Assembly (NCBI RefSeq): GCF_000526215.1
Contig: NZ_JAFQ01000004.1
Location: 558,001 to 622,000 of the forward strand
Source of the DNA: Nocardia sp. BMG51109
GTDB taxonomy: Bacteria; Actinomycetota; Actinomycetes; Mycobacteriales; Mycobacteriaceae
Reading direction: 5' to 3'
DNA: 64,000 bases
In this document: positions 1 through 64,000 of the stretch, piece after piece
Position numbering within the stretch: the stretch's first letter is position 1
Layout of the letters: every line of letters begins with the position of its first letter
The notes under the pieces: model-generated
What the model was told of the DNA's origin: nothing
Databases searched by the model: none
What the model saw: only the letters and a program-made list of their open reading frames with translations
Made by a program: the position numbers and the translations under genes

Positions 1-21
1 GGCGGCGAGGCGGCCTCGTGA
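1..21 (+). CDS. C-terminal end of an upstream gene (partial)
   Basis: The first seven codons read in frame 1 end in TGA at 19-21, which overlaps the GTG start of the next gene (GTGA). Such tight coupling suggests a partner protein. Genes for three-domain bacterial PH membrane proteins are commonly preceded by a small one-domain PH membrane protein, so that is the likely identity, but six residues cannot show it. Confidence 0.4.
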   Translation, partial: GGEAAS

Positions 22-2204
22 GTGAACCACGCCCGGGGGACATTGCCGAGGCGACGGCGCCGGCCGCGGCGTGGCAGCGGCTGGACAAGCGCATGCTGCT
101 GGTGCATCCCGTTCGCGAGGTCGGCCGGTACATTCCGGTGCTGATCGCGTCGGTGATCATCGGCACCCGCAGCGACAATCCCGGCTGGGGACTGATCGCG
201 CTCGCGATCATCGTCGTATTCGCGATCGCTCGATGGTTCACCACCACCTATCGCATCGGCACCGACAACGTCGAGCTGCGCACGGGAGTGTTGCAGCGCA
301 AGCGGCTGGCGGTGCCGCGCTCGCGCATCCGCTCGGTCGACATCCAGGCCGATCCGCTGCATCGGGTCCTCGGGTTGTCGGTGCTGAGCATCGGGACCGG
401 GCAGCAGGCCGAGCGGGACGAGCAGTTCAAGCTCGACGCCCTGGACGCCCGGCTGGTGCCGGAACTGCGGACGGAACTGCTGAGGCATCTGAAGGATGTC
501 GAGGGGGCCGGCACCGCCGAACGGCCCGGCACCGCCTCCGCGGACGAGGGAGCCGCGGCCGAGACCGAGGCGCGGTCCGAAGGCGTCGAAATCGGCCACT
601 GGCAACCGAAATGGGTGCGCTACGCACCGCTGTCGCTGACCGGATTCGCCATCGTCGCACCGGCGGTCGGCCTGGCGTTCCAGTACGGTCTCGCCGAGGC
701 GGTCTTCCGCTCGGACACCGTGCACACCGTGCAGGGCCGCGGTGCCCTGTTCCTCACGGCTGTGGTGGCGGCCCTGGTGGCGGCGGTGATCGCGATCGTC
801 AGCCTGGCCGGCTGCGCGCGGTATCTCGCGACCTATCACCGCCTGCGGGTGCTGGACAACGGCCGCACCCTGCATCTGCGCCACGGACTGTTCACCACCC
901 GCCAGACCACCCTCGACCTGGCCCGCCTGCGCGGCGCCACGGTGAACGAGCCGCTGCTGCTGCGACTGGCGGGCGGCGCCGAACTCGAGGCGATCATGAC
1001 CGGCACGAGCCCCCGGCAGAAGATCCTGCCCCAGGCCCCGCGCGCGGCCGTCGACCGCACCCTGGGCCACCTGCTCGCCGGCCGCCCGAACCGCGCCGAC
1101 ACGACGATCGCCACCGAAACCCGCACGACCACAAGGCGACCCGACCGGAGAACTCCGGTAGCGGCACCCACCGAGAACGACGACAACTCGACCCGGCCGA
1201 ACACCGCGATCGAGACCGACGGGCGAAATACGGAGTCCCGCAGCGACTCTGGCCTGAGCGGTCAGGACCGGGAGACGGCAGCGCGCGTAACCACGGAGGG
1301 GCCCCGCTCAGGCCCCAACCAACACAGCCTGAGCGGTCAGGGCCCGGAGACGGCAGCGCGCGTAACCACGGAGGGCCCCCGCTCAGGCCCCAACCAACAC
1401 AGCCCGAGCGGCCAGGGCCCGGAGACGGCAGCCGGCGTAACTACGGACGGTCCGCGAGACACCGCGGCACCCGCGAAGGCGCCCCACGTCCCGAACGAGC
1501 CCCGGTCGGCCGGGTCGTCCGCGACGAGTCCCGCCGTCGTGGACGAAGCCGGCGATGCCGCCGCGCCGGAATCGATTCCCCTTGCCGCGGATGAACCTCG
1601 CGAGGACGCAGCACCGGCAGCGGCCCCCCTCGGCCCGGACGGACCTCGAGAAGACACGATGCCGGCAACGAATCCCGGTGGCGCAGACGACTCCGGGGAC
1701 GCCGCGGCGCCCGCAACGATTCCCCTGGTCGCGCACGGGTCCCGGGCTCGGCGGCGGCGCTACACCCGGGCGCTGGGACCCGTCGCGGCGGTCACTGTCG
1801 CACTCGGTGTCGCTTCCGTTGCGGGAGTGCCTGTTCCGCCGTGGGCATGGATTCTCCTGGCGCTGATCGCCCTGGCGGCAGCGGGTTTGGCGCACGACCG
1901 CTACAGCGGCTTGGGCCATGCCGTCCTGCCCGCCGTCGGTAACCGCCCCACCTGGCTCATCACCCGCAGCGGGTCGCTCGACCGCGATCGCGACTGCCTC
2001 GAGGCGCCCGGCGTCATCGGCTGGACCGTGCGGCAGACCTTCTTCCAGCGCCGCGCGGGGCTCGCCACCCTGGTCGCCGCCACGGCGGCCGGAAAGAAGC
2101 GGTACCACGTGGTGGACGTGCCCGTCGATCGGGCATGGGAGCTGATCGAAGCGGTGACACCCGGACAGACCGGCCACCGTCCGGCGACGATCCCCTCGCC
2201 GTAA
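18..2204 (+). CDS. Bacterial PH-domain (YdbT-like) membrane protein with repeat-rich linker
   Basis: This 728-residue membrane protein has three regions resembling the bacterial PH (bPH2, 'membrane-flanked') domain, at about residues 75-140, 270-330 and 640-715. Hydrophobic segments lie at about 35-60, 205-235, 245-270 and 580-620. Proteins of this family are common in Gram-positives and have no firmly assigned function. The region between about 355 and 580 is unusual: a hydrophilic Pro/Ala/Thr-rich insert with a 25-residue tandem repeat (DNA 1254-1455), followed by looser repeats of the form APAxxP..DEPRED. The insert makes the protein longer than the roughly 500 residues I expect. The GTG start at 18 overlaps the upstream stop codon, so the two are probably translated together. 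Confidence 0.8.
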   Translation: MSEPRPGDIAEATAPAAAWQRLDKRMLLVHPVREVGRYIPVLIASVIIGTRSDNPGWGLIALAIIVVFAIARWFTTTYRIGTDNVELRTGVLQRKRLAVPRSRIRSVDIQADPLHRVLGLSVLSIGTGQQAERDEQFKLDALDARLVPELRTELLRHLKDVEGAGTAERPGTASADEGAAAETEARSEGVEIGHWQPKWVRYAPLSLTGFAIVAPAVGLAFQYGLAEAVFRSDTVHTVQGRGALFLTAVVAALVAAVIAIVSLAGCARYLATYHRLRVLDNGRTLHLRHGLFTTRQTTLDLARLRGATVNEPLLLRLAGGAELEAIMTGTSPRQKILPQAPRAAVDRTLGHLLAGRPNRADTTIATETRTTTRRPDRRTPVAAPTENDDNSTRPNTAIETDGRNTESRSDSGLSGQDRETAARVTTEGPRSGPNQHSLSGQGPETAARVTTEGPRSGPNQHSPSGQGPETAAGVTTDGPRDTAAPAKAPHVPNEPRSAGSSATSPAVVDEAGDAAAPESIPLAADEPREDAAPAAAPLGPDGPREDTMPATNPGGADDSGDAAAPATIPLVAHGSRARRRRYTRALGPVAAVTVALGVASVAGVPVPPWAWILLALIALAAAGLAHDRYSGLGHAVLPAVGNRPTWLITRSGSLDRDRDCLEAPGVIGWTVRQTFFQRRAGLATLVAATAAGKKRYHVVDVPVDRAWELIEAVTPGQTGHRPATIPSP
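1254..1455 (+). repeat. 75-bp in-frame tandem repeat, about 2.7 copies
   Basis: Copies start at 1254, 1329 and 1404, a constant 75-bp spacing. The first two are nearly identical and the third diverges after about 50 bp. Each encodes 25 residues beginning LSGQ (PSGQ in the third) and including ETAARVTTEGPRSG. A multiple of three keeps the frame, so copy number can vary without breaking the gene. Confidence 0.9.
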
Positions 2205-2232
2205 CCGCGCCGGGCCCCTACCATCAGCCGCG

Positions 2233-2282
2233 GATGGGCCCGGCCGCCACCGACGACCCGTTGAGCGACGGGCCCGCCCATC
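2233..2282. terminator. Possible hairpin terminator between convergent genes
   Basis: GATGGGC at 2233-2239 pairs with GCCCATC at 2276-2282. An inner CCCGT/ACGGG pair lies in the loop. The structure follows the PH-protein gene and faces a convergent gene, which fits a terminator, but there is no T-run. Confidence 0.35.
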
Positions 2283-2375
2283 GGCCGCGTACGGACCGAA
2301 TATCGCAATTCCCCTTCGCCGCTGCCGAACACCCTGCGGCACGACCGAACGGCCCCGTCGCTCCGGCACGACCGG

Positions 2376-2445
2376 AACCGGTCACGTCGCGGCATGACAG
2401 AACCGGTCACGTCGCGGGATGACCAGGGATGGTTACGTCGCGGGT
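2376..2445. repeat. 25-bp tandem repeat at a convergent gene end
   Basis: A 17-base unit, AACCGGTCACGTCGCGG, occurs at 2376-2392 and again at 2401-2417. A third, degraded copy (GGTTACGTCGCGG) lies near 2431 and overlaps the end of the next gene. The period is 25 bp. Confidence 0.7.
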
Positions 2446-2864
2446 TGGTTGCGGATGCCCGGGAATGCCCGGCGGAACAGGTAGAAGCCCGACGGAACGA
2501 GGCCGCAGGCCAGCAGCAGCGGAGTGGTCCAGTTGTCGGTCAGCAGGACGTCACCACCCGGGCCCGTGGTCGAACAGACCAGGAAGCCGAGCAACCATGC
2601 CAGCAGCGGCAGCGCCATCGCGGCCGGGCGCGTCACCACCACACTCATGCCCGCCACCAGCAGTACGTTCACCACCACCGCGAACAGCGCCGAGACCGGG
2701 AACGCGGTGCCGCCGATATAGGCCGGCAGGTAGAGCACCTCGAGGGCCAGCGACAGCGCGCCGTCGAACACCAGCACACCGGCCAGCACGCCGCCGAGGG
2801 CCGCCCAGCCCGGTTGCTGCGCGCCGGTCACGGCGTTCGCCCGGCCGACCGAGGTCGCCGTCAC
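2433..2864 (-). CDS. Four-helix membrane protein (Rv1171-like)
   Basis: This is a 143-residue protein with four hydrophobic stretches (about residues 20-50, 58-80, 84-102 and 110-130) and a short basic tail, so it is probably an integral membrane protein. I recognise no enzymatic motif. Its place just downstream of mshB matches the uncharacterised membrane protein Rv1171 in M. tuberculosis. The GTG start overlaps the stop of the small gene upstream (GTGA), pointing to coupled translation and possibly a shared function. Confidence 0.75.
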   Translation of the reverse strand: MTATSVGRANAVTGAQQPGWAALGGVLAGVLVFDGALSLALEVLYLPAYIGGTAFPVSALFAVVVNVLLVAGMSVVVTRPAAMALPLLAWLLGFLVCSTTGPGGDVLLTDNWTTPLLLACGLVPSGFYLFRRAFPGIRNQPAT

Positions 2865-3019
2865 GGCACCGGCGGGAAGCCGAGCAGCGTCAGCAGGTGA
2901 CTCTGCATGTCCACGAATCCGTAGAGCGCAGTCAGGTACAGGTCGTGTTGCGCCTGCCAGTTCGGCTTCTGGCTCTCGACGAACGCGGCGATGGCGTCCT
3001 GCAGGCTCCAGTTGTACAT
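2861..3019 (-). CDS. 52-residue protein coupled to mshB neighbour
   Basis: An ATG at 3019 opens a 52-residue frame starting MYNWSLQDAIAAF and ending GFPPVP. It is rich in aromatic and hydrophobic residues and has no clear membrane span. It begins 36 bp after mshB ends and its stop overlaps the next gene's GTG start by four bases. This operon-like fit, rather than any family match, is the main reason to call it real. The function is unknown. Confidence 0.7.
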   Translation of the reverse strand: MYNWSLQDAIAAFVESQKPNWQAQHDLYLTALYGFVDMQSHLLTLLGFPPVP

Positions 3020-3055
3020 GGCGGTCAGTCTAGGCCGCGATGCCGCGGCGCGCGG

Positions 3056-3976
3056 TCAGCCGGTCTCGCCGGCGTATTCCGGCAGTCCGGCGAACAGATC
3101 GTGTTCGCGGCCGTCGGCGCCGACCGGTCCGGGCCGCCCCCGCACCAGCACGAAATGTTCCTCGGGCAGCACCGGCTGGGCGATGTTGTTGGACAGCGCG
3201 AACTCCCGGCCGGACGGCGCCACGCTCACCTGGGTGGCGTGCGCGCGCAGCGCGGCGCGCTTGGCCGCGAGCACCTCGGACACGTCGATGGCGGTGGTCA
3301 CGGATTCGCCCGACACACACGGTAATTCGTCCACGGCGGGCAATCGCCAGCCGGACGGCAGCGCACCGGGCAGCCGGTCGACGGTCCGCCGGGCCAGCGC
3401 CTCGGTGTGCAGGCGCAGCACCTCGGCGTCGGTCACGGTCCAGTAGACCTTCGGTGTGGCCCAACCGTTCTCGGCCGCGTCGTCCACGGCGGCCATCGTG
3501 ATCCGGTGGGCGCGGATGTGGTCCGGATGGCCGTAGCCCCCGCGCGGGTCGTAGGCGACCACGACCCGGGGCCGGACGGTCAGCAACACCTGCGTCAGTT
3601 CCCGCACCGCCTCGTCGCCGGAATCGACGAACGCGCGCGGATGCCGGACGTCGAGGGCGCGCGGATCGGAGGTCTCGCCCGCCATCCCGGAATCGCGCCA
3701 GCGCCCCGCGCCACCGAGGAACCACGGCGGGCCGGCGCCCAATTCGGCCAGCGCCCTGGACAATTCGCCGATCCGATAGCCGCCCAGCTGATCGGCGTGG
3801 TCACTGGTCAGCTGCGCCCATCGCTCGCCGATGACCTCGCCCTCCTCACCGAGGGTGCAGGTCACCACCGTCACCGGAATACCGCGGCGACGATAGTGCG
3901 CGATGGTGCCGCCCGTCGCGATGGTCTCGTCGTCGGGGTGTGCGTGCACCAGCAGCAGACCACCCTGCTCGGTCAC
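3056..3976 (-). CDS. mshB: Mycothiol biosynthesis deacetylase MshB
   Basis: MshB removes the acetyl group from GlcNAc-Ins to give GlcN-Ins, the second committed step of mycothiol synthesis, in the cytoplasm. It is a zinc enzyme of the PIG-L/LmbE superfamily. The AHPDDE motif lies at residues 12-17, where H13 and D16 are expected zinc ligands and D15 the base. A second motif, GHPDH, at 149-153 supplies the other histidine. The length of 306 residues is normal for MshB. Two small genes follow closely on the same strand, and an LpqW-type gene lies on the other side, as in M. tuberculosis. Confidence 0.93.
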   Translation of the reverse strand: MTEQGGLLLVHAHPDDETIATGGTIAHYRRRGIPVTVVTCTLGEEGEVIGERWAQLTSDHADQLGGYRIGELSRALAELGAGPPWFLGGAGRWRDSGMAGETSDPRALDVRHPRAFVDSGDEAVRELTQVLLTVRPRVVVAYDPRGGYGHPDHIRAHRITMAAVDDAAENGWATPKVYWTVTDAEVLRLHTEALARRTVDRLPGALPSGWRLPAVDELPCVSGESVTTAIDVSEVLAAKRAALRAHATQVSVAPSGREFALSNNIAQPVLPEEHFVLVRGRPGPVGADGREHDLFAGLPEYAGETG

Positions 3977-3981
3977 CGCCC

Positions 3982-4171
3982 CACCTCGCCGCCACTCGGC
4001 AGCACCGTCACCAGCGGCGCCGCCCTAGCTACGCCCTCGCTGCGCTCGGTCACCGTTTCACCTCGCCAACACTCGGCACCCGCCATACTCGGCACCCGCC
4101 GTAACCGACGGTGCCGTACACATGGTGCTCCCGCTACGCCCGATCACAAGCCACCTCGCCGACACTCGACG
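3982..4171. repeat. Degenerate 20-bp repeats between mshB and lpqW
   Basis: CACCTCGCCGCCACTCGGCA at 3982-4001 recurs with changes at 4059-4078 and 4152-4171. A shorter piece (ACTCGGCACCCGCC) is doubled near 4070-4100. The repeats fill the 246-bp gap between the lpqW and mshB genes. No coding sequence or promoter is obvious there. Confidence 0.55.
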
Positions 4172-4222
4172 GCGCCATGACCGACGAGGCGATGCCGCGC
4201 ACGTGGCCCGGACCGCGCTCGG

Positions 4223-6037
4223 TCACGAGAGCCGCCGCCAGGTCGCGGCGCCGCCGAAGATGCCGACGCCGAGGGCGCCGCTCAGCGATACCCCGTCCAT
4301 CCGTGAGCTTGCCGCGGCAACGCCGGTGTCCTGCATGATCGGCAGCACGGTTGCCTGCTCCCACAGCTTCGGTTCGACGTCGCCGATCGCCCTCGCCGCA
4401 TCTTCCCCGCGCAACGCGGCATCGATCGCCGGTTGCAGCGCCGGATCGCAGACCCCGGAGATGTTGCTCGGCGCCTTGCGCTGCTCCTCGGCCTGGGTCG
4501 CGGCCGTGTCCTGATCGGGGACCGGCTCGCGCGGGCAGCCGTAGCGGGAGGCCAGCGCGTCGGCCGGATCGCCCCCGGCGCGCTCCCAGCCGACGATCGC
4601 GTCGATGTTGCCCGCCAGCAGTTCCTTGCCGTACAGCTCGTCGGCGGGCAGGCTGCGCACGCTCGCGTCGATGCCGGCGCTGCGCAACATGTCGGCGGCC
4701 GTGTTGGCCACGGCGAGCGCGGCGACATCCTTGTCCACCGCGCCGAGCCGGACGGCCAGCGTCCGGCCGTTCTTGGCGACCTGGCGCGGCTGTGGCGCCG
4801 GCGACGTCGGCGAGGTGCCGGCCGGCGATTCCGGCGCGCGCGCGAACCCGGCCTCGGCCAGCATCGCGAAGGCGTCGTCGACCGACGGCCGCGGCGGGGC
4901 GGTCGGCGCGTATCCCGGATCGGAGGGCGAAAGCACCTGGGCGCGAGCAGGTTCCACCCACGCGCCGGTCTGTGCGGCGACGGTCGCCAGCAGCGTCGGA
5001 TCCAGCAGGCCCAGCACCGCGCGCCGCACCCGCGGATCGGCCAGATCGCCACCGCGCCCGTTCAGCGACAGCTGCAACTCCCGCGCCTGCGGCATGATCG
5101 CGGTGCGCACCGCGGGAATCGCCGACAGCTGGTCCTGCGTCGCGGTGCCGCCCCGCACCAGCGCCATCTGCGCGTCACCGGAGCGCAGCGACTCGGCGAG
5201 CTGTGCGGTCGTGCCGCCACGGCGCAGCAGGATCTGATCGGGCACCGCCGGCGTGCTCCAGTAGCGGTCGTTGCGTTCGAGCAGGATCTCTTCGCGTCCG
5301 GCGTCGGCCTGCTTGACCCGGAACTGGCCGCCCGAGATCGGATTCTGATCGATGAGGCCGCGCTCGACGGCCAGCGCTCGCTGGAAGCCGCCCAGCGAAT
5401 CCTTCAGCAGGTGTGAGGGCAGCAGATCGGTGAACAGCTGCCGCCACGCCGGGTAGGGCTCGCGGAAGGTGACCGTCACGGTCTTGCCGCCGCCGGACGA
5501 ACTCACGTCGGTGATCAGGCGGTAACCGGCCGGATCCACCACCCCGGGCTGGGTGATCATCTGCTGCCACAGGTAATGGAAGTCCTCGGCCGCGATGGGC
5601 GCGCCGTCGGACCAGGACGCCTGGTTCTGGATCTTGTAGGTGACCGTGAACGGCTCCTGCGCCGTGACATCCGCCGACACCATCAGCGCGTTGTCGGGCA
5701 TCCAGTCGGTGGCGCCGGGCACCGTCGGCGACGGCGCCGGCCGGAACGGGCTGGGAAAGACCATCGAGCTGACCGCATTGGTGCTCGGCGACTGATTGGA
5801 GCGCAGATGCGGATTGAACCCGACCCCGATGTCGTCGACGGCCACCACCACCGTGCTCTTGGTGGGCTTGGCGGGGGTGGTCTTGGGACTGTCGGTGCTC
5901 TCGATCGGCGGGGGCGGATTCGCCGTACAGCCGCCGAGCACCGTCACCGATGTCGCCAGCACCACCGCCGCCGCACGCCATCGTGCGCGAATTCCTGCCC
6001 CCGGCATCACGTTCGGCACTCTACAGCTCGCCTCCAT
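4223..6037 (-). CDS. lpqW: LpqW-type lipoprotein, peptide-binding (SBP_bac_5) fold
   Basis: This is a lipoprotein of 604 residues. After a short basic start comes a hydrophobic segment ending in the lipobox VLGGC (Cys about 37), then a Pro/Thr-rich spacer and an extracellular solute-binding family 5 domain (motifs such as SDGAPIAAEDFHYLW). There are no permease or ATPase genes beside it. In mycobacteria LpqW has this fold but acts in PIM/lipoarabinomannan synthesis rather than transport, and pimE is nearby here. The ATG at 6037 is preferred because GAGGCGAG lies just upstream; starts at 6052 or 6007 are also open. Confidence 0.83.
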   Translation of the reverse strand: MEASCRVPNVMPGAGIRARWRAAAVVLATSVTVLGGCTANPPPPIESTDSPKTTPAKPTKSTVVVAVDDIGVGFNPHLRSNQSPSTNAVSSMVFPSPFRPAPSPTVPGATDWMPDNALMVSADVTAQEPFTVTYKIQNQASWSDGAPIAAEDFHYLWQQMITQPGVVDPAGYRLITDVSSSGGGKTVTVTFREPYPAWRQLFTDLLPSHLLKDSLGGFQRALAVERGLIDQNPISGGQFRVKQADAGREEILLERNDRYWSTPAVPDQILLRRGGTTAQLAESLRSGDAQMALVRGGTATQDQLSAIPAVRTAIMPQARELQLSLNGRGGDLADPRVRRAVLGLLDPTLLATVAAQTGAWVEPARAQVLSPSDPGYAPTAPPRPSVDDAFAMLAEAGFARAPESPAGTSPTSPAPQPRQVAKNGRTLAVRLGAVDKDVAALAVANTAADMLRSAGIDASVRSLPADELYGKELLAGNIDAIVGWERAGGDPADALASRYGCPREPVPDQDTAATQAEEQRKAPSNISGVCDPALQPAIDAALRGEDAARAIGDVEPKLWEQATVLPIMQDTGVAAASSRMDGVSLSGALGVGIFGGAATWRRLS

Positions 6038-6187
6038 TGCCTCGCCTCGCACAGTGTGCCTCGTAGCACACAGCGTGCCCGGCCCGCAGTCTCACACAAC
6101 GTGCCCCGTCCGCGGTTTTCACACAGCGTGCTCCGCCCGGCGGGCACGGCCGCACCCAGTGATACCGGACGGGTGCGGCACCGGCGC

Positions 6188-8113
<1,926 letters not shown>

Positions 8114-8302
8114 GTTGAATCCTCCTGCTGACAGAAATGGTTGCCGGCCGACCCTCGCCGTAGAGGGTCCGTACAAGACAGGTGGACGAGTGACTCACCG
8201 GGCATGCGGCCAGCTACACAGTACCGAAATCCACCGGGGCGATCGGCCGGGCCTGGGTGCGCACGGACCGGAGTATCGATTCGGAAGGAATGGTTAGACA
8301 AG

Positions 8303-8321
8303 GTCGGTTAGGCTAAGCTTA
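8303..8321 (+). promoter_or_regulatory. Iron box (IdeR/DtxR-type operator)
   Basis: GTCGGTTAGGCTAAGCTTA matches the actinobacterial iron-box consensus TTAGGTTAGGCTAACCTAA at 15 of 19 positions, including an unbroken core GGTTAGGCTAA. It ends six bases before the ATG of the Cys-rich gene at 8328. An iron-loaded repressor bound here would block initiation, so the gene is predicted to be induced by iron limitation. Confidence 0.65.
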
Positions 8322-8327
8322 CTCGCC

Positions 8328-8504
8328 ATGGGCAAGGTCAAGGCCAAGAAGGTGTCCGGCCTCCGGCCGAAGAAGAAGTGCTGTCGCAAGAAGACGCGCT
8401 GCGTGAAGTGCCCTGTCGTGGTCATGCGGATGAAGAAGGCGGAGGCCGCCGGGGTGTGCGGCAAGGATCTCGAGAAGTACCTGAAGCGGGCGCGTGCGGC
8501 GTGA
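8328..8504 (+). CDS. 58-residue basic, cysteine-rich microprotein
   Basis: This 58-residue protein has five cysteines (18, 19, 25, 28, 44), arranged CC-x5-CxxCP plus one more, and 21 Lys/Arg residues. The pattern suggests metal or iron-sulphur binding, perhaps with nucleic-acid or ribosome contact, but no function is known to me. The ATG is followed by a clean in-frame reading to TGA. The short upstream space is filled by the iron box, leaving no room for a normal ribosome-binding site, so the message may be leaderless. The next gene starts 92 bp downstream. Confidence 0.75.
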   Translation: MGKVKAKKVSGLRPKKKCCRKKTRCVKCPVVVMRMKKAEAAGVCGKDLEKYLKRARAA

Positions 8505-8596
8505 CTCCCCAGCGCGATCGGCCAGACCCGGAGGAGGCAGCTCGCGTCACCCCGGAGGCCGCGATCGGGCTGCGTGAATTCGGGTAGAACCGGGGT

Positions 8597-8890
8597 ATGA
8601 GCAACCCACTACTGACCGATGACGAAATCGCGACCGCGCTGAAGGACCTGCCGGAGTGGACCCGCACCGGCGCCAGCATCGCCCGCACCGTCGAGGCGCC
8701 CTCGTTCCTGGCCGGAATCGAACTGGTGCGCCGGGTCGCCGCCGAGGCGGAGGCGGCCAATCACCATCCCGATATGGATATCCGCTGGCGGCGCGTCACG
8801 TTCACGCTGTCGACGCATTCCGAGGGCGGGCTCACCCGCCTCGACGTCGCGCTGGCCCGGGAGATCGATCGGCTGGCGCAGGAAAGCTGA
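8597..8890 (+). CDS. 4a-hydroxytetrahydrobiopterin (pterin carbinolamine) dehydratase family
   Basis: This is a 97-residue protein of the PCD/DCoH family, which dehydrates 4a-hydroxytetrahydropterin so that pterin cofactors can be recycled. The signature NHHPDMDIRW at about 55-64 carries the active-site histidines, followed by the family's THSEGGLT turn. The length is typical. It converges with pimE, the same pairing seen in M. tuberculosis (Rv1159A/Rv1159). No aromatic hydroxylase is visible nearby, so its physiological substrate here is unknown. Confidence 0.88.
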   Translation: MSNPLLTDDEIATALKDLPEWTRTGASIARTVEAPSFLAGIELVRRVAAEAEAANHHPDMDIRWRRVTFTLSTHSEGGLTRLDVALAREIDRLAQES

Positions 8891-8933
8891 GCCCGATCGC
8901 AGAGCCGCCCGATCAGGTCACAGAGCCGCCCGA

Positions 8934-10265
8934 TCAGGCGGCGGGAACACCGCCGTCGACTGCCGCTCGCGTCTCCGGTTCCGGTTTCCGCTCCCGCCGG
9001 CCGTTGCGGATCACCCAGACATAGAAGACCAGCACCCCGATCGCGTCGACGGCACCCAGCCAGGACAGGATCCCGGGCCGGGAGATGGTCCAGATGGTGG
9101 GCTGGAAGAACGACAGCACCCAGGGCAGGCCGATCAGCGTGGTGAGCAGCCAGTAGCCGGCGAGCACGCGGGCGCCCGCCACCGCGCGCAGCGGCCCGTA
9201 CAGCAACCACAGCACCAGCGGCAGCAGCCACACCCAGTGGTGCGACCACGAGATCGGCGACACCATCAGCCCGAACAACTGCACCACCAGCAGCGCGCCG
9301 AGCCGGTCGGTGGAATCCAGTGCGCGCCAGGCGAAGTACGCCAGGACCGCCACGACGACGGCCCCCGCCAGCCACCACGGCCCGAACGGCACCCGGTGCC
9401 CGCCGATCTGCCAGGGCGAGCCGGCGTCGTAGCCGAGCAGCCGGGTCAGCGCGCCGCGCAGCGATTGATTCCACACCGAGCCGACCGGCCCGATCCGGTT
9501 CGCGTCCCCGATCAGCGGGCCGAAGTAGGTGCGGGTCTCGACCGGCGAGATCGCGAAACTGATCGCTATGGTCCCCGCGAACACCACCGCGGCCCAGATC
9601 GCGCTCGCCCAGCGCCGCTGGGTCAGGAAGTACAGCCCCGTCACCGCCGGTGTCAGTTTCACCCCGGCCGCCAGACCGACCAGCAGTCCCGACAGCCGCC
9701 ACCCCGTGTAGTAGGCCGCCGCCATCCCGGCCAGCACCAGGAACACGTTGACCTGCCCGTAGTCCAGGGTGGTCCGGGTCGGCTCCAGCCACAGACCCAC
9801 TGCGGTCCAGCCGATCTCGGCGGTGCGTCGGCGCTCGTCGCGCGCGGCGTCGCCGAACAACAGCGCGAAGCTGATCCGCACCACGGCGTAGAGCGCCGCG
9901 GCGATCAGCAGCAGCCAGGCCACCGCGACCGCGGTGATCGGCAGATAGTGCAGCGGATAGAACACGACCGCCGCGAACGGCGGATAGGTGAACGGCAGCG
10001 GGAAGTCCGGCGTCTTCTCCGAGTAGGTGAAGTCGTAGAGGTGCCCGCTGCCGAGATCCGCCGCGCCGCCGACGTAGACGTGCAGGTCGACGAGATTCAT
10101 TCCGTTGGGCGACACCAGCATCCACAGCAGCCGGGCGAGCACCGACAGGCCCAGTGCGGCCAGTGCGATGTGGCGGCCCCGGACTTTCCGGGCTCCCCGG
10201 GATCCCCGGACTCCTCCGTCACTACCGCCGCAGGCCCATCGGAGAGTTCTGTTCACGGCGCGCAC
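8934..10265 (-). CDS. pimE: Polyprenol-phosphate-mannose-dependent mannosyltransferase PimE
   Basis: PimE adds the fifth, alpha-1,2-linked mannose to phosphatidylinositol tetramannoside, using polyprenyl-phospho-mannose on the outer side of the membrane. The protein is a GT87/GT-C type: 443 residues, at least ten hydrophobic helices, and an early loop with VDLHVY. D60 in that loop corresponds to the catalytic aspartate reported for the mycobacterial enzyme (D58). The convergent pterin dehydratase gene supports the assignment. The start is a GTG at 10265; a GTG at 10256 is also possible. Confidence 0.87.
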   Translation of the reverse strand: MRAVNRTLRWACGGSDGGVRGSRGARKVRGRHIALAALGLSVLARLLWMLVSPNGMNLVDLHVYVGGAADLGSGHLYDFTYSEKTPDFPLPFTYPPFAAVVFYPLHYLPITAVAVAWLLLIAAALYAVVRISFALLFGDAARDERRRTAEIGWTAVGLWLEPTRTTLDYGQVNVFLVLAGMAAAYYTGWRLSGLLVGLAAGVKLTPAVTGLYFLTQRRWASAIWAAVVFAGTIAISFAISPVETRTYFGPLIGDANRIGPVGSVWNQSLRGALTRLLGYDAGSPWQIGGHRVPFGPWWLAGAVVVAVLAYFAWRALDSTDRLGALLVVQLFGLMVSPISWSHHWVWLLPLVLWLLYGPLRAVAGARVLAGYWLLTTLIGLPWVLSFFQPTIWTISRPGILSWLGAVDAIGVLVFYVWVIRNGRRERKPEPETRAAVDGGVPAA

Positions 10266-10534
10266 ATGCTTTCCGGTCGGTTGGCTGGCGCGGCCAAGAT
10301 TACCGGCGCGAGCTGCCGGGTCTCGAAGTGGCCATCATGTACCATTCGCCTCACTGACAACTTCAGTAACAGCGGCTTGGGAGTTGTCCTCCGAGGACGG
10401 CACCCACCCCCCGACACCGACGGTAGACAAGATCGCACCACGGCTGTACAACACAGCGGCTCTATCCCTAAAGTGACGCAAGCGATGCGGCCGCATCGCC
10501 GGAGGAAGTACCCGAGGTAAGGACGGCTACACCA

Positions 10535-11416
10535 GTGCTTGGCACCAGAGGATCGCGGTTCGCATTGTCCGCGCTGGCCCTCGCGGCCGGTGCCACTGTC
10601 GCCGCGTCGACCGCGGTCGCCGCGCCGGCGCCGAAGCCGCAATCCCCCGCCAGCGCACCGCTGATCCCCGAGGGCGTTCCGATCGATGCCATCGCGAGCC
10701 TGGCTCCCGCCATCGTCGGCGCCGCCGCCAACGCCTCCCAGATCGCCGGCCCCGCCCAGCAGGGCATCCTCGCGCAGGCTCAGCAGATCCTGAACTCGAC
10801 AAATCTGCCGCCGCAGGTGAAGTCGGCACTGCAATCGCTGATCACCTTCCTCGACGGCAGCGGCGGCGGCGGTCCGGAGCTACCCGAGAACGGCCCCGCC
10901 ATCGCGCAGTTCCTGTACCCCACCATCGGCAAGAACTGCATCGGCCCCGGTTCCGATTCGGTCGGCACGGCGCTGGCCGTCCCCGGTCCGGCCGAGCTGC
11001 CGCCGCCCGGACCGCAGGGCGGGCAGGCCGGTTTCGTCTTCACCGCGCTGGGCACCAAAGGCCTGACACCGCAGCAGAATCCGCCGATGCAGGTGCAGTG
11101 GCTCAATGTGGACACCCGGCGCAGCGCCATCCAGCCGCTGACCGACGACGCGCACATCAACCCCGACGGCCCGGCCACCCTGTCGGCGATCGCCGACACC
11201 GGCCCCGGCCGCGTGATCGCCGTGGTCTCCGGCTCGCTGACCACCCAGTCGTCCCCCGAGCAGGCTCCGGTCACGTGCTCGTTCCTGCCGACGCTCGGTT
11301 TCTTCGCCGTCGCACCGGGTGCCCCGGCGCCCGCTCGCACCGAACCGCAGGCGCAGGCACCGGCCCAGTCGCAGCCGCAACCGCAGACGCAGCCCCAACC
11401 GCAGGCGCAGCGGTAA
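10535..11416 (+). CDS. Secreted Ala/Pro-rich protein (Rv1157c/Rv1158c-like)
   Basis: This 293-residue protein has a Sec-type signal peptide (hydrophobic residues 8-28, cleavage near AVAAPAP), a conserved central part with two cysteines that could form a disulphide, and a low-complexity tail of Pro/Gln/Ala repeats. M. tuberculosis has similar Ala/Pro-rich proteins beside pimE, of unknown role. The start is a GTG. A strong terminator closes the unit 34 bp after the stop. Confidence 0.72.
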   Translation: MLGTRGSRFALSALALAAGATVAASTAVAAPAPKPQSPASAPLIPEGVPIDAIASLAPAIVGAAANASQIAGPAQQGILAQAQQILNSTNLPPQVKSALQSLITFLDGSGGGGPELPENGPAIAQFLYPTIGKNCIGPGSDSVGTALAVPGPAELPPPGPQGGQAGFVFTALGTKGLTPQQNPPMQVQWLNVDTRRSAIQPLTDDAHINPDGPATLSAIADTGPGRVIAVVSGSLTTQSSPEQAPVTCSFLPTLGFFAVAPGAPAPARTEPQAQAPAQSQPQPQTQPQPQAQR

Positions 11417-11450
11417 TCCGTCGTAGTTCGAGGCAGGTCCCGACGAACGC

Positions 11451-11491
11451 AAAGACCCGGAGACGTCGCGATGGCGACACTCCGGGTCTTT
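11451..11491 (+). terminator. Rho-independent terminator
   Basis: AAAGACCCGGAG at 11451-11462 pairs perfectly with CTCCGGGTCTTT at 11480-11491. An inner GTCGC/GCGAC pair closes a GATG loop, and the helix runs into TTTTGTGT. It ends transcription of the Ala/Pro-rich protein gene. Confidence 0.92.
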
Positions 11492-11540
11492 TGTGTCCGA
11501 TACCTCCGCAATCGGCCATTCCTGTGGTAAACCGCTAATC

Positions 11541-11942
11541 ATGGCGACTGTCGATCGGCTCGAACGGTCCGCAGATACCTCCCGCCCGGGTTCGGCCCCG
11601 CCCCGGAGCCGTCCCGGAAAATCGGTCATGTCCCGCCGCTCCTACCGATCGGTGCTGTCCACGCGCTCGCACCGTTCGATCCTGTCGATCCGGTCGGAGG
11701 GCTCGATTCTCTCGATCGGGTCGGCCTACTCGATCCTGTCCGTCGGCAGCGTGGGCTCGGCGCTCTCGATCGGCTCGATCGGCTCGTTCTTCAGCCTGGG
11801 CTCGGCCTTCTCCGGACTGTCGCGCTGGTCGCTGTTCTCGTGGATGGGCGTGCGCGAAGCACCCGAGGCCCGGCCGATGCTGTCGGTGGTCGCCGACGAG
11901 CCGGACCTCTGCGAAGACCCCACCTGCCACTGCCAGACCTGA
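11541..11942 (+). CDS. Protein with seven 9-residue SxLSxxSxx repeats
   Basis: This is a 133-residue protein built around seven consecutive nonapeptides with serine at every third position (for example SILSIGSAY, SILSVGSVG, SALSIGSIG). The remaining positions are mostly hydrophobic or glycine. Such strict three-residue spacing suggests a regular solenoid or a membrane-associated fibre. The C-terminus is acidic and ends in a CHC motif. I place the start at the ATG at 11541, because the longer frame from 11493 would begin inside the upstream terminator. I know of no characterised member. Confidence 0.7.
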   Translation: MATVDRLERSADTSRPGSAPPRSRPGKSVMSRRSYRSVLSTRSHRSILSIRSEGSILSIGSAYSILSVGSVGSALSIGSIGSFFSLGSAFSGLSRWSLFSWMGVREAPEARPMLSVVADEPDLCEDPTCHCQT

Positions 11943-11988
11943 ATCCGATCAGCCCGCTCCGGGCGCGCCGGGAGACGAGCGGACCGGG

Positions 11989-12708
11989 TCACCACTGTCC
12001 GTACTGCGGCGTCAGGATGGCGTTGACGTCGACGCCGACACCCCCGACCGAGCGCTCGTCGATCTCGAACTGGTGCAGGTTCGCGGCCGGGTGCACAACG
12101 CCCTCCGGCGTGCCCCAGTCGTGTTGCCAGAACCAGGAACCCAGGCCCGCGGCCCGGGCCAGCTCGATCGTGGGCGCGTTGGCGTAGACGCCGACGTTCT
12201 CGGTGCCGAGCACCGACTGCCAGCCGGACAGATAGGGCGCGATCATGGTGGCGAAATCGGCGGGCGACGGGTTGTCGTCGATCGAGGCGTAGATCGGCAC
12301 GCCCTCGGGGCCGCCCGCGTCCAGATGCAGCCGCAGGCCGCGGTCGGCGTGCTTCTTACCGGCCTCCAGCCCGCCGCGCCAATCCGCGGTGTCGGCCTTG
12401 CCGTACTGGTAGCAGGACACGATCGTCAGCCCGGCGGCGCGCAGCGCGTCGACCTCGCTCGCCCGCAACGGTTTTCCGGTCATCCACTCCGCGCCCGGCC
12501 GCCGGTCGGAGACGTAGCGGATCACCCCGGCGTGCCCGGCGGCTCGAATGGCGTCGGCCGCCGGCACCGAACCCGCGTAGTCCAGCAGCGTGCCCAGCTG
12601 GGCGCCGGTGGCCGCGCTGCCCGGAGCCAGGGCGGACAGCCCGGCGGCGGTGGCTATACCGGCGGCGGCGCCGAACAGGGTGCGCCGGGACATCGGAATG
12701 GAACGCAT
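11989..12708 (-). CDS. Tat-exported DUF1906 (glycoside-hydrolase-like) protein
   Basis: This is a 239-residue protein. The N-terminus SRRTLFGAAAG followed by a hydrophobic run is a twin-arginine signal, so it is exported folded. The mature part is a DUF1906 domain, a TIM-barrel-like fold related to lysozyme-type glycoside hydrolases, with motifs such as GVIRYVSD, VPIYASIDDNP and SWFWQHDWG. The mycobacterial relative Rv2525c is also a Tat substrate and affects the cell wall; a proven activity is not known to me. AGGAG lies just upstream of the ATG. Confidence 0.85.
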   Translation of the reverse strand: MRSIPMSRRTLFGAAAGIATAAGLSALAPGSAATGAQLGTLLDYAGSVPAADAIRAAGHAGVIRYVSDRRPGAEWMTGKPLRASEVDALRAAGLTIVSCYQYGKADTADWRGGLEAGKKHADRGLRLHLDAGGPEGVPIYASIDDNPSPADFATMIAPYLSGWQSVLGTENVGVYANAPTIELARAAGLGSWFWQHDWGTPEGVVHPAANLHQFEIDERSVGGVGVDVNAILTPQYGQW

Positions 12709-12928
12709 CGAATTACTCCTTTGCGCTGTGCCTGAAAACGCACTGTGCCTGAAACCGACCTGAACGGGAACCGGCCATCCTGCGGGCCGGGGAGAAACCG
12801 GTAGCTGACCCGGCGCACCTTCCCCAAGCTTGCTCGCGCGCCGGGGGCCTCGAGCGTCAACTCATTTCACCACATGCACACTGGAACCGCCAGGCTCACT
12901 GGGCACACCAACCACATATGCCACACGT

Positions 12929-14056
12929 TCAGGTCGCGGCGTCGATGCGGGCCCCGACGTCGATGGTGCGGCCGGACGCGTCGGCGAGTTCGCCGCGAAT
13001 CACCGCCGCCACCTGGGTCGCGATCTGCGGGCGGATGCCGCCCAGCCGCCCGAGCGCCCGCGCCCGCCAGCCCTCGGCGCGCAGGTCGACCGCGATGGTG
13101 TGGGAATCGGGCGGGGACGCGTCGATGACGATGAGCAGCGGATCGGCGGCACGGGCGATCAACAGCAGCGGGATCTCCACCTCGGCCCGGTACTGGTTGG
13201 CCTTGAGGACGTCGACGGTGATGTCCAGCGTGACCGGAATGGTGAGATCGAACGAGACCGGATCGTCGCCGATCCGGTCGGATACGCGCGGCATCCGGAC
13301 CGTTCCCTTCACCTCGACGGTGGCCGCCGCACGCGGACCGGTGCGGATCGGACCGATCTCGATCGGCCGCCCGGCCAGGTTGTCGACCACCGCGCGCACC
13401 CGGTCGGCGGTGACGATCAGCGGGAAGAAGCGCCGCCCGAACTCGTCGTAGCCGATCCACTCGAACTCCTCCAGGTCCCGGTGGGGCGACCGGGTTCCGT
13501 TCATGATCGCCTCGACGTCGAAGACCCGGCCCCGCCGCGCCGCCGGATCGGCCAGCATGCCGTTGATCCGGTTGGCGAGTTCGCGCTGCACCAGTACCGC
13601 GATCGGATCCAGCAGCAGTTCGAAGGCTCCCCCGATGGCCTGGGCGCGCACCACGAAACTGACGTCGCGCGCGGTCACGGGCCGGATGTCGATGACGACC
13701 AGCAGCGGATTCGCCGTGCGCGCATGCAGCGTCAGGTCGATCTCCACGACCGCCTCCAGCCGCAGCTTCTGCCCGCCCAGGGTGATGGTGACGTGCATCG
13801 ACACCGGAAGCCGCACCTCGAAGGTGACATGCGGCATGCTGCGCGCGATCACCGGCTTACCGACGCTGCCCTCGGCGATGAATCCGGCCAGACCGGCCGG
13901 ACCGACCGAGAACGGGCCGATGGTCACTCCCCGCCCGGCCATCCCGGAGACCGCCTCCTCGATGCGCTCCGGCGTCACCGCGTGGGCGACGAAGCGCTCG
14001 CCGAATTCCGCGTAGTCGATCCAGGTCGGACTGTCGCGTGCCGTGGACTGTCGCAT
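12929..14056 (-). CDS. Internally duplicated conserved protein
   Basis: The 375 residues form two homologous halves. WIDYAEFGERFVAHAVTPER at the start matches WIGYDEFGRRFFPLIVTADR in the middle, each followed by a GxxIxIGP turn, a beta-rich stretch with PLLVVID or PLLIVID, and a helical end. There is no signal peptide or membrane span and no catalytic motif that I recognise. The beta-strand pattern would suit a lipid- or ligand-binding fold, but that is only inference. Confidence 0.65.
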   Translation of the reverse strand: MRQSTARDSPTWIDYAEFGERFVAHAVTPERIEEAVSGMAGRGVTIGPFSVGPAGLAGFIAEGSVGKPVIARSMPHVTFEVRLPVSMHVTITLGGQKLRLEAVVEIDLTLHARTANPLLVVIDIRPVTARDVSFVVRAQAIGGAFELLLDPIAVLVQRELANRINGMLADPAARRGRVFDVEAIMNGTRSPHRDLEEFEWIGYDEFGRRFFPLIVTADRVRAVVDNLAGRPIEIGPIRTGPRAAATVEVKGTVRMPRVSDRIGDDPVSFDLTIPVTLDITVDVLKANQYRAEVEIPLLLIARAADPLLIVIDASPPDSHTIAVDLRAEGWRARALGRLGGIRPQIATQVAAVIRGELADASGRTIDVGARIDAAT

Positions 14057-14308
14057 GAGCTCCCGAAACCTTGCCGAGTCGGTTGGTGTACGCGCTCATT
14101 CACCTTGACACCCTGGAGCGCGACCGCGCGAAACCCGCAGCACTTCGCCGCGCCGTGCGGTGGCAGATCCCCGTCCTGCCGATGAGGGGGCAGCAGGACA
14201 GGGACCGCGACGGCGGCGCTGCCGGGCACCGCCGGGTTCATCGTAGGCCGAGGTACGCGCCGAACACCTCGCCCACAGTCAGAGATATCCCCCGTAGGTG
14301 GATACGTT

Positions 14309-14920
14309 TCACACACGACCGAACCCGACCATACCCGGTACATCGGCCCGGGCGTAATGGTGAATTCCGATCTCCCCCTGCTCGTTTCCACCGATCGTGG
14401 TGAGGGTGTCCGCGTCGGCAGTGAGCACGATATTGGTGTGCTGGCCGAACGGGCTGTCGTGGTCGTAGAGCACCACGTCGCCGGTGCGCGGCTGATAGCC
14501 GGATCCGGCGGCCGCGAACCGCTGCCGCGCTTCGTAGTATTCCTGCAGCGTATACACGCCAGGGATGCGCCACGACCCCGAGTTCGGGTTCTCCAGCGGC
14601 AGTTCGGCCTCGCGCATCACCCAGCTCACGAAGTCGGCGCACCACGATTCCTCGACGCCCTCGGCGTACTTGCGGCCGTCGCCGGGGTCGGCGAATTCGG
14701 CGCGGGCGACGGCGACGATGCGCGCCTGGCCGGGATCCAGGGCGGATCCATCGATATCAGGGAAGACCGTCAACCGTTCTCCGGCGAGCGCCTCGGGACC
14801 CGAAGCTCGCTGCCACCACCACATTCCGGCCACCGCGGCGATCGCCAGCACGATGACGACACCGACCGCGAGCCACCGGGCCCGCGTGCGCACCCGCGTA
14901 GGCGTTGCGACACCTGTCAT
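14309..14920 (-). CDS. Membrane-anchored CHAP-like amidase/peptidase
   Basis: This is a 203-residue protein with one membrane segment at about residues 16-35. The extracytoplasmic domain resembles CHAP (NlpC/P60-related) cell-wall amidases: a Cys in SWCADFVSW (C94), a His in FGQHTNIVL (H161), and the TGDVVLYD strand between them. It probably cuts peptidoglycan, though some family members are inactive. The ATG at 14920 is chosen because GGAGGA lies about ten bases upstream. Confidence 0.75.
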   Translation of the reverse strand: MTGVATPTRVRTRARWLAVGVVIVLAIAAVAGMWWWQRASGPEALAGERLTVFPDIDGSALDPGQARIVAVARAEFADPGDGRKYAEGVEESWCADFVSWVMREAELPLENPNSGSWRIPGVYTLQEYYEARQRFAAAGSGYQPRTGDVVLYDHDSPFGQHTNIVLTADADTLTTIGGNEQGEIGIHHYARADVPGMVGFGRV

Positions 14921-15105
14921 TCCTCTGCTCCTCCCCGGCCGGCTTCCGACCCACACAGGGTGAGACGTCCGGGCGAGCCCGAAGGTTCCCGCCCGAGGGC
15001 TCACCCCCGATCGCCCTACCGCGACAAACCAGCCGAAATGCCCTACTTTTCTCTCCTGTATCGCTACACTCTGCCGGGATATCGACGATCTGGGAGGTCT
15101 AAGCC

Positions 15106-15756
15106 CTGGACACGCTGTGGACCTTTGTCGTCGATCATCGAAGCCAACTGCTGACCGACTCGTATCTGCATGTTTCGGCGGTCGTCCAGGCGGTGCTGCT
15201 GGCGGCCGTGATCTCCGTGCTCATCGGGATCGCGGTGCACCGCAGCCCGTGGAGTTCCGCACTGTCCACCGCGGCGGCCAGCATCATCCTGACGGTTCCG
15301 TCCTTCGCCCTGCTCGGCCTGCTCATTCCGGCGATGGGGCTGGGCGTGAAGCCGACCATCACCGCCCTGGTGCTGTACGCGTTGCTGCCGATCCTGCGCA
15401 ACACCATCATCGGCCTGTCCGGCGTCGACCCGGCCGTCACCGATGCCGCGCGCGGCGTCGGGATGAACCCCGTCCGGGTGCTCGCCCGGATCGAGCTGCC
15501 GCTGGCCTGGCCGTCGATCCTGGCCGGCATCCGGGTCAGCACCCAGCTGAGCATGGGCATTCTGGCCATGGCCGCCTATGCCAAGGGCCCCGGACTGGGC
15601 AACCTGATCTTCTCCGGGCTCGCCCGGCTGGGCAGCCCGACCGCGGTGCCGATGGCGCTGACCGGCACGCTGCTGATCATCGTGCTGGCGCTGGCGCTCG
15701 ATGCCGTGCTCGTCCTCGTCGGCCGTCTCACCACCCCGAGGGGAATCCGTGACTGA
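15106..15756 (+). CDS. Osmoprotectant ABC importer permease, probable CTG start
   Basis: This is a permease of an OpuB/OpuC-type (choline/glycine betaine) importer, with five or six hydrophobic helices and the EAA-like loop DAARGVGMNPVRVLARIELP. The frame opens after TAA at 15100-15102. A first GTG at 15193 would remove the first 29 residues. Only a CTG at 15106 has a good ribosome-binding site (GGGAGG, 15092-15097) at correct spacing, giving 216 residues beginning MDTLWTFVVDH. This is the first gene of a four-gene operon with 4-8 bp overlaps. Confidence 0.87.
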   Translation: MDTLWTFVVDHRSQLLTDSYLHVSAVVQAVLLAAVISVLIGIAVHRSPWSSALSTAAASIILTVPSFALLGLLIPAMGLGVKPTITALVLYALLPILRNTIIGLSGVDPAVTDAARGVGMNPVRVLARIELPLAWPSILAGIRVSTQLSMGILAMAAYAKGPGLGNLIFSGLARLGSPTAVPMALTGTLLIIVLALALDAVLVLVGRLTTPRGIRD

Positions 15757-16990
15757 TACCTCGACCGCCACGCCCGAGCAGACCGAGGAGCACCCCCGGG
15801 CCGAGATCGTGCTCGACTCGGTCACCAAACGCTATCCGGGACAGCGGGATCCGGCCGTCGACAATATCTCGCTCACCATCCCGGCCGGCGAGATCGTGGT
15901 GTTCGTGGGCCCGTCGGGCTGCGGCAAGACCACCCTGATGCGGATGATCAACCGCCTGGCCGAGCCGACGTCGGGCACCATCACCATCGCCGGGCGCGAC
16001 ATCACCGCGGTGAACCGCGACCGGCTGCGCCGCCAGATCGGCTATTCGATCCAGCAGGCGGGGCTGTTCCCGCATATGACCGTGGCCCGCAACGTCGCGA
16101 CCGTGCCCGGGCTGCTCGGGTGGGACCGTGCCCGGGTCACCGCCCGCGTCGACGAGATGCTGGAGCTGGTCGGCCTGGATCCCGGCACCTTCCGCAACCG
16201 GTATCCGCGTCAGCTCTCGGGCGGACAGCAGCAGCGCGTCGGGGTGGCGCGGGCGCTGGCCGCCGATCCGCCGGTGCTGCTGATGGACGAGCCGTTCGGC
16301 GCGGTCGACCCGATCACCCGCGGCCTGCTACAGGACGAGCTGCTGCGATTGCAGGGCGAACTGCACAAGACGATCGTGTTCGTCACCCACGACTTCAACG
16401 AGGCGGTCAAGCTCGGCGACCGAATCGCGGTGCTGGGCAACAACTCCCGGGTCCTGCAGTACGACACACCCGCCGCGATCCTGGCCGAACCCGCCGACGA
16501 GACCGTCGCCGGATTCGTCGGCGCCGACGCCGCGCTCAAGCAGCTCACCCTGGTTCGCGTCGCCGACGTCGGTCTCGGGGGGTGTCCCACCGCGATCGAG
16601 ACCGAGGACATCGAGCCGCTGCGGGCCGCGCTCGCCGAGCGGGACTGGAAGTGGGGCCTGGTGCTGGACCAGCGACGCCGCCCGCTGCGCTGGGTATCGG
16701 CCGAGCAGCTGGCGCAGGTCTCCTCGCTGCGCGAGGCCGGCCTGCCCGTCACCGGCACGGTCGCGGAGCGCTCCTCGCTACAGGAGGCGCTCGAGGCGTT
16801 GCTGGCCGAGAGCACGGCCAATGCGGTCGTCACCGGCCGCCGCGGCGAGTACGCCGGGCTGATCAACATCGATACGCTGGTCGCGCACCTGTCCGAGATG
16901 CGCGCCGAACACACCTCGGCGACGGCCGAGCAGACCCCCGCCACAGCCGAACAGCCCCCGGCCACAACGGATTCGGGCGATCCCACATGA
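15749..16990 (+). CDS. Osmoprotectant ABC importer ATPase with C-terminal CBS-like region
   Basis: This 413-residue ATPase energises uptake of a quaternary amine such as glycine betaine or choline. It has Walker A GPSGCGKTT, signature LSGGQQQR, Walker B LLMDEPFGAVD and a switch His in FVTHD. The C-terminal 130 residues resemble the CBS modules that sense ionic strength in OpuA/OpuC ATPases. The tail carries a TAEQTPATAEQPPA repeat. The GTG at 15749 overlaps the permease end by eight bases. Confidence 0.92.
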   Translation: MTDTSTATPEQTEEHPRAEIVLDSVTKRYPGQRDPAVDNISLTIPAGEIVVFVGPSGCGKTTLMRMINRLAEPTSGTITIAGRDITAVNRDRLRRQIGYSIQQAGLFPHMTVARNVATVPGLLGWDRARVTARVDEMLELVGLDPGTFRNRYPRQLSGGQQQRVGVARALAADPPVLLMDEPFGAVDPITRGLLQDELLRLQGELHKTIVFVTHDFNEAVKLGDRIAVLGNNSRVLQYDTPAAILAEPADETVAGFVGADAALKQLTLVRVADVGLGGCPTAIETEDIEPLRAALAERDWKWGLVLDQRRRPLRWVSAEQLAQVSSLREAGLPVTGTVAERSSLQEALEALLAESTANAVVTGRRGEYAGLINIDTLVAHLSEMRAEHTSATAEQTPATAEQPPATTDSGDPT

Positions 16991-17745
16991 GTCCGGCCAC
17001 GCGTCACACCGAACGGCGGGCCGAGAGCATCCGGTTGCTGGCCCAGCCGGTGCTGGCGCTCGCGCTGGCCGTCGGGGTGCTCTGGTGGGGGTTCGACCGC
17101 GACCTGACGGCCACCCAGCAGGCCAGCATGAACGCGGACAACATCCGCACGGCGACCCGCGAGCACGTGGTCATCACGCTGACCGTGATCGCGATCGTCG
17201 TGGTCATCGCGGTGCCGCTGGGCACGCTGCTGACCCGGGGCCGGTATCGGCGGCTGGCTCCGCTGTTCGTCGGCATCGCCAACATCGGCTCCGCCGCCCC
17301 GACGATCGGGCTGATCGCGCTGACCTATCTGTGGACCCAGGAGACCGGGTTCTGGGTCGGTGTCGGGCCCATCGCCCTGTACTCGCTGCTTCCGGTGCTG
17401 CGCAACACCATCCTCGGCTTCCAGCAGGTGGATCCGATGCTGATCGACGCCGGTCGCGGCCAGGGCATGTCCGGGCCGACGGTGTTGCGCCGCATCGAAT
17501 TTCCGCTCGCGGTGCCCTACATCCTGGCCGGGCTGCGCACCTCGCTCGTGCTCGCCGTCGGCACGGCGACGCTGTCGTTCCTCGTCAGCGCCGGCGGGCT
17601 GGGCATCCTCATCGATACCGGATACAAGCTGCGGGACAACGTGACCCTGTGGGTGGGCGCGCTTCTCGCGGTCGCCCTGGCACTGCTCGTGGACTGGCTC
17701 GGCGCGCTCGCCGAACGCTTCCTCGGACCGAGGGGGCTGCGATGA
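16987..17745 (+). CDS. Osmoprotectant ABC importer, second permease
   Basis: The second membrane subunit of the importer has 252 residues, six hydrophobic helices and the ATPase-contact loop DAGRGQGMSGPTVLRRIEFP. It resembles the first permease, as expected for OpuCB/OpuCD pairs. ATGA overlaps join it to the ATPase gene before it and the binding-protein gene after it, so subunit ratios are probably set by translational coupling. Confidence 0.9.
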   Translation: MSPATRHTERRAESIRLLAQPVLALALAVGVLWWGFDRDLTATQQASMNADNIRTATREHVVITLTVIAIVVVIAVPLGTLLTRGRYRRLAPLFVGIANIGSAAPTIGLIALTYLWTQETGFWVGVGPIALYSLLPVLRNTILGFQQVDPMLIDAGRGQGMSGPTVLRRIEFPLAVPYILAGLRTSLVLAVGTATLSFLVSAGGLGILIDTGYKLRDNVTLWVGALLAVALALLVDWLGALAERFLGPRGLR

Positions 17746-18722
17746 GGCGCCGGACGGTGCTCACTCGGATGGCCGCGACGCTGGCCGCCGTCGGGCTGGT
17801 GGCCTCCGGCTGCGGCCTGGAGGCCGGTGGCGCCGTGCCGCTGCGGGTGGGGCCCGGCAGCATCCAGCCCGTTCCCGAGCTGGATGGAGTGCGAATCACC
17901 GTGGGCTCCAAGGACTTCACCGAGCAGATCGTGCTCGGCTATGTGCTCGAGTTCGCCCTCAGCGCCGCCGGGGCGGACGTCCGGGATCTGACGGCCATCA
18001 CCGGTTCCAACAGCCTGCGCGATGCCCAGCTGCACGGCCAGGTCGACGTGGCCTTCGACTACACCGGCACCGGCTGGATCAACTATCTCGGCAACGAGAA
18101 CCCGATCCCCGAATCGGTTCCGCAGTTCGAGGCCGTGCGCGATCAGGACCTGCGGAAGAACGGCATGGTGTGGACCGATATGGCGCCGGTGAACAACACC
18201 TACGCCCTGGTGACCGGCGCCGCCGCGCAGCAGCAGACCGGTGTCCGGACGCTGTCCGACTATGCCCGCCTGGTGAATTCCGGCAGCTCCGGACCCACCT
18301 GTGTCGGTACCGAATTCAGCGTGCGCCAGGACGGGTTCCCGGGGTTGGTGCGCAAGTACGGCGTCGATATGGCCAAGGTGAACAAGCAGGTCATGCAGGA
18401 TGCGCTGGTGTATCCGGCGACCGCCGACGGGACCTGCCAGTTCGGTTCGGTCGCCACCACCGACGGCCGCATCCCGGCGCTGAACCTGAAACTGCTCGAC
18501 GACGACCAGAAGTTCTTCCCGAAATACAATGCGGCGCTGGTGATGCGGCAGGCATTCGCCGATGATCACCCGCAGGTTGCCGAGGTGATCGAACCGATCA
18601 CGCGGCTGATGACCAACGAGGCCGTCACCGAACTCAACCGGAAGGTGGATGTCGAGGGGCAGGAACCCGCCAACGTGGCGCGCGATTGGCTGGTGTCCCA
18701 GGGATTCGTCACCGCCCGCTGA
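17742..18722 (+). CDS. Glycine betaine/choline-binding lipoprotein (OpuCC/ProX-like)
   Basis: This is the substrate-binding subunit of the importer: 326 residues with basic N-terminus, hydrophobic core and lipobox VASGC, so it is tethered to the outer face of the membrane. The domain opens with ITVGSKDFTEQIVLGY, the hallmark of the OpuAC/QAT family, and contains DVAFDYTGTGW, where aromatic residues often cage the trimethylammonium group. It is the last gene of the operon. Confidence 0.92.
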   Translation: MRRRTVLTRMAATLAAVGLVASGCGLEAGGAVPLRVGPGSIQPVPELDGVRITVGSKDFTEQIVLGYVLEFALSAAGADVRDLTAITGSNSLRDAQLHGQVDVAFDYTGTGWINYLGNENPIPESVPQFEAVRDQDLRKNGMVWTDMAPVNNTYALVTGAAAQQQTGVRTLSDYARLVNSGSSGPTCVGTEFSVRQDGFPGLVRKYGVDMAKVNKQVMQDALVYPATADGTCQFGSVATTDGRIPALNLKLLDDDQKFFPKYNAALVMRQAFADDHPQVAEVIEPITRLMTNEAVTELNRKVDVEGQEPANVARDWLVSQGFVTAR

Positions 18723-18856
18723 TCGCGGCCGTAACGCCCGCCCCGGCCCGGTGAATGTCGGAGCTTGTCCATCCGCAGTGTTTGCGCCAATTTTCCCAGG
18801 CCGGGCCGAGACAGCGGCGGACCGGGTAAAATGAGGTAACGTCGGGGAGGGTGCAT

Positions 18857-19420
18857 ATGGCCGAATCATCGCGTGCGGCAATACTTTTGGACGTCGACGG
18901 CCCGCTGAATCCGGCCGCGCGCCAGGGCGATCCACCGCCGGGATACCGGCCGTTCGTACTGCAACACCAGATCATCCCCGCCATTCCGCCGGTGCCGCAC
19001 CGGGTGCTGCTGAATCCCGATCACGGCTCCTGCCTGCTGGCACTGGCCTCGGATGCCGATGCGGAACTGGTGTGGGCCACCGCATGGGAATACGAGGCCA
19101 ACCGGCTGATCGGACCGGTGCTCGGGCTGCCGCGCCTGGACGTGATCGAGCTGGAGGAGCACGGCATCCGGCACAGCGACGGCCACCACGGCAAGCTGTC
19201 GGCGGTCGTCCGCTGGGCCGGTAGCCGCCCGCTCTGCTGGTTCGACGACGAATTCCAACCGGCCGACGAGGGCTGGGCGGAGCGGCGCAGCGACTCCGGA
19301 GCGCCCACGCGCCTGATCCCGGTCGACCCTGTCGGTGGACTGCAATCCGCCCATATCGACACGGCCCGCGCATTCCTGCGGCAATTGACGGGGGCCGGCG
19401 ATCGGGGTACACCGCAGTAG
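18857..19420 (+). CDS. HAD-like hydrolase family protein
   Basis: This is a 187-residue protein with features of a HAD-superfamily phosphatase: LLDVDGPLNP near the start (first Asp pair), WATAWEY in the middle and CWFDDEF late (acidic metal site). HAD enzymes use the first Asp as nucleophile; the substrate here is unknown. The ATG at 18857 is favoured over a GTG at 18851 because GGGGAGG sits six bases before it. Confidence 0.75.
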   Translation: MAESSRAAILLDVDGPLNPAARQGDPPPGYRPFVLQHQIIPAIPPVPHRVLLNPDHGSCLLALASDADAELVWATAWEYEANRLIGPVLGLPRLDVIELEEHGIRHSDGHHGKLSAVVRWAGSRPLCWFDDEFQPADEGWAERRSDSGAPTRLIPVDPVGGLQSAHIDTARAFLRQLTGAGDRGTPQ

Positions 19421-19464
19421 GTGTCTTTGGTCCCTAGCTCGAGGTTTGCGGGTCTGCGAGCGTG

Positions 19465-20190
19465 ATGGCGTCCGATACCGCACTACAAGAGTCGATGGGT
19501 CCGACCGTGACGGTTCTGCTGTGGATCGTATTGCCCTACTGTGCTTTTCTCTCTCTCGTGCTGGGTAGTCTGTGGCGCTACCGACACGACCGCTTCCGCC
19601 CGGCCGGTCCCGGGCCGGATGCCGACCGGATCGAAGGGTACGGGGCGACGGCGTTCCGGTTCGGCGTCGGTCTCGTGCTGCTGGCCCGGATCGTCGACGT
19701 CCTCGCCGCCGGCCCGCACGAGCATCCGGACGGCATTTTCTACGCCGCCGTCATCGCCGCCGAGACCATCGCGCTGCCGATCGCCGCCGCGGGCGCGGTG
19801 ATGCTATTTCTCCCGCCGACGATCGCGGGCACCCACCCGCCCGCGGTCACGCCGCTGGACCGGGTGACGCTCCCGGTCCTGACCGCGGTCGTGCTGTCCG
19901 GAGTGCTCGTCAGATTCGACCCGTACTCGACCGCCGACAATTACCGCGCCGCCGAAACCCTGTTCACCTGGTCCCGCTCGCTGTTCACCCCCCATCCGAA
20001 CCCCGACGCCATCGCCCATGCTCCCGCCCTCTACCAGTTCCGCGCCCTGATCCTCCTGCTCCTGGCGGCCATCTGGCCCTACACCCGCCTGGCCGGCATC
20101 TTCGCCGGCCCGACCGTCGCCTGGCTCGCCCGCCGCCGACCCCAACTCACCCACCTCACCGTCTGCCCCGCGGAGCGGATACGGATGTGA
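19465..20190 (+). CDS. NarI-like membrane protein lacking haem ligands
   Basis: This 241-residue, five-helix protein aligns with NarI, the cytochrome b subunit of respiratory nitrate reductase: WIVLPYCAFLSLVLGSLWRY (helix 1), YNYR-type DNYRAAE before helix 5, and IWPYTRLAGIF in helix 5. NarI holds two haems with four histidines. Here the matching residues are R65, R75, R193 and G211, at exactly the expected spacings of 10 and 18. The protein therefore should not bind those haems. No narG, narH or narJ lies nearby. It may be a repurposed paralogue. A GTG at 19462 or ATG at 19495 could also be the start. Confidence 0.72.
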   Translation: MASDTALQESMGPTVTVLLWIVLPYCAFLSLVLGSLWRYRHDRFRPAGPGPDADRIEGYGATAFRFGVGLVLLARIVDVLAAGPHEHPDGIFYAAVIAAETIALPIAAAGAVMLFLPPTIAGTHPPAVTPLDRVTLPVLTAVVLSGVLVRFDPYSTADNYRAAETLFTWSRSLFTPHPNPDAIAHAPALYQFRALILLLLAAIWPYTRLAGIFAGPTVAWLARRRPQLTHLTVCPAERIRM

Positions 20191-20307
20191 AGCGTGCGAC
20201 GACAGGTCTGCCGGAACCCGGCTACCCGGTCCGATTTGCCCACGTTCGGGGCCGTGGGCAGGCTACATTCGAGCCGTCTCGATTCGGCGAGCTTCCCGGG
20301 AGGAAGC

Positions 20308-21216
20308 ATGTCCACGGTGGTGATGACCGGCGGCACTTCGGGGTTCGGTGCGGTAGCGGCCGGGCGGGTGCGAGGGTCGGACGACGTCCGGCTGATACTC
20401 GGTGCCCGCGGGCCCGTATCGACCGGCAGGTCCATCCCGCTCGACTTGGCGCAACTCGACTCGGTGCGGGCGTTCGCGGCCGCGGTGCGCGAGGAAACGG
20501 GTGACGATCCCATCGATGCGCTGGTGCTGAACGCCGGCCTGATCCGTCCCGATGTCGCCGACCGGACCGTCGACGGCTTCGAAACCACGTTCGCCGTCAA
20601 CCATCTCGCCCATTATCTGTTGCTGCGGCTGCTGCTGCCCGGCCTGGCGGACGGCGCGACAGTTGTGCTGACCACAAGCGGCACACACGATCCCGCCACC
20701 AAGGCCGGTCTGGCACCACCACGTCACGCCGACGCCGATCTGCTGGCCCACCCGGACCGCGACCCCGACGGTGAAACCCGTGCGAGGAAGGCCGGCCAGC
20801 AGGCATATACCGCCTCCAAGCTGTGCGCCGTCCTCACGGCGCGGGCGTTGTCCGAGCGCGAGAACACCCCGTCCCGGCGGCTCACCGCGCTCGCCTACTG
20901 CCCCGGGCAGGTCTTCGGCACCGGACTCGCCGAGAACCTGCCCTTCCCCTTGCCGGTAGTCTGGTCGCTACTCGGCACGCCTTTCCTGAGCCGACCCCTG
21001 AGCAGGCTCAGCCCTACCCTCAACACGGCGCCGTCCGCCGGAAATACCCTGTCCGACTTGACTCTCGGACTCGTGACGCCCCCGGCGGGCCGCACCTACG
21101 CCGCCCTCCGCCGCGGCCGACTCACCTGGCCCGATCCGTCCGACCTGGCACGCAGTGCGGAACTGGCACACAAACTTTGGGCCGACAGCGCCAGGCTCGT
21201 CGGACTGCCGGACTGA
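20308..21216 (+). CDS. Short-chain dehydrogenase/reductase
   Basis: This is a 302-residue NAD(P)-dependent oxidoreductase of the SDR superfamily. It has TGGTSGFG (cofactor loop), LNAG, a Ser in TTSGTHD, and the catalytic YTASK. The long insert and tail resemble the protochlorophyllide-reductase-like SDRs (retinol dehydrogenase-type), but the substrate cannot be inferred. The start at 20308 has GGGAGGA just upstream. It converges with the methyltransferase gene, leaving a 28-bp gap. Confidence 0.88.
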   Translation: MSTVVMTGGTSGFGAVAAGRVRGSDDVRLILGARGPVSTGRSIPLDLAQLDSVRAFAAAVREETGDDPIDALVLNAGLIRPDVADRTVDGFETTFAVNHLAHYLLLRLLLPGLADGATVVLTTSGTHDPATKAGLAPPRHADADLLAHPDRDPDGETRARKAGQQAYTASKLCAVLTARALSERENTPSRRLTALAYCPGQVFGTGLAENLPFPLPVVWSLLGTPFLSRPLSRLSPTLNTAPSAGNTLSDLTLGLVTPPAGRTYAALRRGRLTWPDPSDLARSAELAHKLWADSARLVGLPD

Positions 21217-21244
21217 GCGTCCTCGTCGCTCTCGGCCGGCCGGG

Positions 21245-21898
21245 TTACGACCGCGGATTCGGTGGCGCGGGACGGCGGCAGTAGACGAACAGGTGCGGTT
21301 CGGGGTGGGCGCCTTGATGATTCGGAGTGAAGGTCGACTCCCGCGATTCGAGGACGTCGAGCCCCGCCGAGCGGAGCCGGTCCAGGAAGCCGGCCGTGGC
21401 GAAGCTGCTCACTCGCGCGGGATGGCCCATGAAGACGATGTCGACCTGTTCGATATCGGCGGGGATGGTGGCGGCGATCAGATAGCCACCCGGACGCAGC
21501 CAGCCCGCCATCCGGCGCAGTGACGAGTCGATCTCCGAGCGAGTCATCTGGAGCAGGGGGAAGAACGCGCAGACCGCGTCGAAACTGTCGGGCTCGCAGT
21601 GGTATTCGCGTACATCCGCTTGGTGGAAGACCGCTCCGGGAATTTGACTTTGCGCAAGCGCCACCATGGCCGGCGAAACGTCGATGCCTTCCACCCGATG
21701 CCCGTTATCGGCGAGCATGCGCGCAGTCGGCACACCGGTCCCGCAACCGACGTCCAGAACATGAGCACCGGCCGGTAGCCGCTCGCACAACCATGCGAGG
21801 GCGGCATGTTGTTCCGGTAGATCGCCGAAAGCACGTTCGTAGTCGGAACCGAGCGCGTCGAACAGGCGATCGGCGGGAAGCGGCGCGTCGGGAGGCAT
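21245..21898 (-). CDS. Class I SAM-dependent methyltransferase
   Basis: This is a 217-residue Rossmann-fold methyltransferase. Motif I is VLDVGCGTGVPT at about 47-58, motif II is VEGIDVSPAM, and a post-I strand GAVFHQADV and motif IV FDAVCAFFPLLQM follow. It resembles the UbiE/COQ5-like group that methylates small molecules. Neither sequence nor neighbours reveal the substrate. Confidence 0.85.
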   Translation of the reverse strand: MPPDAPLPADRLFDALGSDYERAFGDLPEQHAALAWLCERLPAGAHVLDVGCGTGVPTARMLADNGHRVEGIDVSPAMVALAQSQIPGAVFHQADVREYHCEPDSFDAVCAFFPLLQMTRSEIDSSLRRMAGWLRPGGYLIAATIPADIEQVDIVFMGHPARVSSFATAGFLDRLRSAGLDVLESRESTFTPNHQGAHPEPHLFVYCRRPAPPNPRS

Positions 21899-22116
21899 AG
21901 CAGCAGAGTTCCAGGGTTCACCGGATGGATCAATCGGATTCGGCCCGCTCGTCGCCGAACCAGCCGATGCCTCCGGCGAGCATCGTCGAGCGCGGGCCTG
22001 CCCTCGCGCTACTCACCACCTACCCGGGCCGGCTGGAGACCGCGTGGGACACACAGTGAGCTGCTCGTGCCCCGGGCCGCGCGATCGGCGTCCGGGGCCA
22101 GCGGTAAAGTCCGGCT

Positions 22117-23049
22117 ATGTCGCCGATGTCGCGCACCATCCGGATCTCCACCAGATCCTCGCCGATGGCCCTCGCTCAAGCTGAGCAAGTCGCCGCCGAC
22201 CTCGCCGTTCTCGGCGTCGCCACCGAACTGGTCAAGGTCACCTCCGCGGGCGACCGGTGGATGGGCGATCTGTCCGAGCTCGGCGGCAAGGGCGCGTTCG
22301 TCAAGGAAATCGACGGTGCGCTGTTGCGCGGAGACGCCGACCTGGCCGTGCACTGCCTCAAAGACATCCCGGGCGACATCCCCATCACCCCGGGCCTGGC
22401 ATTCGCCGGATACCCGCCCCGCGAGGACGTCCACGACGCGATCATCACCCGCGACGGGCGGCCCCTCGGCGAGCAACGGCAGGGTGCCGTCGTCGGCACC
22501 AGCTCCGTCCGCCGGGCCGCACAGCTGCGGCTGCACTACCCGCACCTGGACGTGAAACCGTTGCGCGGCAACGTCAACACCCGGCTCGCGCGCCTCGAGG
22601 AAGGGCACTTCGACGTCATCATCGCCGCGGTGTCCGGCCTGTTCCGCGTCGGCCGACAGCACCGCATCACCGAGACGCTGCCGGTCGACGTCATGTGCCC
22701 GCCGATCGGCGCCGGGATCATCGCGCTCGTCGCCCGCGCCGACGACACCGAACTACTCGACCTCGCGGCAAGGCTCGACGACCCCGGCACCCACCGTCAG
22801 GCCGATGCAGAACGCGCCATGCTGCACGCCCTCCAGGGCCACTGCAACAGCCCGATCGCCGGCGTCGCCACCACCGACGCCACCGGCCGGCTGACGCTGC
22901 ACGGCAAGGTATTCAGCCTCGACGGAACCCAATGGCTCGACTCCCACCACTGGGGCGTGCCCGACGACCCCCAGGCCCTCGGCTTCTTCGTCGGCGCCGA
23001 CCTACTCCGCCAGGGAGCCCGCGCCATCATCGACGCCATACCTCACTGA
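22117..23049 (+). CDS. Divergent, solitary hydroxymethylbilane synthase
   Basis: This is a 310-residue porphobilinogen deaminase, the enzyme that joins four porphobilinogens for tetrapyrrole synthesis. Key residues remain: K82 and D83, R132/R133 in GTSSVRR, and cofactor-binding C243 in GHCNSPIAG. Several usual signatures are altered: HSxKD is HCLKD, and the GQGAL turn reads GAGII. No other haem gene is adjacent, whereas the housekeeping hemC normally sits with hemA/hemD. It may be a second, specialised copy, so I give no gene symbol. An ATG at 22126 is an alternative start. Confidence 0.85.
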   Translation: MSPMSRTIRISTRSSPMALAQAEQVAADLAVLGVATELVKVTSAGDRWMGDLSELGGKGAFVKEIDGALLRGDADLAVHCLKDIPGDIPITPGLAFAGYPPREDVHDAIITRDGRPLGEQRQGAVVGTSSVRRAAQLRLHYPHLDVKPLRGNVNTRLARLEEGHFDVIIAAVSGLFRVGRQHRITETLPVDVMCPPIGAGIIALVARADDTELLDLAARLDDPGTHRQADAERAMLHALQGHCNSPIAGVATTDATGRLTLHGKVFSLDGTQWLDSHHWGVPDDPQALGFFVGADLLRQGARAIIDAIPH

Positions 23050-23181
23050 ACCGATACGCCGAAAACCTTTGCTGCCCGGCGACGATGACCGGTTCGGTGC
23101 CGGTCACGGAATAGACCGACTTACACGTTGAACCGGGAACGGCACAGCTCCCGGCTGCACGCTGATCCGGTCGACCAACCT

Positions 23182-23334
23182 TCAATCGTCGTAATGCCCG
23201 CCGACTGTAACGACCAGTTCGGTGTCGGTCACGTAGTAGATCAGCCGATGCTCGCGCGTGATCCGCCTCGACCAGTGACCGGCCGGCTGGTGCTGCAACG
23301 GTTCGGGCTTACCGATCCCCGCGAATGGATCCAC
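23182..23334 (-). pseudogene. Truncated YoeB/Txe-family toxin
   Basis: The 50 codons from a GTG at 23334 give VDPFAGIGKPEPLQ... and end in GGHYDD, matching the C-terminal half of YoeB-type mRNA interferases. The residues equivalent to the catalytic Glu (GKPEP), Arg (WSRRI) and His (GGHYD) are all present. The N-terminal 35 or so residues of the family are missing and cannot be found in other frames upstream. No antitoxin gene is seen. GAAGGA precedes the GTG, so a short product could still be made. Confidence 0.65.
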
Positions 23335-23352
23335 GCTGATTCCTTCGCACGA

Positions 23353-23502
23353 TCAGCGTCGACAGTCATCGCCCTGTGCCCGCCGCCGAGTTTCATCGAC
23401 CGATCGACCCTGCGACGGCTCCGGCCACAGCAGTGCGGCTACGAGAACGGCCGCCGGCAGCACGACCGCACAGACCAGTCCGGTCAGGACCCACCCGCTC
23501 AT
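23353..23502 (-). CDS. 49-residue single-pass membrane peptide
   Basis: An ATG at 23502 opens MSGWVLTGLVCAVVLPAAVL and continues to a basic, polar tail. There is one strong membrane helix (residues 4-26) and a cytoplasmic-type C-terminus. The ATG overlaps the stop of the preceding gene (ATGA). No function is known. It lies at the end of a three-gene chain of overlapping tiny genes. Confidence 0.55.
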   Translation of the reverse strand: MSGWVLTGLVCAVVLPAAVLVAALLWPEPSQGRSVDETRRRAQGDDCRR

Positions 23503-23720
23503 CGGCTCGACCTCGCCCTACCGACGGCCGATACGGCACGACCGTGCGCGCCGATCTGCCATCCGATGCGGGTCCGGCTACGCACGACCGATCCGCGAGC
23601 ATCGAGTCCCGCCAGAGCATTTCGGGCACTCCCACCGATGAGTGCGGCATCTCGCCCGATCTGTGCAACGGTCAGCATTCCACCCGGAGTGAGCACCGGA
23701 AGCACCTCGGCCGCCTTCAC
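23499..23720 (-). CDS. 73-residue basic protein, possible winged-helix fragment
   Basis: A GTG at 23720, overlapping the previous gene's TGA, opens a 73-residue basic protein. The part GGMLTVAQIGRDAALIGGSARNALAGLDARG has the helix-turn-helix-wing rhythm of MarR-like regulators, but it is too short for a full domain. Its stop overlaps the next gene's ATG. The overlaps on both sides are the main support that it is translated. Confidence 0.5.
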   Translation of the reverse strand: MKAAEVLPVLTPGGMLTVAQIGRDAALIGGSARNALAGLDARGSVVRSRTRIGWQIGAHGRAVSAVGRARSSR

Positions 23721-24019
23721 GCTCCGGCTCCCAACGCCGCCCAACGGCCGAAAGACATTCGTGGACAAGCTGTTTCGATGTCGGCGAAGTGCAGGATGGC
23801 ATTGAGCTCGAAGGCATCGAGGTGACCGGGAGCCGGCATCAGCACAGCATCGACATCCGCCGCACGAACGTGATCGACCAAGCGAATCGAACCCTCGTCC
23901 GGCCATATCAGCACGAATCCGAGCCGCCGAGCCAACCGCCGCACCTGCGCTCCATCCCATTCCAACGAATCCGACACATCGGGGTCGACCCACCCGAGCG
24001 CCGTCGGCTGCCACCTCAT
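23717..24019 (-). CDS. 100-residue hypothetical protein
   Basis: This 100-residue protein starts MRWQPTALGWVDPDVSDSL, with GAGAGGGGA upstream of the ATG. It contains VRRLARRLGFVLIW followed by a long acidic section with VDAVLMPAPGHLDAFELNAI. The ordering resembles the N-terminal part of small resolvase-like proteins found in nocardial mobile regions, but I cannot confirm this. It is the first gene in the overlapping chain. Confidence 0.6.
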   Translation of the reverse strand: MRWQPTALGWVDPDVSDSLEWDGAQVRRLARRLGFVLIWPDEGSIRLVDHVRAADVDAVLMPAPGHLDAFELNAILHFADIETACPRMSFGRWAALGAGA

Positions 24020-24137
24020 ACGTCCCCTCTCCGAGTCGGATTGTTCAAGATTCGGCGCGACGGCACCACGGAAGGGCCAGCAGAGGGACAGTCGAATTCC
24101 GGTAGAACAGCAGTACGGGGGCCATTAGGCTCGGAGA

Positions 24138-24308
24138 ATGGAACAGCATGCTGGAGAACGGACAGCCGCGGAGCGAAAGCCGGCCAGCCTCACCCAGCAC
24201 CAGCCGGCCACCCGCGCCGACTACTCACTCTCGATGTCGAAGGCCGTCGAGCAAGGCCGCGAGGTCGCATCGCCCGGATTCCTGTCGACCGTAGCTCGTG
24301 CACTGTGA
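24138..24308 (+). pseudogene. XRE-family regulator remnant
   Basis: The 56 codons from 24138 translate to a helix-turn-helix resembling XRE regulators: LTQHQPATRADYSLSMSKAV, then EQGREVASPGFLSTVARAL, ending at TGA. Full-length relatives continue for 200-400 residues beyond this point. The downstream sequence in all three frames gives no convincing continuation, so the gene is truncated. The start and upstream region look intact. Confidence 0.5.
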
Positions 24309-24895
24309 ATTACACCGGAACAACTCACGGGCGCCCCCCTTCGACGATGGGAGGCCACTCCACAAGCCCGGTCCCCCGCTTTGTCGTTCAGCGGCCGTAG
24401 CGGCCTCAGACCTCGATCGACTGGCGACGCCGCGCCCGTTCACTCCAATCAGCCGAAACCGGTTCGCCTTCCATAGCCATGCTCCCCGCGATCTGGTCGA
24501 CCACAGCGGCGCGACGCCGACAGAAACTCGAAGTCATTGCCGTGCAACTGATCCCACCCCCAAAAGGCTCCCACAGCCCGGAAAGCGCGCGTCTTGTTCC
24601 AGAGGTCGAACGGCGACACGACTTTCAGGTCGCCACCGCTCGGTGATGCCAAAAGGGGTGCATCGGAGAGCATGTGTCGGATGTTCGCTCCTCTGGCCGG
24701 ACCCGGCACAACGCGGTCGACTGGAGGAGATCCGCGACAACCTTTCATCGCCCGCATCGCCGAAGCCGAACGCGAAGGCCGGCTCGGCGAGGCAGAAAGG
24801 CTCCGCGTCAGCCTGGCCGGCTCTCGAGACAAGCTCACCCAGCTCGATCGAGTCCGCGGGCGGGATACTGCCGTGGAGCGTGCATCAAACGCCCT
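24309..24895. other. Degraded region, one integrase-like scrap
   Basis: No intact gene is supported here. On the plus strand 24741-24848 reads PFIARIAEAEREGRLGEAER and continues VSLAGSRDKLTQLD, which resembles the helical segment of some actinobacterial phage-type integrases but has no catalytic part. On the minus strand a 74-codon frame at 24449-24673 (MLSDAPLLASPSGGDLKVV) is open but has no recognisable relative. Confidence 0.35.
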
Positions 24896-25345
24896 TCAGA
24901 ACACGATCGAGTGCCGCCCGGCCCGCAGGCCCCAGTGCGGCTTGCCGCCGGGCAGGCCCCGATCTCCGTTCTGCCCCATAAGCATCAGGAAGAGGCTCTT
25001 CATAGCGGCCAGCCCGCGGGCGCGCCGGATCGCCGCCTCATCCGCCTGCGTGTACATGTCGAAGAACCGTGCGGCCGTGCCCGCGGGTAGCAGCACCCAT
25101 ACGGCGGCGAGGTCCCACGCCGGATCGCCGGCGAACATGTCACCGAAATCGACGATGCCCGAGAGCGTTCCGTCCGAGACGACGACGTTCGCGGGATGGA
25201 GGTCGCCGTGCACCCACACCGGCGGGCCCTCCCACGCGTGGGCCGCGACGGCGTCGTCCCAGACGAGCCTCCGATCGGGCAGTTCGGTCGGGAGACCTGC
25301 TTCTTCGCAGAGGCTGTCCGCTACGGAGCTCGACCCCCTCGACAT
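24896..25345 (-). pseudogene. Phosphotransferase (APH family) pseudogene
   Basis: The frame holds only the C-terminal lobe of an aminoglycoside-phosphotransferase-like protein: WVHGDLHPANVVV (catalytic loop) and IVDFGDMFAGDPAWDLA (metal site). The N-terminal lobe of about 150 residues, which binds ATP, is missing. Near the end the frame also breaks: after GLRAG, another frame reads ALDRVLKAFDA, the expected family C-terminus. N-terminal deletion plus frameshift make an active product unlikely. Confidence 0.7.
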
Positions 25346-25359
25346 CCGATCGCTGCACG

Positions 25360-25695
25360 TCAGGGGACGATTTCCAGGTCCTCGGATTGTTCGACGATCT
25401 CCGGCTCGATGCCTGAGCCGGCAAACAAGATATCGACCAGGGTCGCTATCCCGTCGACCATGCGTTTCATCCTGACGGTTGCCAGTCTTCCGTTGTCATG
25501 TTCGACGGAGAAGTACTGCTCCCAGTTGATTCATGCGAAGCGATGGGTCAGATGGCCGACGGCGTCTCCGCCGGGAGCCCCGGGACGCAAGAGCAGCCAT
25601 TCCTGCACCGCCCCACCGACGACCAGGCTAACAGCCGAAATTGTGCGAATAAATGATTGTCCGGGTTCAGCGCCACCACAGCGAGCGCTATTCAA
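25360..25695 (-). pseudogene. Hypothetical gene broken by an in-frame TGA
   Basis: One frame reads from a TTG at 25695, directly after the Abi gene's stop, to TGA at 25360. It is interrupted by a TGA at 25531-25533. The part before reads SLVVGGAVQEWLLLRPG and the part after reads INWEQYFSVEHDNGRLATVR and on to EDLEIVP. Both halves have ordinary protein composition, which suggests a nonsense-mutated gene. I do not recognise the family. Confidence 0.4.
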
Positions 25696-26817
25696 CTACT
25701 GCTGGTCAAGGTCTCCGAGGGTCCGTGCTGACTCCAGTGCCGCAACAGCCACGTATCGCTGACGTTGTACCCAAGCACTGCCCCTCCCACCACGCTGGCG
25801 GCGAAGCTCGCCGTCCAAAGTCACATGTCCCCGTTTGCGGCCATCGGCATCAGAGCGTGTGAGGCGAAAGAGTTGGTACTCGTCACCCTGCCAACCAAGG
25901 TCCCGCGCGCCCTTGATGATTTCCGCTATGCGCTTGTCATCCTCGCTGCCCGACCCCATCCTCCGGCCGATCTCCTCCGGCGTCCAATCAATGTGATCAA
26001 TACGTTCAAGTACCTTCGGCACTTCGCGCTGCAGTGCACTATCGGCATAGAATCCGATGTGGCTGACCTGCCGGAAGTACCTGCCGGGTTGGCAAACGTA
26101 GGCACTGTGCTTCTCATAGAACGGCCATGCTCTGCGCGCAGGCACGATAACAGCGATGGATTCGGCCGCCTGGGGACGCTCGTCCAGCAGAGCGGGTACC
26201 CGGCACAGCCCAACAACCCACCGCTCCAGATCGGCGTCGATCCACCGGAGCAGATCCATGGCTTGCTCGAACCGCTCCTCGAGCGGGAGATCGAAAATCG
26301 CCTGATGATGCGCGATACGATTGCGCAGATTCTTCAGCGCAAGAACATTTCCCTGTACCGTGTCGCGTTTGAACCCCGCTTTCTCCCTGTTCGGGAACGC
26401 ATGGACGAGGTGCTTACGAAACAATTGCTCGTACTTCGGGCCGAAGACACCCTCCCAGAGGCCGAATGTCACACAAGAAAAAACCTTGTCGCGTGTGGCT
26501 CCGTTCGCCCCGGCACCCAGATGTCGCCGCGCTGTTCGGAAGAATTCGAGGTCGTGTTCGGTCAGGAACGCTGAACTCGCGAACCACCACCCGAGCGAGA
26601 GGTCCACTCGAGCCGACTCCGGGACCTCGAGGGGCTGGAGAACCTTGTCAACCGCGTTGCGGAGGGCAACCTCGACATGGGATATCAACTCGAAGAACGC
26701 AGCGGATATCGCGACATTCCACTCGTAGAGCTCGCGTGCCGCGACCGGGTCGTGGTTCGCAGCCACCAGGTACTCGTCGAACCGACGTTGCGTGACCCAC
26801 GCGGTCGGGTCTGTCAT
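25696..26817 (-). CDS. Abi-family (HEPN) defence protein with extra C-terminal domain
   Basis: This is a 373-residue protein. Residues 1-210 resemble the Abi_2/AbiD-AbiF family of abortive-infection proteins, which belong to the HEPN superfamily of RNases: FFELISHVEVALRNAV near the start and the R-x4-H motif LRNRIAHH (R165, H170). Residues 215-373 form a second domain (HIGFYADSALQREVPKVLER, EYQLFRLTRSDADG) that I cannot assign. It likely acts against phage by RNA cleavage, though this is inferred from family. It has no partner gene. The surrounding DNA is less GC-rich and full of broken genes, which suggests transfer. GGGGGGAG lies before the ATG. Confidence 0.78.
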   Translation of the reverse strand: MTDPTAWVTQRRFDEYLVAANHDPVAARELYEWNVAISAAFFELISHVEVALRNAVDKVLQPLEVPESARVDLSLGWWFASSAFLTEHDLEFFRTARRHLGAGANGATRDKVFSCVTFGLWEGVFGPKYEQLFRKHLVHAFPNREKAGFKRDTVQGNVLALKNLRNRIAHHQAIFDLPLEERFEQAMDLLRWIDADLERWVVGLCRVPALLDERPQAAESIAVIVPARRAWPFYEKHSAYVCQPGRYFRQVSHIGFYADSALQREVPKVLERIDHIDWTPEEIGRRMGSGSEDDKRIAEIIKGARDLGWQGDEYQLFRLTRSDADGRKRGHVTLDGELRRQRGGRGSAWVQRQRYVAVAALESARTLGDLDQQ

Positions 26818-26844
26818 GCTCCCCCCTCGATCACGATCGAACCC

Positions 26845-26860
26845 AGCGCTATAATAGTTC
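26845..26860 (-). promoter_or_regulatory. Probable -10 element of the Abi gene
   Basis: On the minus strand the sequence GAACTATTATAGCGC contains TATTAT, close to the sigma-70 -10 consensus, about 33 bases before the Abi start codon. It is conspicuously AT-rich for this genome. A clear -35 element is not visible. Confidence 0.35.
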
Positions 26861-26864
26861 TAGT

Positions 26865-26909
26865 GCCCCAGACCGGCCTCTGGTCCATTGCAGATTATGC
26901 CGCTGGGGC
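26865..26909. repeat. Inverted repeat downstream of ychF
   Basis: GCCCCAG at 26865-26871 pairs with CTGGGGC at 26903-26909, and GACC/GGTC pair inside. It lies between the ends of ychF and the start of the Abi gene and may terminate ychF transcription. It marks the border between conserved and accessory DNA. It does not fold as a tRNA. Confidence 0.45.
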
Positions 26910-26951
26910 GCCTTCATGTTGTACCCGTCTACCAGTTGGCCGGGCGTCCCC

Positions 26952-28031
26952 CTACACGTTGAAGCGGAATTCGACCACGTCCCCATCCACCATGACGTAG
27001 TCCTTGCCCTCCATGCGGACCTTGCCCGCGGCCTTGGCGGCGGACATGGACCCGGCCTCGATCAGGTCGTTGTAGGCGACGATTTCGGCCTTGATGAAAC
27101 CCTTTTCGAAGTCGGTGTGGATGACGCCGGCGGCCTTGGGGGCTGTGTCGCCCTGGTGGATGGTCCAAGCCCGGGCCTCCTTCGGGCCCGCGGTGAGGTA
27201 GGTCTGCAGGCCCAGGGTGTGGAAGCCGGCTCGGGCCAGGGCGTGCAGACCGGGCTCGGATTGGCCGATCGATTCCAGGAGTTCGGTGGCGGACTCGTCG
27301 TCGAGCTCCAGGAGTTCGGCCTCGACCTTGGCGTCGAGGAAGACCGAATCCGCCGGGGCGACAGCGGCTTTCAGTTCGGCTACGCGGGGCTCGTCGGTCA
27401 GGACGGACTCGTCGGCGTTGAAGACGTAGAGGAAGGGCTTGATCGTCAGCAGGGTGAACTCGCGAAGCAGGTCCGTGTCGAGCTTGTCGCGGACGGAGAA
27501 GAGGGTCTTGCCCTCGTTGAGGAAATCCTGGGCCGCCTTGGTCGCCTCGTAGGCGGGCTTGCGGTCCTTCTTGATCTTGGCTTCCTTCTCCAGCCGGGGG
27601 ACGACCTTCTCCAGGGTCTGCAGGTCGGCGAGGATCAGCTCGGTCTCGATCACCTCGATATCCGACAGCGGGTCGACGCGGCCGCCGACGTGCACCACAT
27701 CGTCGTCGGCGAAGACGCGGACCACCTGGCAGATGGCGTCGGCCTCGCGGATGTTGGCCAGGAACTTGTTGCCCAGGCCCGCACCCTCGGACGCTCCCTG
27801 CACGATGCCCGCGATGTCGACGAACGACACCGTGGCGGGCACGACGCGGGCGGACTCGAAGATCTCGGCCAGCTTGTCCAGCCTCGGGTCGGGCAGCGGC
27901 ACCACTCCGACGTTCGGCTCGATCGTGGCGAACGGGTAGTTCGCCGCCAGCACGTCGTTCTTGGTCAGCGCGTTGAACAGCGTCGACTTTCCGACGTTGG
28001 GCAGGCCGACGATACCGAGGGTGAGACTCAC
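26952..28031 (-). CDS. ychF: Ribosome-associated ATPase YchF (OLA1 family)
   Basis: YchF is an Obg-related P-loop NTPase that prefers ATP, binds ribosomes and takes part in stress and redox responses. It shows GLPNVGKSTLFNAL (Walker A), DIAGIVQGAS (G3), an altered G4 (NADES in place of NKxD, which explains the loss of GTP specificity), a coiled-coil insertion at about 125-200 and a C-terminal TGS-like domain. The length of 359 residues is standard. M. tuberculosis has ychF next to the Rv1111c gene, but here that relative is 23 kb away. Confidence 0.95.
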   Translation of the reverse strand: MSLTLGIVGLPNVGKSTLFNALTKNDVLAANYPFATIEPNVGVVPLPDPRLDKLAEIFESARVVPATVSFVDIAGIVQGASEGAGLGNKFLANIREADAICQVVRVFADDDVVHVGGRVDPLSDIEVIETELILADLQTLEKVVPRLEKEAKIKKDRKPAYEATKAAQDFLNEGKTLFSVRDKLDTDLLREFTLLTIKPFLYVFNADESVLTDEPRVAELKAAVAPADSVFLDAKVEAELLELDDESATELLESIGQSEPGLHALARAGFHTLGLQTYLTAGPKEARAWTIHQGDTAPKAAGVIHTDFEKGFIKAEIVAYNDLIEAGSMSAAKAAGKVRMEGKDYVMVDGDVVEFRFNV

Positions 28032-28262
28032 GAGGACTGGATTCTACGCGGACCGTCACCCGCCGGCCGCAGCCGGACCGGGTGGACGACCGCAGGTGCC
28101 ATCGGCCGTACCGGGCACCCGGCTCGGCGCTCGGGGAAACCTCGGCACTCGGGGAAACGAGGACCTGGTGTCAGAGCGGATCGAGTTCGGCTTTCTGCTG
28201 CTCGCTTCGCGGTAGCGAAACGTTCACGATCACGACCACGCGGCGGCGGTAGGCTGCGTGGC

Positions 28263-28715
28263 GTGACCTCAGGAGCTGTCGACGACGAGTTGCGGGCGCG
28301 CGTCGACGGTGCGCTCCGAGTCGAGTTGCAACGGACGCTGGGCGCCGAACTGGTCGATCCGGCCGATCCGGCGGCGGGGGTGCGGTTCCCGGTCGCCGGA
28401 CTGTCCGTCACGCCGTCGGGCACCCTGCATGCCGGGGCGCTGAACGCGATCATCGAACTCGCCGGATATCTCGTGGTGGCGCCCACGCTCACCCGCGGTG
28501 AGCATGCCGTAACACACGCCATCTCAACGCAGTTCGTCCGGGCGGCACCCCGCGACAGCTGGGTCCGGGTCAGCGGCGTGCTGGCGAAGCGGGGCCGCAG
28601 CCTGGCCTTCGTGACCGCGACGGCGACAGCGGAGGAGCCCCCGTCGACCGTCATCGCCACCAGTCAGATCACCAAGTCGATCATCGCCGATCCCGGCAAC
28701 GGGGCCGGTAGATAA
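28263..28715 (+). CDS. PaaI-like hotdog-fold thioesterase
   Basis: This is a 150-residue protein with the hotdog pattern of PaaI-type acyl-CoA thioesterases: PSGTLHAGALNAIIELAGY (central helix with the usual HxG) and a strand-rich second half with SQITKSII. It probably hydrolyses an aromatic or acyl-CoA thioester, but the substrate is unknown. The start is a GTG at 28263, and the frame upstream of it runs antisense to ychF. Confidence 0.75.
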   Translation: MTSGAVDDELRARVDGALRVELQRTLGAELVDPADPAAGVRFPVAGLSVTPSGTLHAGALNAIIELAGYLVVAPTLTRGEHAVTHAISTQFVRAAPRDSWVRVSGVLAKRGRSLAFVTATATAEEPPSTVIATSQITKSIIADPGNGAGR

Positions 28716-28860
28716 GTCGGGCACACCCGCCCGGTCCGGGCGTGGACCGCGTGACTCGGTGACCCACCGCGCGTACGCGTCGGCCCGCACGGCCGCGGCT
28801 GATCGGGCCCGGACGCGGGTGCGAGCGGCGCGGGCCGGCTCGCACCCGCGCTCGGGTTCC

Positions 28861-29298
28861 TCACGGTCGTGCGGCATCCCGGACGACTCGTCTGGTCTGT
28901 GCCAGCAGCATCCCCACGTTCACCGACTTGCGGCAGACGACGACCACCACGATGTCGTCGCGGCCGTCGGCACGGAGGAACAGGTGGGCCAGATTCTCGC
29001 TGTTGACCAGGATTTCCTGGAAGTAGTGCGCATCGCTGCGCACGCCCCGGCGTTCCTTCCAGATCTCCTCGATCATCACCACATTGCGGCCCTGGAACAG
29101 TTCCAGCGTCGCCGCCGCGAGCAGGTCCAGAACCTCGGCGGGATGGTTGTCCACGGTCTGCACCGCCAGCAGCATCCCGGTGGACATGTCGATCGCGCCG
29201 GAGGCTACGCAATCCGGCACCTCGGATCGCAACATCTTGACCAGTAGGGCAATTCGATCGGTCATATTGCCCGGGCCGGTATTACTCGGTGTGTTCAT
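28861..29298 (-). CDS. Roadblock/LC7-like protein, left arm of cluster
   Basis: This is a 145-residue protein with the alpha-beta pattern of the Roadblock/longin fold: a first helix (MTDRIALLVKMLRSEV), strand GAIDMSTGMLLAV, a helix with LDLLAAATLELF, and terminal strand DIVVVVVCRKSVNVGMLL. Such proteins dimerise and usually act as platforms or activators for small GTPases. The start at 29298 is set by AAAGGAT upstream. It is downstream of a PATAN-like gene on the same strand, 44 bp away. Confidence 0.6.
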   Translation of the reverse strand: MNTPSNTGPGNMTDRIALLVKMLRSEVPDCVASGAIDMSTGMLLAVQTVDNHPAEVLDLLAAATLELFQGRNVVMIEEIWKERRGVRSDAHYFQEILVNSENLAHLFLRADGRDDIVVVVVCRKSVNVGMLLAQTRRVVRDAARP

Positions 29299-29342
29299 CG
29301 GATCCTTTCTGCAGGCCGCCGTTCGGCGGTTCTGGTTGACGT

Positions 29343-30125
29343 TCACTGCGGGTCGTTGTCCGAACGTTCTTCGGCGGGAGGCGGATACAGTTCGTTGATC
29401 CCGCTGGCATCACGACGCCGACGGGGTAGCGGGGCCTTGGGTGCGGCAGCGGCGGTGCGGCCGGACGGCACCACGAGCGCATGCTCGGCCAGCAACCGGG
29501 ACACCTCGACGGTGACCGGATACAGGCCGTGTCCCAGCACGAACGCGAGATCGCGGCACCGATGCCGCCCGTCCACCTGCGCCAAGATCTCCTGCCGCGG
29601 TCCGGCCGGGCAGTCGCGGAGCATCGAGTCGCCGTATTCGGTGCGGGCCAGGCGGTTTCGATGCGGGGATATCCGGCTGTTGGCCAGCGCCCGCAGCCGC
29701 CGCTCGGTCTCCGCGATCAGTTGATCCGCCTCGACGCCGGCGAACTCGCGTGGCCGGACGCTGTCGCGCCCCGCCGGATCCAGGTCGATCTCCGTGCTCC
29801 AGTAGCTGCCGTCGATCCAGCCGGACGCGATCGCGAACGAGGCATCCAGCGCCGCCATCACCGCCAGCGCCCGCCGTTCCGCGTCACCGGGCAACGCCCG
29901 CCCGGGACGTGCCAGCAGGTCGGAAAGCGCCGGAGCGCCCACGGTGGTGATCGCGAGGACCCGGCCGCGCACGACCCGCAGCCGACCGCCCGGGTCACCG
30001 GAGACGTGCAGATATCCGGTTCGTGTCGCGGCGAACGCCCCTGCCAGCTCCTGGGCCACCTCCTGGGCCGCTCGCCGGCCCAGGGCCGGCACCCGGGTCG
30101 AGCCAGCGAAAGAACCGGTCGTCAT
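29343..30125 (-). CDS. PATAN/DUF4388-like protein with C-terminal winged-helix-like part
   Basis: This is a 260-residue protein. The N-terminal part (TRTGYLHVSGDPGGRLRVVR) has the RTG-x-L-x-V...G-x-V pattern of DUF4388/PATAN-type domains found with GTPase regulators. The later part (QEILAQVDGRHRCRDLAFVL, then VTVEVSRLLAEHALVV) looks like a small winged helix. The same two-part design appears in the gene at 31250 across the divergent promoter. The role is unknown. The start at 30125 is preferred over longer frames because a GGAG lies upstream. Confidence 0.55.
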   Translation of the reverse strand: MTTGSFAGSTRVPALGRRAAQEVAQELAGAFAATRTGYLHVSGDPGGRLRVVRGRVLAITTVGAPALSDLLARPGRALPGDAERRALAVMAALDASFAIASGWIDGSYWSTEIDLDPAGRDSVRPREFAGVEADQLIAETERRLRALANSRISPHRNRLARTEYGDSMLRDCPAGPRQEILAQVDGRHRCRDLAFVLGHGLYPVTVEVSRLLAEHALVVPSGRTAAAAPKAPLPRRRRDASGINELYPPPAEERSDNDPQ

Positions 30126-30863
30126 GGTGGGAACTCCGCGAATGGAGAAAATGAACAAGAGCGCAGACACAGCACGAATCCCGATCCGGCGTCGGTAAGC
30201 CACCGGATCGAGCGCCGTGAAAACTAAACTCCGGCCACCGAATCAGCAATTTGCCGGATAGCAACCGGAGTCGGGTAATAGTCGGTTCAACTCGCATAAC
30301 TGTCGCAAGAGATGATCCCTGGAATTAGTCGTCAGGTGATCGACTCCGGCCGCAACGTCCGGCGGGGCCGATCACCACATGCGAGACATCCTGTCAGGTC
30401 TCGACTTTTAGAGCAACCATCTCCGCAAAATTACCGCAGGCGGCGTCACTAACCCGCCCGTCGTTCGCTCGAACTCCTGATCGCGGACCCCGAACTACCA
30501 GCGCACAACCAGTTCAAGCGGTATTTACCAGGGACACCGGGAACGAGTCCGAACCATTCGGTCGAGTTACAACCGGACAACGCCCGGCAGCCGGCACCGC
30601 ACACCGACTCGGTGGGCACACACCTCGGCAAACACTCGGAAACTACCGACCGCTACGTATTTCCACAGCGTCGGATCCACCGAAACAACGCCCCCGCGCC
30701 ACCCGGAGGACACTCGCCAGCAGTGGATACCGTCAGGTCCAGTTCATCTACATTCCACGATTATTTTGATTGCCAATAATTAGCTCTACTTCTTCTGTAC
30801 AACCAGCGCCGGTGATGTGTAGCGTCTGGATTCTTGAAACACAATCTGACAATCGGTGGCGCG
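30126..30863. promoter_or_regulatory. Long divergent intergenic region of the Roadblock cluster
   Basis: This 738-bp gap separates the two arms of the cluster and contains no convincing gene. It is less GC-rich than its surroundings, with an AT-rich block at 30751-30800 just before the right arm that is a likely promoter. A small hairpin, CGAGAC (30382-30387) with GTCTCG (30398-30403) followed by ACTTTTA, resembles a terminator or attenuator. The length suggests transcriptional control of both arms. Confidence 0.45.
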
Positions 30864-31250
30864 GTGTTCGGTATCGACAGCTGTTTGGAGCGCATCATCG
30901 GTATTCCGGGTGCGCGCGGCGTGACACTGGTGGACGGCGCGACCGGTCTCGCCATCGCCGCGGCCGGCCGACACGAACTGCTGGACGAGCACGAGGACGC
31001 CGCGACCACCACCGATGTGGTCCGTGCGGTCCTCGCCTGTCCGGCCCTGGCCACCGGACACGACGGCGACGACATCACCGAGATCGTGGTGTGCGGGCCG
31101 CGCGGGTACCACCTACTGAATCTGGTGAGCGGCGACTTCGAGGGCCGGCTGTTCGTCCACGTGCTGTTCGACGACGACACGGGCAATCTGGCCATGGCGC
31201 GATTCCGGCTCCAGGGCATCCTCTCCGAGCTGACAGGGCAGGGTAGGTAA
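30864..31250 (+). CDS. Roadblock/LC7 domain protein
   Basis: This is a 128-residue Roadblock/LC7 protein. GIPGARGVTLVDGATGLAIA matches the first two strands, and the end GNLAMARFRLQGIL is the typical terminal helix. I use the GTG at 30864, which places the first helix at the same length as in the gene at 32567 and has GGTGG upstream; the frame is open to a TTG at 30834. Its TAA overlaps the next ATG by one base, so the two are coupled. Confidence 0.7.
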   Translation: MFGIDSCLERIIGIPGARGVTLVDGATGLAIAAAGRHELLDEHEDAATTTDVVRAVLACPALATGHDGDDITEIVVCGPRGYHLLNLVSGDFEGRLFVHVLFDDDTGNLAMARFRLQGILSELTGQGR

Positions 31251-32071
31251 TGGCCGTTGTCGAACTCGCCATCGTCCTGCGCCAACTGGAAAAAGAGAAG
31301 CGCACCGGCGTGCTGCGCGTCGGCGACGGCGCCTTCCACCTCGCCGAGGGCACCGTGGTCTTCGCGACCTGCCGCCGCACGACCGGGCTGGACAGGCTCG
31401 TCGTGGAATCCGGCACGGCCACCGAACAGGACTGGCGCAGAGCCGAATCCGGCGATCCCGGGAATCTTCTGAGGCGTCCCCGGCTCGAGGTCCTGGCGCT
31501 GCTGTCGGTATTCGACGCCGCGTATTTCCTGCTGTCGACGCCGGCCGAGGCCAAGTTCCGGCCCGCCCCGCCGCACTGGCTCGCCCCGATCTGTCGCATC
31601 ACGCCCGGCGCGCTCGTCCACGAGGTGCAGCGCCGCGGCGATCCGGCGGCCGGTCCGTGGCCGGCGATGTGGGTCGACAGGTTTCCGGTCGTGCCCGTGC
31701 GCCGGGTCCGCCGGCGCCGGATGGTGCTGACCGCCGGCCAGATCGAGGTGCTGGCCGCGGCGAACGCCCGGCGAAACGTCACCGGAATCGCGCACGACCT
31801 CGGCCGGACCACCTATGGCTGCCTGGTCGCGGTGCGCGACCTCACCGCGGCCGGACTGCTCGAGCTGCCCGTCTCGGTCGAACCACCCGTTCCGGTCGTG
31901 GTTTCCGGGCCGGTGCGCGAGCGGCCGGCGGACGAGCCTCCCGCGCCCAAGCTCGCGCCGCTGCGGCGCCGGGTGCCGACGGCCGAGCCGGCGCCCGAGC
32001 AGGACCGCTGGGAACCGATCGACCGGGACGTGCTCATCCGGCTGCGGGCGGCCCTGCAAGAGCTGGCGTAA
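31250..32071 (+). CDS. PATAN/DUF4388-like protein with winged-helix-like domain
   Basis: This is a 273-residue protein. It begins with a helix and the strand pair KRTGVLRVGDGAFHLAEGTV of PATAN/DUF4388-type domains, followed by a helical part with LSVFDAAYFLLS. A winged-helix-like segment then appears (LTAGQIEVLAAANARRNVTG, then TTYGCLVAVRDLTAAGLLEL) and a Pro-rich tail. I recall similar proteins, often annotated as transcriptional regulators, beside Roadblock genes in Streptomyces. It may link the Roadblock proteins to gene control or a partner NTPase elsewhere, but this is inference. Confidence 0.6.
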   Translation: MAVVELAIVLRQLEKEKRTGVLRVGDGAFHLAEGTVVFATCRRTTGLDRLVVESGTATEQDWRRAESGDPGNLLRRPRLEVLALLSVFDAAYFLLSTPAEAKFRPAPPHWLAPICRITPGALVHEVQRRGDPAAGPWPAMWVDRFPVVPVRRVRRRRMVLTAGQIEVLAAANARRNVTGIAHDLGRTTYGCLVAVRDLTAAGLLELPVSVEPPVPVVVSGPVRERPADEPPAPKLAPLRRRVPTAEPAPEQDRWEPIDRDVLIRLRAALQELA

Positions 32072-32122
32072 CCGTGCGAAGAAGCCGATCGGCTATCCGA
32101 TGGAAGGTTGACCAAGGTGGCG

Positions 32123-32533
32123 ATGACCAAGGTGGAAATGTCCGGGCCGCAATCGAATACGGCGGTGCTGGCCGAGTTGCGGGCGTTACGCGCCCGGATA
32201 CCGGAACTGACCGGTGTGCTGGTGGCCTCCGGCGACGGGATGCTCGTCGCGCACCTCCTGCCCGCAGACATCGAGCCGACGGGGGTGGCCGCCCTGACCG
32301 CCTCCCAGCTGGCGCTGTCGTATCGGCTCGTCACCACCGTGCACGGCGGCGGATTCCGCGAGGTCGTGGTGCACGGGACGGACGGGTACGTCGTGATCTA
32401 CGCGGCGGGACGGACGGCGCTGACGGTACTGGCCGGTCCGGAGGTGAACGTCGGCCGGCTCCATCTGGAGTCGCGGCCGGTCGCTCACACGATCGCCGAA
32501 CAGCTCACGGCGACGACCCAGGGCCTCGGGTGA
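32123..32533 (+). CDS. Roadblock/LC7 domain protein
   Basis: This is a 136-residue Roadblock/LC7 protein: helix LAELRALRARIPELTGVLVA, strand GDGMLVAHLLPADIE, a helix with LTASQLALSYRLV, and a strand pair FREVVVHGTDGYVVIYAAG. It resembles the CvnB/MglB class. The sequence ACCAAGGTGG occurs twice before possible ATG starts at 32123 and 32138; the first is used here. A TTG at 32108 is also open. Confidence 0.7.
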   Translation: MTKVEMSGPQSNTAVLAELRALRARIPELTGVLVASGDGMLVAHLLPADIEPTGVAALTASQLALSYRLVTTVHGGGFREVVVHGTDGYVVIYAAGRTALTVLAGPEVNVGRLHLESRPVAHTIAEQLTATTQGLG

Positions 32534-32566
32534 ACGAGGCACCGAACACCGATGAAAGGAACGAAC

Positions 32567-32938
32567 ATGTCCAATATGGATCTGGCGCTGAAGAACATGA
32601 TGGGGATCGACGGCGCGGTGGGCGCCGCCGTCGTCGACTACAACAGCGGCATGGCGCTCGGAATGCTCGGCAGCTCCAAGGCACTCGACCTGCAGATCGC
32701 GGCGGCGGGCAATACCGAGGTGGTGCGCGCCAAGATGCGCACCATCGAGCAACTCCAGCTCAACGAGGACATCGAGGACATCCTCATCACTCTGAGTGGT
32801 CAGTATCACATCATCCGGCCGATGTCCGACCGCAAGTCCAAAGGGCTGTTCCTCTACCTCGCCATGGACCGCAGCCGAGCGAATCTCGCGATGGCCCGGC
32901 ACCGGCTCAAGACCATCGAGGAGGACCTGGAGGTCTGA
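32567..32938 (+). CDS. Roadblock/LC7 domain protein
   Basis: This is a 123-residue Roadblock/LC7 protein: MMGIDGAVGAAVVDYNSGMA (first helix and strands), a central helix with NTEVVRAKMRTIEQL, strand pair DIEDILITLSGQYHIIRP, and the terminal helix RSRANLAMARHRLKTIEEDL. Similar sequences are frequent in Streptomyces. AAAGGA is positioned correctly before the ATG at 32567. A terminator follows 23 bp after the stop, so this is the last gene of the right arm. Confidence 0.75.
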   Translation: MSNMDLALKNMMGIDGAVGAAVVDYNSGMALGMLGSSKALDLQIAAAGNTEVVRAKMRTIEQLQLNEDIEDILITLSGQYHIIRPMSDRKSKGLFLYLAMDRSRANLAMARHRLKTIEEDLEV

Positions 32939-32961
32939 CCCGGCCGCGTTTCCCGCCCGAT

Positions 32962-33001
32962 ACCGGACAACCCGCTCGGTTCGCTCCCACGGTTGTCCGG
33001 T
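32962..33001 (+). terminator. Hairpin terminator after the Roadblock operon
   Basis: ACCGGACAACC at 32962-32972 pairs perfectly with GGTTGTCCGGT at 32991-33001, enclosing an 18-base loop. The T-run is short (TTT), so it may be weak or act with Rho. The remaining 169 bp to the next gene hold nothing I recognise. Confidence 0.7.
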
Positions 33002-33170
33002 TTCGCGAGAACGCTTGTCCGACATGGGGGTTTACCTCGGATCGGGATATCCTGCCGCGCAATCGAAACGGATGCCGTTCACCGTATCCCGGTGACACCC
33101 GATATGATTGAAAGGTTGGCAACCACCCGTGGCGGTGGTGGTGTATTCGCGCGCTCTCGAGGGAATCACC

Positions 33171-35447
33171 ATGGTGGACAAGGGGAAACGACCCGACGGA
33201 GCGGTTCCGCTCCCTGATGTCGTCGCGGCGTTGTCGGCACAGCTGGCATCGATGGGTACGGTCGACCTGGCGTCGGCGCCCGGGGCCGAGAATCCGTACG
33301 ATCGCTCCACCAGATTCGCGCCGACGGCCGTCGACGCGACCTTCCACCTGCTGATCGACACCGACTCCGATGAGCCCCAGTTCTGGGTGGTCGGGGCGAA
33401 CACGCCGCTGCCGAACGGGACCGCCACGCACACAGTGAAACTCGCCCTCACCCCGGCGACCACCGCGGCGGAACCGGCGGCCGAAGGCGAAACACCTTCT
33501 CCCACCGGCACACCGAGGGCCACCATCGTCTCGATCGAGCCCACCCCCGCCGCCGATACCGCACCCGCTCCTCCGGACGACCAGCCGCCCCTTCTGCCGG
33601 ACGACGAACAACATCCGGAGTCCGTCGCGGGAACCAGCGTGGCCGAGGGCCCGACACGAACGGACACCTCCGCCGACGCAGGAACAGATCGGGCCGAGAT
33701 CACCACACCCGCAACCGCTCCGGCAGCCGATGACCGGCCCACTGCCACAACAGACCTCGGGCAATTCGTCGCCGCGGACTCCGGCGACGAGCAGCGAGAA
33801 TCCGGGACCGTGCCCGCCGAGGGCTTACTCCCGGCGGCGGTCACCCCATCCGCGAATGCTCGCATCGTCACCGAACCGGAGGCCGAGACGGTCACCGACG
33901 CCGACGAGGCGCGGGACAGCCGGCACGCCGCTGCACTGGCGGACGAGCACGGCGCGACACCGGCCATGTCCACCGGCTCGCAAGGAGATTCCGCGAACGC
34001 CGCGACCCCGGCGGGTTCCGTCACGGCCGACGCCACCACGGTCACTACACCGACCGACACCGACCCGATCACACCACCGGCAGACACCACACCAACCGAC
34101 TCCGACCAGTCCACAACATCACAAGACACCGCACCCGCCGAGGGAGCGCTCCCGGCCGCAGTCGGCACATCCGCGAACGCCCCGGCTGCCACCGAACCGG
34201 AGGCCGAGATGGTCGCCGCCACCGCCACCGAGGCACAGGACCGCCGTTCCTCCTCTGCATCGGCCCGCGGGCAAGGAGATTCCGCGGAGACCGCGCCCCC
34301 GGCGGATTCCGCCGCGGTCACAACACCAACAGATACCGCGGCGGCCGACGCCGACCGGTCCACAACACCGGAAGGCACGGCGGCGGCCGAGCCCGCCGTG
34401 CCGACCCACCCCACGACCCCCGAGCAACATGCCCAGGTCATCGCCCACCACGAGCGCGCGGTCGCGGACAAGGAACGGGAGCACGGGCCGCTGCACCACG
34501 AGACACTCACGGCCGCAGGTGATCTCGCGCACTCCTACTTCGACGCCGATCGCGTGAACGATGCCATCGACCTCTACGAGCGAGTGCTCGCGGACGGCGA
34601 GTACGCCCTGGACCCCGACGGTGTCGACACGCTCAACCTGCGCAACGCACTGGCCCAGTGCTACCGCCGCGGCGGCCGCCTCGCCGAGGCCGTCGACCTG
34701 TACGAACGCATCGTGACCGACAGCGAGCAGACCCACGGCCCCGAGCATCGGAACACCCTCACCGCCCGCCACAACCTGGCCATGCTGTACCGCGCGACCG
34801 GCCGGACGACGGAGGCGATCGATCTGTACCGGCGCACCCTCGCCGACAGCGAACGCGTGCTCGGCCACGAACATCCGGACACCCTCGCCACCTCCGACAA
34901 CCTGGCCTTCGCACTGCGTGCCGAGGGCCGCACCGCCGAAGCCGAGGATCTCGACCGGCGCAGCCTGGCCATCCGCGAACGGATACTGGGCCCCGAACAT
35001 CCCGACACGATCGAGGCCATGACGGGTGTCGCCGAAGATCACCTGGAGGCCGGGCGCCCGACCGACGCGGCCGAACTCTCCGAGCGAGCGGTCGTGACGG
35101 CGGAACGGGCGCTCGGCAACGACCATCCGACGACCCTGCGCGCCCGCAGCAGCCTGGCGCTGGCCTACGAGCAGCTGGATCGGCGGTCCGAGGCGGCCGA
35201 ACTCTACCGGCGGGTGCTCACCGACCGGCAGCGGCTGCTCGGCGCCGACCATCGGCTCACCATTCTGGCCCGCAACAATCTGGCATGCTCGTACTTCGAG
35301 GCGGGCCGCTACCACGAGGCGGCCGAGGAGTTCACGCGCGCACTCGCCGATCGCGAACGTGTCCTCGGCCCCGACGATCCCGACACGGTGAAGACACGCG
35401 AATATCTGGCCGTCAGCTATCGAGCCGCACAGCAGACCGGCCGGTGA
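33171..35447 (+). CDS. Trypco2-like domain - repeat linker - TPR array protein
   Basis: This is a 758-residue protein in three parts. Residues 10-92 resemble the trypsin-co-occurring domain 2 (Trypco2), with [13 protein letters not shown], an aromatic strand QFWVVGA and the closing [10 protein letters not shown]. Residues 93-424 are an acidic Thr/Ala/Pro-rich linker with a duplicated unit of about 107 residues (AEGLLPAAV near 216 and AEGALPAAV near 323). Residues 425-750 are about eight 42-residue TPRs of the kinesin-light-chain type (GPEHPDTL or similar in each loop). Trypco2 and such TPRs are known from multidomain conflict/signalling proteins, but here the usual protease or NTPase is absent. 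The ATG at 33171 has GAGGG upstream. Confidence 0.75.
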
Positions 35448-35451
35448 GTCC

Positions 35452-36300
35452 TCACCGGCCGCCGAACCCCGACTGCGCGATTCCCCGCACGAACGATTTC
35501 TGTGCCACCGCGTAGACGACCAGCAGCGGAGCCAGCACGATCAGCGCGGCGGCCATGAGGATCGGCCACTGCGTGTGATACTGCCCCTGCAGCCGCACCA
35601 AACCCAGTGTCACCGTGGCGATCTGGTTGCGCTGAATCATCACCAGCGGCCACAGGAAATCGTTCCACACCCCGATCCAGGTGAGCACGGCCAGTACCAG
35701 GACCGCGGGCCGGGCGTGCGGCAGCAGCACCCGCCAGTACATCTGCCAGGTGCCGCATCCGTCGAGTACGGCCGCCTCCTCCAATTCGTCGGGCAGCGTG
35801 CGGAAGAACTGGCGCATCAGGTAGGTGCCGAAGGCGGATCCGAACAGGCTCGGCACGATCATCGCCCAGGGCGTGTCCACCCAGCCGAAGGTCCGCATGA
35901 GGATGAACTGCGGTATCACCGTGACCGTCAGGGGCACCATGAGCGTGCCCAGATAAGCCAGGAACAGCAGCTCGCGCCCCGGAAATCGCAGGCGCGCGAA
36001 GGCATATCCGGCGAGCGAGCAGAAGAACACCTGCCCGGCGGTGATGCATGCGGCATAGCCGACGGTGTTGAGCAGCATCCGGCCCAGCGGCAGCAGGTCG
36101 AACACCTCGCCGTAGTTGGACCACCGCGGGTCGGCCGGTATCGGATTCGGCTCGCTGACCGTCCCTTCGGATTTCAGCGAGGCGCCGAGCGCCCACAGGA
36201 TCGGCCCGACCGCGCACCAGGAGATGGCGATCAGGACGGCGTAGATCACCATTCCGCGCACGGTGCGGCGGAGAATCGTGCGCTGCCCGTGCGCGGTCAC
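35452..36300 (-). CDS. Sugar ABC importer permease (MalG type)
   Basis: This is a 282-residue permease of the carbohydrate uptake (CUT1) family with six helices. The EAA loop ELEEAAVLDGCGTWQMYWRV meets the ATPase. The GTG at 36300 overlaps the stop of the other permease (GTGA). With the genes at 36297 and 37489 it makes an importer lacking its own ATPase. Confidence 0.88.
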   Translation of the reverse strand: MTAHGQRTILRRTVRGMVIYAVLIAISWCAVGPILWALGASLKSEGTVSEPNPIPADPRWSNYGEVFDLLPLGRMLLNTVGYAACITAGQVFFCSLAGYAFARLRFPGRELLFLAYLGTLMVPLTVTVIPQFILMRTFGWVDTPWAMIVPSLFGSAFGTYLMRQFFRTLPDELEEAAVLDGCGTWQMYWRVLLPHARPAVLVLAVLTWIGVWNDFLWPLVMIQRNQIATVTLGLVRLQGQYHTQWPILMAAALIVLAPLLVVYAVAQKSFVRGIAQSGFGGR

Positions 36301-37310
36301 GACTCCACCGGGTCCCGGCGCGACAGCCACAGCTGAATGACGGTGAGCACCAGCAGCAATGCGAACATCACCCAGGCCAGGGCGGCGGCGTAGCCGATCT
36401 CGTAGAACCGGAAGGCATTCTGGAACAGCATGATTCCCAGCACATAGGTGCCGGTCTCGGGTCCGCCGTTACCGTCGGTGAGCGCATAGGCCTGATCGAA
36501 CGCCTGCACCGAGTTGATGACGGTGACGACGAAGACGAACGACAGCGCGCCCCGGATCAACGGCAGTGTGATGGAACGGAATCGATGCCACGGCCCGGCG
36601 CCGTCGATGCGCGCCGCCTCGTACAGGTTTTCGGGGATGCCCTGCATGGCGGCGAGCAGGATGACGGAGGCGAACGGCACGCTCTTCCACACGGTCACGA
36701 CGGTCAGCGCGGGCAGGGCCCAGTACGGATCGCTGAGCCAGGGCACGGGCCCGGCCCCGAGCCGGCCCAGCATCAGATTCACCAGACCGTCGTCGGTGGT
36801 GAACAGGAACCGCCACACCACGGCCATCGCCACGGTCGAGGCCACCAGTGGCAGGAAGGCCAGCGTGCGAAACAGCCCGATCCCCCGCAGTTTCCGGTTC
36901 AGCGCGGCGGCCACCGCGAGGCTGATCACGACGGTCGGAACCAGCGTCAGCACCGTGAACACCGCCGTGTTGCGCAGGGCGATGGAGAACAGCGGATCGT
37001 CGAGAAGCTGCCGGTAGTTCCCGAGCCCGGCGAATCGCATCGGCCCGAACAGATCCCACGAGTGGAAACTGAGATACAGCGAAAAGGCCAGGGGAAAAAG
37101 GAGAAACACGCCCACCGCCGCCAGATTCGGTGCGACGAAGGCCATCCCGGCCCGCATCCGCCTCCGCTCCAGCGCGGAACGCCGACGCCGCACGTGCCCG
37201 ACACGATCGCGCCCGGTAGTGGCACCCGGCTCCGCGGGCGCACGGCGACCGGAAACGGCCGAGCGAAGCCGCCGGTCCGCCAGCGTGGTACTCGGCGGGA
37301 AGCCTGCCAT
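36297..37310 (-). CDS. Sugar ABC importer permease (MalF type)
   Basis: This is a 337-residue permease of the CUT1 family. About 50 polar residues precede the first helix, then five more helices and the EAA loop NLYEAARIDGAGPWHRFRSI. I place the start at the ATG at 37310, because GGGAGG stands right before it; the frame is open to 37469. It lies 178 bp after the binding-protein gene and overlaps the second permease. Confidence 0.87.
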   Translation of the reverse strand: MAGFPPSTTLADRRLRSAVSGRRAPAEPGATTGRDRVGHVRRRRSALERRRMRAGMAFVAPNLAAVGVFLLFPLAFSLYLSFHSWDLFGPMRFAGLGNYRQLLDDPLFSIALRNTAVFTVLTLVPTVVISLAVAAALNRKLRGIGLFRTLAFLPLVASTVAMAVVWRFLFTTDDGLVNLMLGRLGAGPVPWLSDPYWALPALTVVTVWKSVPFASVILLAAMQGIPENLYEAARIDGAGPWHRFRSITLPLIRGALSFVFVVTVINSVQAFDQAYALTDGNGGPETGTYVLGIMLFQNAFRFYEIGYAAALAWVMFALLLVLTVIQLWLSRRDPVES

Positions 37311-37488
37311 CACGCCTCCCCCGCTCGCCGAAAACCGGGCACCACACGCGAACCCGTCGGCCGAGGCCGTGGGCGGCCACATTGCACAGCTGTACCTGCA
37401 AGGCACCGACCCCGCGCCGGCCGGCGGGACGGTTCTCCGATCGATGCGGCCGGACCCTGCCTCCCGCACCGGATGGCGTGACCGCCGC

Positions 37489-38784
37489 TCATCTCCGCGT
37501 CCTCAACAGCGCATCGATATCGGCGGCCGTCCCCGCCAGCGAATCCGCCGGGGCCGCGCCGCGCAGCACGCGATTGCAGTTGCGGGACAACAGAGCTTCC
37601 ACCTTTCCCCACGCCGGTGTGACCGCGATCCGGCGGGAATGTTCGGGCCCGTCGGTGAACACCTGGAGGTTGCCGACGGCACGGTGCGCGGCGGCGAACT
37701 GCGGCGAGTGCATGGCCGACCGCAGCACCGGCACGAACAGCCCCGACTCCGCGATGATCGACTGCCCCACCGGCCCGGTCGCGAATTTCACGAATTCCCA
37801 GGCCTGTTCGCGCCGCGGACTGGCGGCGGCGATGCCCAGCCCGGTGCAGCCGACATCGGTGACGGCACCCGGTCCGCCGTGCGGTCCGACGGGCAGCACG
37901 GTCACGTCGAAGTCGAGCCCGTCGCCGGCCGCGAACTCCGAATACAACCAGTGGCCGCCGAGCAGCATCGCGGCCCGGCCACCGGAGAACAGGTCATAGG
38001 CCGACACCGACTGCTGATCGGAGACATCGGGCGCGACCCCGTGCCGCAGCGCGAGATCCGCGTAGAACTGCACTCCCTCGGTGAACCGGGGATCGCCGAT
38101 AGTGGTGCGGGACGGCGCCATCGGCGGACTGAACCATTCGGCGCCGTTGTTCATCCCGAAGCAGCCCGCCGAAAAGTACGGCACCCACCCGTCCACGAAG
38201 CCCCACTGCCGCTCCCGGCCGCCGCGGCTGGTCAGTTCCCGTGCCGCGGCGAGGAATTCGTCGAATGTCCAGGCATCCCACCAGCGCCCGGGCGGGCGAA
38301 TTCCGGCCCGGTCGAACAGTTTCCGGTTGTAGTAGAGGAAGACCCCGGACCACTGCTCGGGCAGCGCGTACCGGCCGCCCCGGTAGGTGAACGTGTCGGA
38401 CAGCGTCCGATACCCGTCACGCCGGAGGTCCGCCGCGTACCGCGGCTCGCGGTCCAGCAGGGTGTGCAGGTCCAGCAGCACGCCGCGTTCGGCCAGGCCC
38501 GCGTACAGCAGTTCCCAGCACATCAGCACGTCCGGGCACTTGCCGCCGGCGCAGTAGGTGAGCATCTGCTGCAGCGGGTCGGGGCCGGAGAGAATCGTGC
38601 GGATGCGGATGTCGGGACGCCGCCGCCGGAACTCGTCGATGATCCGCAGCCGCGCCCGCGCCTCCTCGGGCCGGGCCTGGAAGAAGAAGGTCACCGCATC
38701 GTCCTCGGTCCCGCATCCGGCCGCGGCGCCGGCCAGCGGCAACGCCAGGGCCGACCGGAGCACGGAGCGACGGGTCGGTGTCAC
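37489..38784 (-). CDS. Sugar-binding lipoprotein of an ABC importer
   Basis: This is a 431-residue extracellular solute-binding protein (family 1). The N-terminus has arginines, a hydrophobic core and lipobox AAAGC, so it should be lipid-anchored. Typical motifs are RRRRPDIRIRT, YALPEQWSGVFLYYNRKLFD and AWEFVKFATGP. Its layout with two permeases resembles the mycobacterial UspABC and UgpABCE systems. The substrate cannot be read from the sequence. GGGAGG stands before the GTG start. Confidence 0.85.
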   Translation of the reverse strand: MTPTRRSVLRSALALPLAGAAAGCGTEDDAVTFFFQARPEEARARLRIIDEFRRRRPDIRIRTILSGPDPLQQMLTYCAGGKCPDVLMCWELLYAGLAERGVLLDLHTLLDREPRYAADLRRDGYRTLSDTFTYRGGRYALPEQWSGVFLYYNRKLFDRAGIRPPGRWWDAWTFDEFLAAARELTSRGGRERQWGFVDGWVPYFSAGCFGMNNGAEWFSPPMAPSRTTIGDPRFTEGVQFYADLALRHGVAPDVSDQQSVSAYDLFSGGRAAMLLGGHWLYSEFAAGDGLDFDVTVLPVGPHGGPGAVTDVGCTGLGIAAASPRREQAWEFVKFATGPVGQSIIAESGLFVPVLRSAMHSPQFAAAHRAVGNLQVFTDGPEHSRRIAVTPAWGKVEALLSRNCNRVLRGAAPADSLAGTAADIDALLRTRR

Positions 38785-39285
38785 GAACCTCCCTCTGCAC
38801 GACGACGGGCACGGGTGCGGCCGATCTACCCCGGGTCATCCGGTCGACGGCGGGACCCGGCGCGGCAGCAGACCGCTGACCAGCATCGGAGCTTACGGAT
38901 ATCGACCGCCGCCGCACGGAGTGACACGCGCGTGCGAGGACGGATACGACGCCCTCGCCCGACCCGCTCCGGCGCCGGCGCCGTCCGGGGAACGGCACCG
39001 GTCGCCGGAAATTCGCTCGCCGGGGGAAAGCGAATACCGACCACGCGGTCAGTGAGCTCGGCATGCGAACATACAGTCGGATACGCGGACATACCGGGCG
39101 GCGACCCCGCCCGTGCCGAACCGCCCTACCGGACCGCGAACAACGGGCCCGGCAGCCCACCCGACCGGGTCACCCCACCCGGGCACGACCGGATTTCTCC
39201 GAGTCGTGTTCACGCACACATCGGTTCGGCTACGTTGTGTCCGATTCCGCAAGACCCAGCGATACAGCACGGGAGAGTTGCTCGC
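38785..39285. promoter_or_regulatory. Divergent control region between sugar importer and cstA
   Basis: This 501-bp region separates the divergent binding-protein gene and cstA. I see no gene in it. A perfect 10-bp palindrome, CACGCGCGTG, lies at 38925-38934. GCGAACATAC near 39065 and GCGGACATAC near 39090 form an imperfect direct repeat. Both neighbours deal with carbon supply, so shared nutrient control is plausible, but no known CRP-type site was found. Confidence 0.4.
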
Positions 39286-41574
39286 ATGGCGACCATCGAA
39301 TACCTCCGGACGGATCCCGACCTACCTCCCGTGGGGGTCGCGGACCGTACCCCGATCACCCCCGCGAAGAAGGGAATCTTCCTCGTCGTCGCCCTCGTCG
39401 GTGCGCTCGCCTGGGCCGTGCTCGGTATCGCCCGTGGCGAGGACGTCAACGCGGTGTGGATCGTGATCGCGGCGGTGTGCACCTACATCATCGCCTACCA
39501 GTTCTACGCGCGGCTGATCGAATGGAAGATCACCAAGCCGGACGACCAGGTCGCCACGCCCGCCGAGGAGATGGAGAACGGCAAGGACTACATGCCGATG
39601 GACCGGCGGGTCCTGTTCGGCCACCACTTCGCCGCCATCGCCGGCGCCGGCCCGCTGGTCGGGCCCGTGCTCGCGGCGCAGATGGGCTATCTGCCCGGCA
39701 CGCTGTGGATCGTCGTCGGGGTCGTGCTGGCCGGCGCGGTTCAGGACTACCTGGTGCTGTGGGCGTCGGTGAAGCGCCGCGGCCGCAGCCTGGGCCAGAT
39801 GGCCCGCGACGAACTGGGCGTGGTCGGCGGCGCGGCGGCGCTGATCGCGGTGCTGGTCATCATGGTGATCCTGCTGGCCGTGCTCGGCATCGTCGTGGTG
39901 CAGGCGCTGGCCGCCACCAAGGGCGCCGACGGGCAGCTGCACGGCGGCAGCCCGTGGGGCGTGTTCTCGATCTCGATGACCATCCCGATCGCCGTGCTGA
40001 TGGGCCTGTACCTGCGCTACGTGCGGCCGGGCCGGGTCGGCGAGATCTCGATCGTCGGATTCGCGCTGCTGCTGCTGGCCATCATCTCCGGCCGCTGGGT
40101 CTCCGAATCCGGCTGGGGACGCGACCTTTTCACGCTCTCGGGCACCACGATCGCGTGGCTGCTGATCGTCTACGGCTTCATCGCCTCGGTGCTGCCGGTG
40201 TGGCTGCTGCTGGCACCGCGCGACTACCTGTCGACCTTCATGAAGGTCGGCACCATCGTGCTGCTCGCGGTCGGCGTGGTGGTCACCATGCCGGTGCTGA
40301 AGGCGCCCGCGGTCTCCCAGTTCGCCGGCAACAGCAGCGGCCCGTCGTTCGCCGGCAGCCTGTTCCCGTTCCTGTTCATCACCATCGCGTGCGGTGCGCT
40401 GTCCGGATTCCACGCGCTGGTGTCGTCGGGCACCACGCCGAAGCTGCTGGCGAAGCAGGCACAGGCGCGGATGATCGGCTACGGCGGCATGCTGATGGAA
40501 TCGTTCGTCGCGGTGATGGCGATCATCGCCGCCAGCATCCTCGATCAGCACCTGTACTTCGCGATGAACGCGGGCGCGGGAGCCACCGGCGGCACCGCCG
40601 AGAAGGCCGCCACCTACGTCAACGGCCTCGGCCTGGGCGGCGATCCGATCACCGCGGCCGAGCTGAACCAGGCCGCGCAGGATGTCGGCGAGACCAGCGT
40701 CGTCTCGCGCACCGGCGGCGCGCCCACGCTGGCGGTCGGCATGTCCGAGGTGATGCACAACTTCATCGGCGGCACCGGGCTCAAGTCGTTCTGGTACCAC
40801 TTCGCGATCATGTTCGAGGCGCTGTTCATCCTCACCACGATCGACGCCGGCACCCGCGTCGCGCGGTTCATGCTCTCCGACACCCTCGGCAACTTCGGCG
40901 GACCGGCCGCCAAGTTCAAGAATCCGTCATGGTGGCCCGGCGTGTTCCTGTGCTCGCTGGTCGTGGTCGCCGCGTGGGGTTCGGTGCTGCTGATGGGCGT
41001 CACCGACCCGCTGGGCGGCATCTACACGCTGTATCCGCTGTTCGGCATCGCCAACCAGTTGCTGGCGGCGGTCGCGCTGACCGTCGTGCTGGTCATCGTG
41101 GTGAAGAAGGGCCTGGTCAAGTGGGCCTGGATTCCCGCGCTACCGCTGATCTGGGATCTCGTCGTCACCATGACGGCGTCCTGGCAGAAGATCTTCTCCG
41201 GCGACAAGAACCTCGGCTACTGGACCCAGCACAACGCCTACAGCGACGCGCGTGCGGCGGGCAAGATCCTGGCACCGGCGAAGAGCATGGACGATATGGA
41301 CAAGGTGGTCCGCAACACCTTCATCCAGGGCACGCTGTCGATCGTGTTCGCCATACTGGTGCTGATCGTGGCGGCGGTCGGCCTGATCGTGTGCGTCCGG
41401 GCCCTGCGCCAGGGCGGCGGGCCCACCACCGAATCGCCGGAGGCGCCCTCGAAGCTCTTCGGGCCCAAGGGGTTCCTCACCTCGAAGGCCGAGAAGGAGG
41501 TGCAACGGGATTGGGACGAGCACGCGAAGACGGGCAGGGCCGGTCCGCCCACGGCGCCGGCGATGGCGGAGTGA
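39286..41574 (+). CDS. cstA: Carbon starvation protein CstA (peptide/pyruvate transporter)
   Basis: CstA-family proteins import peptides or pyruvate when carbon runs low. This one has 762 residues and about 16 hydrophobic helices. Signature parts are GHHFAAIAGAGPLVGPVLAA near residue 110, SGTTPKLL, and TIDAGTRVARFML with the helices around it. The ATG at 39286 opens the conserved N-terminus; the open frame upstream runs antisense to the sugar-importer genes and is not coding. The stop overlaps the start of the small YbdD gene, the usual partner. Confidence 0.94.
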   Translation: MATIEYLRTDPDLPPVGVADRTPITPAKKGIFLVVALVGALAWAVLGIARGEDVNAVWIVIAAVCTYIIAYQFYARLIEWKITKPDDQVATPAEEMENGKDYMPMDRRVLFGHHFAAIAGAGPLVGPVLAAQMGYLPGTLWIVVGVVLAGAVQDYLVLWASVKRRGRSLGQMARDELGVVGGAAALIAVLVIMVILLAVLGIVVVQALAATKGADGQLHGGSPWGVFSISMTIPIAVLMGLYLRYVRPGRVGEISIVGFALLLLAIISGRWVSESGWGRDLFTLSGTTIAWLLIVYGFIASVLPVWLLLAPRDYLSTFMKVGTIVLLAVGVVVTMPVLKAPAVSQFAGNSSGPSFAGSLFPFLFITIACGALSGFHALVSSGTTPKLLAKQAQARMIGYGGMLMESFVAVMAIIAASILDQHLYFAMNAGAGATGGTAEKAATYVNGLGLGGDPITAAELNQAAQDVGETSVVSRTGGAPTLAVGMSEVMHNFIGGTGLKSFWYHFAIMFEALFILTTIDAGTRVARFMLSDTLGNFGGPAAKFKNPSWWPGVFLCSLVVVAAWGSVLLMGVTDPLGGIYTLYPLFGIANQLLAAVALTVVLVIVVKKGLVKWAWIPALPLIWDLVVTMTASWQKIFSGDKNLGYWTQHNAYSDARAAGKILAPAKSMDDMDKVVRNTFIQGTLSIVFAILVLIVAAVGLIVCVRALRQGGGPTTESPEAPSKLFGPKGFLTSKAEKEVQRDWDEHAKTGRAGPPTAPAMAE

Positions 41575-41810
41575 GCGAACCCCGCGACGACACACCGCGC
41601 GACGCGCGGGGCGGTCCGGTCCGGGCCGTCCTGCGCGGCGCGCGTGCCGTGATCCGGTATATGGACGCGATCGTGGGCGGCCAGGACTACGCGCGGTTCG
41701 TCGAGCATCTGCGCCGCAATCACCCCGACCGGCCGATCCCGTCGGAGCGGGAGTACTGGCGCGAACGCCACGACGCCGCCGCGCGCAACCCCGCCAACCG
41801 CTGCTGCTGA
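41571..41810 (+). CDS. YbdD/YjiX family small protein, CstA partner
   Basis: This is a 79-residue protein of the DUF466 (YbdD/YjiX) family. The core is IVGGQDYARFVEHLRRNHPD followed by REYWRERHD and a C-terminal CC. YbdD-type proteins are encoded directly after cstA in many bacteria and are needed for, or modulate, transport. The GTG start overlaps the cstA stop (GTGA). Confidence 0.9.
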   Translation: MSEPRDDTPRDARGGPVRAVLRGARAVIRYMDAIVGGQDYARFVEHLRRNHPDRPIPSEREYWRERHDAAARNPANRCC

Positions 41811-41944
41811 GCGGCGGCGCGGCAGCACATCCCCAGCAAGGACGCTCGGGGACGCTCGAGACCGGCCGGAATCGCGATGCAGCATGAACAGTCAGGGGGA
41901 AGGTGGCTGATTCCCGCTAGCGCGGATCCGCTCGGACTGACAGG

Positions 41945-43444
41945 GTGGACTGCGTGAGTGCGAACGGTCTGGATTTCGAACGGTGTTACCGTGCCGTGGC
42001 GACCCGCGATGCCCGCTTCGACGGCCTGTTCGTCACCGCCGTCCGGACGACCGGAATCTACTGCCGCCCATCGTGTCCCGCCATCACCCCGAAGCGCACG
42101 AACGTCACCTTCCTACCGACCGCCGCGGCGGCCCAGCAGTCGGGGTTCCGCGCCTGCCGCCGCTGCCTGCCCGACGCGGCCCCGGGCTCGCCGCTGTGGA
42201 ACACCCGCGCCGACCTCGCCGCGCGGGCGATGCGGCTGATCGCCGACGGCACGATCGAACGCGGCGGCGTGCCCGCGCTGGCCGGCGCGCTCGGCTACTC
42301 GCAGCGCCAGCTGACCCGCGTACTGACCGCCGAACTCGGCGCCGGGCCGCTCGCCCTGGCCCGCGCCCACCGCGCGCACACCGCCCGGCTGCTGATCCAG
42401 ACCACCCGAATGCCGATGTCCGACATCGCATTCGCGGCCGGCTTCGCGAGCATCCGGCAGTTCAACGACACCGTGCGCGAGGTGTTCGCGGTGAGCCCGA
42501 CGACGCTGCGCGACGAGGCTCGGCGGCTGCGCGGCGACACCCTGCCGGCGACCAACGGCATGCTCACCCTGCGGCTGCCCTACCGCGAGCCGATGGACAG
42601 GTCCTGGCTGGAGTGGTTCCTGTCGGCGCATGCGGTGCCCGGCCTGGAACTGTGGGAGGACGGCACCTACACCCGTGGCCTGCGCACCCCGCACGGACAT
42701 GCGACGGTGCGGCTGAGCTTCCAGCCCGGACATGTGCGCGCGGGCCTGGCGCTGCACGACATGCGGGATCTGGCGCCCACGGTGGCGCGGCTGCGCCATC
42801 TGCTCGACCTCGACGCCGATCCGATCGGCATCGACGAGGCACTGGAGATCGGGTTCCGCGGCAGCAGCACGCCCAGTCCGGGCATCCGGGTGCCGGGCTG
42901 CCTGGACGGCCCGGAACTGCTGCTGCGCACCATGATCGGCCAGCAGATCTCGGTGTCGGCAGCGGTCACGCACACCGCGCGGCTGGTCGAGGCGCTCGGT
43001 GAGCGCGTCAACGGTCCGGTGCCGCGGCTGTTCCCGACCGCGGCGGCCATCGCCGAGCGCGGTGCCGAGGTGCTCACCGGACCGGCCCGGCGCACGGCGT
43101 CGATACTGTCGGCCGCCCGGGCGCTGGCGTCGGGTGAGTTATCGCTGCACGCGGGGCGCACGGCCGGCGACGTGCGGCGGGACCTGCTGGCCCTGGACGG
43201 TGTCGGCCCCTGGACCGCCGACTACGTCACCATGCGGCTGCTCGCCGATCCCGACATCCTGTTACACACCGATCTGGTGGTACGGCAGGGCGCGGCGCTG
43301 CTGGGGGTGGACTTCGCCGATACCGGGCGATGGGCGCCGTGGCGGTCCTACCTGTCCATGCATCTGTGGAAGCGCGCCCTGGCCGAGCGTACGGTTCCCG
43401 CGATCGCTGCGAACGTTTCCGTGAAAGTAGGTGTGCGGCAATGA
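41945..43444 (+). CDS. alkA: Fused methyl-sensing regulator (Ada) and 3-methyladenine glycosylase (AlkA)
   Basis: This 499-residue protein joins three modules of the adaptive response to alkylation. Residues 1-85 hold the Ada zinc site with C40, C44, C71 and C74 (YCRPSC and CRRC); C40 is the expected methyl-phosphotriester acceptor. Residues 95-195 are an AraC-type DNA-binding pair. Residues 205-495 are an AlkA glycosylase with HhH motif LDGVGPWTADYV and a catalytic Asp in LLHTDLVV. Methylation should turn it into an activator of itself and ogt, which overlaps its end. A GTG at 41954 is an alternative start. Confidence 0.93.
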   Translation: MDCVSANGLDFERCYRAVATRDARFDGLFVTAVRTTGIYCRPSCPAITPKRTNVTFLPTAAAAQQSGFRACRRCLPDAAPGSPLWNTRADLAARAMRLIADGTIERGGVPALAGALGYSQRQLTRVLTAELGAGPLALARAHRAHTARLLIQTTRMPMSDIAFAAGFASIRQFNDTVREVFAVSPTTLRDEARRLRGDTLPATNGMLTLRLPYREPMDRSWLEWFLSAHAVPGLELWEDGTYTRGLRTPHGHATVRLSFQPGHVRAGLALHDMRDLAPTVARLRHLLDLDADPIGIDEALEIGFRGSSTPSPGIRVPGCLDGPELLLRTMIGQQISVSAAVTHTARLVEALGERVNGPVPRLFPTAAAIAERGAEVLTGPARRTASILSAARALASGELSLHAGRTAGDVRRDLLALDGVGPWTADYVTMRLLADPDILLHTDLVVRQGAALLGVDFADTGRWAPWRSYLSMHLWKRALAERTVPAIAANVSVKVGVRQ

Positions 43445-43950
43445 GTTCTGCCGACTACGCGATGATCCCGACACCGATCGGCCCGTTCACCGCGCTCGTC
43501 GACCACGAGGGCGCCGTGCTGGCCGCCGGCTGGACAGACGACGCCGGCGAGCTGCGCGAGCTGGTCCATCCCCGGCTGCGTCCCGACGAGCTGCGCCGCC
43601 GCGAATCCCTCGGCGCGGTGTCCCGGGTGGTCGAGAAGTACCACGCCGGTGAGGTTCTCGCGATCGACGACATCACCGTCCGGCAGGTCTCGGGTCCGTT
43701 CCTGACGCATGCGTGGGAGGTACTGCGCAAGGTCACGCCCGGAAACCCGGTGACCTACACGGCATTCGCCGACCTGTCCGGCCGCCCGGAGGCGGTGCGC
43801 GCGGCCGCGAACGCCTGCGCCCGCAACGCCGCCGCCCTGTTCGTCCCCTGCCACCGCGTCCTGCGGACCGACGGCAGCCTCGGCGGATTCCGCTGGGGGC
43901 TGGCGGTCAAGCGGTGGCTGCTCGATCACGAGGCGGCACGGGCGAACTGA
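43441..43950 (+). CDS. ogt: Methylated-DNA--protein-cysteine methyltransferase
   Basis: This is a 169-residue suicide repair enzyme that moves methyl groups from O6-methylguanine to its own cysteine. The active site PCHRV, the helix-turn-helix NPVTYTAFADLSGRPEAVRA and the later GGFRWG are all present. The ATG overlaps the end of the ada-alkA gene (ATGA), so both are made together in response to alkylation. Confidence 0.94.
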   Translation: MSSADYAMIPTPIGPFTALVDHEGAVLAAGWTDDAGELRELVHPRLRPDELRRRESLGAVSRVVEKYHAGEVLAIDDITVRQVSGPFLTHAWEVLRKVTPGNPVTYTAFADLSGRPEAVRAAANACARNAAALFVPCHRVLRTDGSLGGFRWGLAVKRWLLDHEAARAN

Positions 43951-44140
43951 CGGTCGTCCGATCCGCCAGGCCGTTCGGGGGCCCGGTCGCGATCTGCGAC
44001 ACACACGCGGGAACATCGCAGGTCGGCAGCTGACCGGGCCCGGTGTCACGGGTCATGTCCCGCGTCGGCATGCCGCGCACGGAATGGGTGGCTCGCGCAG
44101 GCGTGCCGGCGCATGTCGCCGACACGGCCCGGTACGCCGG

Positions 44141-44545
44141 TCAGGCGGAAGCCCGGATCTGTTGCAGCAGGCCGTGCATATCCAGCTGGCCGTGGTGCTC
44201 GACCAGCAGGCCCCCGGCGAAGCGGTCGATGTGGATGACGCCGACCGACACCGACGCCCCGGTCGGCGCCAGCTCGCCGAAGAGTCCGGTGTGCGTGCCG
44301 ACGAACCGGCAGCGCGAGACGAATCGCCCGGCGTCGACGAGCGTTTCCTCGATGATGTGGCGTCCGTCCGGGAAGCCGCGGTAGAACGCCTCCTGGTTGC
44401 GCCGCCACACGTCCAGGCCCATGGGTGGCGCGCTGCCGACCTGCACGATCAGCGCAGGTGCGATGAGCGTGCCGATAACCGTCCAGTCCTGCGCGTCCAG
44501 CGCCGCGTACAGGCGTTTTCCGAGTGCCTCGATGGTGTCCGCCAC
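44141..44545 (-). CDS. SnoaL-like NTF2-fold protein
   Basis: This 134-residue protein has the cone-shaped NTF2/SnoaL pattern: a first helix (LGKRLYAALDAQDWTVIGTL), FPDGRHIIEETLV, RCRFVGTHTG and the closing strand HGQLDMHGLL. Such proteins are polyketide cyclases, isomerases or ligand binders; the function cannot be told from sequence. The start is a GTG. It follows sbcC on the same strand, 31 bp downstream. Confidence 0.75.
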   Translation of the reverse strand: MADTIEALGKRLYAALDAQDWTVIGTLIAPALIVQVGSAPPMGLDVWRRNQEAFYRGFPDGRHIIEETLVDAGRFVSRCRFVGTHTGLFGELAPTGASVSVGVIHIDRFAGGLLVEHHGQLDMHGLLQQIRASA

Positions 44546-44576
44546 GACGGAAATCCTAGCGGCCGGCCGCCGGCCG

Positions 44577-47500
44577 TCAGACGACCGTGAGCAGGCGGGA
44601 ACCGTTGGGCTCGCGCAGGACGTGCAGGCGGCTCGGGATGCGCTGGCGCATCTCGTCGACGTGGCTGACGACGCCGACCACCCGTCCGCCGGAACGCAGT
44701 TCGTCGAGCACGCCCATCACGGCGTCGAGGGTGTCGGCGTCCAGGCTGCCGAAGCCCTCGTCGATGAACAGGGTGTCCAGCACGAGGCCGCCGGATTCCG
44801 CGGCCACGACATCGGCCAGGCCGAGTGCCAATGCCAGTGAGGCCATGAAGGTTTCGCCGCCGGACAAGGTCTTCGCGGGACGGACGACACCCGTGTACCC
44901 ATCGCGGATGTCCAGGCCCAGCCCGCCCCGGCGCCCGCGCGGTCCGGCCGCATCGGAGTGCACGAACTCGTAACGGCCGCCGGACATTCGGCGCAGGCGC
45001 ACCGATCCGGCCAGCGCCACCTCCTCCAGCCGGGCGGCCAGCACGTAGGAACGCAGCGACATTCGCCGGTTGTTCTCGCCGCGGCCGGCCACCACATCGG
45101 CCAGGCCGTCCAGTTCCTCGTGCGCCCGCTGCATCGGGGCGATGCGATCCACCGCGGCCCACAGCTGCCCGCCGAGTTCCTCCAGCTGAGCGACGCGGCG
45201 GGTGGCCTCGGCGTTCGCCGCGACCGCGGCGTCGAGCCGGGTGCGGGCCTGCGCCACAAGGGTTTCCCATTCGTCGAGATCGCCGGGCTCGACATCGGCC
45301 ACCGCCCGGATCTCCGGTTCGGCCAGCACCGCCTCCGCATGCGCGCGGGCGCGGTCGGCGGCCACCAGCTCCGCCTCCGCCTCCTCGCGTTGCGCGGTGG
45401 TGCGGGTGGCGGCGTCCACGATCTCGGCGTAGAGCGCCAGCACGGCGTAGTCCGGTTCGGTGTCACCTTCGGCGATCACCCGCTGTTCCGGTGCCAGATC
45501 GGCCTCGCGGGCCAGCCGCTCGACGCGGCGGGCCGCGGCGGCGACCTGCTCGCGCGCGGCGGCGGTCTCCGCCCGGGCTCCGCGCAGGTCGGTGGCCTCA
45601 CGCACGAGGGCCTCCAGCCGGGCGCGGCGGCGTTCCACGGTGCCGTCGGCGCCCGCGGCCTCCCGCAGGCGCTCGGTCAGTTCCGCCAGACGCCGATCAC
45701 CGGCCTGCACGCGCTCCCGCAGTGCGCTGCATCGGCTTTCGAGAGCGCGCTGTTCGTCCTGCAGCCGGGTCTCGTCGGTGCGCAGGCGGGCGAGTTCGAC
45801 GGTGAGATCGTCGTGCCGGGCGGCCGCCGTGCCCGCGGCCTCGTGGCGTTCGGTGGCGGTGCGCAGCGCGTCGGCCAGGGTTGTCCTGTCCTCGCCGCCG
45901 CCGCGGTCGATCAACACCTCGATCTGGCGGTCCAGTTCGGTGCTGCGGGCCAGCGCGCGGGCGCGGGCGCCTTCGGCGGTCCGTTCGGCCGCCACCGCCC
46001 GCTCCTCGTCGGCCCGGGTGGCGGCCGTCTCGGTAGGCCGGGCCGGGGCCGGATGGTCGGCGGCGCCGCACACCGGACACGGCCGCCCGTCGGCCAGCGC
46101 GCCCGCCAACTCCGCGGCCATGCCCGCGAGCCGACGCTCGCGCACGTCCAGGGTGCGCTCGCGCGCGTCGGTGTGCGCGGCGCGGGCCGTCTCGTACTCG
46201 GTACGCGCCTGCTCCGCCTCCTTCCGGCGCCGCAGCAGCTCTTCCGCCGCCGTCGCGGCGGTGCGCAACCGGTCGCGTTCCGCGGCCAGACCCGCCAGCC
46301 CGGCCATCGCGTCGGCCGCCTCCCGCAACCGCACCTCGGCCGTCCGGATCGTCTCCGGCAGCTCGACCCGCCGCACCGACAGCCGCTCGGCGCTGCCGGC
46401 CGCCTCCGCGTATTCGGTACGCAGGCTTGCCAGTTCGGCCGTCAGCGCATGCGCCGACTCCGCATCCGCCCGCACCTCGTCCAGCGCCCCGACCTGCGCC
46501 GACCACCGTCGCACGGCCGCCTCGAGCCCGTCTTCGCCGGGTGCGGGAGTGTCTTCACCGAATTCGGGCCTCTCCTTGCCGACACGGAGGATGTCCTCCT
46601 CGGTACAGTCGGCGCCGTCATCGGCGTCCAGCAAGCCGTCGATGGAGAACAATTCCAGTTCCACGACCCCGCCCGCGGCAACGGTTTCCGCGACCGGTTC
46701 GGCGGCAGCCGAGTTCGGCTCGGCGGTATCGGCCTGCGCGGGTTCCGCGTCCCCCGAATTCTTCCCAGTATCCGAGTGCGTTCCGGCTTCCGTGTCCTCC
46801 CGTGCCTCGGCGTGCTGCCCGGCCTCGGCGGCCGTAGCCTCCCTGGTGGCTACGGCCGCCCTGGCGACCACGGCTTCCCCCTCGGCCGCGGGAGGCGGCG
46901 GGGCGGAGGCGATGGCCGTCAGGCCCTCGGCGAAATCGGTTGCGGCGAGTTCGGCTTCGAGGAGATCTGCGGCGGCCCAGGAGGTTCCGGCGAGTTCCGC
47001 GCTGGGTGGCTCGAGCAGGCGGGCGGCCAGCCGCTCGGCGGCGGTGCGGGATTCGTCGGTGCGGCGGCGCAGGACGACCGCCGCCGAGCGCGCCTCGGCC
47101 AGGGCCGCGGCGACCGGCTCGGCGCGGCGGGCGCCGTCGAGTTCGGCCGTCAGCCGGGTGCGGCGCTCGGCGCCGGCGGCGTACTCGTCCAGCCGCGTGC
47201 GCGCGGCCGACCGGCGTCGGTGCAGATCCCGCACGCGGCGCTGCTCCTCGACGGCGGCCTGCGCACGAGCCGAATCCTGCTGGCAGCGCGCGAGTTCGGT
47301 GGCCGCCGTGGTCACCTCGGCCCGGGCGGTCGTCAGCAGCCGCTGCGACCAGTCGACCGCCTCCAGGGGCCCGACCGTCTCCGTGGCGCCGAGCCCGGCC
47401 GCGACGCCCACCTGCGCGATCAGCCGATCGATGCTCTGCCGCTGCGATTCCAGCTCGGCGCCGCTCTCCCGCCGCCGCTGCGCCAGCCACTGTTCGGCGG

Positions 47501-48053
47501 TGCCGAAACGTTCGGTGTCGAAGAGCTTTTCGAGCAGCTTCTCGCGATCCTCGTTGTCGGCGCGCAGGAACCGCGCGAAATCGCCCTGCGGCAGCAGCAC
47601 CACCTGGAAGAACTGGTCGGCGCTCATCCCGAGCAGGCGGTTCACCTCGTCGCCGATATCCGGTATGCGGGAAAGATTGTGGCCACGGCCGTCGAGCCAC
47701 TCCAGCGTCGCGGCGGCCTGCTCGGTGGCCCAGCCGCTGCCGCGCTTCTTCGGCCGCTGGAACTCCGGCGACCGGGTCAGCCGCAGCCGTCGGCCGCCGA
47801 GCGTGGCCTCGAGCCTCACCCGGGGCGGTGTCAGCGGATCGGCATGATCGGAGTGCAGCCGCTTGCTCTCCCCGCGCGCTCCGGGCACCCGGCCGTAGAG
47901 CGCGAACGCGATCGCATCCAGCACCGTGGTCTTCCCGGCACCGGTCTGCCCGTGCAGCAGGAACAGCCCGTCGGCACCCAGCTCGTCGAAGTCGACGGAC
48001 GCGGTGTCGGCGAAGGGGCCGAACGCCGTCATCTCCAGCCGATGCAGCCTCAT
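44577..48053 (-). CDS. sbcC: Exonuclease SbcC (Rad50-like SMC ATPase)
   Basis: SbcC pairs with SbcD to cut DNA hairpins and process double-strand breaks. Walker A (GQTGAGKTTVLDAI) is near the N-terminus, long coiled coils follow, a zinc hook CPVCG stands near residue 657, and the signature LSGGETFMASLALALGL and Walker B TLFIDEGFGSLD are at the C-terminus. The protein is 1158 residues. Residues of about 385-515 are an acidic, low-complexity stretch (Glu/Asp/Ala-rich) that interrupts the first coil and is unusual. GGAGGA precedes the ATG at 48053. Confidence 0.93.
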   Translation of the reverse strand: MRLHRLEMTAFGPFADTASVDFDELGADGLFLLHGQTGAGKTTVLDAIAFALYGRVPGARGESKRLHSDHADPLTPPRVRLEATLGGRRLRLTRSPEFQRPKKRGSGWATEQAAATLEWLDGRGHNLSRIPDIGDEVNRLLGMSADQFFQVVLLPQGDFARFLRADNEDREKLLEKLFDTERFGTAEQWLAQRRRESGAELESQRQSIDRLIAQVGVAAGLGATETVGPLEAVDWSQRLLTTARAEVTTAATELARCQQDSARAQAAVEEQRRVRDLHRRRSAARTRLDEYAAGAERRTRLTAELDGARRAEPVAAALAEARSAAVVLRRRTDESRTAAERLAARLLEPPSAELAGTSWAAADLLEAELAATDFAEGLTAIASAPPPPAAEGEAVVARAAVATREATAAEAGQHAEAREDTEAGTHSDTGKNSGDAEPAQADTAEPNSAAAEPVAETVAAGGVVELELFSIDGLLDADDGADCTEEDILRVGKERPEFGEDTPAPGEDGLEAAVRRWSAQVGALDEVRADAESAHALTAELASLRTEYAEAAGSAERLSVRRVELPETIRTAEVRLREAADAMAGLAGLAAERDRLRTAATAAEELLRRRKEAEQARTEYETARAAHTDARERTLDVRERRLAGMAAELAGALADGRPCPVCGAADHPAPARPTETAATRADEERAVAAERTAEGARARALARSTELDRQIEVLIDRGGGEDRTTLADALRTATERHEAAGTAAARHDDLTVELARLRTDETRLQDEQRALESRCSALRERVQAGDRRLAELTERLREAAGADGTVERRRARLEALVREATDLRGARAETAAAREQVAAAARRVERLAREADLAPEQRVIAEGDTEPDYAVLALYAEIVDAATRTTAQREEAEAELVAADRARAHAEAVLAEPEIRAVADVEPGDLDEWETLVAQARTRLDAAVAANAEATRRVAQLEELGGQLWAAVDRIAPMQRAHEELDGLADVVAGRGENNRRMSLRSYVLAARLEEVALAGSVRLRRMSGGRYEFVHSDAAGPRGRRGGLGLDIRDGYTGVVRPAKTLSGGETFMASLALALGLADVVAAESGGLVLDTLFIDEGFGSLDADTLDAVMGVLDELRSGGRVVGVVSHVDEMRQRIPSRLHVLREPNGSRLLTVV

Positions 48054-48343
48054 CCGCGTCCTCCGGCGACACCCGGAGCAGCCCAGAGCCCCGTCGAACG
48101 CACCCACGGGATACGGTGCCGACCGGGTGAAAACCTCTGTGGCACAGGCACAACCTCGGTGACCGCGGGACCTGACCGCAGGCCCGCCGGGGAAGGGCCG
48201 ATCTCCCGTGACGGGAGAGCTACGGCAACGGCCTCGGCCACACCGGCACGGTTGAGTTCGATCGGGTCGCACCTGCACCCTCGGACCACCCGGTACCGCG
48301 AGGAGGCCCCGGGCCGTCGCGGCCGCGCCTCGGCGGCACTCAT
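48050..48343 (-). CDS. 97-codon frame bridging sbcD and sbcC
   Basis: This frame starts with an ATG that overlaps the sbcD stop (ATGA) and ends in a TGA that overlaps the sbcC ATG (ATGA). The 97-residue product is rich in Arg, Pro, Gly and Val, with two cysteines (GCRCD) and no known domain. GC at third codon positions is about 72% by my count, lower than in the neighbours, so it may be a chance frame or a decayed gene. The double overlap would allow continuous translation from sbcD to sbcC. Confidence 0.4.
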   Translation of the reverse strand: MSAAEARPRRPGASSRYRVVRGCRCDPIELNRAGVAEAVAVALPSREIGPSPAGLRSGPAVTEVVPVPQRFSPGRHRIPWVRSTGLWAAPGVAGGRG

Positions 48344-49506
48344 GCCGACAGCTCGTCGGCGGCCGGCGACGCCTCGGGCTCGGCGACCGCGGCGACCAAT
48401 GCCCGCTCCATCCATTGCATTTCGCCCGGCGACGGCTCCCCCCGGACATCGGCGAGGAAGCTGCGCGCCACGTCGGTGTCGCGTCGGCCCTGCACCCGCT
48501 CACGGTAGCGCAACTCCGGATCGCCCTCGGGCCGTTCCCAATCCACGTGCACGGCGTGCGGGAATCGGGTACGCAACCGGCGCAGCGCATCGACCGGGCG
48601 GGCATGATCGGTCAGTGCCGCCGAGACGTAGTCGTCCTCGGCCGCGGCGTGGGCCGGATCGGCGAGCAGTTCCTCGAGCGTGCCGCTCAACCTGCTGAGC
48701 CCGCGCACCCGCGGAAGATCGCGGCGCACAACCTCTTTCAGGCCGTCGCCGTCCAGGTCGACGATCCAGACGGCCTTGCGGTGCGAGCGTTCGGCGAAGG
48801 AATAGGGCAGCGGAGAACCGCTGTAGCGCACCGATTCCGACAGCGTCTGCGACGAATGCAGATGGCCGAGCGCCACGTAGTCGATGCCGCCGAAGGCGCC
48901 GAGCGGCACCGTCTCCACGCCGCCGACCGAGATGTTCCGCTCCGAACCCGTCGCCTCGCCGCCCACGACGAACGCATGGGCCAGCACGATCGACCGCGGG
49001 CGGCCGCGGCGGTCCAGATCGGCCCGGATGTGCGCCATCGCGGCGTCCAGGATCTCCGCATGCGAACGGGCCTGCGGCACCTCCAATTCGGCGCGGGTGA
49101 TCTCCGGTTCCAGATACGGGATGCCGTAGCAGGCGATCTCACCGAACTCGTCGGACAGCGACACCGGGCGCCGCACATCGGCCACCGTCGTGCGCAGGTG
49201 CAGCCCACCGGCCGCGGCGAAGCTGCCCAGCGCACCCAGCCGGGTCGGCGAATCGTGATTGCCGGAGGTGGCCACGATCTCGGCGCCGGCCGCCCGGATC
49301 GCCTCGAATCCCCGATTGCACACCGCGATCGCATCGGCGCTGGGAATCGACCGGTCGTACACGTCGCCCGGGAGCAGCACCGCCTCGACGCGCTCCTCGG
49401 CCACGATCTCGGCGATCGCCTCCAGCGAACGTGCCTGATCGGCAAGCAGATCCACCCCGTGGAACGTCCGCCCGATATGCCAGTCCGACGTGTGCAGCAT
49501 CCGCAT
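48340..49506 (-). CDS. sbcD: Exonuclease SbcD (Mre11-like nuclease)
   Basis: This is a 388-residue metallophosphoesterase and the nuclease partner of SbcC. Metal-site motifs are all present: HTSDWHIG at the start, LLPGDVYDR, ATSGNHDSP, LAHAFV and ALGHLHSSQ. The capping domain follows. The start MRMLHTSDW at 49506 fits the family N-terminus; the open frame further upstream is divergent promoter DNA. Confidence 0.94.
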   Translation of the reverse strand: MRMLHTSDWHIGRTFHGVDLLADQARSLEAIAEIVAEERVEAVLLPGDVYDRSIPSADAIAVCNRGFEAIRAAGAEIVATSGNHDSPTRLGALGSFAAAGGLHLRTTVADVRRPVSLSDEFGEIACYGIPYLEPEITRAELEVPQARSHAEILDAAMAHIRADLDRRGRPRSIVLAHAFVVGGEATGSERNISVGGVETVPLGAFGGIDYVALGHLHSSQTLSESVRYSGSPLPYSFAERSHRKAVWIVDLDGDGLKEVVRRDLPRVRGLSRLSGTLEELLADPAHAAAEDDYVSAALTDHARPVDALRRLRTRFPHAVHVDWERPEGDPELRYRERVQGRRDTDVARSFLADVRGEPSPGEMQWMERALVAAVAEPEASPAADELSA

Positions 49507-49857
49507 GCCGCGAAACCGTAGACGCTCGCACCGACAGAACCGAAGCCGCCGGGCCGAACTCGTGGAAAAAAATGTGCGCCCGACCGGCCCGGCATGTCGA
49601 GCCACGCGGAGTGTTCGCCGGTCGCGCGTGGCCGACCGGCGACGATTTCGCGGGCGTTCCCGATACCCGGCACGGCGCAGCGGGCGACTGGGCGGATCCC
49701 CGGCGATCCTCGCCCCTCATGGCATCGGTCAACGGTCGCCGACACCGACCTGCCCGCGACGGATCGGCTACGCGCACGAGCGTCGGGCAGTGCCGCGACG
49801 CTGAGCGATTGCCTGTCTGCGCGGACTTGTCGGTGGGATGAGGCACCATCTGCAGTC
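49507..49857. promoter_or_regulatory. Divergent region between sbcD and rmuC
   Basis: This 351-bp gap holds no supported gene. A perfect 10-bp stem, TCGCCGGTCG (49615-49624) and CGACCGGCGA (49633-49642), may be an operator or RNA hairpin. An A-rich run, GGAAAAAAATG, lies at 49564-49574 and could be part of a promoter for either side. Both neighbours act in DNA maintenance. Confidence 0.4.
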
Positions 49858-50994
49858 ATGACCGCACCGATGCTGTTTGCGCTGCTGTTGGTGTTCGCCG
49901 CCGGGTTCGGGCTCGGGTGGCTGGGGTATGCCGCGCGGTCGGGACGGCGCGCGGCCGCGGCCGAGGCGCAGCTGGCCGCGCTGCGCGACAACGAGAGACT
50001 GCTGCGGCAGTCGCTGAGCGCGGCGAACGAGGATGCGGCGCGGCGCAATTCGCATGCGGTGGGCACCCTGGTGGATCCGCTGCGCGACGCGGTGGGCGCC
50101 CTGAACCAGCACCTCCGGCAGATCGAGCACAACCGCATCAACGCCTATTCCGGCCTGCGCGAGCAGGTCGCGGGCATGCAGCGCGTCTCGCACCAGTTGT
50201 CCACCCAGACCGGTCAGCTGGTGTCCGCGCTGCGTGCCCCGCAGGTGCGCGGGCGCTGGGGCGAGGTCCAGCTGGAGCGGGTGGTGGAGCTGGCCGGGAT
50301 GGCGCGGCACTGCGATTTCGACACCCAGGTGAGCGCCACCGGTTCCGGCGGCGGAGTGCGCCCCGACCTGGTGGTGCGGCTGGCAGGCAACCGTCGGATC
50401 GTCGTCGACGCCAAGGTGCCGCTGACGGCTTACCTGGAGGCCACCACCGCCGACGATCCGCACCGCGGCGACGAATTGCGCACCCGGCATGCCAAACATC
50501 TGCGCGCGCACGTCGACCAGCTGGCCGACAAGGCGTATTGGACGGCGTTCGACCCGTCCCCGGAGTTCGTGGTGCTGTTCGTGCCCGGCGATGCGTTCCT
50601 GGACGCCGCGCTGTCCGCCGACGCCGGCCTGCTCGAATACGCCTTCGGCCGAAATGTGATTCTCGCAACACCGACGACGCTGATCGCCCTGTTGCGCACC
50701 ATCGCGTACGGCTGGCGCCAGGAGGCGCTGTCCCGCGATATGGCGACGGTCCAGCAATTGGGCCGGGAATTGTATGCGCGCCTGGGCACCACCGGCCGCC
50801 ATCTGGACCGGCTCGGCACCCAGCTCGGAAAGGCCGTCGACGCTTTCAACCACACCGTCGCGTCGGTGGAGTCGCGGGTGATGGTCACGGCCCGGCGCCT
50901 GCACGAATTGGATATCGGCGATCGGGAGGTGCCGGTGATCGGCCGGGTGGAGTCCTGGCCCCGCGCGGTCGGATCGGCCGAGACCAGCGAATAG
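49858..50994 (+). CDS. rmuC: RmuC-family DNA recombination protein
   Basis: This is a 378-residue RmuC-type protein. One membrane helix at about 5-24 is followed by a coiled coil (residues 30-110) and the RmuC nuclease-like domain with RGRWGEVQLERVVELAG, RRIVVDAKVPLTAYLEA and EFVVLFVPGDAFL. RmuC limits inversions at short inverted repeats and is thought to be a membrane-linked nuclease. It is encoded divergently from sbcD. Confidence 0.92.
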   Translation: MTAPMLFALLLVFAAGFGLGWLGYAARSGRRAAAAEAQLAALRDNERLLRQSLSAANEDAARRNSHAVGTLVDPLRDAVGALNQHLRQIEHNRINAYSGLREQVAGMQRVSHQLSTQTGQLVSALRAPQVRGRWGEVQLERVVELAGMARHCDFDTQVSATGSGGGVRPDLVVRLAGNRRIVVDAKVPLTAYLEATTADDPHRGDELRTRHAKHLRAHVDQLADKAYWTAFDPSPEFVVLFVPGDAFLDAALSADAGLLEYAFGRNVILATPTTLIALLRTIAYGWRQEALSRDMATVQQLGRELYARLGTTGRHLDRLGTQLGKAVDAFNHTVASVESRVMVTARRLHELDIGDREVPVIGRVESWPRAVGSAETSE

Positions 50995-51043
50995 CTCGCG
51001 CATCCGCCCGGCCTCGAGACACGTTTCGGCCCCGGCAGATAGT

Positions 51044-51898
51044 GTGCTTTACGTGGCAGCTACCCAACGCGAGCGATCCGACGTACCGGCGTCGCACCGC
51101 TCGATCATTCCGTCGGTTCCCGGCGTCCCCGCCGGGGCGGCGGTATTGATCGCGGTCGCGTGCACATTTATCGGATTCTTCATCGATGCAGGCAGCAGCG
51201 GCAAGGAGCTGACCCGCACCTTCGCGGTCTGTTACATAGTGGGATGTGTGGTGGCGGCACTCGTGGTCCGCTACCGCGGCCTGTTCACCACGATGGTGAC
51301 ACCCCCTCTGCTGCTGTTCTTCTCGGTGCCGCTGGCCTATCAGCAACTAACCGGCCGCAGCGCGACCTCGGTGAAGGACATCCTGCTGAACCTGGCGATT
51401 CCGCTGGTGAACAGGTTCCCGACGATGGCGCTGGCCACCGTGCTCGTGTTGATGATCGGCGGCGGCCGCGTGTGGATGCATCGCCAGGAGGCGCAGCGCA
51501 CCGGTAGCGATCGCCCGCGAACCGGGCGGATGCACAGCACGCGCCCCAGCGAGCGCACCCGCCGGACCAGGACAACGACCTCGTCGGATACGCTCCGCCG
51601 CCGGGCCCGCTCGTCGAAGACCACCGCGGAGGCCGACCCGGAACCCGCACCGGCCCGCCCGAACCGCCGGTCCGCCTCCGGGCGCGTCGCGGAACGCCCG
51701 CCGCGGGTCTCCCCCACGAAGCCTGCCCCGACGAAAGCGGCCCCCGCGAAGGCGGCGTATCCGCGCACGACCGACCGCCCCGCCGCGGCGGAACCGGCCC
51801 CACGACGCGGCCGCCCGCCGCACAAGGGCGACATCCCGCCTCATCCGCGACCGAACGTGCGTTATCGCGACCGCGATTCCGGCCGCATCGAACGCTGA
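51044..51898 (+). CDS. DUF6542-type membrane protein (Rv1111c-like)
   Basis: This 284-residue protein has four hydrophobic helices in residues 25-150 and then a long, basic, Pro/Arg/Ala-rich tail (about 155-284) with a TKPAPTKAAPAKAAY repeat. The tail should be disordered in the cytoplasm. The position just before the convergent ispH matches M. tuberculosis Rv1111c, which is uncharacterised. The start is a GTG at 51044 or 51053. Confidence 0.72.
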   Translation: MLYVAATQRERSDVPASHRSIIPSVPGVPAGAAVLIAVACTFIGFFIDAGSSGKELTRTFAVCYIVGCVVAALVVRYRGLFTTMVTPPLLLFFSVPLAYQQLTGRSATSVKDILLNLAIPLVNRFPTMALATVLVLMIGGGRVWMHRQEAQRTGSDRPRTGRMHSTRPSERTRRTRTTTSSDTLRRRARSSKTTAEADPEPAPARPNRRSASGRVAERPPRVSPTKPAPTKAAPAKAAYPRTTDRPAAAEPAPRRGRPPHKGDIPPHPRPNVRYRDRDSGRIER

Positions 51899-52035
51899 GA
51901 CGAGACATCCGGGCACAGGGCACACCACTCCCCGCGACGCCCGGAGCCGACAGCATCCCCACGCCCGGTCATCGGTCGAGCGTTCAACTCTGTTACGTGC
52001 GAATCGCATTCGGGCACGGCGAAGCAGGCATCCCG

Positions 52036-52095
52036 AGTCCCCACACACCAAGTCCCCGTACACCGAGTCCCCGTACGCCGAGTCCCCGTACGCCG
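52036..52095. repeat. 15-bp tandem repeat, four copies
   Basis: AGTCCCCGTACGCCG and variants start at 52036, 52051, 52066 and 52081. The last two copies are identical and the first is the most diverged. The repeat lies between the convergent ends of the Rv1111c-like gene and ispH. It has the look of a variable-number minisatellite. Confidence 0.88.
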
Positions 52096-52115
52096 AGGAA
52101 CAGGGCATAGAAACA

Positions 52116-52149
52116 GATTCGCCCCGAACCTCTCGGTCCGGGGCGAATC
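52116..52149 (-). terminator. Terminator of ispH
   Basis: GATTCGCCCCG (52116-52126) and CGGGGCGAATC (52139-52149) form a perfect 11-bp stem with a 12-base loop, 13 bp after the ispH stop. Read on the minus strand it is followed by TGTTTCTATG, which is partly T-rich. Confidence 0.85.
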
Positions 52150-52162
52150 GACGTGGTATCGC

Positions 52163-53167
52163 TCAGCGGCGAGCGGCGCGCAGCTCGCGAGGCAGGGAGA
52201 AGACGAGGGTCTCGTTCGCGGTGGTGACCGGCTGAACATCGCCGTAGCCGTTCTCGGCCAGCATGTCGAGCACGCCGCGGACGAGGATCTCCGGAACCGA
52301 GGCACCGGAGGTGACGCCGATGGTGCGCACGCCCTCGAGCCAGGCCGGATCCACCTCGGCGGCGAAGTCGACCAGATACGAGGCCCGGGCGCCGGCGTTC
52401 AGCGCGACCTCGACCAGGCGCTGCGAATTCGAGGAGTTGCGCGAGCCGACCACGATCACCAGATCGCATTCGGGCGCCATCGCCTTCACCGCGGTCTGGC
52501 GGTTGGAGGTGGCGTAGCAGATGTCGTCGCTCGGGGGATCCTGCAGGTTCGGGAAGCGCTCCCGCAGCCGCTGCACCGTCTCCATCGTCTCGTCGACCGA
52601 CAGGGTGGTCTGCGACAGCCAGATCACCTTGTTCTCGTCGCGCACGGTGACATCGGCGGCCGCGGCCGGTCCGTCCACCAGCTGCACGTGGTCGGGGGCC
52701 TCCCCGGCGGTGCCCTCCACCTCCTCGTGGCCCTCGTGGCCGATGAGCAGGATGTCGTAGTCGTTGCGGGCGAAGCGCTTGGCCTCCTGGTGCACCTTCG
52801 TGACCAGCGGGCAGGTGGCGTCGATCGTGTGCAGGCCGCGGGCGGCCGCGGACTCGTGCACCATCGGCGACACACCGTGCGCGGAGAACACCACGACGGC
52901 GCCCTCCGGCACCTCCTCGGTGTCTTCGACGAAGATCACACCGCGCTCCCGCAGCGTCTCCACGACGTGCTTGTTGTGCACGATCTCCTTGCGGACGTAG
53001 ACCGGTGCGCCGTGCTTCTCCAGCGTGCGCTCCACGGTTTCCACCGCGCGATCGACGCCGGCGCAATACCCCCGCGGTTCGGCGAGCAATACGCGTTTGG
53101 CCGCATCCGACGCGCCCGAACCGGCCGACCGGGCGATTCCGACATTCAACGGGATAGCCGAGGACAT
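52163..53167 (-). CDS. ispH: 4-hydroxy-3-methylbut-2-enyl diphosphate reductase
   Basis: IspH performs the last step of the MEP pathway, reducing HMBPP to isopentenyl and dimethylallyl diphosphate with an iron-sulphur cluster. The cluster cysteines are in [24 protein letters not shown] and later in [10 protein letters not shown]. The substrate-binding [12 protein letters not shown] is also seen. The length is 334 residues. The ATG at 53167 is preceded by GGGAG; the longer open frame has no support. Confidence 0.95.
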
Positions 53168-53398
53168 GGCTCCCAGCTTACGTGCGCACCATTCGACGCG
53201 CCCAAGAGCCGGCCGCCGCCCGGGCGTCCGGGCGCGCCTCCCGTCGCGGGAACGACCGCCACCGGCGGCGTGCCGAATGAGTGCCGCCGACGGCGGATAC
53301 ACCCCGATATCGCCGCCCGCAACCTGGGCTGATTAAGTAACCGCATGGGTAAATCACGCGGCCCCACCCTTTGCATCACACCGCGTTTCGGGCACGCT

Positions 53399-54142
53399 AT
53401 GACCATGTTCCGACCGCCGTTTCTCGCCCGCGTCGCCGCCGGGGCCGCCGTGTACGCCATCGAGGAAACTCGCCGGCTACCCACTGCCGCAGCGCATTTC
53501 CCGATAACCGCCATCAGCCAGCTGCTGCAGACCACGATGCACGCGCAGCAGTTCGTCACCAGCCTCGCCCTGAAGGGCGACGTGGTGTTCGACCGCTTCG
53601 TCAACCGCCCGGTCGAACAGCCCGAATGGGCCACCTTCGACGAGGATGCCGAGGACGAGCGCGCCGAGCCCGGGCCCGGCGTCGGCGCGGCCCCGGCAGG
53701 TTTCCGCACGGCATCGGAGGGTTTCGGCGCGGCGGAACCGGTTCGCGTGAGCAGTTTCGATCTGTACCCCGAGCCGGCGCTCGATACGGACGAACAGTCG
53801 GTGCCCGATGCGGCCGAACGGCCGGTGCCCGACGCGGCGGAGGCGGAAGCGGTGCCGGCGCCGGAATCGGAGACCACCGAACCGGAGGCGCCCGAACCGG
53901 CCCGAACCACCGACGCCACAACGGCTTCCACGAACAGCAGCGCCCCCGTCGAGGTGATCGAGCCCGAGGTGGCCACCCGGTACGACTACGGCAGCATGAC
54001 GCTGGCGCAGCTGCGTGCCCGCCTGCGCATGTTCAGTGTCGAAGATCTCACCGCCCTGCTCGACTACGAGCAGCAGACCCGCGACCGGGCACCGTTCGTG
54101 ACCATGCTGACGAACCGGATCGCCACCGTGCGGGCCAAGTGA
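53399..54142 (+). CDS. Lipid-droplet-associated-type protein (Rv1109c-like)
   Basis: This 247-residue protein starts with an amphipathic/hydrophobic part ([20 protein letters not shown]), then an acidic, Pro/Glu-rich middle and a helical C-terminal domain ([20 protein letters not shown], then [20 protein letters not shown]). The position between ispH and xseA matches Rv1109c, whose relatives I have seen annotated as lipid-droplet-associated. The start may be 53399 or 53405. The stop overlaps xseA (GTGA). Confidence 0.75.
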
Positions 54143-55455
54143 CCGACTCGCCCGCCGACCGGGCCGGCGGTTCCGGGAACCGCCCCGCGAATTCGGTCGA
54201 GCACCCGTGGCCGGTGCGCACCATCGCCGTCAAGGTCGCGCAGTGGATCGACCGCCTCGGCAGCATCTGGGTGGAGGGCCAGATCACCCAGATCTCGCTG
54301 CGCCCGGGCACCCGGACCGCATTCGTCGTGCTGCGCGACCCGGCCGCCGACATGTCGCTGTCGGTGACCTGCGACCCCCAGTTGCTGCGCAGTTCGCCGG
54401 TGCCGCTGCAGGAGGGCAGCCGGGTCGTGGTGTACGGGAAACTGTCGTATTTCACCGGCCGCGGCACGATCTCGCTGCGAGTCACCGAAATCAGGGCCGT
54501 CGGCGTCGGCGAACTGCTCGCCCGGGTCGAGCGGCTGAAGGCGCTGCTGTCCGCCGAGGGCCTGTTCGACCCGAATCTGAAGCGCCCGATTCCGTTCCTG
54601 CCCAAGGCGATCGGGCTGATCACCGGACGGGCGAGCGCGGCCGAGCACGACGTGCTGACGGTGGCCCGCGAGCGCTGGCCCGCGGTCCGGTTCGAGGTCC
54701 GCAATACCGCGGTGCAGGGCCCGACCGCGGTGCCGCAGATCCTCGACGCGCTGGCCGACCTCGACCGGAACGCGGATATCGAGGTCATCGTGCTGGCCCG
54801 CGGCGGCGGCAGCGTCGAGGATCTGCTGCCGTTCTCCGACGAGACCCTGTGCCGCGCCATCGTCGCCGCGACGACGCCGATCGTGAGCGCCGTCGGCCAC
54901 GAGCCCGACAACCCGATCTCCGATTACGTCGCCGATCTGCGCGCGGCCACGCCCACCGATGCGGCCGAGCGGGTGGTCCCGGACGCGGCCGCCGAACTGG
55001 CGCTGGTCGATGAGCTGCGGGAGCGCAGCGCGGCGGCCCTGCGCGGCTGGGTGAACCGGGAGGCCCGCGCCCTGGACCAGTTGCGCTCGCGCCCGGTCCT
55101 GGCCGAACCGCTGCGGCTGCTCGAACAGCGGCACGACGAGGTCGAGCGACTGCGCATCGGCGCCCGCCGCGCCGTCGGGCACCTGCTGGACACCCAGTCC
55201 ACCGCCACCCGGCACCTGCGCGAGAAGCTCACCGCCGTCGGCCCGGCGGCCACCATGGCCCGCGGATACGCTGTGGTGCAACGGGTTTCGGGCCAGGAGC
55301 GACACGTCATCCGCGCCGTGGGCGACGCCCCGCCCGGCACTCAGCTGCGCATCCGGGTCGCCGACGGCGCGATCACCGCCGCCACCCTCGGCAGTCAAGA
55401 GCTGGGCGGCACCCGAACACCCCGCACGAAGGAGGGCAACGATGACCGACAGTGA
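54139..55455 (+). CDS. xseA: Exodeoxyribonuclease VII large subunit
   Basis: This is the 438-residue catalytic subunit of ExoVII, which degrades single-stranded DNA. The N-terminal OB fold ([28 protein letters not shown]) binds DNA. The central nuclease region has [31 protein letters not shown] and [20 protein letters not shown] long coiled coil follows, with the usual ARGYAVVQR near the end. The start is a GTG overlapping the previous gene. Confidence 0.95.
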
Positions 55456-55669
55456 CCTCGACGAGATCGCCGCATTCGGCTACGAACGCGCCCGCGACGA
55501 GCTGGTCAACGTGGTGAAGATGCTGGAGCAGGGTGGCATGGACCTGGACGACTCGCTGGCGCTGTGGGAGCGCGGCGAGGCGCTGGCGACCCGCTGCGAG
55601 GAACATCTGGCCGGGGCCCGCAAGCGCGTCGAGGACGCCCTGTCCCGCCGCGACGAGGCGCAACCATGA
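55442..55669 (+). CDS. xseB: Exodeoxyribonuclease VII small subunit
   Basis: This 75-residue, all-helical subunit of ExoVII wraps around the XseA coiled coil. The family pattern [20 protein letters not shown] and ALWERGEAL is clear. It overlaps xseA by 14 bases and the next gene by four, so all are on one message. Confidence 0.94.
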
Positions 55670-56010
55670 CGATTCGTCGCGCGGTTCCGGATCTGCGGCC
55701 CGCCGACATGGAGCGGACCAGGGCCTTCTACCGGCTGCTCGGATTCGACGAGGTGATGGACCTGGGCTGGATCGTCACCCTGGCGTCGCCGTCGAATCCG
55801 ACGGCACAGATCACCCTGTTCAGCGCGGATGCCGAGAGCCCGCAACCGGATATCAGCGTCGAGGTCGACGATGTCGATGCCACGCACGACACGATGGCGG
55901 CCGCGGGCGCCGAGATCGTCTACACCCTGCGGGACGAACCGTGGGGCGTGCGCAGGTTCTTCGTCCGCGATCCGGACGGCACCGTGGTGAACGTCGTCGG
56001 CCACCGCTGA
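55666..56010 (+). CDS. VOC/glyoxalase-superfamily protein
   Basis: This is a 114-residue one-domain protein with the paired beta-alpha-beta-beta-beta units of the vicinal-oxygen-chelate fold: [20 protein letters not shown] and [18 protein letters not shown]. The lyases, dioxygenases and resistance proteins of this superfamily cannot be told apart here. The second metal Glu position is occupied by Asn in VVNVV, so metal binding may be altered. The ATG overlaps xseB (ATGA). Confidence 0.82.
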
Positions 56011-56081
56011 CCGATAGAAACGTCGGCCACCACTGACCGGATACGACACCACACCGCGGGCGCCAACAGCGCACACCGGGG

Positions 56082-57038
56082 TCAGCTGAGCATGCGCACG
56101 AGACGCTCGTGCACCTTGCGCCAGGCGTCCGGGCCGAGATCGTGCTCGGCGAGCATCTCCGCCATCCGCACCATCTGCAGGGACCGAACCCGTTGCACCA
56201 GACCGGGTTCCGCCGGATCGAGGCCGAGGCCGTCGAGGAACGCGGGCCAGGCGGAGGTGAACACCGCCCGCCCGGAGAAGCTCACCGACCAGGCCCACCA
56301 CGCCACGTCGTACAGCGGATCGGCCAGCCGCACCGATTCGAAATCCAGTAGCCCCGTGATGGATACGTCCTCGACGAGCACATTCACCGGCGCGAAGTCG
56401 CCGTGCGCCAGGACCGCGGGCCGGCCGTCGAACAGGTCGGGCAGATCCGCCAGCACATCCTCCAGCGTCTCGCTCTGCGCGGCACTCAGTGCGGGACGCA
56501 GGCATTCGGCCCACGCGTCGGCGCGGGCGGCGAGGTACCGCGGCCGCGCCCAGGAATCATCGAGATCCAGGTCGTCACCGGATATTTCGGAGAAATCGGC
56601 CAGCATCGCGCCCATCGACCACGCCACCAGCGGAAACCTCGGCGTGGTGAGCCCGGTCTCCGGACTGTCCGGCACCGGAACGCCCGGCAGCGCCTCGAAC
56701 ACGGCCCACGGCGGATCCGCGTCGAGGTCCGACCGTCTGAGCACCGGAATCGCAATTCCCTTGTCGGCGGCGGATTCTCGCAGCGCATCCATGACCCGCA
56801 CCCGTCGCTCGCCGTCGGCGCGGTGGTGGTAACGCTGCAGCACCACGCGGGTCTCATCGGCGAGAGTCACTATGTCGGTGCGGTTCCGGACGCCCCATTC
56901 GGCGGGTACCGCCCCGCTGACGGGTTGACCCACCGCCTGCTCGAGCCAGCCGATGTCCGCGCGTTCCACTTGCCTGACGTTAGCGGGAGTACCGGTCCCG
57001 ACGCTACGAAACGCTCCCAGCCGGGCGTCGGGATCCAC
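56082..57038 (-). CDS. APH/choline-kinase-like phosphotransferase
   Basis: This is a 318-residue kinase-fold protein. The catalytic loop is [14 protein letters not shown] and the metal motif [18 protein letters not shown]. An N-terminal lobe with [20 protein letters not shown] carries the ATP-site lysine equivalent only doubtfully (R/Q here). Such proteins phosphorylate sugars, choline or antibiotics; the substrate is unknown. The start is a GTG at 57038, nine bases after the previous gene; a GTG at 56969 is possible. Confidence 0.8.
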
Positions 57039-57047
57039 GGGGGACGG

Positions 57048-57614
57048 CTACGGGGAGACCGGTTGCGCCGTTCCGACCGCGCCGGCCAGGGCCCGGTAGA
57101 CCCCCTCGTTACCCGCGCCCTTGATGAGCACCCGGACCGAACCGAAGTCGGTGACCCAGGCCGGTTCGTCGTCCCCGACGTGATAGATCGTCCAGGTGTG
57201 CCCGCCGACCTCCTGGGTACCGCCGGGACTGCGCGTGTTGAGCACGTGATCGGCCAGCGCGCCGGCGGCGGCGTCGCTCTGGCTCAGACGCATGTAGGTG
57301 CCCTGCGGCGAGATGTAGCCGACCGTGCTGACCGCTCCCCCGCCGCTGCCGCTGACCGCGTCGCGACTGCCGGAGTTGGCCTGCCACCCCTCCGGCAGAC
57401 CGGGGTCCCGGATCGGGAACGGCAGCGTGCGCGCGTCGTCGCGCAGCGCGGCGTGCACATCGAACGCCGGAATCCGCCCCGGCGTGGGCCCGTCGGCCGA
57501 GAAGCTGCACTGGCTGGCGATCGCCGCGATCGCCAGGCAGATCAGCACCAGGGGAATCAACGACCAGAACAGATCCCGGTAATCGTGCTGGCTGCGCGGC
57601 TTCTGGTACGACAC
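57048..57614 (-). CDS. DUF4245 membrane-anchored protein (Rv1100-like)
   Basis: This 188-residue protein starts [20 protein letters not shown] with one membrane helix at about 15-36 and an extracytoplasmic domain ([33 protein letters not shown]) of the DUF4245 family. The family is found across actinobacteria, next to glpX, without a known role. A GTG at 57614 starts the conserved part; the open frame beyond it runs antisense to glpX. Confidence 0.85.
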
Positions 57615-57845
57615 GCAACCAGTATCCACGCGATCCGCGGCGCCGCCTCGCACGGCCTCCCGCGCACGAGACCTCGGCCACGCCCGCGGACCACCCGCGT
57701 CCCGTTCACGCAGATCGGCGACCCGATCCGAATGCCCTGCGCACGCCGATCCGATCCCGCCGAAAGTGGAACGCCAGTACCTGATGAGCGAGGCGAACCG
57801 TCTGCGACAATTCACCCAGCAGTAGACAACTCGAGGAGGCACCAC

Positions 57846-58889
57846 ATGACGGCACCCAAGCCCGCAACGAGCCGCCGTGAGGCCCCGGACCGCAACCTCG
57901 CGCTGGAGTTGGTCCGGGTGACCGAGGCCGGCGCGATGGCAGCGGGCCGCTGGGTCGGCCGCGGCGACAAGGAGGGTGGCGACGGTGCCGCCGTCGACGC
58001 GATGCGTCAACTGGTGTCCACGGTGTCCATGCGCGGCGTCGTCGTGATCGGCGAGGGCGAGAAAGACGAGGCGCCCATGCTGTACAACGGCGAGGCGGTC
58101 GGCGACGGCACCGGGCCCGACGTCGATTTCGCCGTCGACCCGATCGACGGCACCACGCTGATGTCGAAGGGCTCGCCGGGCGCGATCGCGGTGCTGGCGG
58201 TGGCCGAGCGTGGCGCGATGTTCGACCCGTCGGCGGTGTTCTATATGGAGAAGATCGCCGTCGGGCCCGAGGCCGCCGACGTCGTCGACCTGGCCGCCCC
58301 GATCGCGGAGAATCTGCGCCGGGTGGCCAAGGCCAAGAACTCCTCGGTATCCGACCTGACGGTCTGCGTCCTCGACCGCCCCCGGCACGCCCGCCACATC
58401 CAGGAGGTGCGCGACGCCGGCGCCCGCATCCGGCTGATCTCCGACGGCGACGTCGCCGGCGCGATCGCCACCGCCCGCCCCGACTCCGGCACCGACATGC
58501 TGGTCGGCACCGGCGGCACCCCCGAGGGGATCATCGCCGCGGCCGCGCTGCGCTGCATGGGCGGCGAGTTGCAGGGCAAGCTGGCGCCCAAGGATGACGA
58601 GGAGCGCCAGAAGGCCCTCGACGCCGGCCACGACCTGGACCGCATCCTGTCCACGGAGGACCTGGTGGCCGGGGAGAACGTCTTCTTCTGCGCCACCGGC
58701 GTCACCGACGGCGACCTGCTGCGCGGCGTGCGCTACTTCAGCGGCGGCGCGTCCACCCAGTCGATAGTGATGCGCTCGAAGTCCGGCACGGTGCGCATGA
58801 TCGACGCCTACCACCGGCTCACCAAGCTGCGCGAATACTCCTCGGTCGACTTCAGCGGCGACGAGCAGGCGGTACCGCCGATGCCGTGA
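57846..58889 (+). CDS. glpX: Class II fructose-1,6-bisphosphatase GlpX
   Basis: GlpX removes the 1-phosphate from fructose 1,6-bisphosphate in gluconeogenesis and is the main FBPase of mycobacteria. The metal site [12 protein letters not shown] and [13 protein letters not shown] and the substrate loop [10 protein letters not shown] are present. It is 347 residues, slightly longer than usual at the N-terminus. GAGGAGG stands before the ATG. fumC follows 110 bp downstream. Confidence 0.95.
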
Positions 58890-58913
58890 ACCGCGGCGGC
58901 GCGGTACCCCGCG

Positions 58914-58951
58914 GTCGCTGTGCCGAACCACTGTCGCTGTGCCGAACCACT
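58914..58951. repeat. 19-bp direct repeat between glpX and fumC
   Basis: GTCGCTGTGCCGAACCACT occurs twice back to back at 58914-58932 and 58933-58951, followed by CAGGAGGGG. It may be a recent duplication in the leader of fumC or a tandem protein-binding site. Confidence 0.9.
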
Positions 58952-58999
58952 CAGGAGGGGCGGCACAATTCGGCCGGCCTCGGGCATAGGGTCGGACCT

Positions 59000-60406
<1,407 letters not shown>

Positions 60407-60408
60407 CC

Positions 60409-60452
60409 GGTGTGCTGGTATCGCCGCGACTCCGCGGCGATACCAGCACACC
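60409..60452. terminator. 20-bp perfect palindrome, two-way terminator
   Basis: GGTGTGCTGGTATCGCCGCG (60409-60428) pairs perfectly with its complement at 60433-60452 around an ACTC loop. It stands between the ends of fumC and the convergent microprotein gene, 15 bp from the latter's stop. On the minus strand it is followed by GGTTATTTCTCTT, which is T-rich. Confidence 0.85.
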
Positions 60453-60467
60453 CCGAATGTTCCGGCA

Positions 60468-60560
60468 TCAGACGCCGATCACGGCGCGGAGCTGCTCGAG
60501 CACGGCCACGAAGAATGTCGTGCCCTGGTCCAGAAGCCACGAGAGGTCGCCGATTATCAT
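60468..60560 (-). CDS. 30-residue hydrophobic microprotein
   Basis: ATG at 60560 opens a 30-residue peptide, MIIGDLSWLLDQGTTFFVAV and ten more residues ending VIGV. It is mostly hydrophobic with a single long helix and is likely membrane-associated. The ribosome-binding site AAAGGAGAG is among the strongest in the window at good spacing, and the big hairpin serves as its terminator. No family is known to me. Confidence 0.6.
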   Translation of the reverse strand: MIIGDLSWLLDQGTTFFVAVLEQLRAVIGV

Positions 60561-60716
60561 TTTGGTCTCTCCTTTCCTGCCACCGCTCACCGAGCGGATA
60601 CTGGCTAATCGCAGGCAACCGGCCCGCTGTTTCATCCGAATTCACCGATTCCGGCGACCCCCGGTCGGCCGCCGGAGCTATGGTCATCGGTCCCCGGAAA
60701 TGGACGTACGATCATT

Positions 60717-61916
60717 TCACCGTGATCGTGCGACCTCTTCCTCGTAGCACCGCAGTTCGATATTGTTCGCCGCGTTGTCGGCGTACTTCATCATCAGATC
60801 GAATGCCCGCGAACCCAGGAACCGGTTGCGCGCGCGAATACCCCACGCGGTCTTCGGCGCCAGGAAGTGACCGGCGTTGGAATTGCCCGCGATCTTGGCG
60901 TAGCGCCGCATGATCTCGTCGTAGCGGGCATACGCGGCGGTGTGGTCACCGGCCGCCGCCGCGAGTTCGCCCGCCAGTACATAGGCCCCGACGACGGCGA
61001 GACCGGTTCCGAAGCCGCCCAACGTATTTCCGTAGGCGGAATCGCCCACCAGCGCGACCCGTCCGGCGGTGTAGCGCCCCTTCATCCGGACCTGGCCGAG
61101 CGAATCCAGATAGAAATCGTCCAGCTCCTCGAGCTGCGCCAGCATGCCGGGTACCCCGCCGCCCATGCCGGAGAACTTCTCGGTGACGATCCGGCGTTGT
61201 GCCGCAATATCTTTGCGATCGCAGTCGAGTTCGGGCGCGGCGAACATGTACATCTGCGACGCCTTCGCGCCGCCTCGGACCGCCAGCAGACCCGGCTCGT
61301 TCCAGGCATGCGAGACAGTGCGCTCCCGCCGCTCCGGGTCGCCGCCCCATCCGGGCGCACCGGCCAGGCAGTAGTAGTACCCCAGATGGCGCACGTAGTC
61401 GCGCTCCGGACCGAAGGCCAGCCGCCGCACCGCCGAATGGATTCCGTCGCAGCCCACCACGAGATCGAAGCCGCGGGCGGGCGCGCGTTCGAACCGCACC
61501 CGCACACCGCGCTCGGTCTCGGTGAGTTCGGTGATCGAGTCGCCGAATACGTACTCACACCTGCCCGCGGTGCGCGCACAGAGCAGTTCGGCCAGGTCGC
61601 CCCGCAGGATCTCGACATCGCCGCCGGTGAATTCCCCTGATATCACGGCCTTTTCGCGGCCCGACTCGTCCAGACAGACCATGTCGGTCCGGCCGGTCCG
61701 CCGGCGCTCCACTTCTTCCCACATCCCCATCCGCTCCAGCACGGCACGGTGCGTCGCGCCCTTGAAGTCGACGGCCTGCCCGCTGCGGCGCAGCGCCGGG
61801 GCGCGCTCGATCACGGTGACGTCGAACCCGTACCAGTCGAGCCAGTAGGCGAGCGCGGGCCCGGCGATGCTCGCGCCGGAGATGAGGACGGTCTGATTAC
61901 GCACGGCAAGCTCCAT
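60717..61916 (-). CDS. FAD-dependent monooxygenase (PHBH/TetX-like)
   Basis: This is a 399-residue flavin monooxygenase. The N-terminal FAD fold has VLISGASIAGPALAYWL (GxSIAG type), the middle motif VVGCDGIHSAVRR and the late GRVALVGDSAYGNTLGGFG. It adds oxygen to an unknown aromatic or antibiotic-like substrate. It is encoded back-to-back with a TetR gene, which probably represses it through the twin sites at 61927-61962. The start at 61916 leaves only ten bases to the first operator. Confidence 0.88.
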   Translation of the reverse strand: MELAVRNQTVLISGASIAGPALAYWLDWYGFDVTVIERAPALRRSGQAVDFKGATHRAVLERMGMWEEVERRRTGRTDMVCLDESGREKAVISGEFTGGDVEILRGDLAELLCARTAGRCEYVFGDSITELTETERGVRVRFERAPARGFDLVVGCDGIHSAVRRLAFGPERDYVRHLGYYYCLAGAPGWGGDPERRERTVSHAWNEPGLLAVRGGAKASQMYMFAAPELDCDRKDIAAQRRIVTEKFSGMGGGVPGMLAQLEELDDFYLDSLGQVRMKGRYTAGRVALVGDSAYGNTLGGFGTGLAVVGAYVLAGELAAAAGDHTAAYARYDEIMRRYAKIAGNSNAGHFLAPKTAWGIRARNRFLGSRAFDLMMKYADNAANNIELRCYEEEVARSR

Positions 61917-61926
61917 CAATTTAATT

Positions 61927-61962
61927 GCGTCTGGTGGACGCTTATTAGCGTATGGTGGACGC
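61927..61962. promoter_or_regulatory. Twin operators for a TetR-type repressor
   Basis: GCGTCTGGTGGACGC (61927-61941) and GCGTATGGTGGACGC (61948-61962) are two near-identical 15-bp sites, 21 bp apart centre to centre (two helical turns). The first is a perfect inverted repeat in its arms (GCGTC/GACGC). They lie in the short gap between the divergent monooxygenase and TetR genes. Confidence 0.85.
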
Positions 61963-61992
61963 AGTTTGATCGTCAAGAACTTCTTCGAGAGC

Positions 61993-62784
61993 ATGGACAC
62001 CATGTCGGCACCGACCACTCTCGACTTGCTGTGGGGCACCCCGCAGCGGCCCAGGCGCGGCCCCAAGCCCTCCCTCTCGGTGGAGCGGATCGTCACCGAA
62101 GCGATCGCGCTCGCGGATGCCGAGGGCCTGGCGAACCTGTCCATGCAGCGCCTCGCCGAGCGGCTGGGCTGCGCGAAGATGGCGCTGTACCGCTACGTGC
62201 CGGGCAAGACGGAACTCATGGCATTGATGCTGGACGCGGCGATGGGCACACCGCCGGGCGCCACGGCACCGGAAACGGGCGAGACCCCCTCGCGGCGGCC
62301 CGCATCACCCGAATCCCCTCCCGCACCACGTGATCCGGCGATCCGGCGCGATCAGCTGCGCCTGTGGTCCGAGACCATCTTCGACCGCCTGCGCGCCCAC
62401 CCGTGGACCCTGGAGGTGGCCACCGGCGTCCGGCCGATGGGCCCGAACGAGATGGCCTGGCTGGAGAGCGCGCTCTCGGCGCTGTCGGGATCGGGCCTGA
62501 CCGGACCCGAGCGGCTCGATACGGTCGTGCTCCTGCTGGGCCACGTGCGGAGCCTGGTCCAGCAGGTCGGGCCGGCCGGCGCCGACGAGGACCTGGAGTC
62601 CCGCCTCGCCGAGCAGATCGGCCGGGTCGTGGCCACCCGCGCGGACGACTATCCGGAGGTGGTCGCGGCCTTCGCCGAACAGACCGCCGCCTCCGCCGAT
62701 CCGGCCACCGCCCGCAACAACGCCCTGCACTTCGGCATCGATCGCATCCTGGACGGCGTCGCCGCGCTGATGTCCGCCCGCTGA
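61993..62784 (+). CDS. TetR-family repressor
   Basis: This is a 263-residue regulator with a TetR DNA-binding domain at about 30-75 (SVERIVTEAIALADAEGLAN, then QRLAERLGCAKMALYRYVPG), a Pro-rich spacer and a ligand-binding domain of the TetR_C class. It probably controls the divergent monooxygenase and itself, and is released by the compound that enzyme acts on. ATG at 61993 is used; 62002 and a TTG at 61966 are alternatives. Confidence 0.87.
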   Translation: MDTMSAPTTLDLLWGTPQRPRRGPKPSLSVERIVTEAIALADAEGLANLSMQRLAERLGCAKMALYRYVPGKTELMALMLDAAMGTPPGATAPETGETPSRRPASPESPPAPRDPAIRRDQLRLWSETIFDRLRAHPWTLEVATGVRPMGPNEMAWLESALSALSGSGLTGPERLDTVVLLLGHVRSLVQQVGPAGADEDLESRLAEQIGRVVATRADDYPEVVAAFAEQTAASADPATARNNALHFGIDRILDGVAALMSAR

Positions 62785-62881
62785 TCCGGCAACCGGCTCG
62801 GTGCGGCGGAAGCGAAATATCGGTAGGTGAAACCGGGCCGAGAATCGACCACGCGGACGCCGCTGCGCATACAGTCGGATT

Positions 62882-63322
62882 ATGTCCGAGCTACCCGAGT
62901 TACAGCAGAGTGCGATCACCACGGTGCGCGAATTCTTCGCGGCACTGGAGGTGGGTGCGGTGGACGAGGCGCTGGACCTCGTCGATCCCGACATCGTCTG
63001 GAAGAACACCTCGCTGCCCGACGTCCGCGGCGCCGGCCGAGTCGGCGGGCTGCTGCGCGGGCTGAACCGGCCGGCGTTCGGCTTCCGCGCCGATATGAAC
63101 CACATCGCCGCGGAATCCAACGGATCCCCCGTCGCGGAGGGCAGCACCGTGCTCACCGAGCGCGTCGACTACCTGCGCGCCGGCCCCGTAGAGATCGAGT
63201 TCTGGGTGTGCGGCACCTTCGAGATCGTCGACGGCCGCATCACCCTGTGGCACGACCACTTCTCGTGGGAGAACGTCCTGCGCGGGACCGCCGTCGGCCT
63301 CTGGCGTGCCGTCCGCCGCTGA
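62882..63322 (+). CDS. Limonene-1,2-epoxide hydrolase family protein (EphG-like)
   Basis: This is a 146-residue NTF2-fold protein. Features of the limonene-epoxide hydrolase family are VREFFAALEVGAVDEALDLV, VEIEFWVCGTFEIVDGRITL and WHDHFSW; the Asp-Arg-Asp catalytic triad is plausible but not certain (D in IVDGR and WHDHF). M. tuberculosis EphG (Rv2740) is related and acts on epoxides of lipids. Confidence 0.78.
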   Translation: MSELPELQQSAITTVREFFAALEVGAVDEALDLVDPDIVWKNTSLPDVRGAGRVGGLLRGLNRPAFGFRADMNHIAAESNGSPVAEGSTVLTERVDYLRAGPVEIEFWVCGTFEIVDGRITLWHDHFSWENVLRGTAVGLWRAVRR

Positions 63323-63346
63323 GCGCCGGCCCCGCGCCGGTGGCGC

Positions 63347-64000
63347 TCAGGACCGCAGGTGCGCCAGCTCCGCCCGCGCCTGTTCACCGGCATCACCGAA
63401 GTCGGTGCGGGAGAAGAAGTTCCAGCGCTGCAACAGCGGCGTGAAGACCAGCTCCCCGGTGCGCGCCGGATCGTAGATACCCGCCTCGGCCAGCACCTCG
63501 GTGCTGTTGCGGCCGTCCGGCAGCGGAACCTCGGGAACGCGGAAGGCGGCGACCTGGTCGGCGATGGCCCGCGCGGTCTGGTCGGGCGCCAGGTCCAGCG
63601 CGGCGGCGATCAGATTGCCGAAGAACACCGTCTGCAACTCGTCGTCGGCGGCGAGCCGCTCGGCGATCGCGGTCACCATCGGGTTCTCCTGCAGCGCGGC
63701 CGTATTGCGGTGCCGCACCGCGGCCGACGCCTCCTCGAACGCGCCGGCGGCCAGGATGTCCAGCAGGTGTAGCGCGGGCCGGCGGAATCCGGTGGTCATA
63801 TGTTCCATCCGGTGCCGCTCCAGCTGCACGGGATCCACCGAACGCGTCACCATCAGGTAGTTGCGGATCAGGATCTCGTGCCGGTTCTCCTCGGCGGTCC
63901 ACCGGCCGACCCACCGCCACCACGGACCGGTGCGCAGGTACTTGCCGAGTTCCCGGTGATAGGAGGGCAGGTTGTCGGCGATCAGCACGCTGACGGTCAG
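63347..64000 (-). CDS. Acyl-[ACP] desaturase, DesA type (5' end outside window)
   Basis: This is the C-terminal 217 residues of a soluble di-iron stearoyl-ACP-type desaturase. The iron-binding motif EENRHE appears near the visible start and the region NLPSYHRELGKYL before it is typical. M. tuberculosis has desA2 (Rv1094) in the equivalent position. The frame runs off the window edge at 64000, so the N-terminal third with the first iron motif is not seen. Confidence 0.87.
   Translation of the reverse strand: MTVSVLIADNLPSYHRELGKYLRTGPWWRWVGRWTAEENRHEILIRNYLMVTRSVDPVQLERHRMEHMTTGFRRPALHLLDILAAGAFEEASAAVRHRNTAALQENPMVTAIAERLAADDELQTVFFGNLIAAALDLAPDQTARAIADQVAAFRVPEVPLPDGRNSTEVLAEAGIYDPARTGELVFTPLLQRWNFFSRTDFGDAGEQARAELAHLRS

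Follow-up and report, generated by a model that had tools for sequence, protein, structure and literature searches.

Four adjacent genes, C, D, E and F, in the 64 kb stretch of DNA analysed here (the window) are read, with about even confidence, as a cassette that lacks a linked Ras-like GTPase and works as an autoregulatory transcription switch. The GTPase was likely lost, judging from a tree of E, and the neighbouring genes B and A are a related but independent module.

Gene content of the locus

The features on which the argument rests are as follows.

28861..29298, minus strand: A, small, weakly Roadblock-like protein (145 aa; alternative ORF start GTG 29346); second gene of the left arm
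29343..30125, minus strand: B, PATAN-like and winged-helix-like protein with an LPRRRR tail (260 aa, ATG 30125; ORF reaches 30203); first gene of the left arm
30726..30741, no strand: degenerate operator remnant of AATACC-N4-GGTATT, with the core ATACC-N4-GGT retained
30816..30829, plus strand: promoter-like box TGTGTAGCGTCTGG 5′ of C, conserved in aligned upstream regions
30864..31250, plus strand: C, Roadblock-like protein, homologue of F (128 aa, GTG; alternative ORF start TTG 30834)
31250..32071, plus strand: D, PATAN/DUF4388-like N-terminus and winged-helix-like region (273 aa)
32108..32533, plus strand: E, Roadblock/LC7 protein of the MglB/CvnB kind by Robl_LC7 match and tree (141 aa, TTG start)
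32567..32938, plus strand: F, Roadblock-fold protein (123 aa; alternative ORF start ATG 32552)
32963..33000, plus strand: 10-bp perfect inverted repeat 3′ of F, a possible terminator by sequence

The first-pass annotation had described a divergent cluster of four Roadblock-like and two PATAN-like proteins, and a sequence check of 28861..33001 found all six open reading frames where it had placed them, none with an inner stop. The 1-bp overlap of C and D (position 31250 is both the end of C and the start of D) was borne out, as was the 738-bp gap between the arms, taking as likely starts ATG 30125 for B and GTG 30864 for C, the latter chosen by comparison with relatives. The terminator proposed after F was upheld only in part: the inverted repeat is perfect, but its loop is 18 nt and nothing more than TTT follows, a weak T tract, and the repeat falls outside what the terminator scan accepts. 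At 26952-28031, 0.8 kb from the left arm, lies the gene of an ordinary YchF GTPase.

Roadblock proteins

Membership of the Roadblock/LC7 superfamily was established by a different route for each of E, F and C. E gave a Pfam Robl_LC7 match (3.3e-13) and forms a clade separate from CvnB in its tree. F had no Pfam match; the structure prediction that had been suggested as a check was run for this protein and gave a predicted Roadblock fold (AlphaFold model m243cb78ad5b6, pLDDT 88, pTM 0.83; order alpha-beta-beta-alpha-beta-beta-beta-alpha), with MglB as the top matches in the PDB and Ragulator and other Roadblock structures also found. C is a homologue of F by profile comparison (hhalign, 99.7%). 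Of the four Roadblock-like and two PATAN-like proteins counted, E, F and C are borne out as Roadblock proteins and D and B are a related, PATAN-like pair; A is at most weakly Roadblock-like, with no Pfam match and a profile that matched those of E (63%) and F (4%) weakly.

F is the best-conserved part of the cassette, with 80-87% identity in the best copies from 34 other Nocardia, one of which has an inner stop. Among the 46 other Nocardia sampled, F was present in 34 and D in 33; most carry three Roadblock-type proteins, nearly always together with a predicted DNA-binding protein, and two genomes (L052 and L065) have C-E-F without D. The C-D-E-F operon also recurs in Streptomyces and other actinobacteria.

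PATAN/winged-helix proteins and the LPxR tail

D consists of a PATAN/DUF4388-like N-terminus, a winged-helix-like region (residues ~133-209), a Pro/Arg-rich linker and a conserved C-terminal helix. Its own match to Pfam DUF4388 was sub-threshold (0.0042; 17.6 bits, cut-off 25); proteins of L203 found with the D profile passed the cut-off (3e-33 and 9e-16). B, which had no Pfam match, matched the D profile at 99.2% and the two are homologues. A Foldseek search of the PDB with D gave no match at E 0.001 or better, and no solved structure was matched to its PATAN part in the structure search. The VIA structural comparison covers mainly the winged helix, has chains of GATOR1 and the SEA complex among the neighbours, and gives scores within the range of common arrangements. 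In RefSeq one Streptomyces D is annotated as a transcriptional regulator, and one has a weak DUF742 match below cut-off (0.027). The DNA-binding output that had been suggested for the set is judged likely, with D as the sole predicted DNA-binding protein of the operon.

The LPxR tail motif was described for conservon kinases (PMC4316618), and the relevant passages of that 2014 survey report that it was not found in proteins of Group 3-5 systems. Here, LP[RK]R is present in B of the window (LPRRRR) and in 7 of 8 B homologues (expected 0.34), with 15/16 in a second set. It occurs in 12 of 22 other Nocardia D and 16 of 26 D of the genus and order, and is absent from D of the window. Among named D proteins the count was 8/60 versus 2.4 expected, leaving 52/60 without it; the controls gave 8/73 for E, 1/58 for C and 1/80 for F. 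Given the 8/60 and the E control, the motif was rejected as a family-wide mark of D. A motif of conservon kinases is thus now seen in non-kinase proteins, B and some D.

Absence and likely loss of the GTPase

CvnD-type GTPases were sought by PF03029, the family that catches them. Matches to PF03029 and to DUF742 were both absent from the window, and a Pfam scan covering the six genes plus four close neighbours gave no kinase match. The earlier statement that the window has no small Ras-like GTPase, DUF742 or kinase gene holds to this extent, with the ordinary YchF gene mentioned above as a qualification. Across 173 loci that were read, no CvnD-type GTPase lay inside any of the 97 four-part clusters, in a search with six query sequences that very divergent GTPases could escape and with GTPase genes outside the cassette cluster in L058, L184, L197 and L240 left uncounted. 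Eight distant loci (Demequina, an Agarilytica plasmid and others) do have a GTPase among the same parts. A GTPase constantly beside the cluster, which would have counted against the annotated picture, was not seen in close relatives. The eight distant loci make a self-contained state of the set look derived.

When the E tree was rooted on conservon CvnB, two changes of GTPase presence were needed, which fits a loss; the tree has supports under LG+G4, long branches and a sample of the C-D-E-F rows, leaves out two L291 rows and one L242 row, and includes one contig-edge L201 row labelled GTPase-coupled by the analyst. The F tree, with too few columns and long branches, does not place the gain or loss.

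The genome holds seven Robl_LC7, six DUF742 (none within the window) and seven CvnD-type GTPase genes. These make up six complete CvnB-DUF742-GTPase sets and leave E and one GTPase (L099:9770-10351) over. The two were considered as a dedicated pair and rejected: in each of the 29 loci examined in relatives, cassette-less genomes included, the best match of this GTPase had a CvnB or DUF742 gene next to it. No dedicated orphan partner was thus found, and the gene looks like a stray conservon copy. The idea of a borrowed GTPase is not sustained in the form of a dedicated, unlinked partner.

Alternatively, the cassette may work with a GTPase in the living cell: E, the C-F pair or both would act on a conservon CvnD, which would make the cassette a side branch of conservon signalling. 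We regard this as somewhat unlikely. It would suit the MglB/CvnB type of E, the six complete sets and further CvnD-type GTPase of this genome, and the kinase-like tail common to B and 12 of the 22 other Nocardia D. Each of 47 Nocardia searched had 4-8 CvnD-like GTPases (E 1e-40 or better), and the mean was somewhat higher in the 34 genomes with F than in the 10 without any F match (5.9 versus 4.8). However, cassette-less genomes also hold 4-7 such GTPases, the unpaired GTPase was conservon-linked in every match examined, the E clade is separate from CvnB, and the tail is missing from D of the window and most named D.

Operator sites and a promoter-like box upstream of C

Perfect AATACC-N4-GGTATT sites in 79 genomes lay upstream of C in 17 of 20 cases. 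Most Nocardia examined have palindromic sites 5′ of C; no site within two mismatches was found in 8 of 24 upstream regions, that of the window included, and a genome-wide scan gave no perfect site in this genome. The remnant in the window sits at the position of the site in relatives; it has 4/12 mismatches to the full motif, by that measure no better than shuffles, and 14 of 2000 shuffled versions of the gap contained its core. A search 5′ of C in 68 loci, mostly of Streptomyces, gave no clear common palindrome (best 9, shuffles up to 5), which leaves the operator, for now, specific to Nocardia. A generic sigma-70 scan of the region found no promoter; every base of TGTGTAGCGTC in the promoter-like box is kept in at least 90% of the 24 aligned upstream regions.

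The palindromic half-sites probably point to autoregulation, with D the probable reader because no other product of the operon is predicted to bind DNA and perfect sites are nearly confined to this place. D may not be the sole reader, since L052 and L065, which lack it, retain sites with one mismatch. These two genomes would also fit a regulator encoded elsewhere, with C-D-E-F a scaffold or signalling complex in which the winged helix of D serves protein contacts only, as may occur in the GATOR1 and SEA complexes found among its structural neighbours. Such an arrangement seems improbable: the near confinement of perfect sites to this operon fits a local regulator, D is the predicted DNA-binding protein at hand, and RefSeq names one Streptomyces D as a regulator.

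The left arm is a separate module

A full-length left arm B-A was found in 8 of the 46 other Nocardia and adjoined C-D-E-F in none of them, and B adjoined A in all eight relatives with a full-length A. Among loci of the Streptomyces group, 6/9 have a B-E-A module as their left arm, mostly with its own shared neighbourhood. A Ruegeria neighbour of an A homologue was considered as a B homologue and rejected. An operator shared by both arms was likewise rejected: none of the 22 left-arm loci scanned had a GGTATTNAATACC site within one mismatch. The two arms adjoin in this genome only, among those checked; the two-armed layout is not conserved in the Nocardia sample, and the picture of the arms as one unit is given up. 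That they form one divergent system sharing the regulatory gap is very improbable, for although both arms encode PATAN-like homologues and F is present in all eight sampled Nocardia with full-length A (uninformative, because F is in 34/46 genomes anyway), the arms are apart in 8/8 and the left arm of the Streptomyces group mostly has its own E and surroundings.

A possible GTPase-free switch

Our tentative model for the cassette is that a Ras-GTPase module dropped its GTPase and was rebuilt as a stand-alone Roadblock switch. Its parts would descend from sets like those that, in some distant relatives, include a Ras-like GTPase. C and F may form a Roadblock dimer that binds D at the conserved C-terminal helix of D; together with E they would hold or release D, and D may read palindromic sites that are almost entirely confined to its own promoter. 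Were this the case, a Roadblock signal could reach DNA with no GTPase involved, and orphan MglB-type proteins, none of which had been characterised according to the passages on them in the 2014 survey (PMC4316618), would gain a defined output. For a Roadblock gene outside the conservon context there is now an operon that recurs, a probable history of GTPase loss, a protein that may deliver the output and a defined DNA site. The role of Roadblock proteins that lack a GTPase can now be put to the test with a single purified protein and a single promoter.

Comparison with known systems

The conservon (Cvn) is an 'actinobacterial G protein system' (PMC13343842). The cassette resembles it in having an MglB-type Roadblock protein in a multi-gene operon, a helix-turn-helix-like part (with the sub-cut-off DUF742 match, 0.027, of one Streptomyces D) and the LPxR tail of the kinase, which B and roughly half of the Nocardia D carry. 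Unlike a conservon, its four genes include no CvnD GTPase, histidine kinase or DUF742 protein above the Pfam cut-off; it has instead a PATAN-like protein and two F-type Roadblocks, E lies outside the CvnB clade, and D of the window lacks LPxR.

MglA/MglB systems adjoining PATAN proteins are assigned to Groups 1 and 5 in the passages concerned of PMC4316618, citing Makarova 2006. As in these, a PATAN-like gene adjoins an MglB-type gene, and the fold of F is closest to MglB. The cassette differs in its two Roadblock kinds (E and C/F), its winged helix and the absence of an adjoining MglA, an MglA-type GTPase beside MglB being found in the eight distant loci only. Group 3 systems, described in the same source as a receiver-like and winged-helix protein, MglA and one or two MglB, resemble it in joining a winged-helix protein to more than one MglB-like protein, but here the GTPase is absent and a PATAN-like part takes the place of the receiver-like one.

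An actinobacterial MglB clade is described in passages of PMC4316618 as orphans only, without flanking conservon genes and with none characterised. E matches this description and is a candidate member; the passages on the clade give no gene context. Finally, although no counterpart of the Rag GTPases adjoins the cassette, Ragulator (LAMTOR) is a platform of Roadblock-fold heterodimers that is matched by the model of F, and C-F is a putative pair of this sort.

Protein families of the six genes

Six open reading frames, none with inner stops, occupy positions 28861-32938, so the gene count of the first-pass annotation was correct. They are arranged as follows:

Left arm, minus strand: B, then A
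Right arm, plus strand: C, D, E and F (the cassette)

Four of the products had been taken for Roadblock proteins, and three of them can be upheld as such. E matched the Pfam family Robl_LC7. F had no match in a search against Pfam, but its predicted structure, built from 35 sequences (pLDDT 88.4, pTM 0.83), had Myxococcus MglB as its top structural match; a Roadblock protein from Streptomyces avermitilis was likewise among the best, as was Ragulator. C was a homologue of F by profile comparison (99.7%), and the profiles of E and F gave no alignment with each other. For A, profile comparisons showed a weak likeness to Roadblock proteins. Two of the products had been described as PATAN-like: D resembled PATAN/DUF4388 with a Pfam score below the cut-off, though proteins reached by the D profile at a locus of another genome (L203) did pass it, and B was homologous to D (profile comparison, 99.2%). 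The D model starts with an alpha/beta part, followed by a winged-helix-like region (about 133-209) and then by a linker predicted with low confidence; a helix forms the C-terminus. A partial homologue of A was also seen in Ruegeria sp. THAF33 (L369:137-8249), where it is surrounded by four genes whose annotation is dynamin family; the two of these that were checked both matched Dynamin_N.

The two arms are separate modules

F was present in 41 of the 79 genomes searched. Among the 46 other Nocardia genomes it was found with a high score in 34 (one copy having an inner stop) and D in 33, and the gene order C-D-E-F recurred in relatives, with flanking genes that varied between species groups. 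Full-length A occurred in 8 of the 46 and fragmentary A in 3. B adjoined A at all eight full-length loci. No C, D, E or F gene was found there; two of these loci are on short contigs, 5.2 and 8.8 kb long. In the Streptomyces group the left arm read B-E-A at six of nine loci and, as drawn by the gene caller, B-A at the remaining three. Because A-B stands apart from C-D-E-F in these relatives, the adjacency of the arms is not a conserved layout; the two-armed unit proposed earlier appears instead to be an accident of the BMG51109 genome.

Several neighbouring features were recorded. Directly after the cassette lies a gene for a TPR protein (33108-35447, plus strand) that matched the FxSxx-COOH system TPR family below its cut-off (222 against 300 bits); next to the cassette in relatives, TPR matches were weak (L074 and L075). 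The protein encoded at 25696-26817 (minus strand) had an Abi_2 match barely below the cut-off (25.5 against 25.6 bits). In another Nocardia genome (G036, L082:9077-9829) D stands away from the C, E and F genes; upstream lies a one-mismatch copy of the operator considered below.

Distribution of the cassette and absence of a GTPase

At the level of the phylum, the F profile had matches in 21 of 396 genomes; at the level of the class, a profile from a broader alignment had them in 106 of 394. C, D, E and F were all present in 56 of the best 80 of at least 581 confirmed places in named genomes. The 173 loci read in all (40 + 26 + 87 + 20, some genomes being counted twice) contained 97 four-part clusters, in two of which the first gene scored as F, and 40 clusters of F alone. 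No small GTPase was found inside the 97 four-part clusters, as had been claimed for the cassette, whereas eight clusters among the 173 loci did hold one among the same parts:

L199, L201, L203, L206 and L208: GTPase-holding clusters in other families
Demequina flava and D. activiva: F-GTPase-E
Agarilytica rhodophyticola plasmid pSU2 (L211:5001-7072): F-BLUF-GTPase-Roadblock

At L203 a PATAN protein comes first, then a GTPase and a protein of 219 aa, then E and two copies of F, an order of D-E-F interrupted by a GTPase; on its opposite strand a GTPase-PATAN-Roadblock set adjoined a gene for a PilB-like ATPase (named by eye from sequence).

In a tree of E rooted on conservon CvnB, one GTPase-less group of 46 rows was recovered (88 bootstrap, 97 SH-aLRT) with the GTPase-coupled lineages outside it; a second GTPase-less pair, from Cellulomonas, grouped with Demequina, and two changes explained the presence and absence of the GTPase. 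As the coupled lineages fall outside and CvnB too is GTPase-coupled, the E tree favours the view that the cassette's GTPase was lost. The F tree did not settle gain against loss.

Three further observations concern distant loci. The two back-to-back GTPase-PATAN-Roadblock sets by the PilB-like gene (L203:2959-10287) hint that the system of this lineage is connected with type IV pili. The pSU2 row, in which an F homologue, a BLUF blue-light sensor, a Ras-like GTPase and a Roadblock protein follow one another, is a possible light-controlled GTPase switch. An Acinetobacter wuhouensis conjugative plasmid (L212:47-1924) carries a Roadblock gene, a gene for a 321-aa protein without a Pfam family and an F homologue, with IS elements close by.

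It had also been suggested that a GTPase may be borrowed from elsewhere, and a search for an unlinked gene found no dedicated partner. The BMG51109 genome has 7 Robl_LC7, 6 DUF742 and 7 CvnD-type genes, which leaves E and one GTPase over. This GTPase was rejected as a dedicated partner of E, as its best matches adjoined CvnB or DUF742 genes in 29 of the 29 relatives' loci returned. The cassette may still borrow a GTPase encoded elsewhere, because Nocardia genomes with F average more CvnD-like genes (5.9, n = 34) than those without any F match (4.8, n = 10). The left-over CvnD-type GTPase of BMG51109 (L099:9770-10351) stands alone, without an adjoining CvnB or DUF742 gene, and is probably a stray conservon copy.

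A palindromic site upstream of C

Alignment of 24 Nocardia regions upstream of C revealed half-sites AATACC/GGTATT common to many of them and a box, TGTGTAGCGTC, common to nearly all. Perfect copies of GGTATTNAATACC occurred at 20 places in the 79 genomes, 14 of them directly upstream of C (in 9 genomes); two of the other six were inspected and both lay within a long reading frame. AATACC-N4-GGTATT likewise had 20 perfect places, 17 of them upstream of C (in 13 genomes), and the reversed-motif controls gave 0 places each. With up to two mismatches, GGTATTNAATACC was found in 16 of the 24 regions, 106-224 bp from C, against 2 of 480 shuffles, and an open palindrome scan gave 15 of 23 regions against a maximum of 3 in shuffles. 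At L048, L053 and L054 perfect sites recurred at 17-bp spacing. No common palindrome clearly stood out in 68 mostly Streptomyces loci, where the best was shared by 9 and shuffles reached as many as 5.

Since the site occurs almost solely at one operon, its distribution points to a local regulator as the putative reader. D is the sole predicted DNA-binding protein among the operon's genes and, given this confinement, may be the protein that reads the operator. However, one-mismatch sites persist at two C-E-F loci that lack D, and the copy in the window is degenerate, with four mismatches; its retained core, ATACC-N4-GGT, was reached by 14 of 2000 shuffles.

C-terminal tails

According to passages of PMC4316618, conservon kinases have a conserved LPxR motif in a C-terminal extension, and it was not found there in Group 3-5 system proteins. 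LP[RK]R was present in 23 of 28 CvnA (kinase) tails of relatives, which are related sequences, against 0.4 expected from shuffled tails, and in the kinase-position protein of five of the six conservons of BMG51109, compared with 1 of 95 other proteins when B is set aside. It was also found in the window's B and in 7 of 8 near and 15 of 16 further B homologues. Of the D proteins of genus and order, 16 of 26 had it (genus 12/22, order 4/4), the window's own D not being one of them; among D proteins of named genomes just 8 of 60 carried the motif and 50 of 60 retained the C-terminal helix pattern. At L203 and L201 the PATAN proteins that are coupled to a GTPase had no LP[RK]R, and three of their four reading frames finish, by eye, in a helix-like stretch. 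Both kinds of tail, motif and helix, may serve to dock on Roadblock proteins.

Relation to known systems

Titles and abstract openings of the papers listed, with most subscription papers outside this scope, yielded no description of the cassette or its operator. In the part of PMC13343842 consulted, a conservon comprises a kinase, a Roadblock protein, CvnC and a GTPase, and MfpD is cited as a GAP and MfpC as a likely GEF. PMC4316618 notes, in the section seen, that PATAN genes occur near some MglA genes and that orphan MglB genes exist, with no member characterised. The cassette has a specific regulatory site that can be tested; the mechanism is one that we infer. The cassette is a real and recurrent variant of the Roadblock/PATAN small-GTPase systems: it is built from the same kind of parts, but differs from them in lacking the GTPase.
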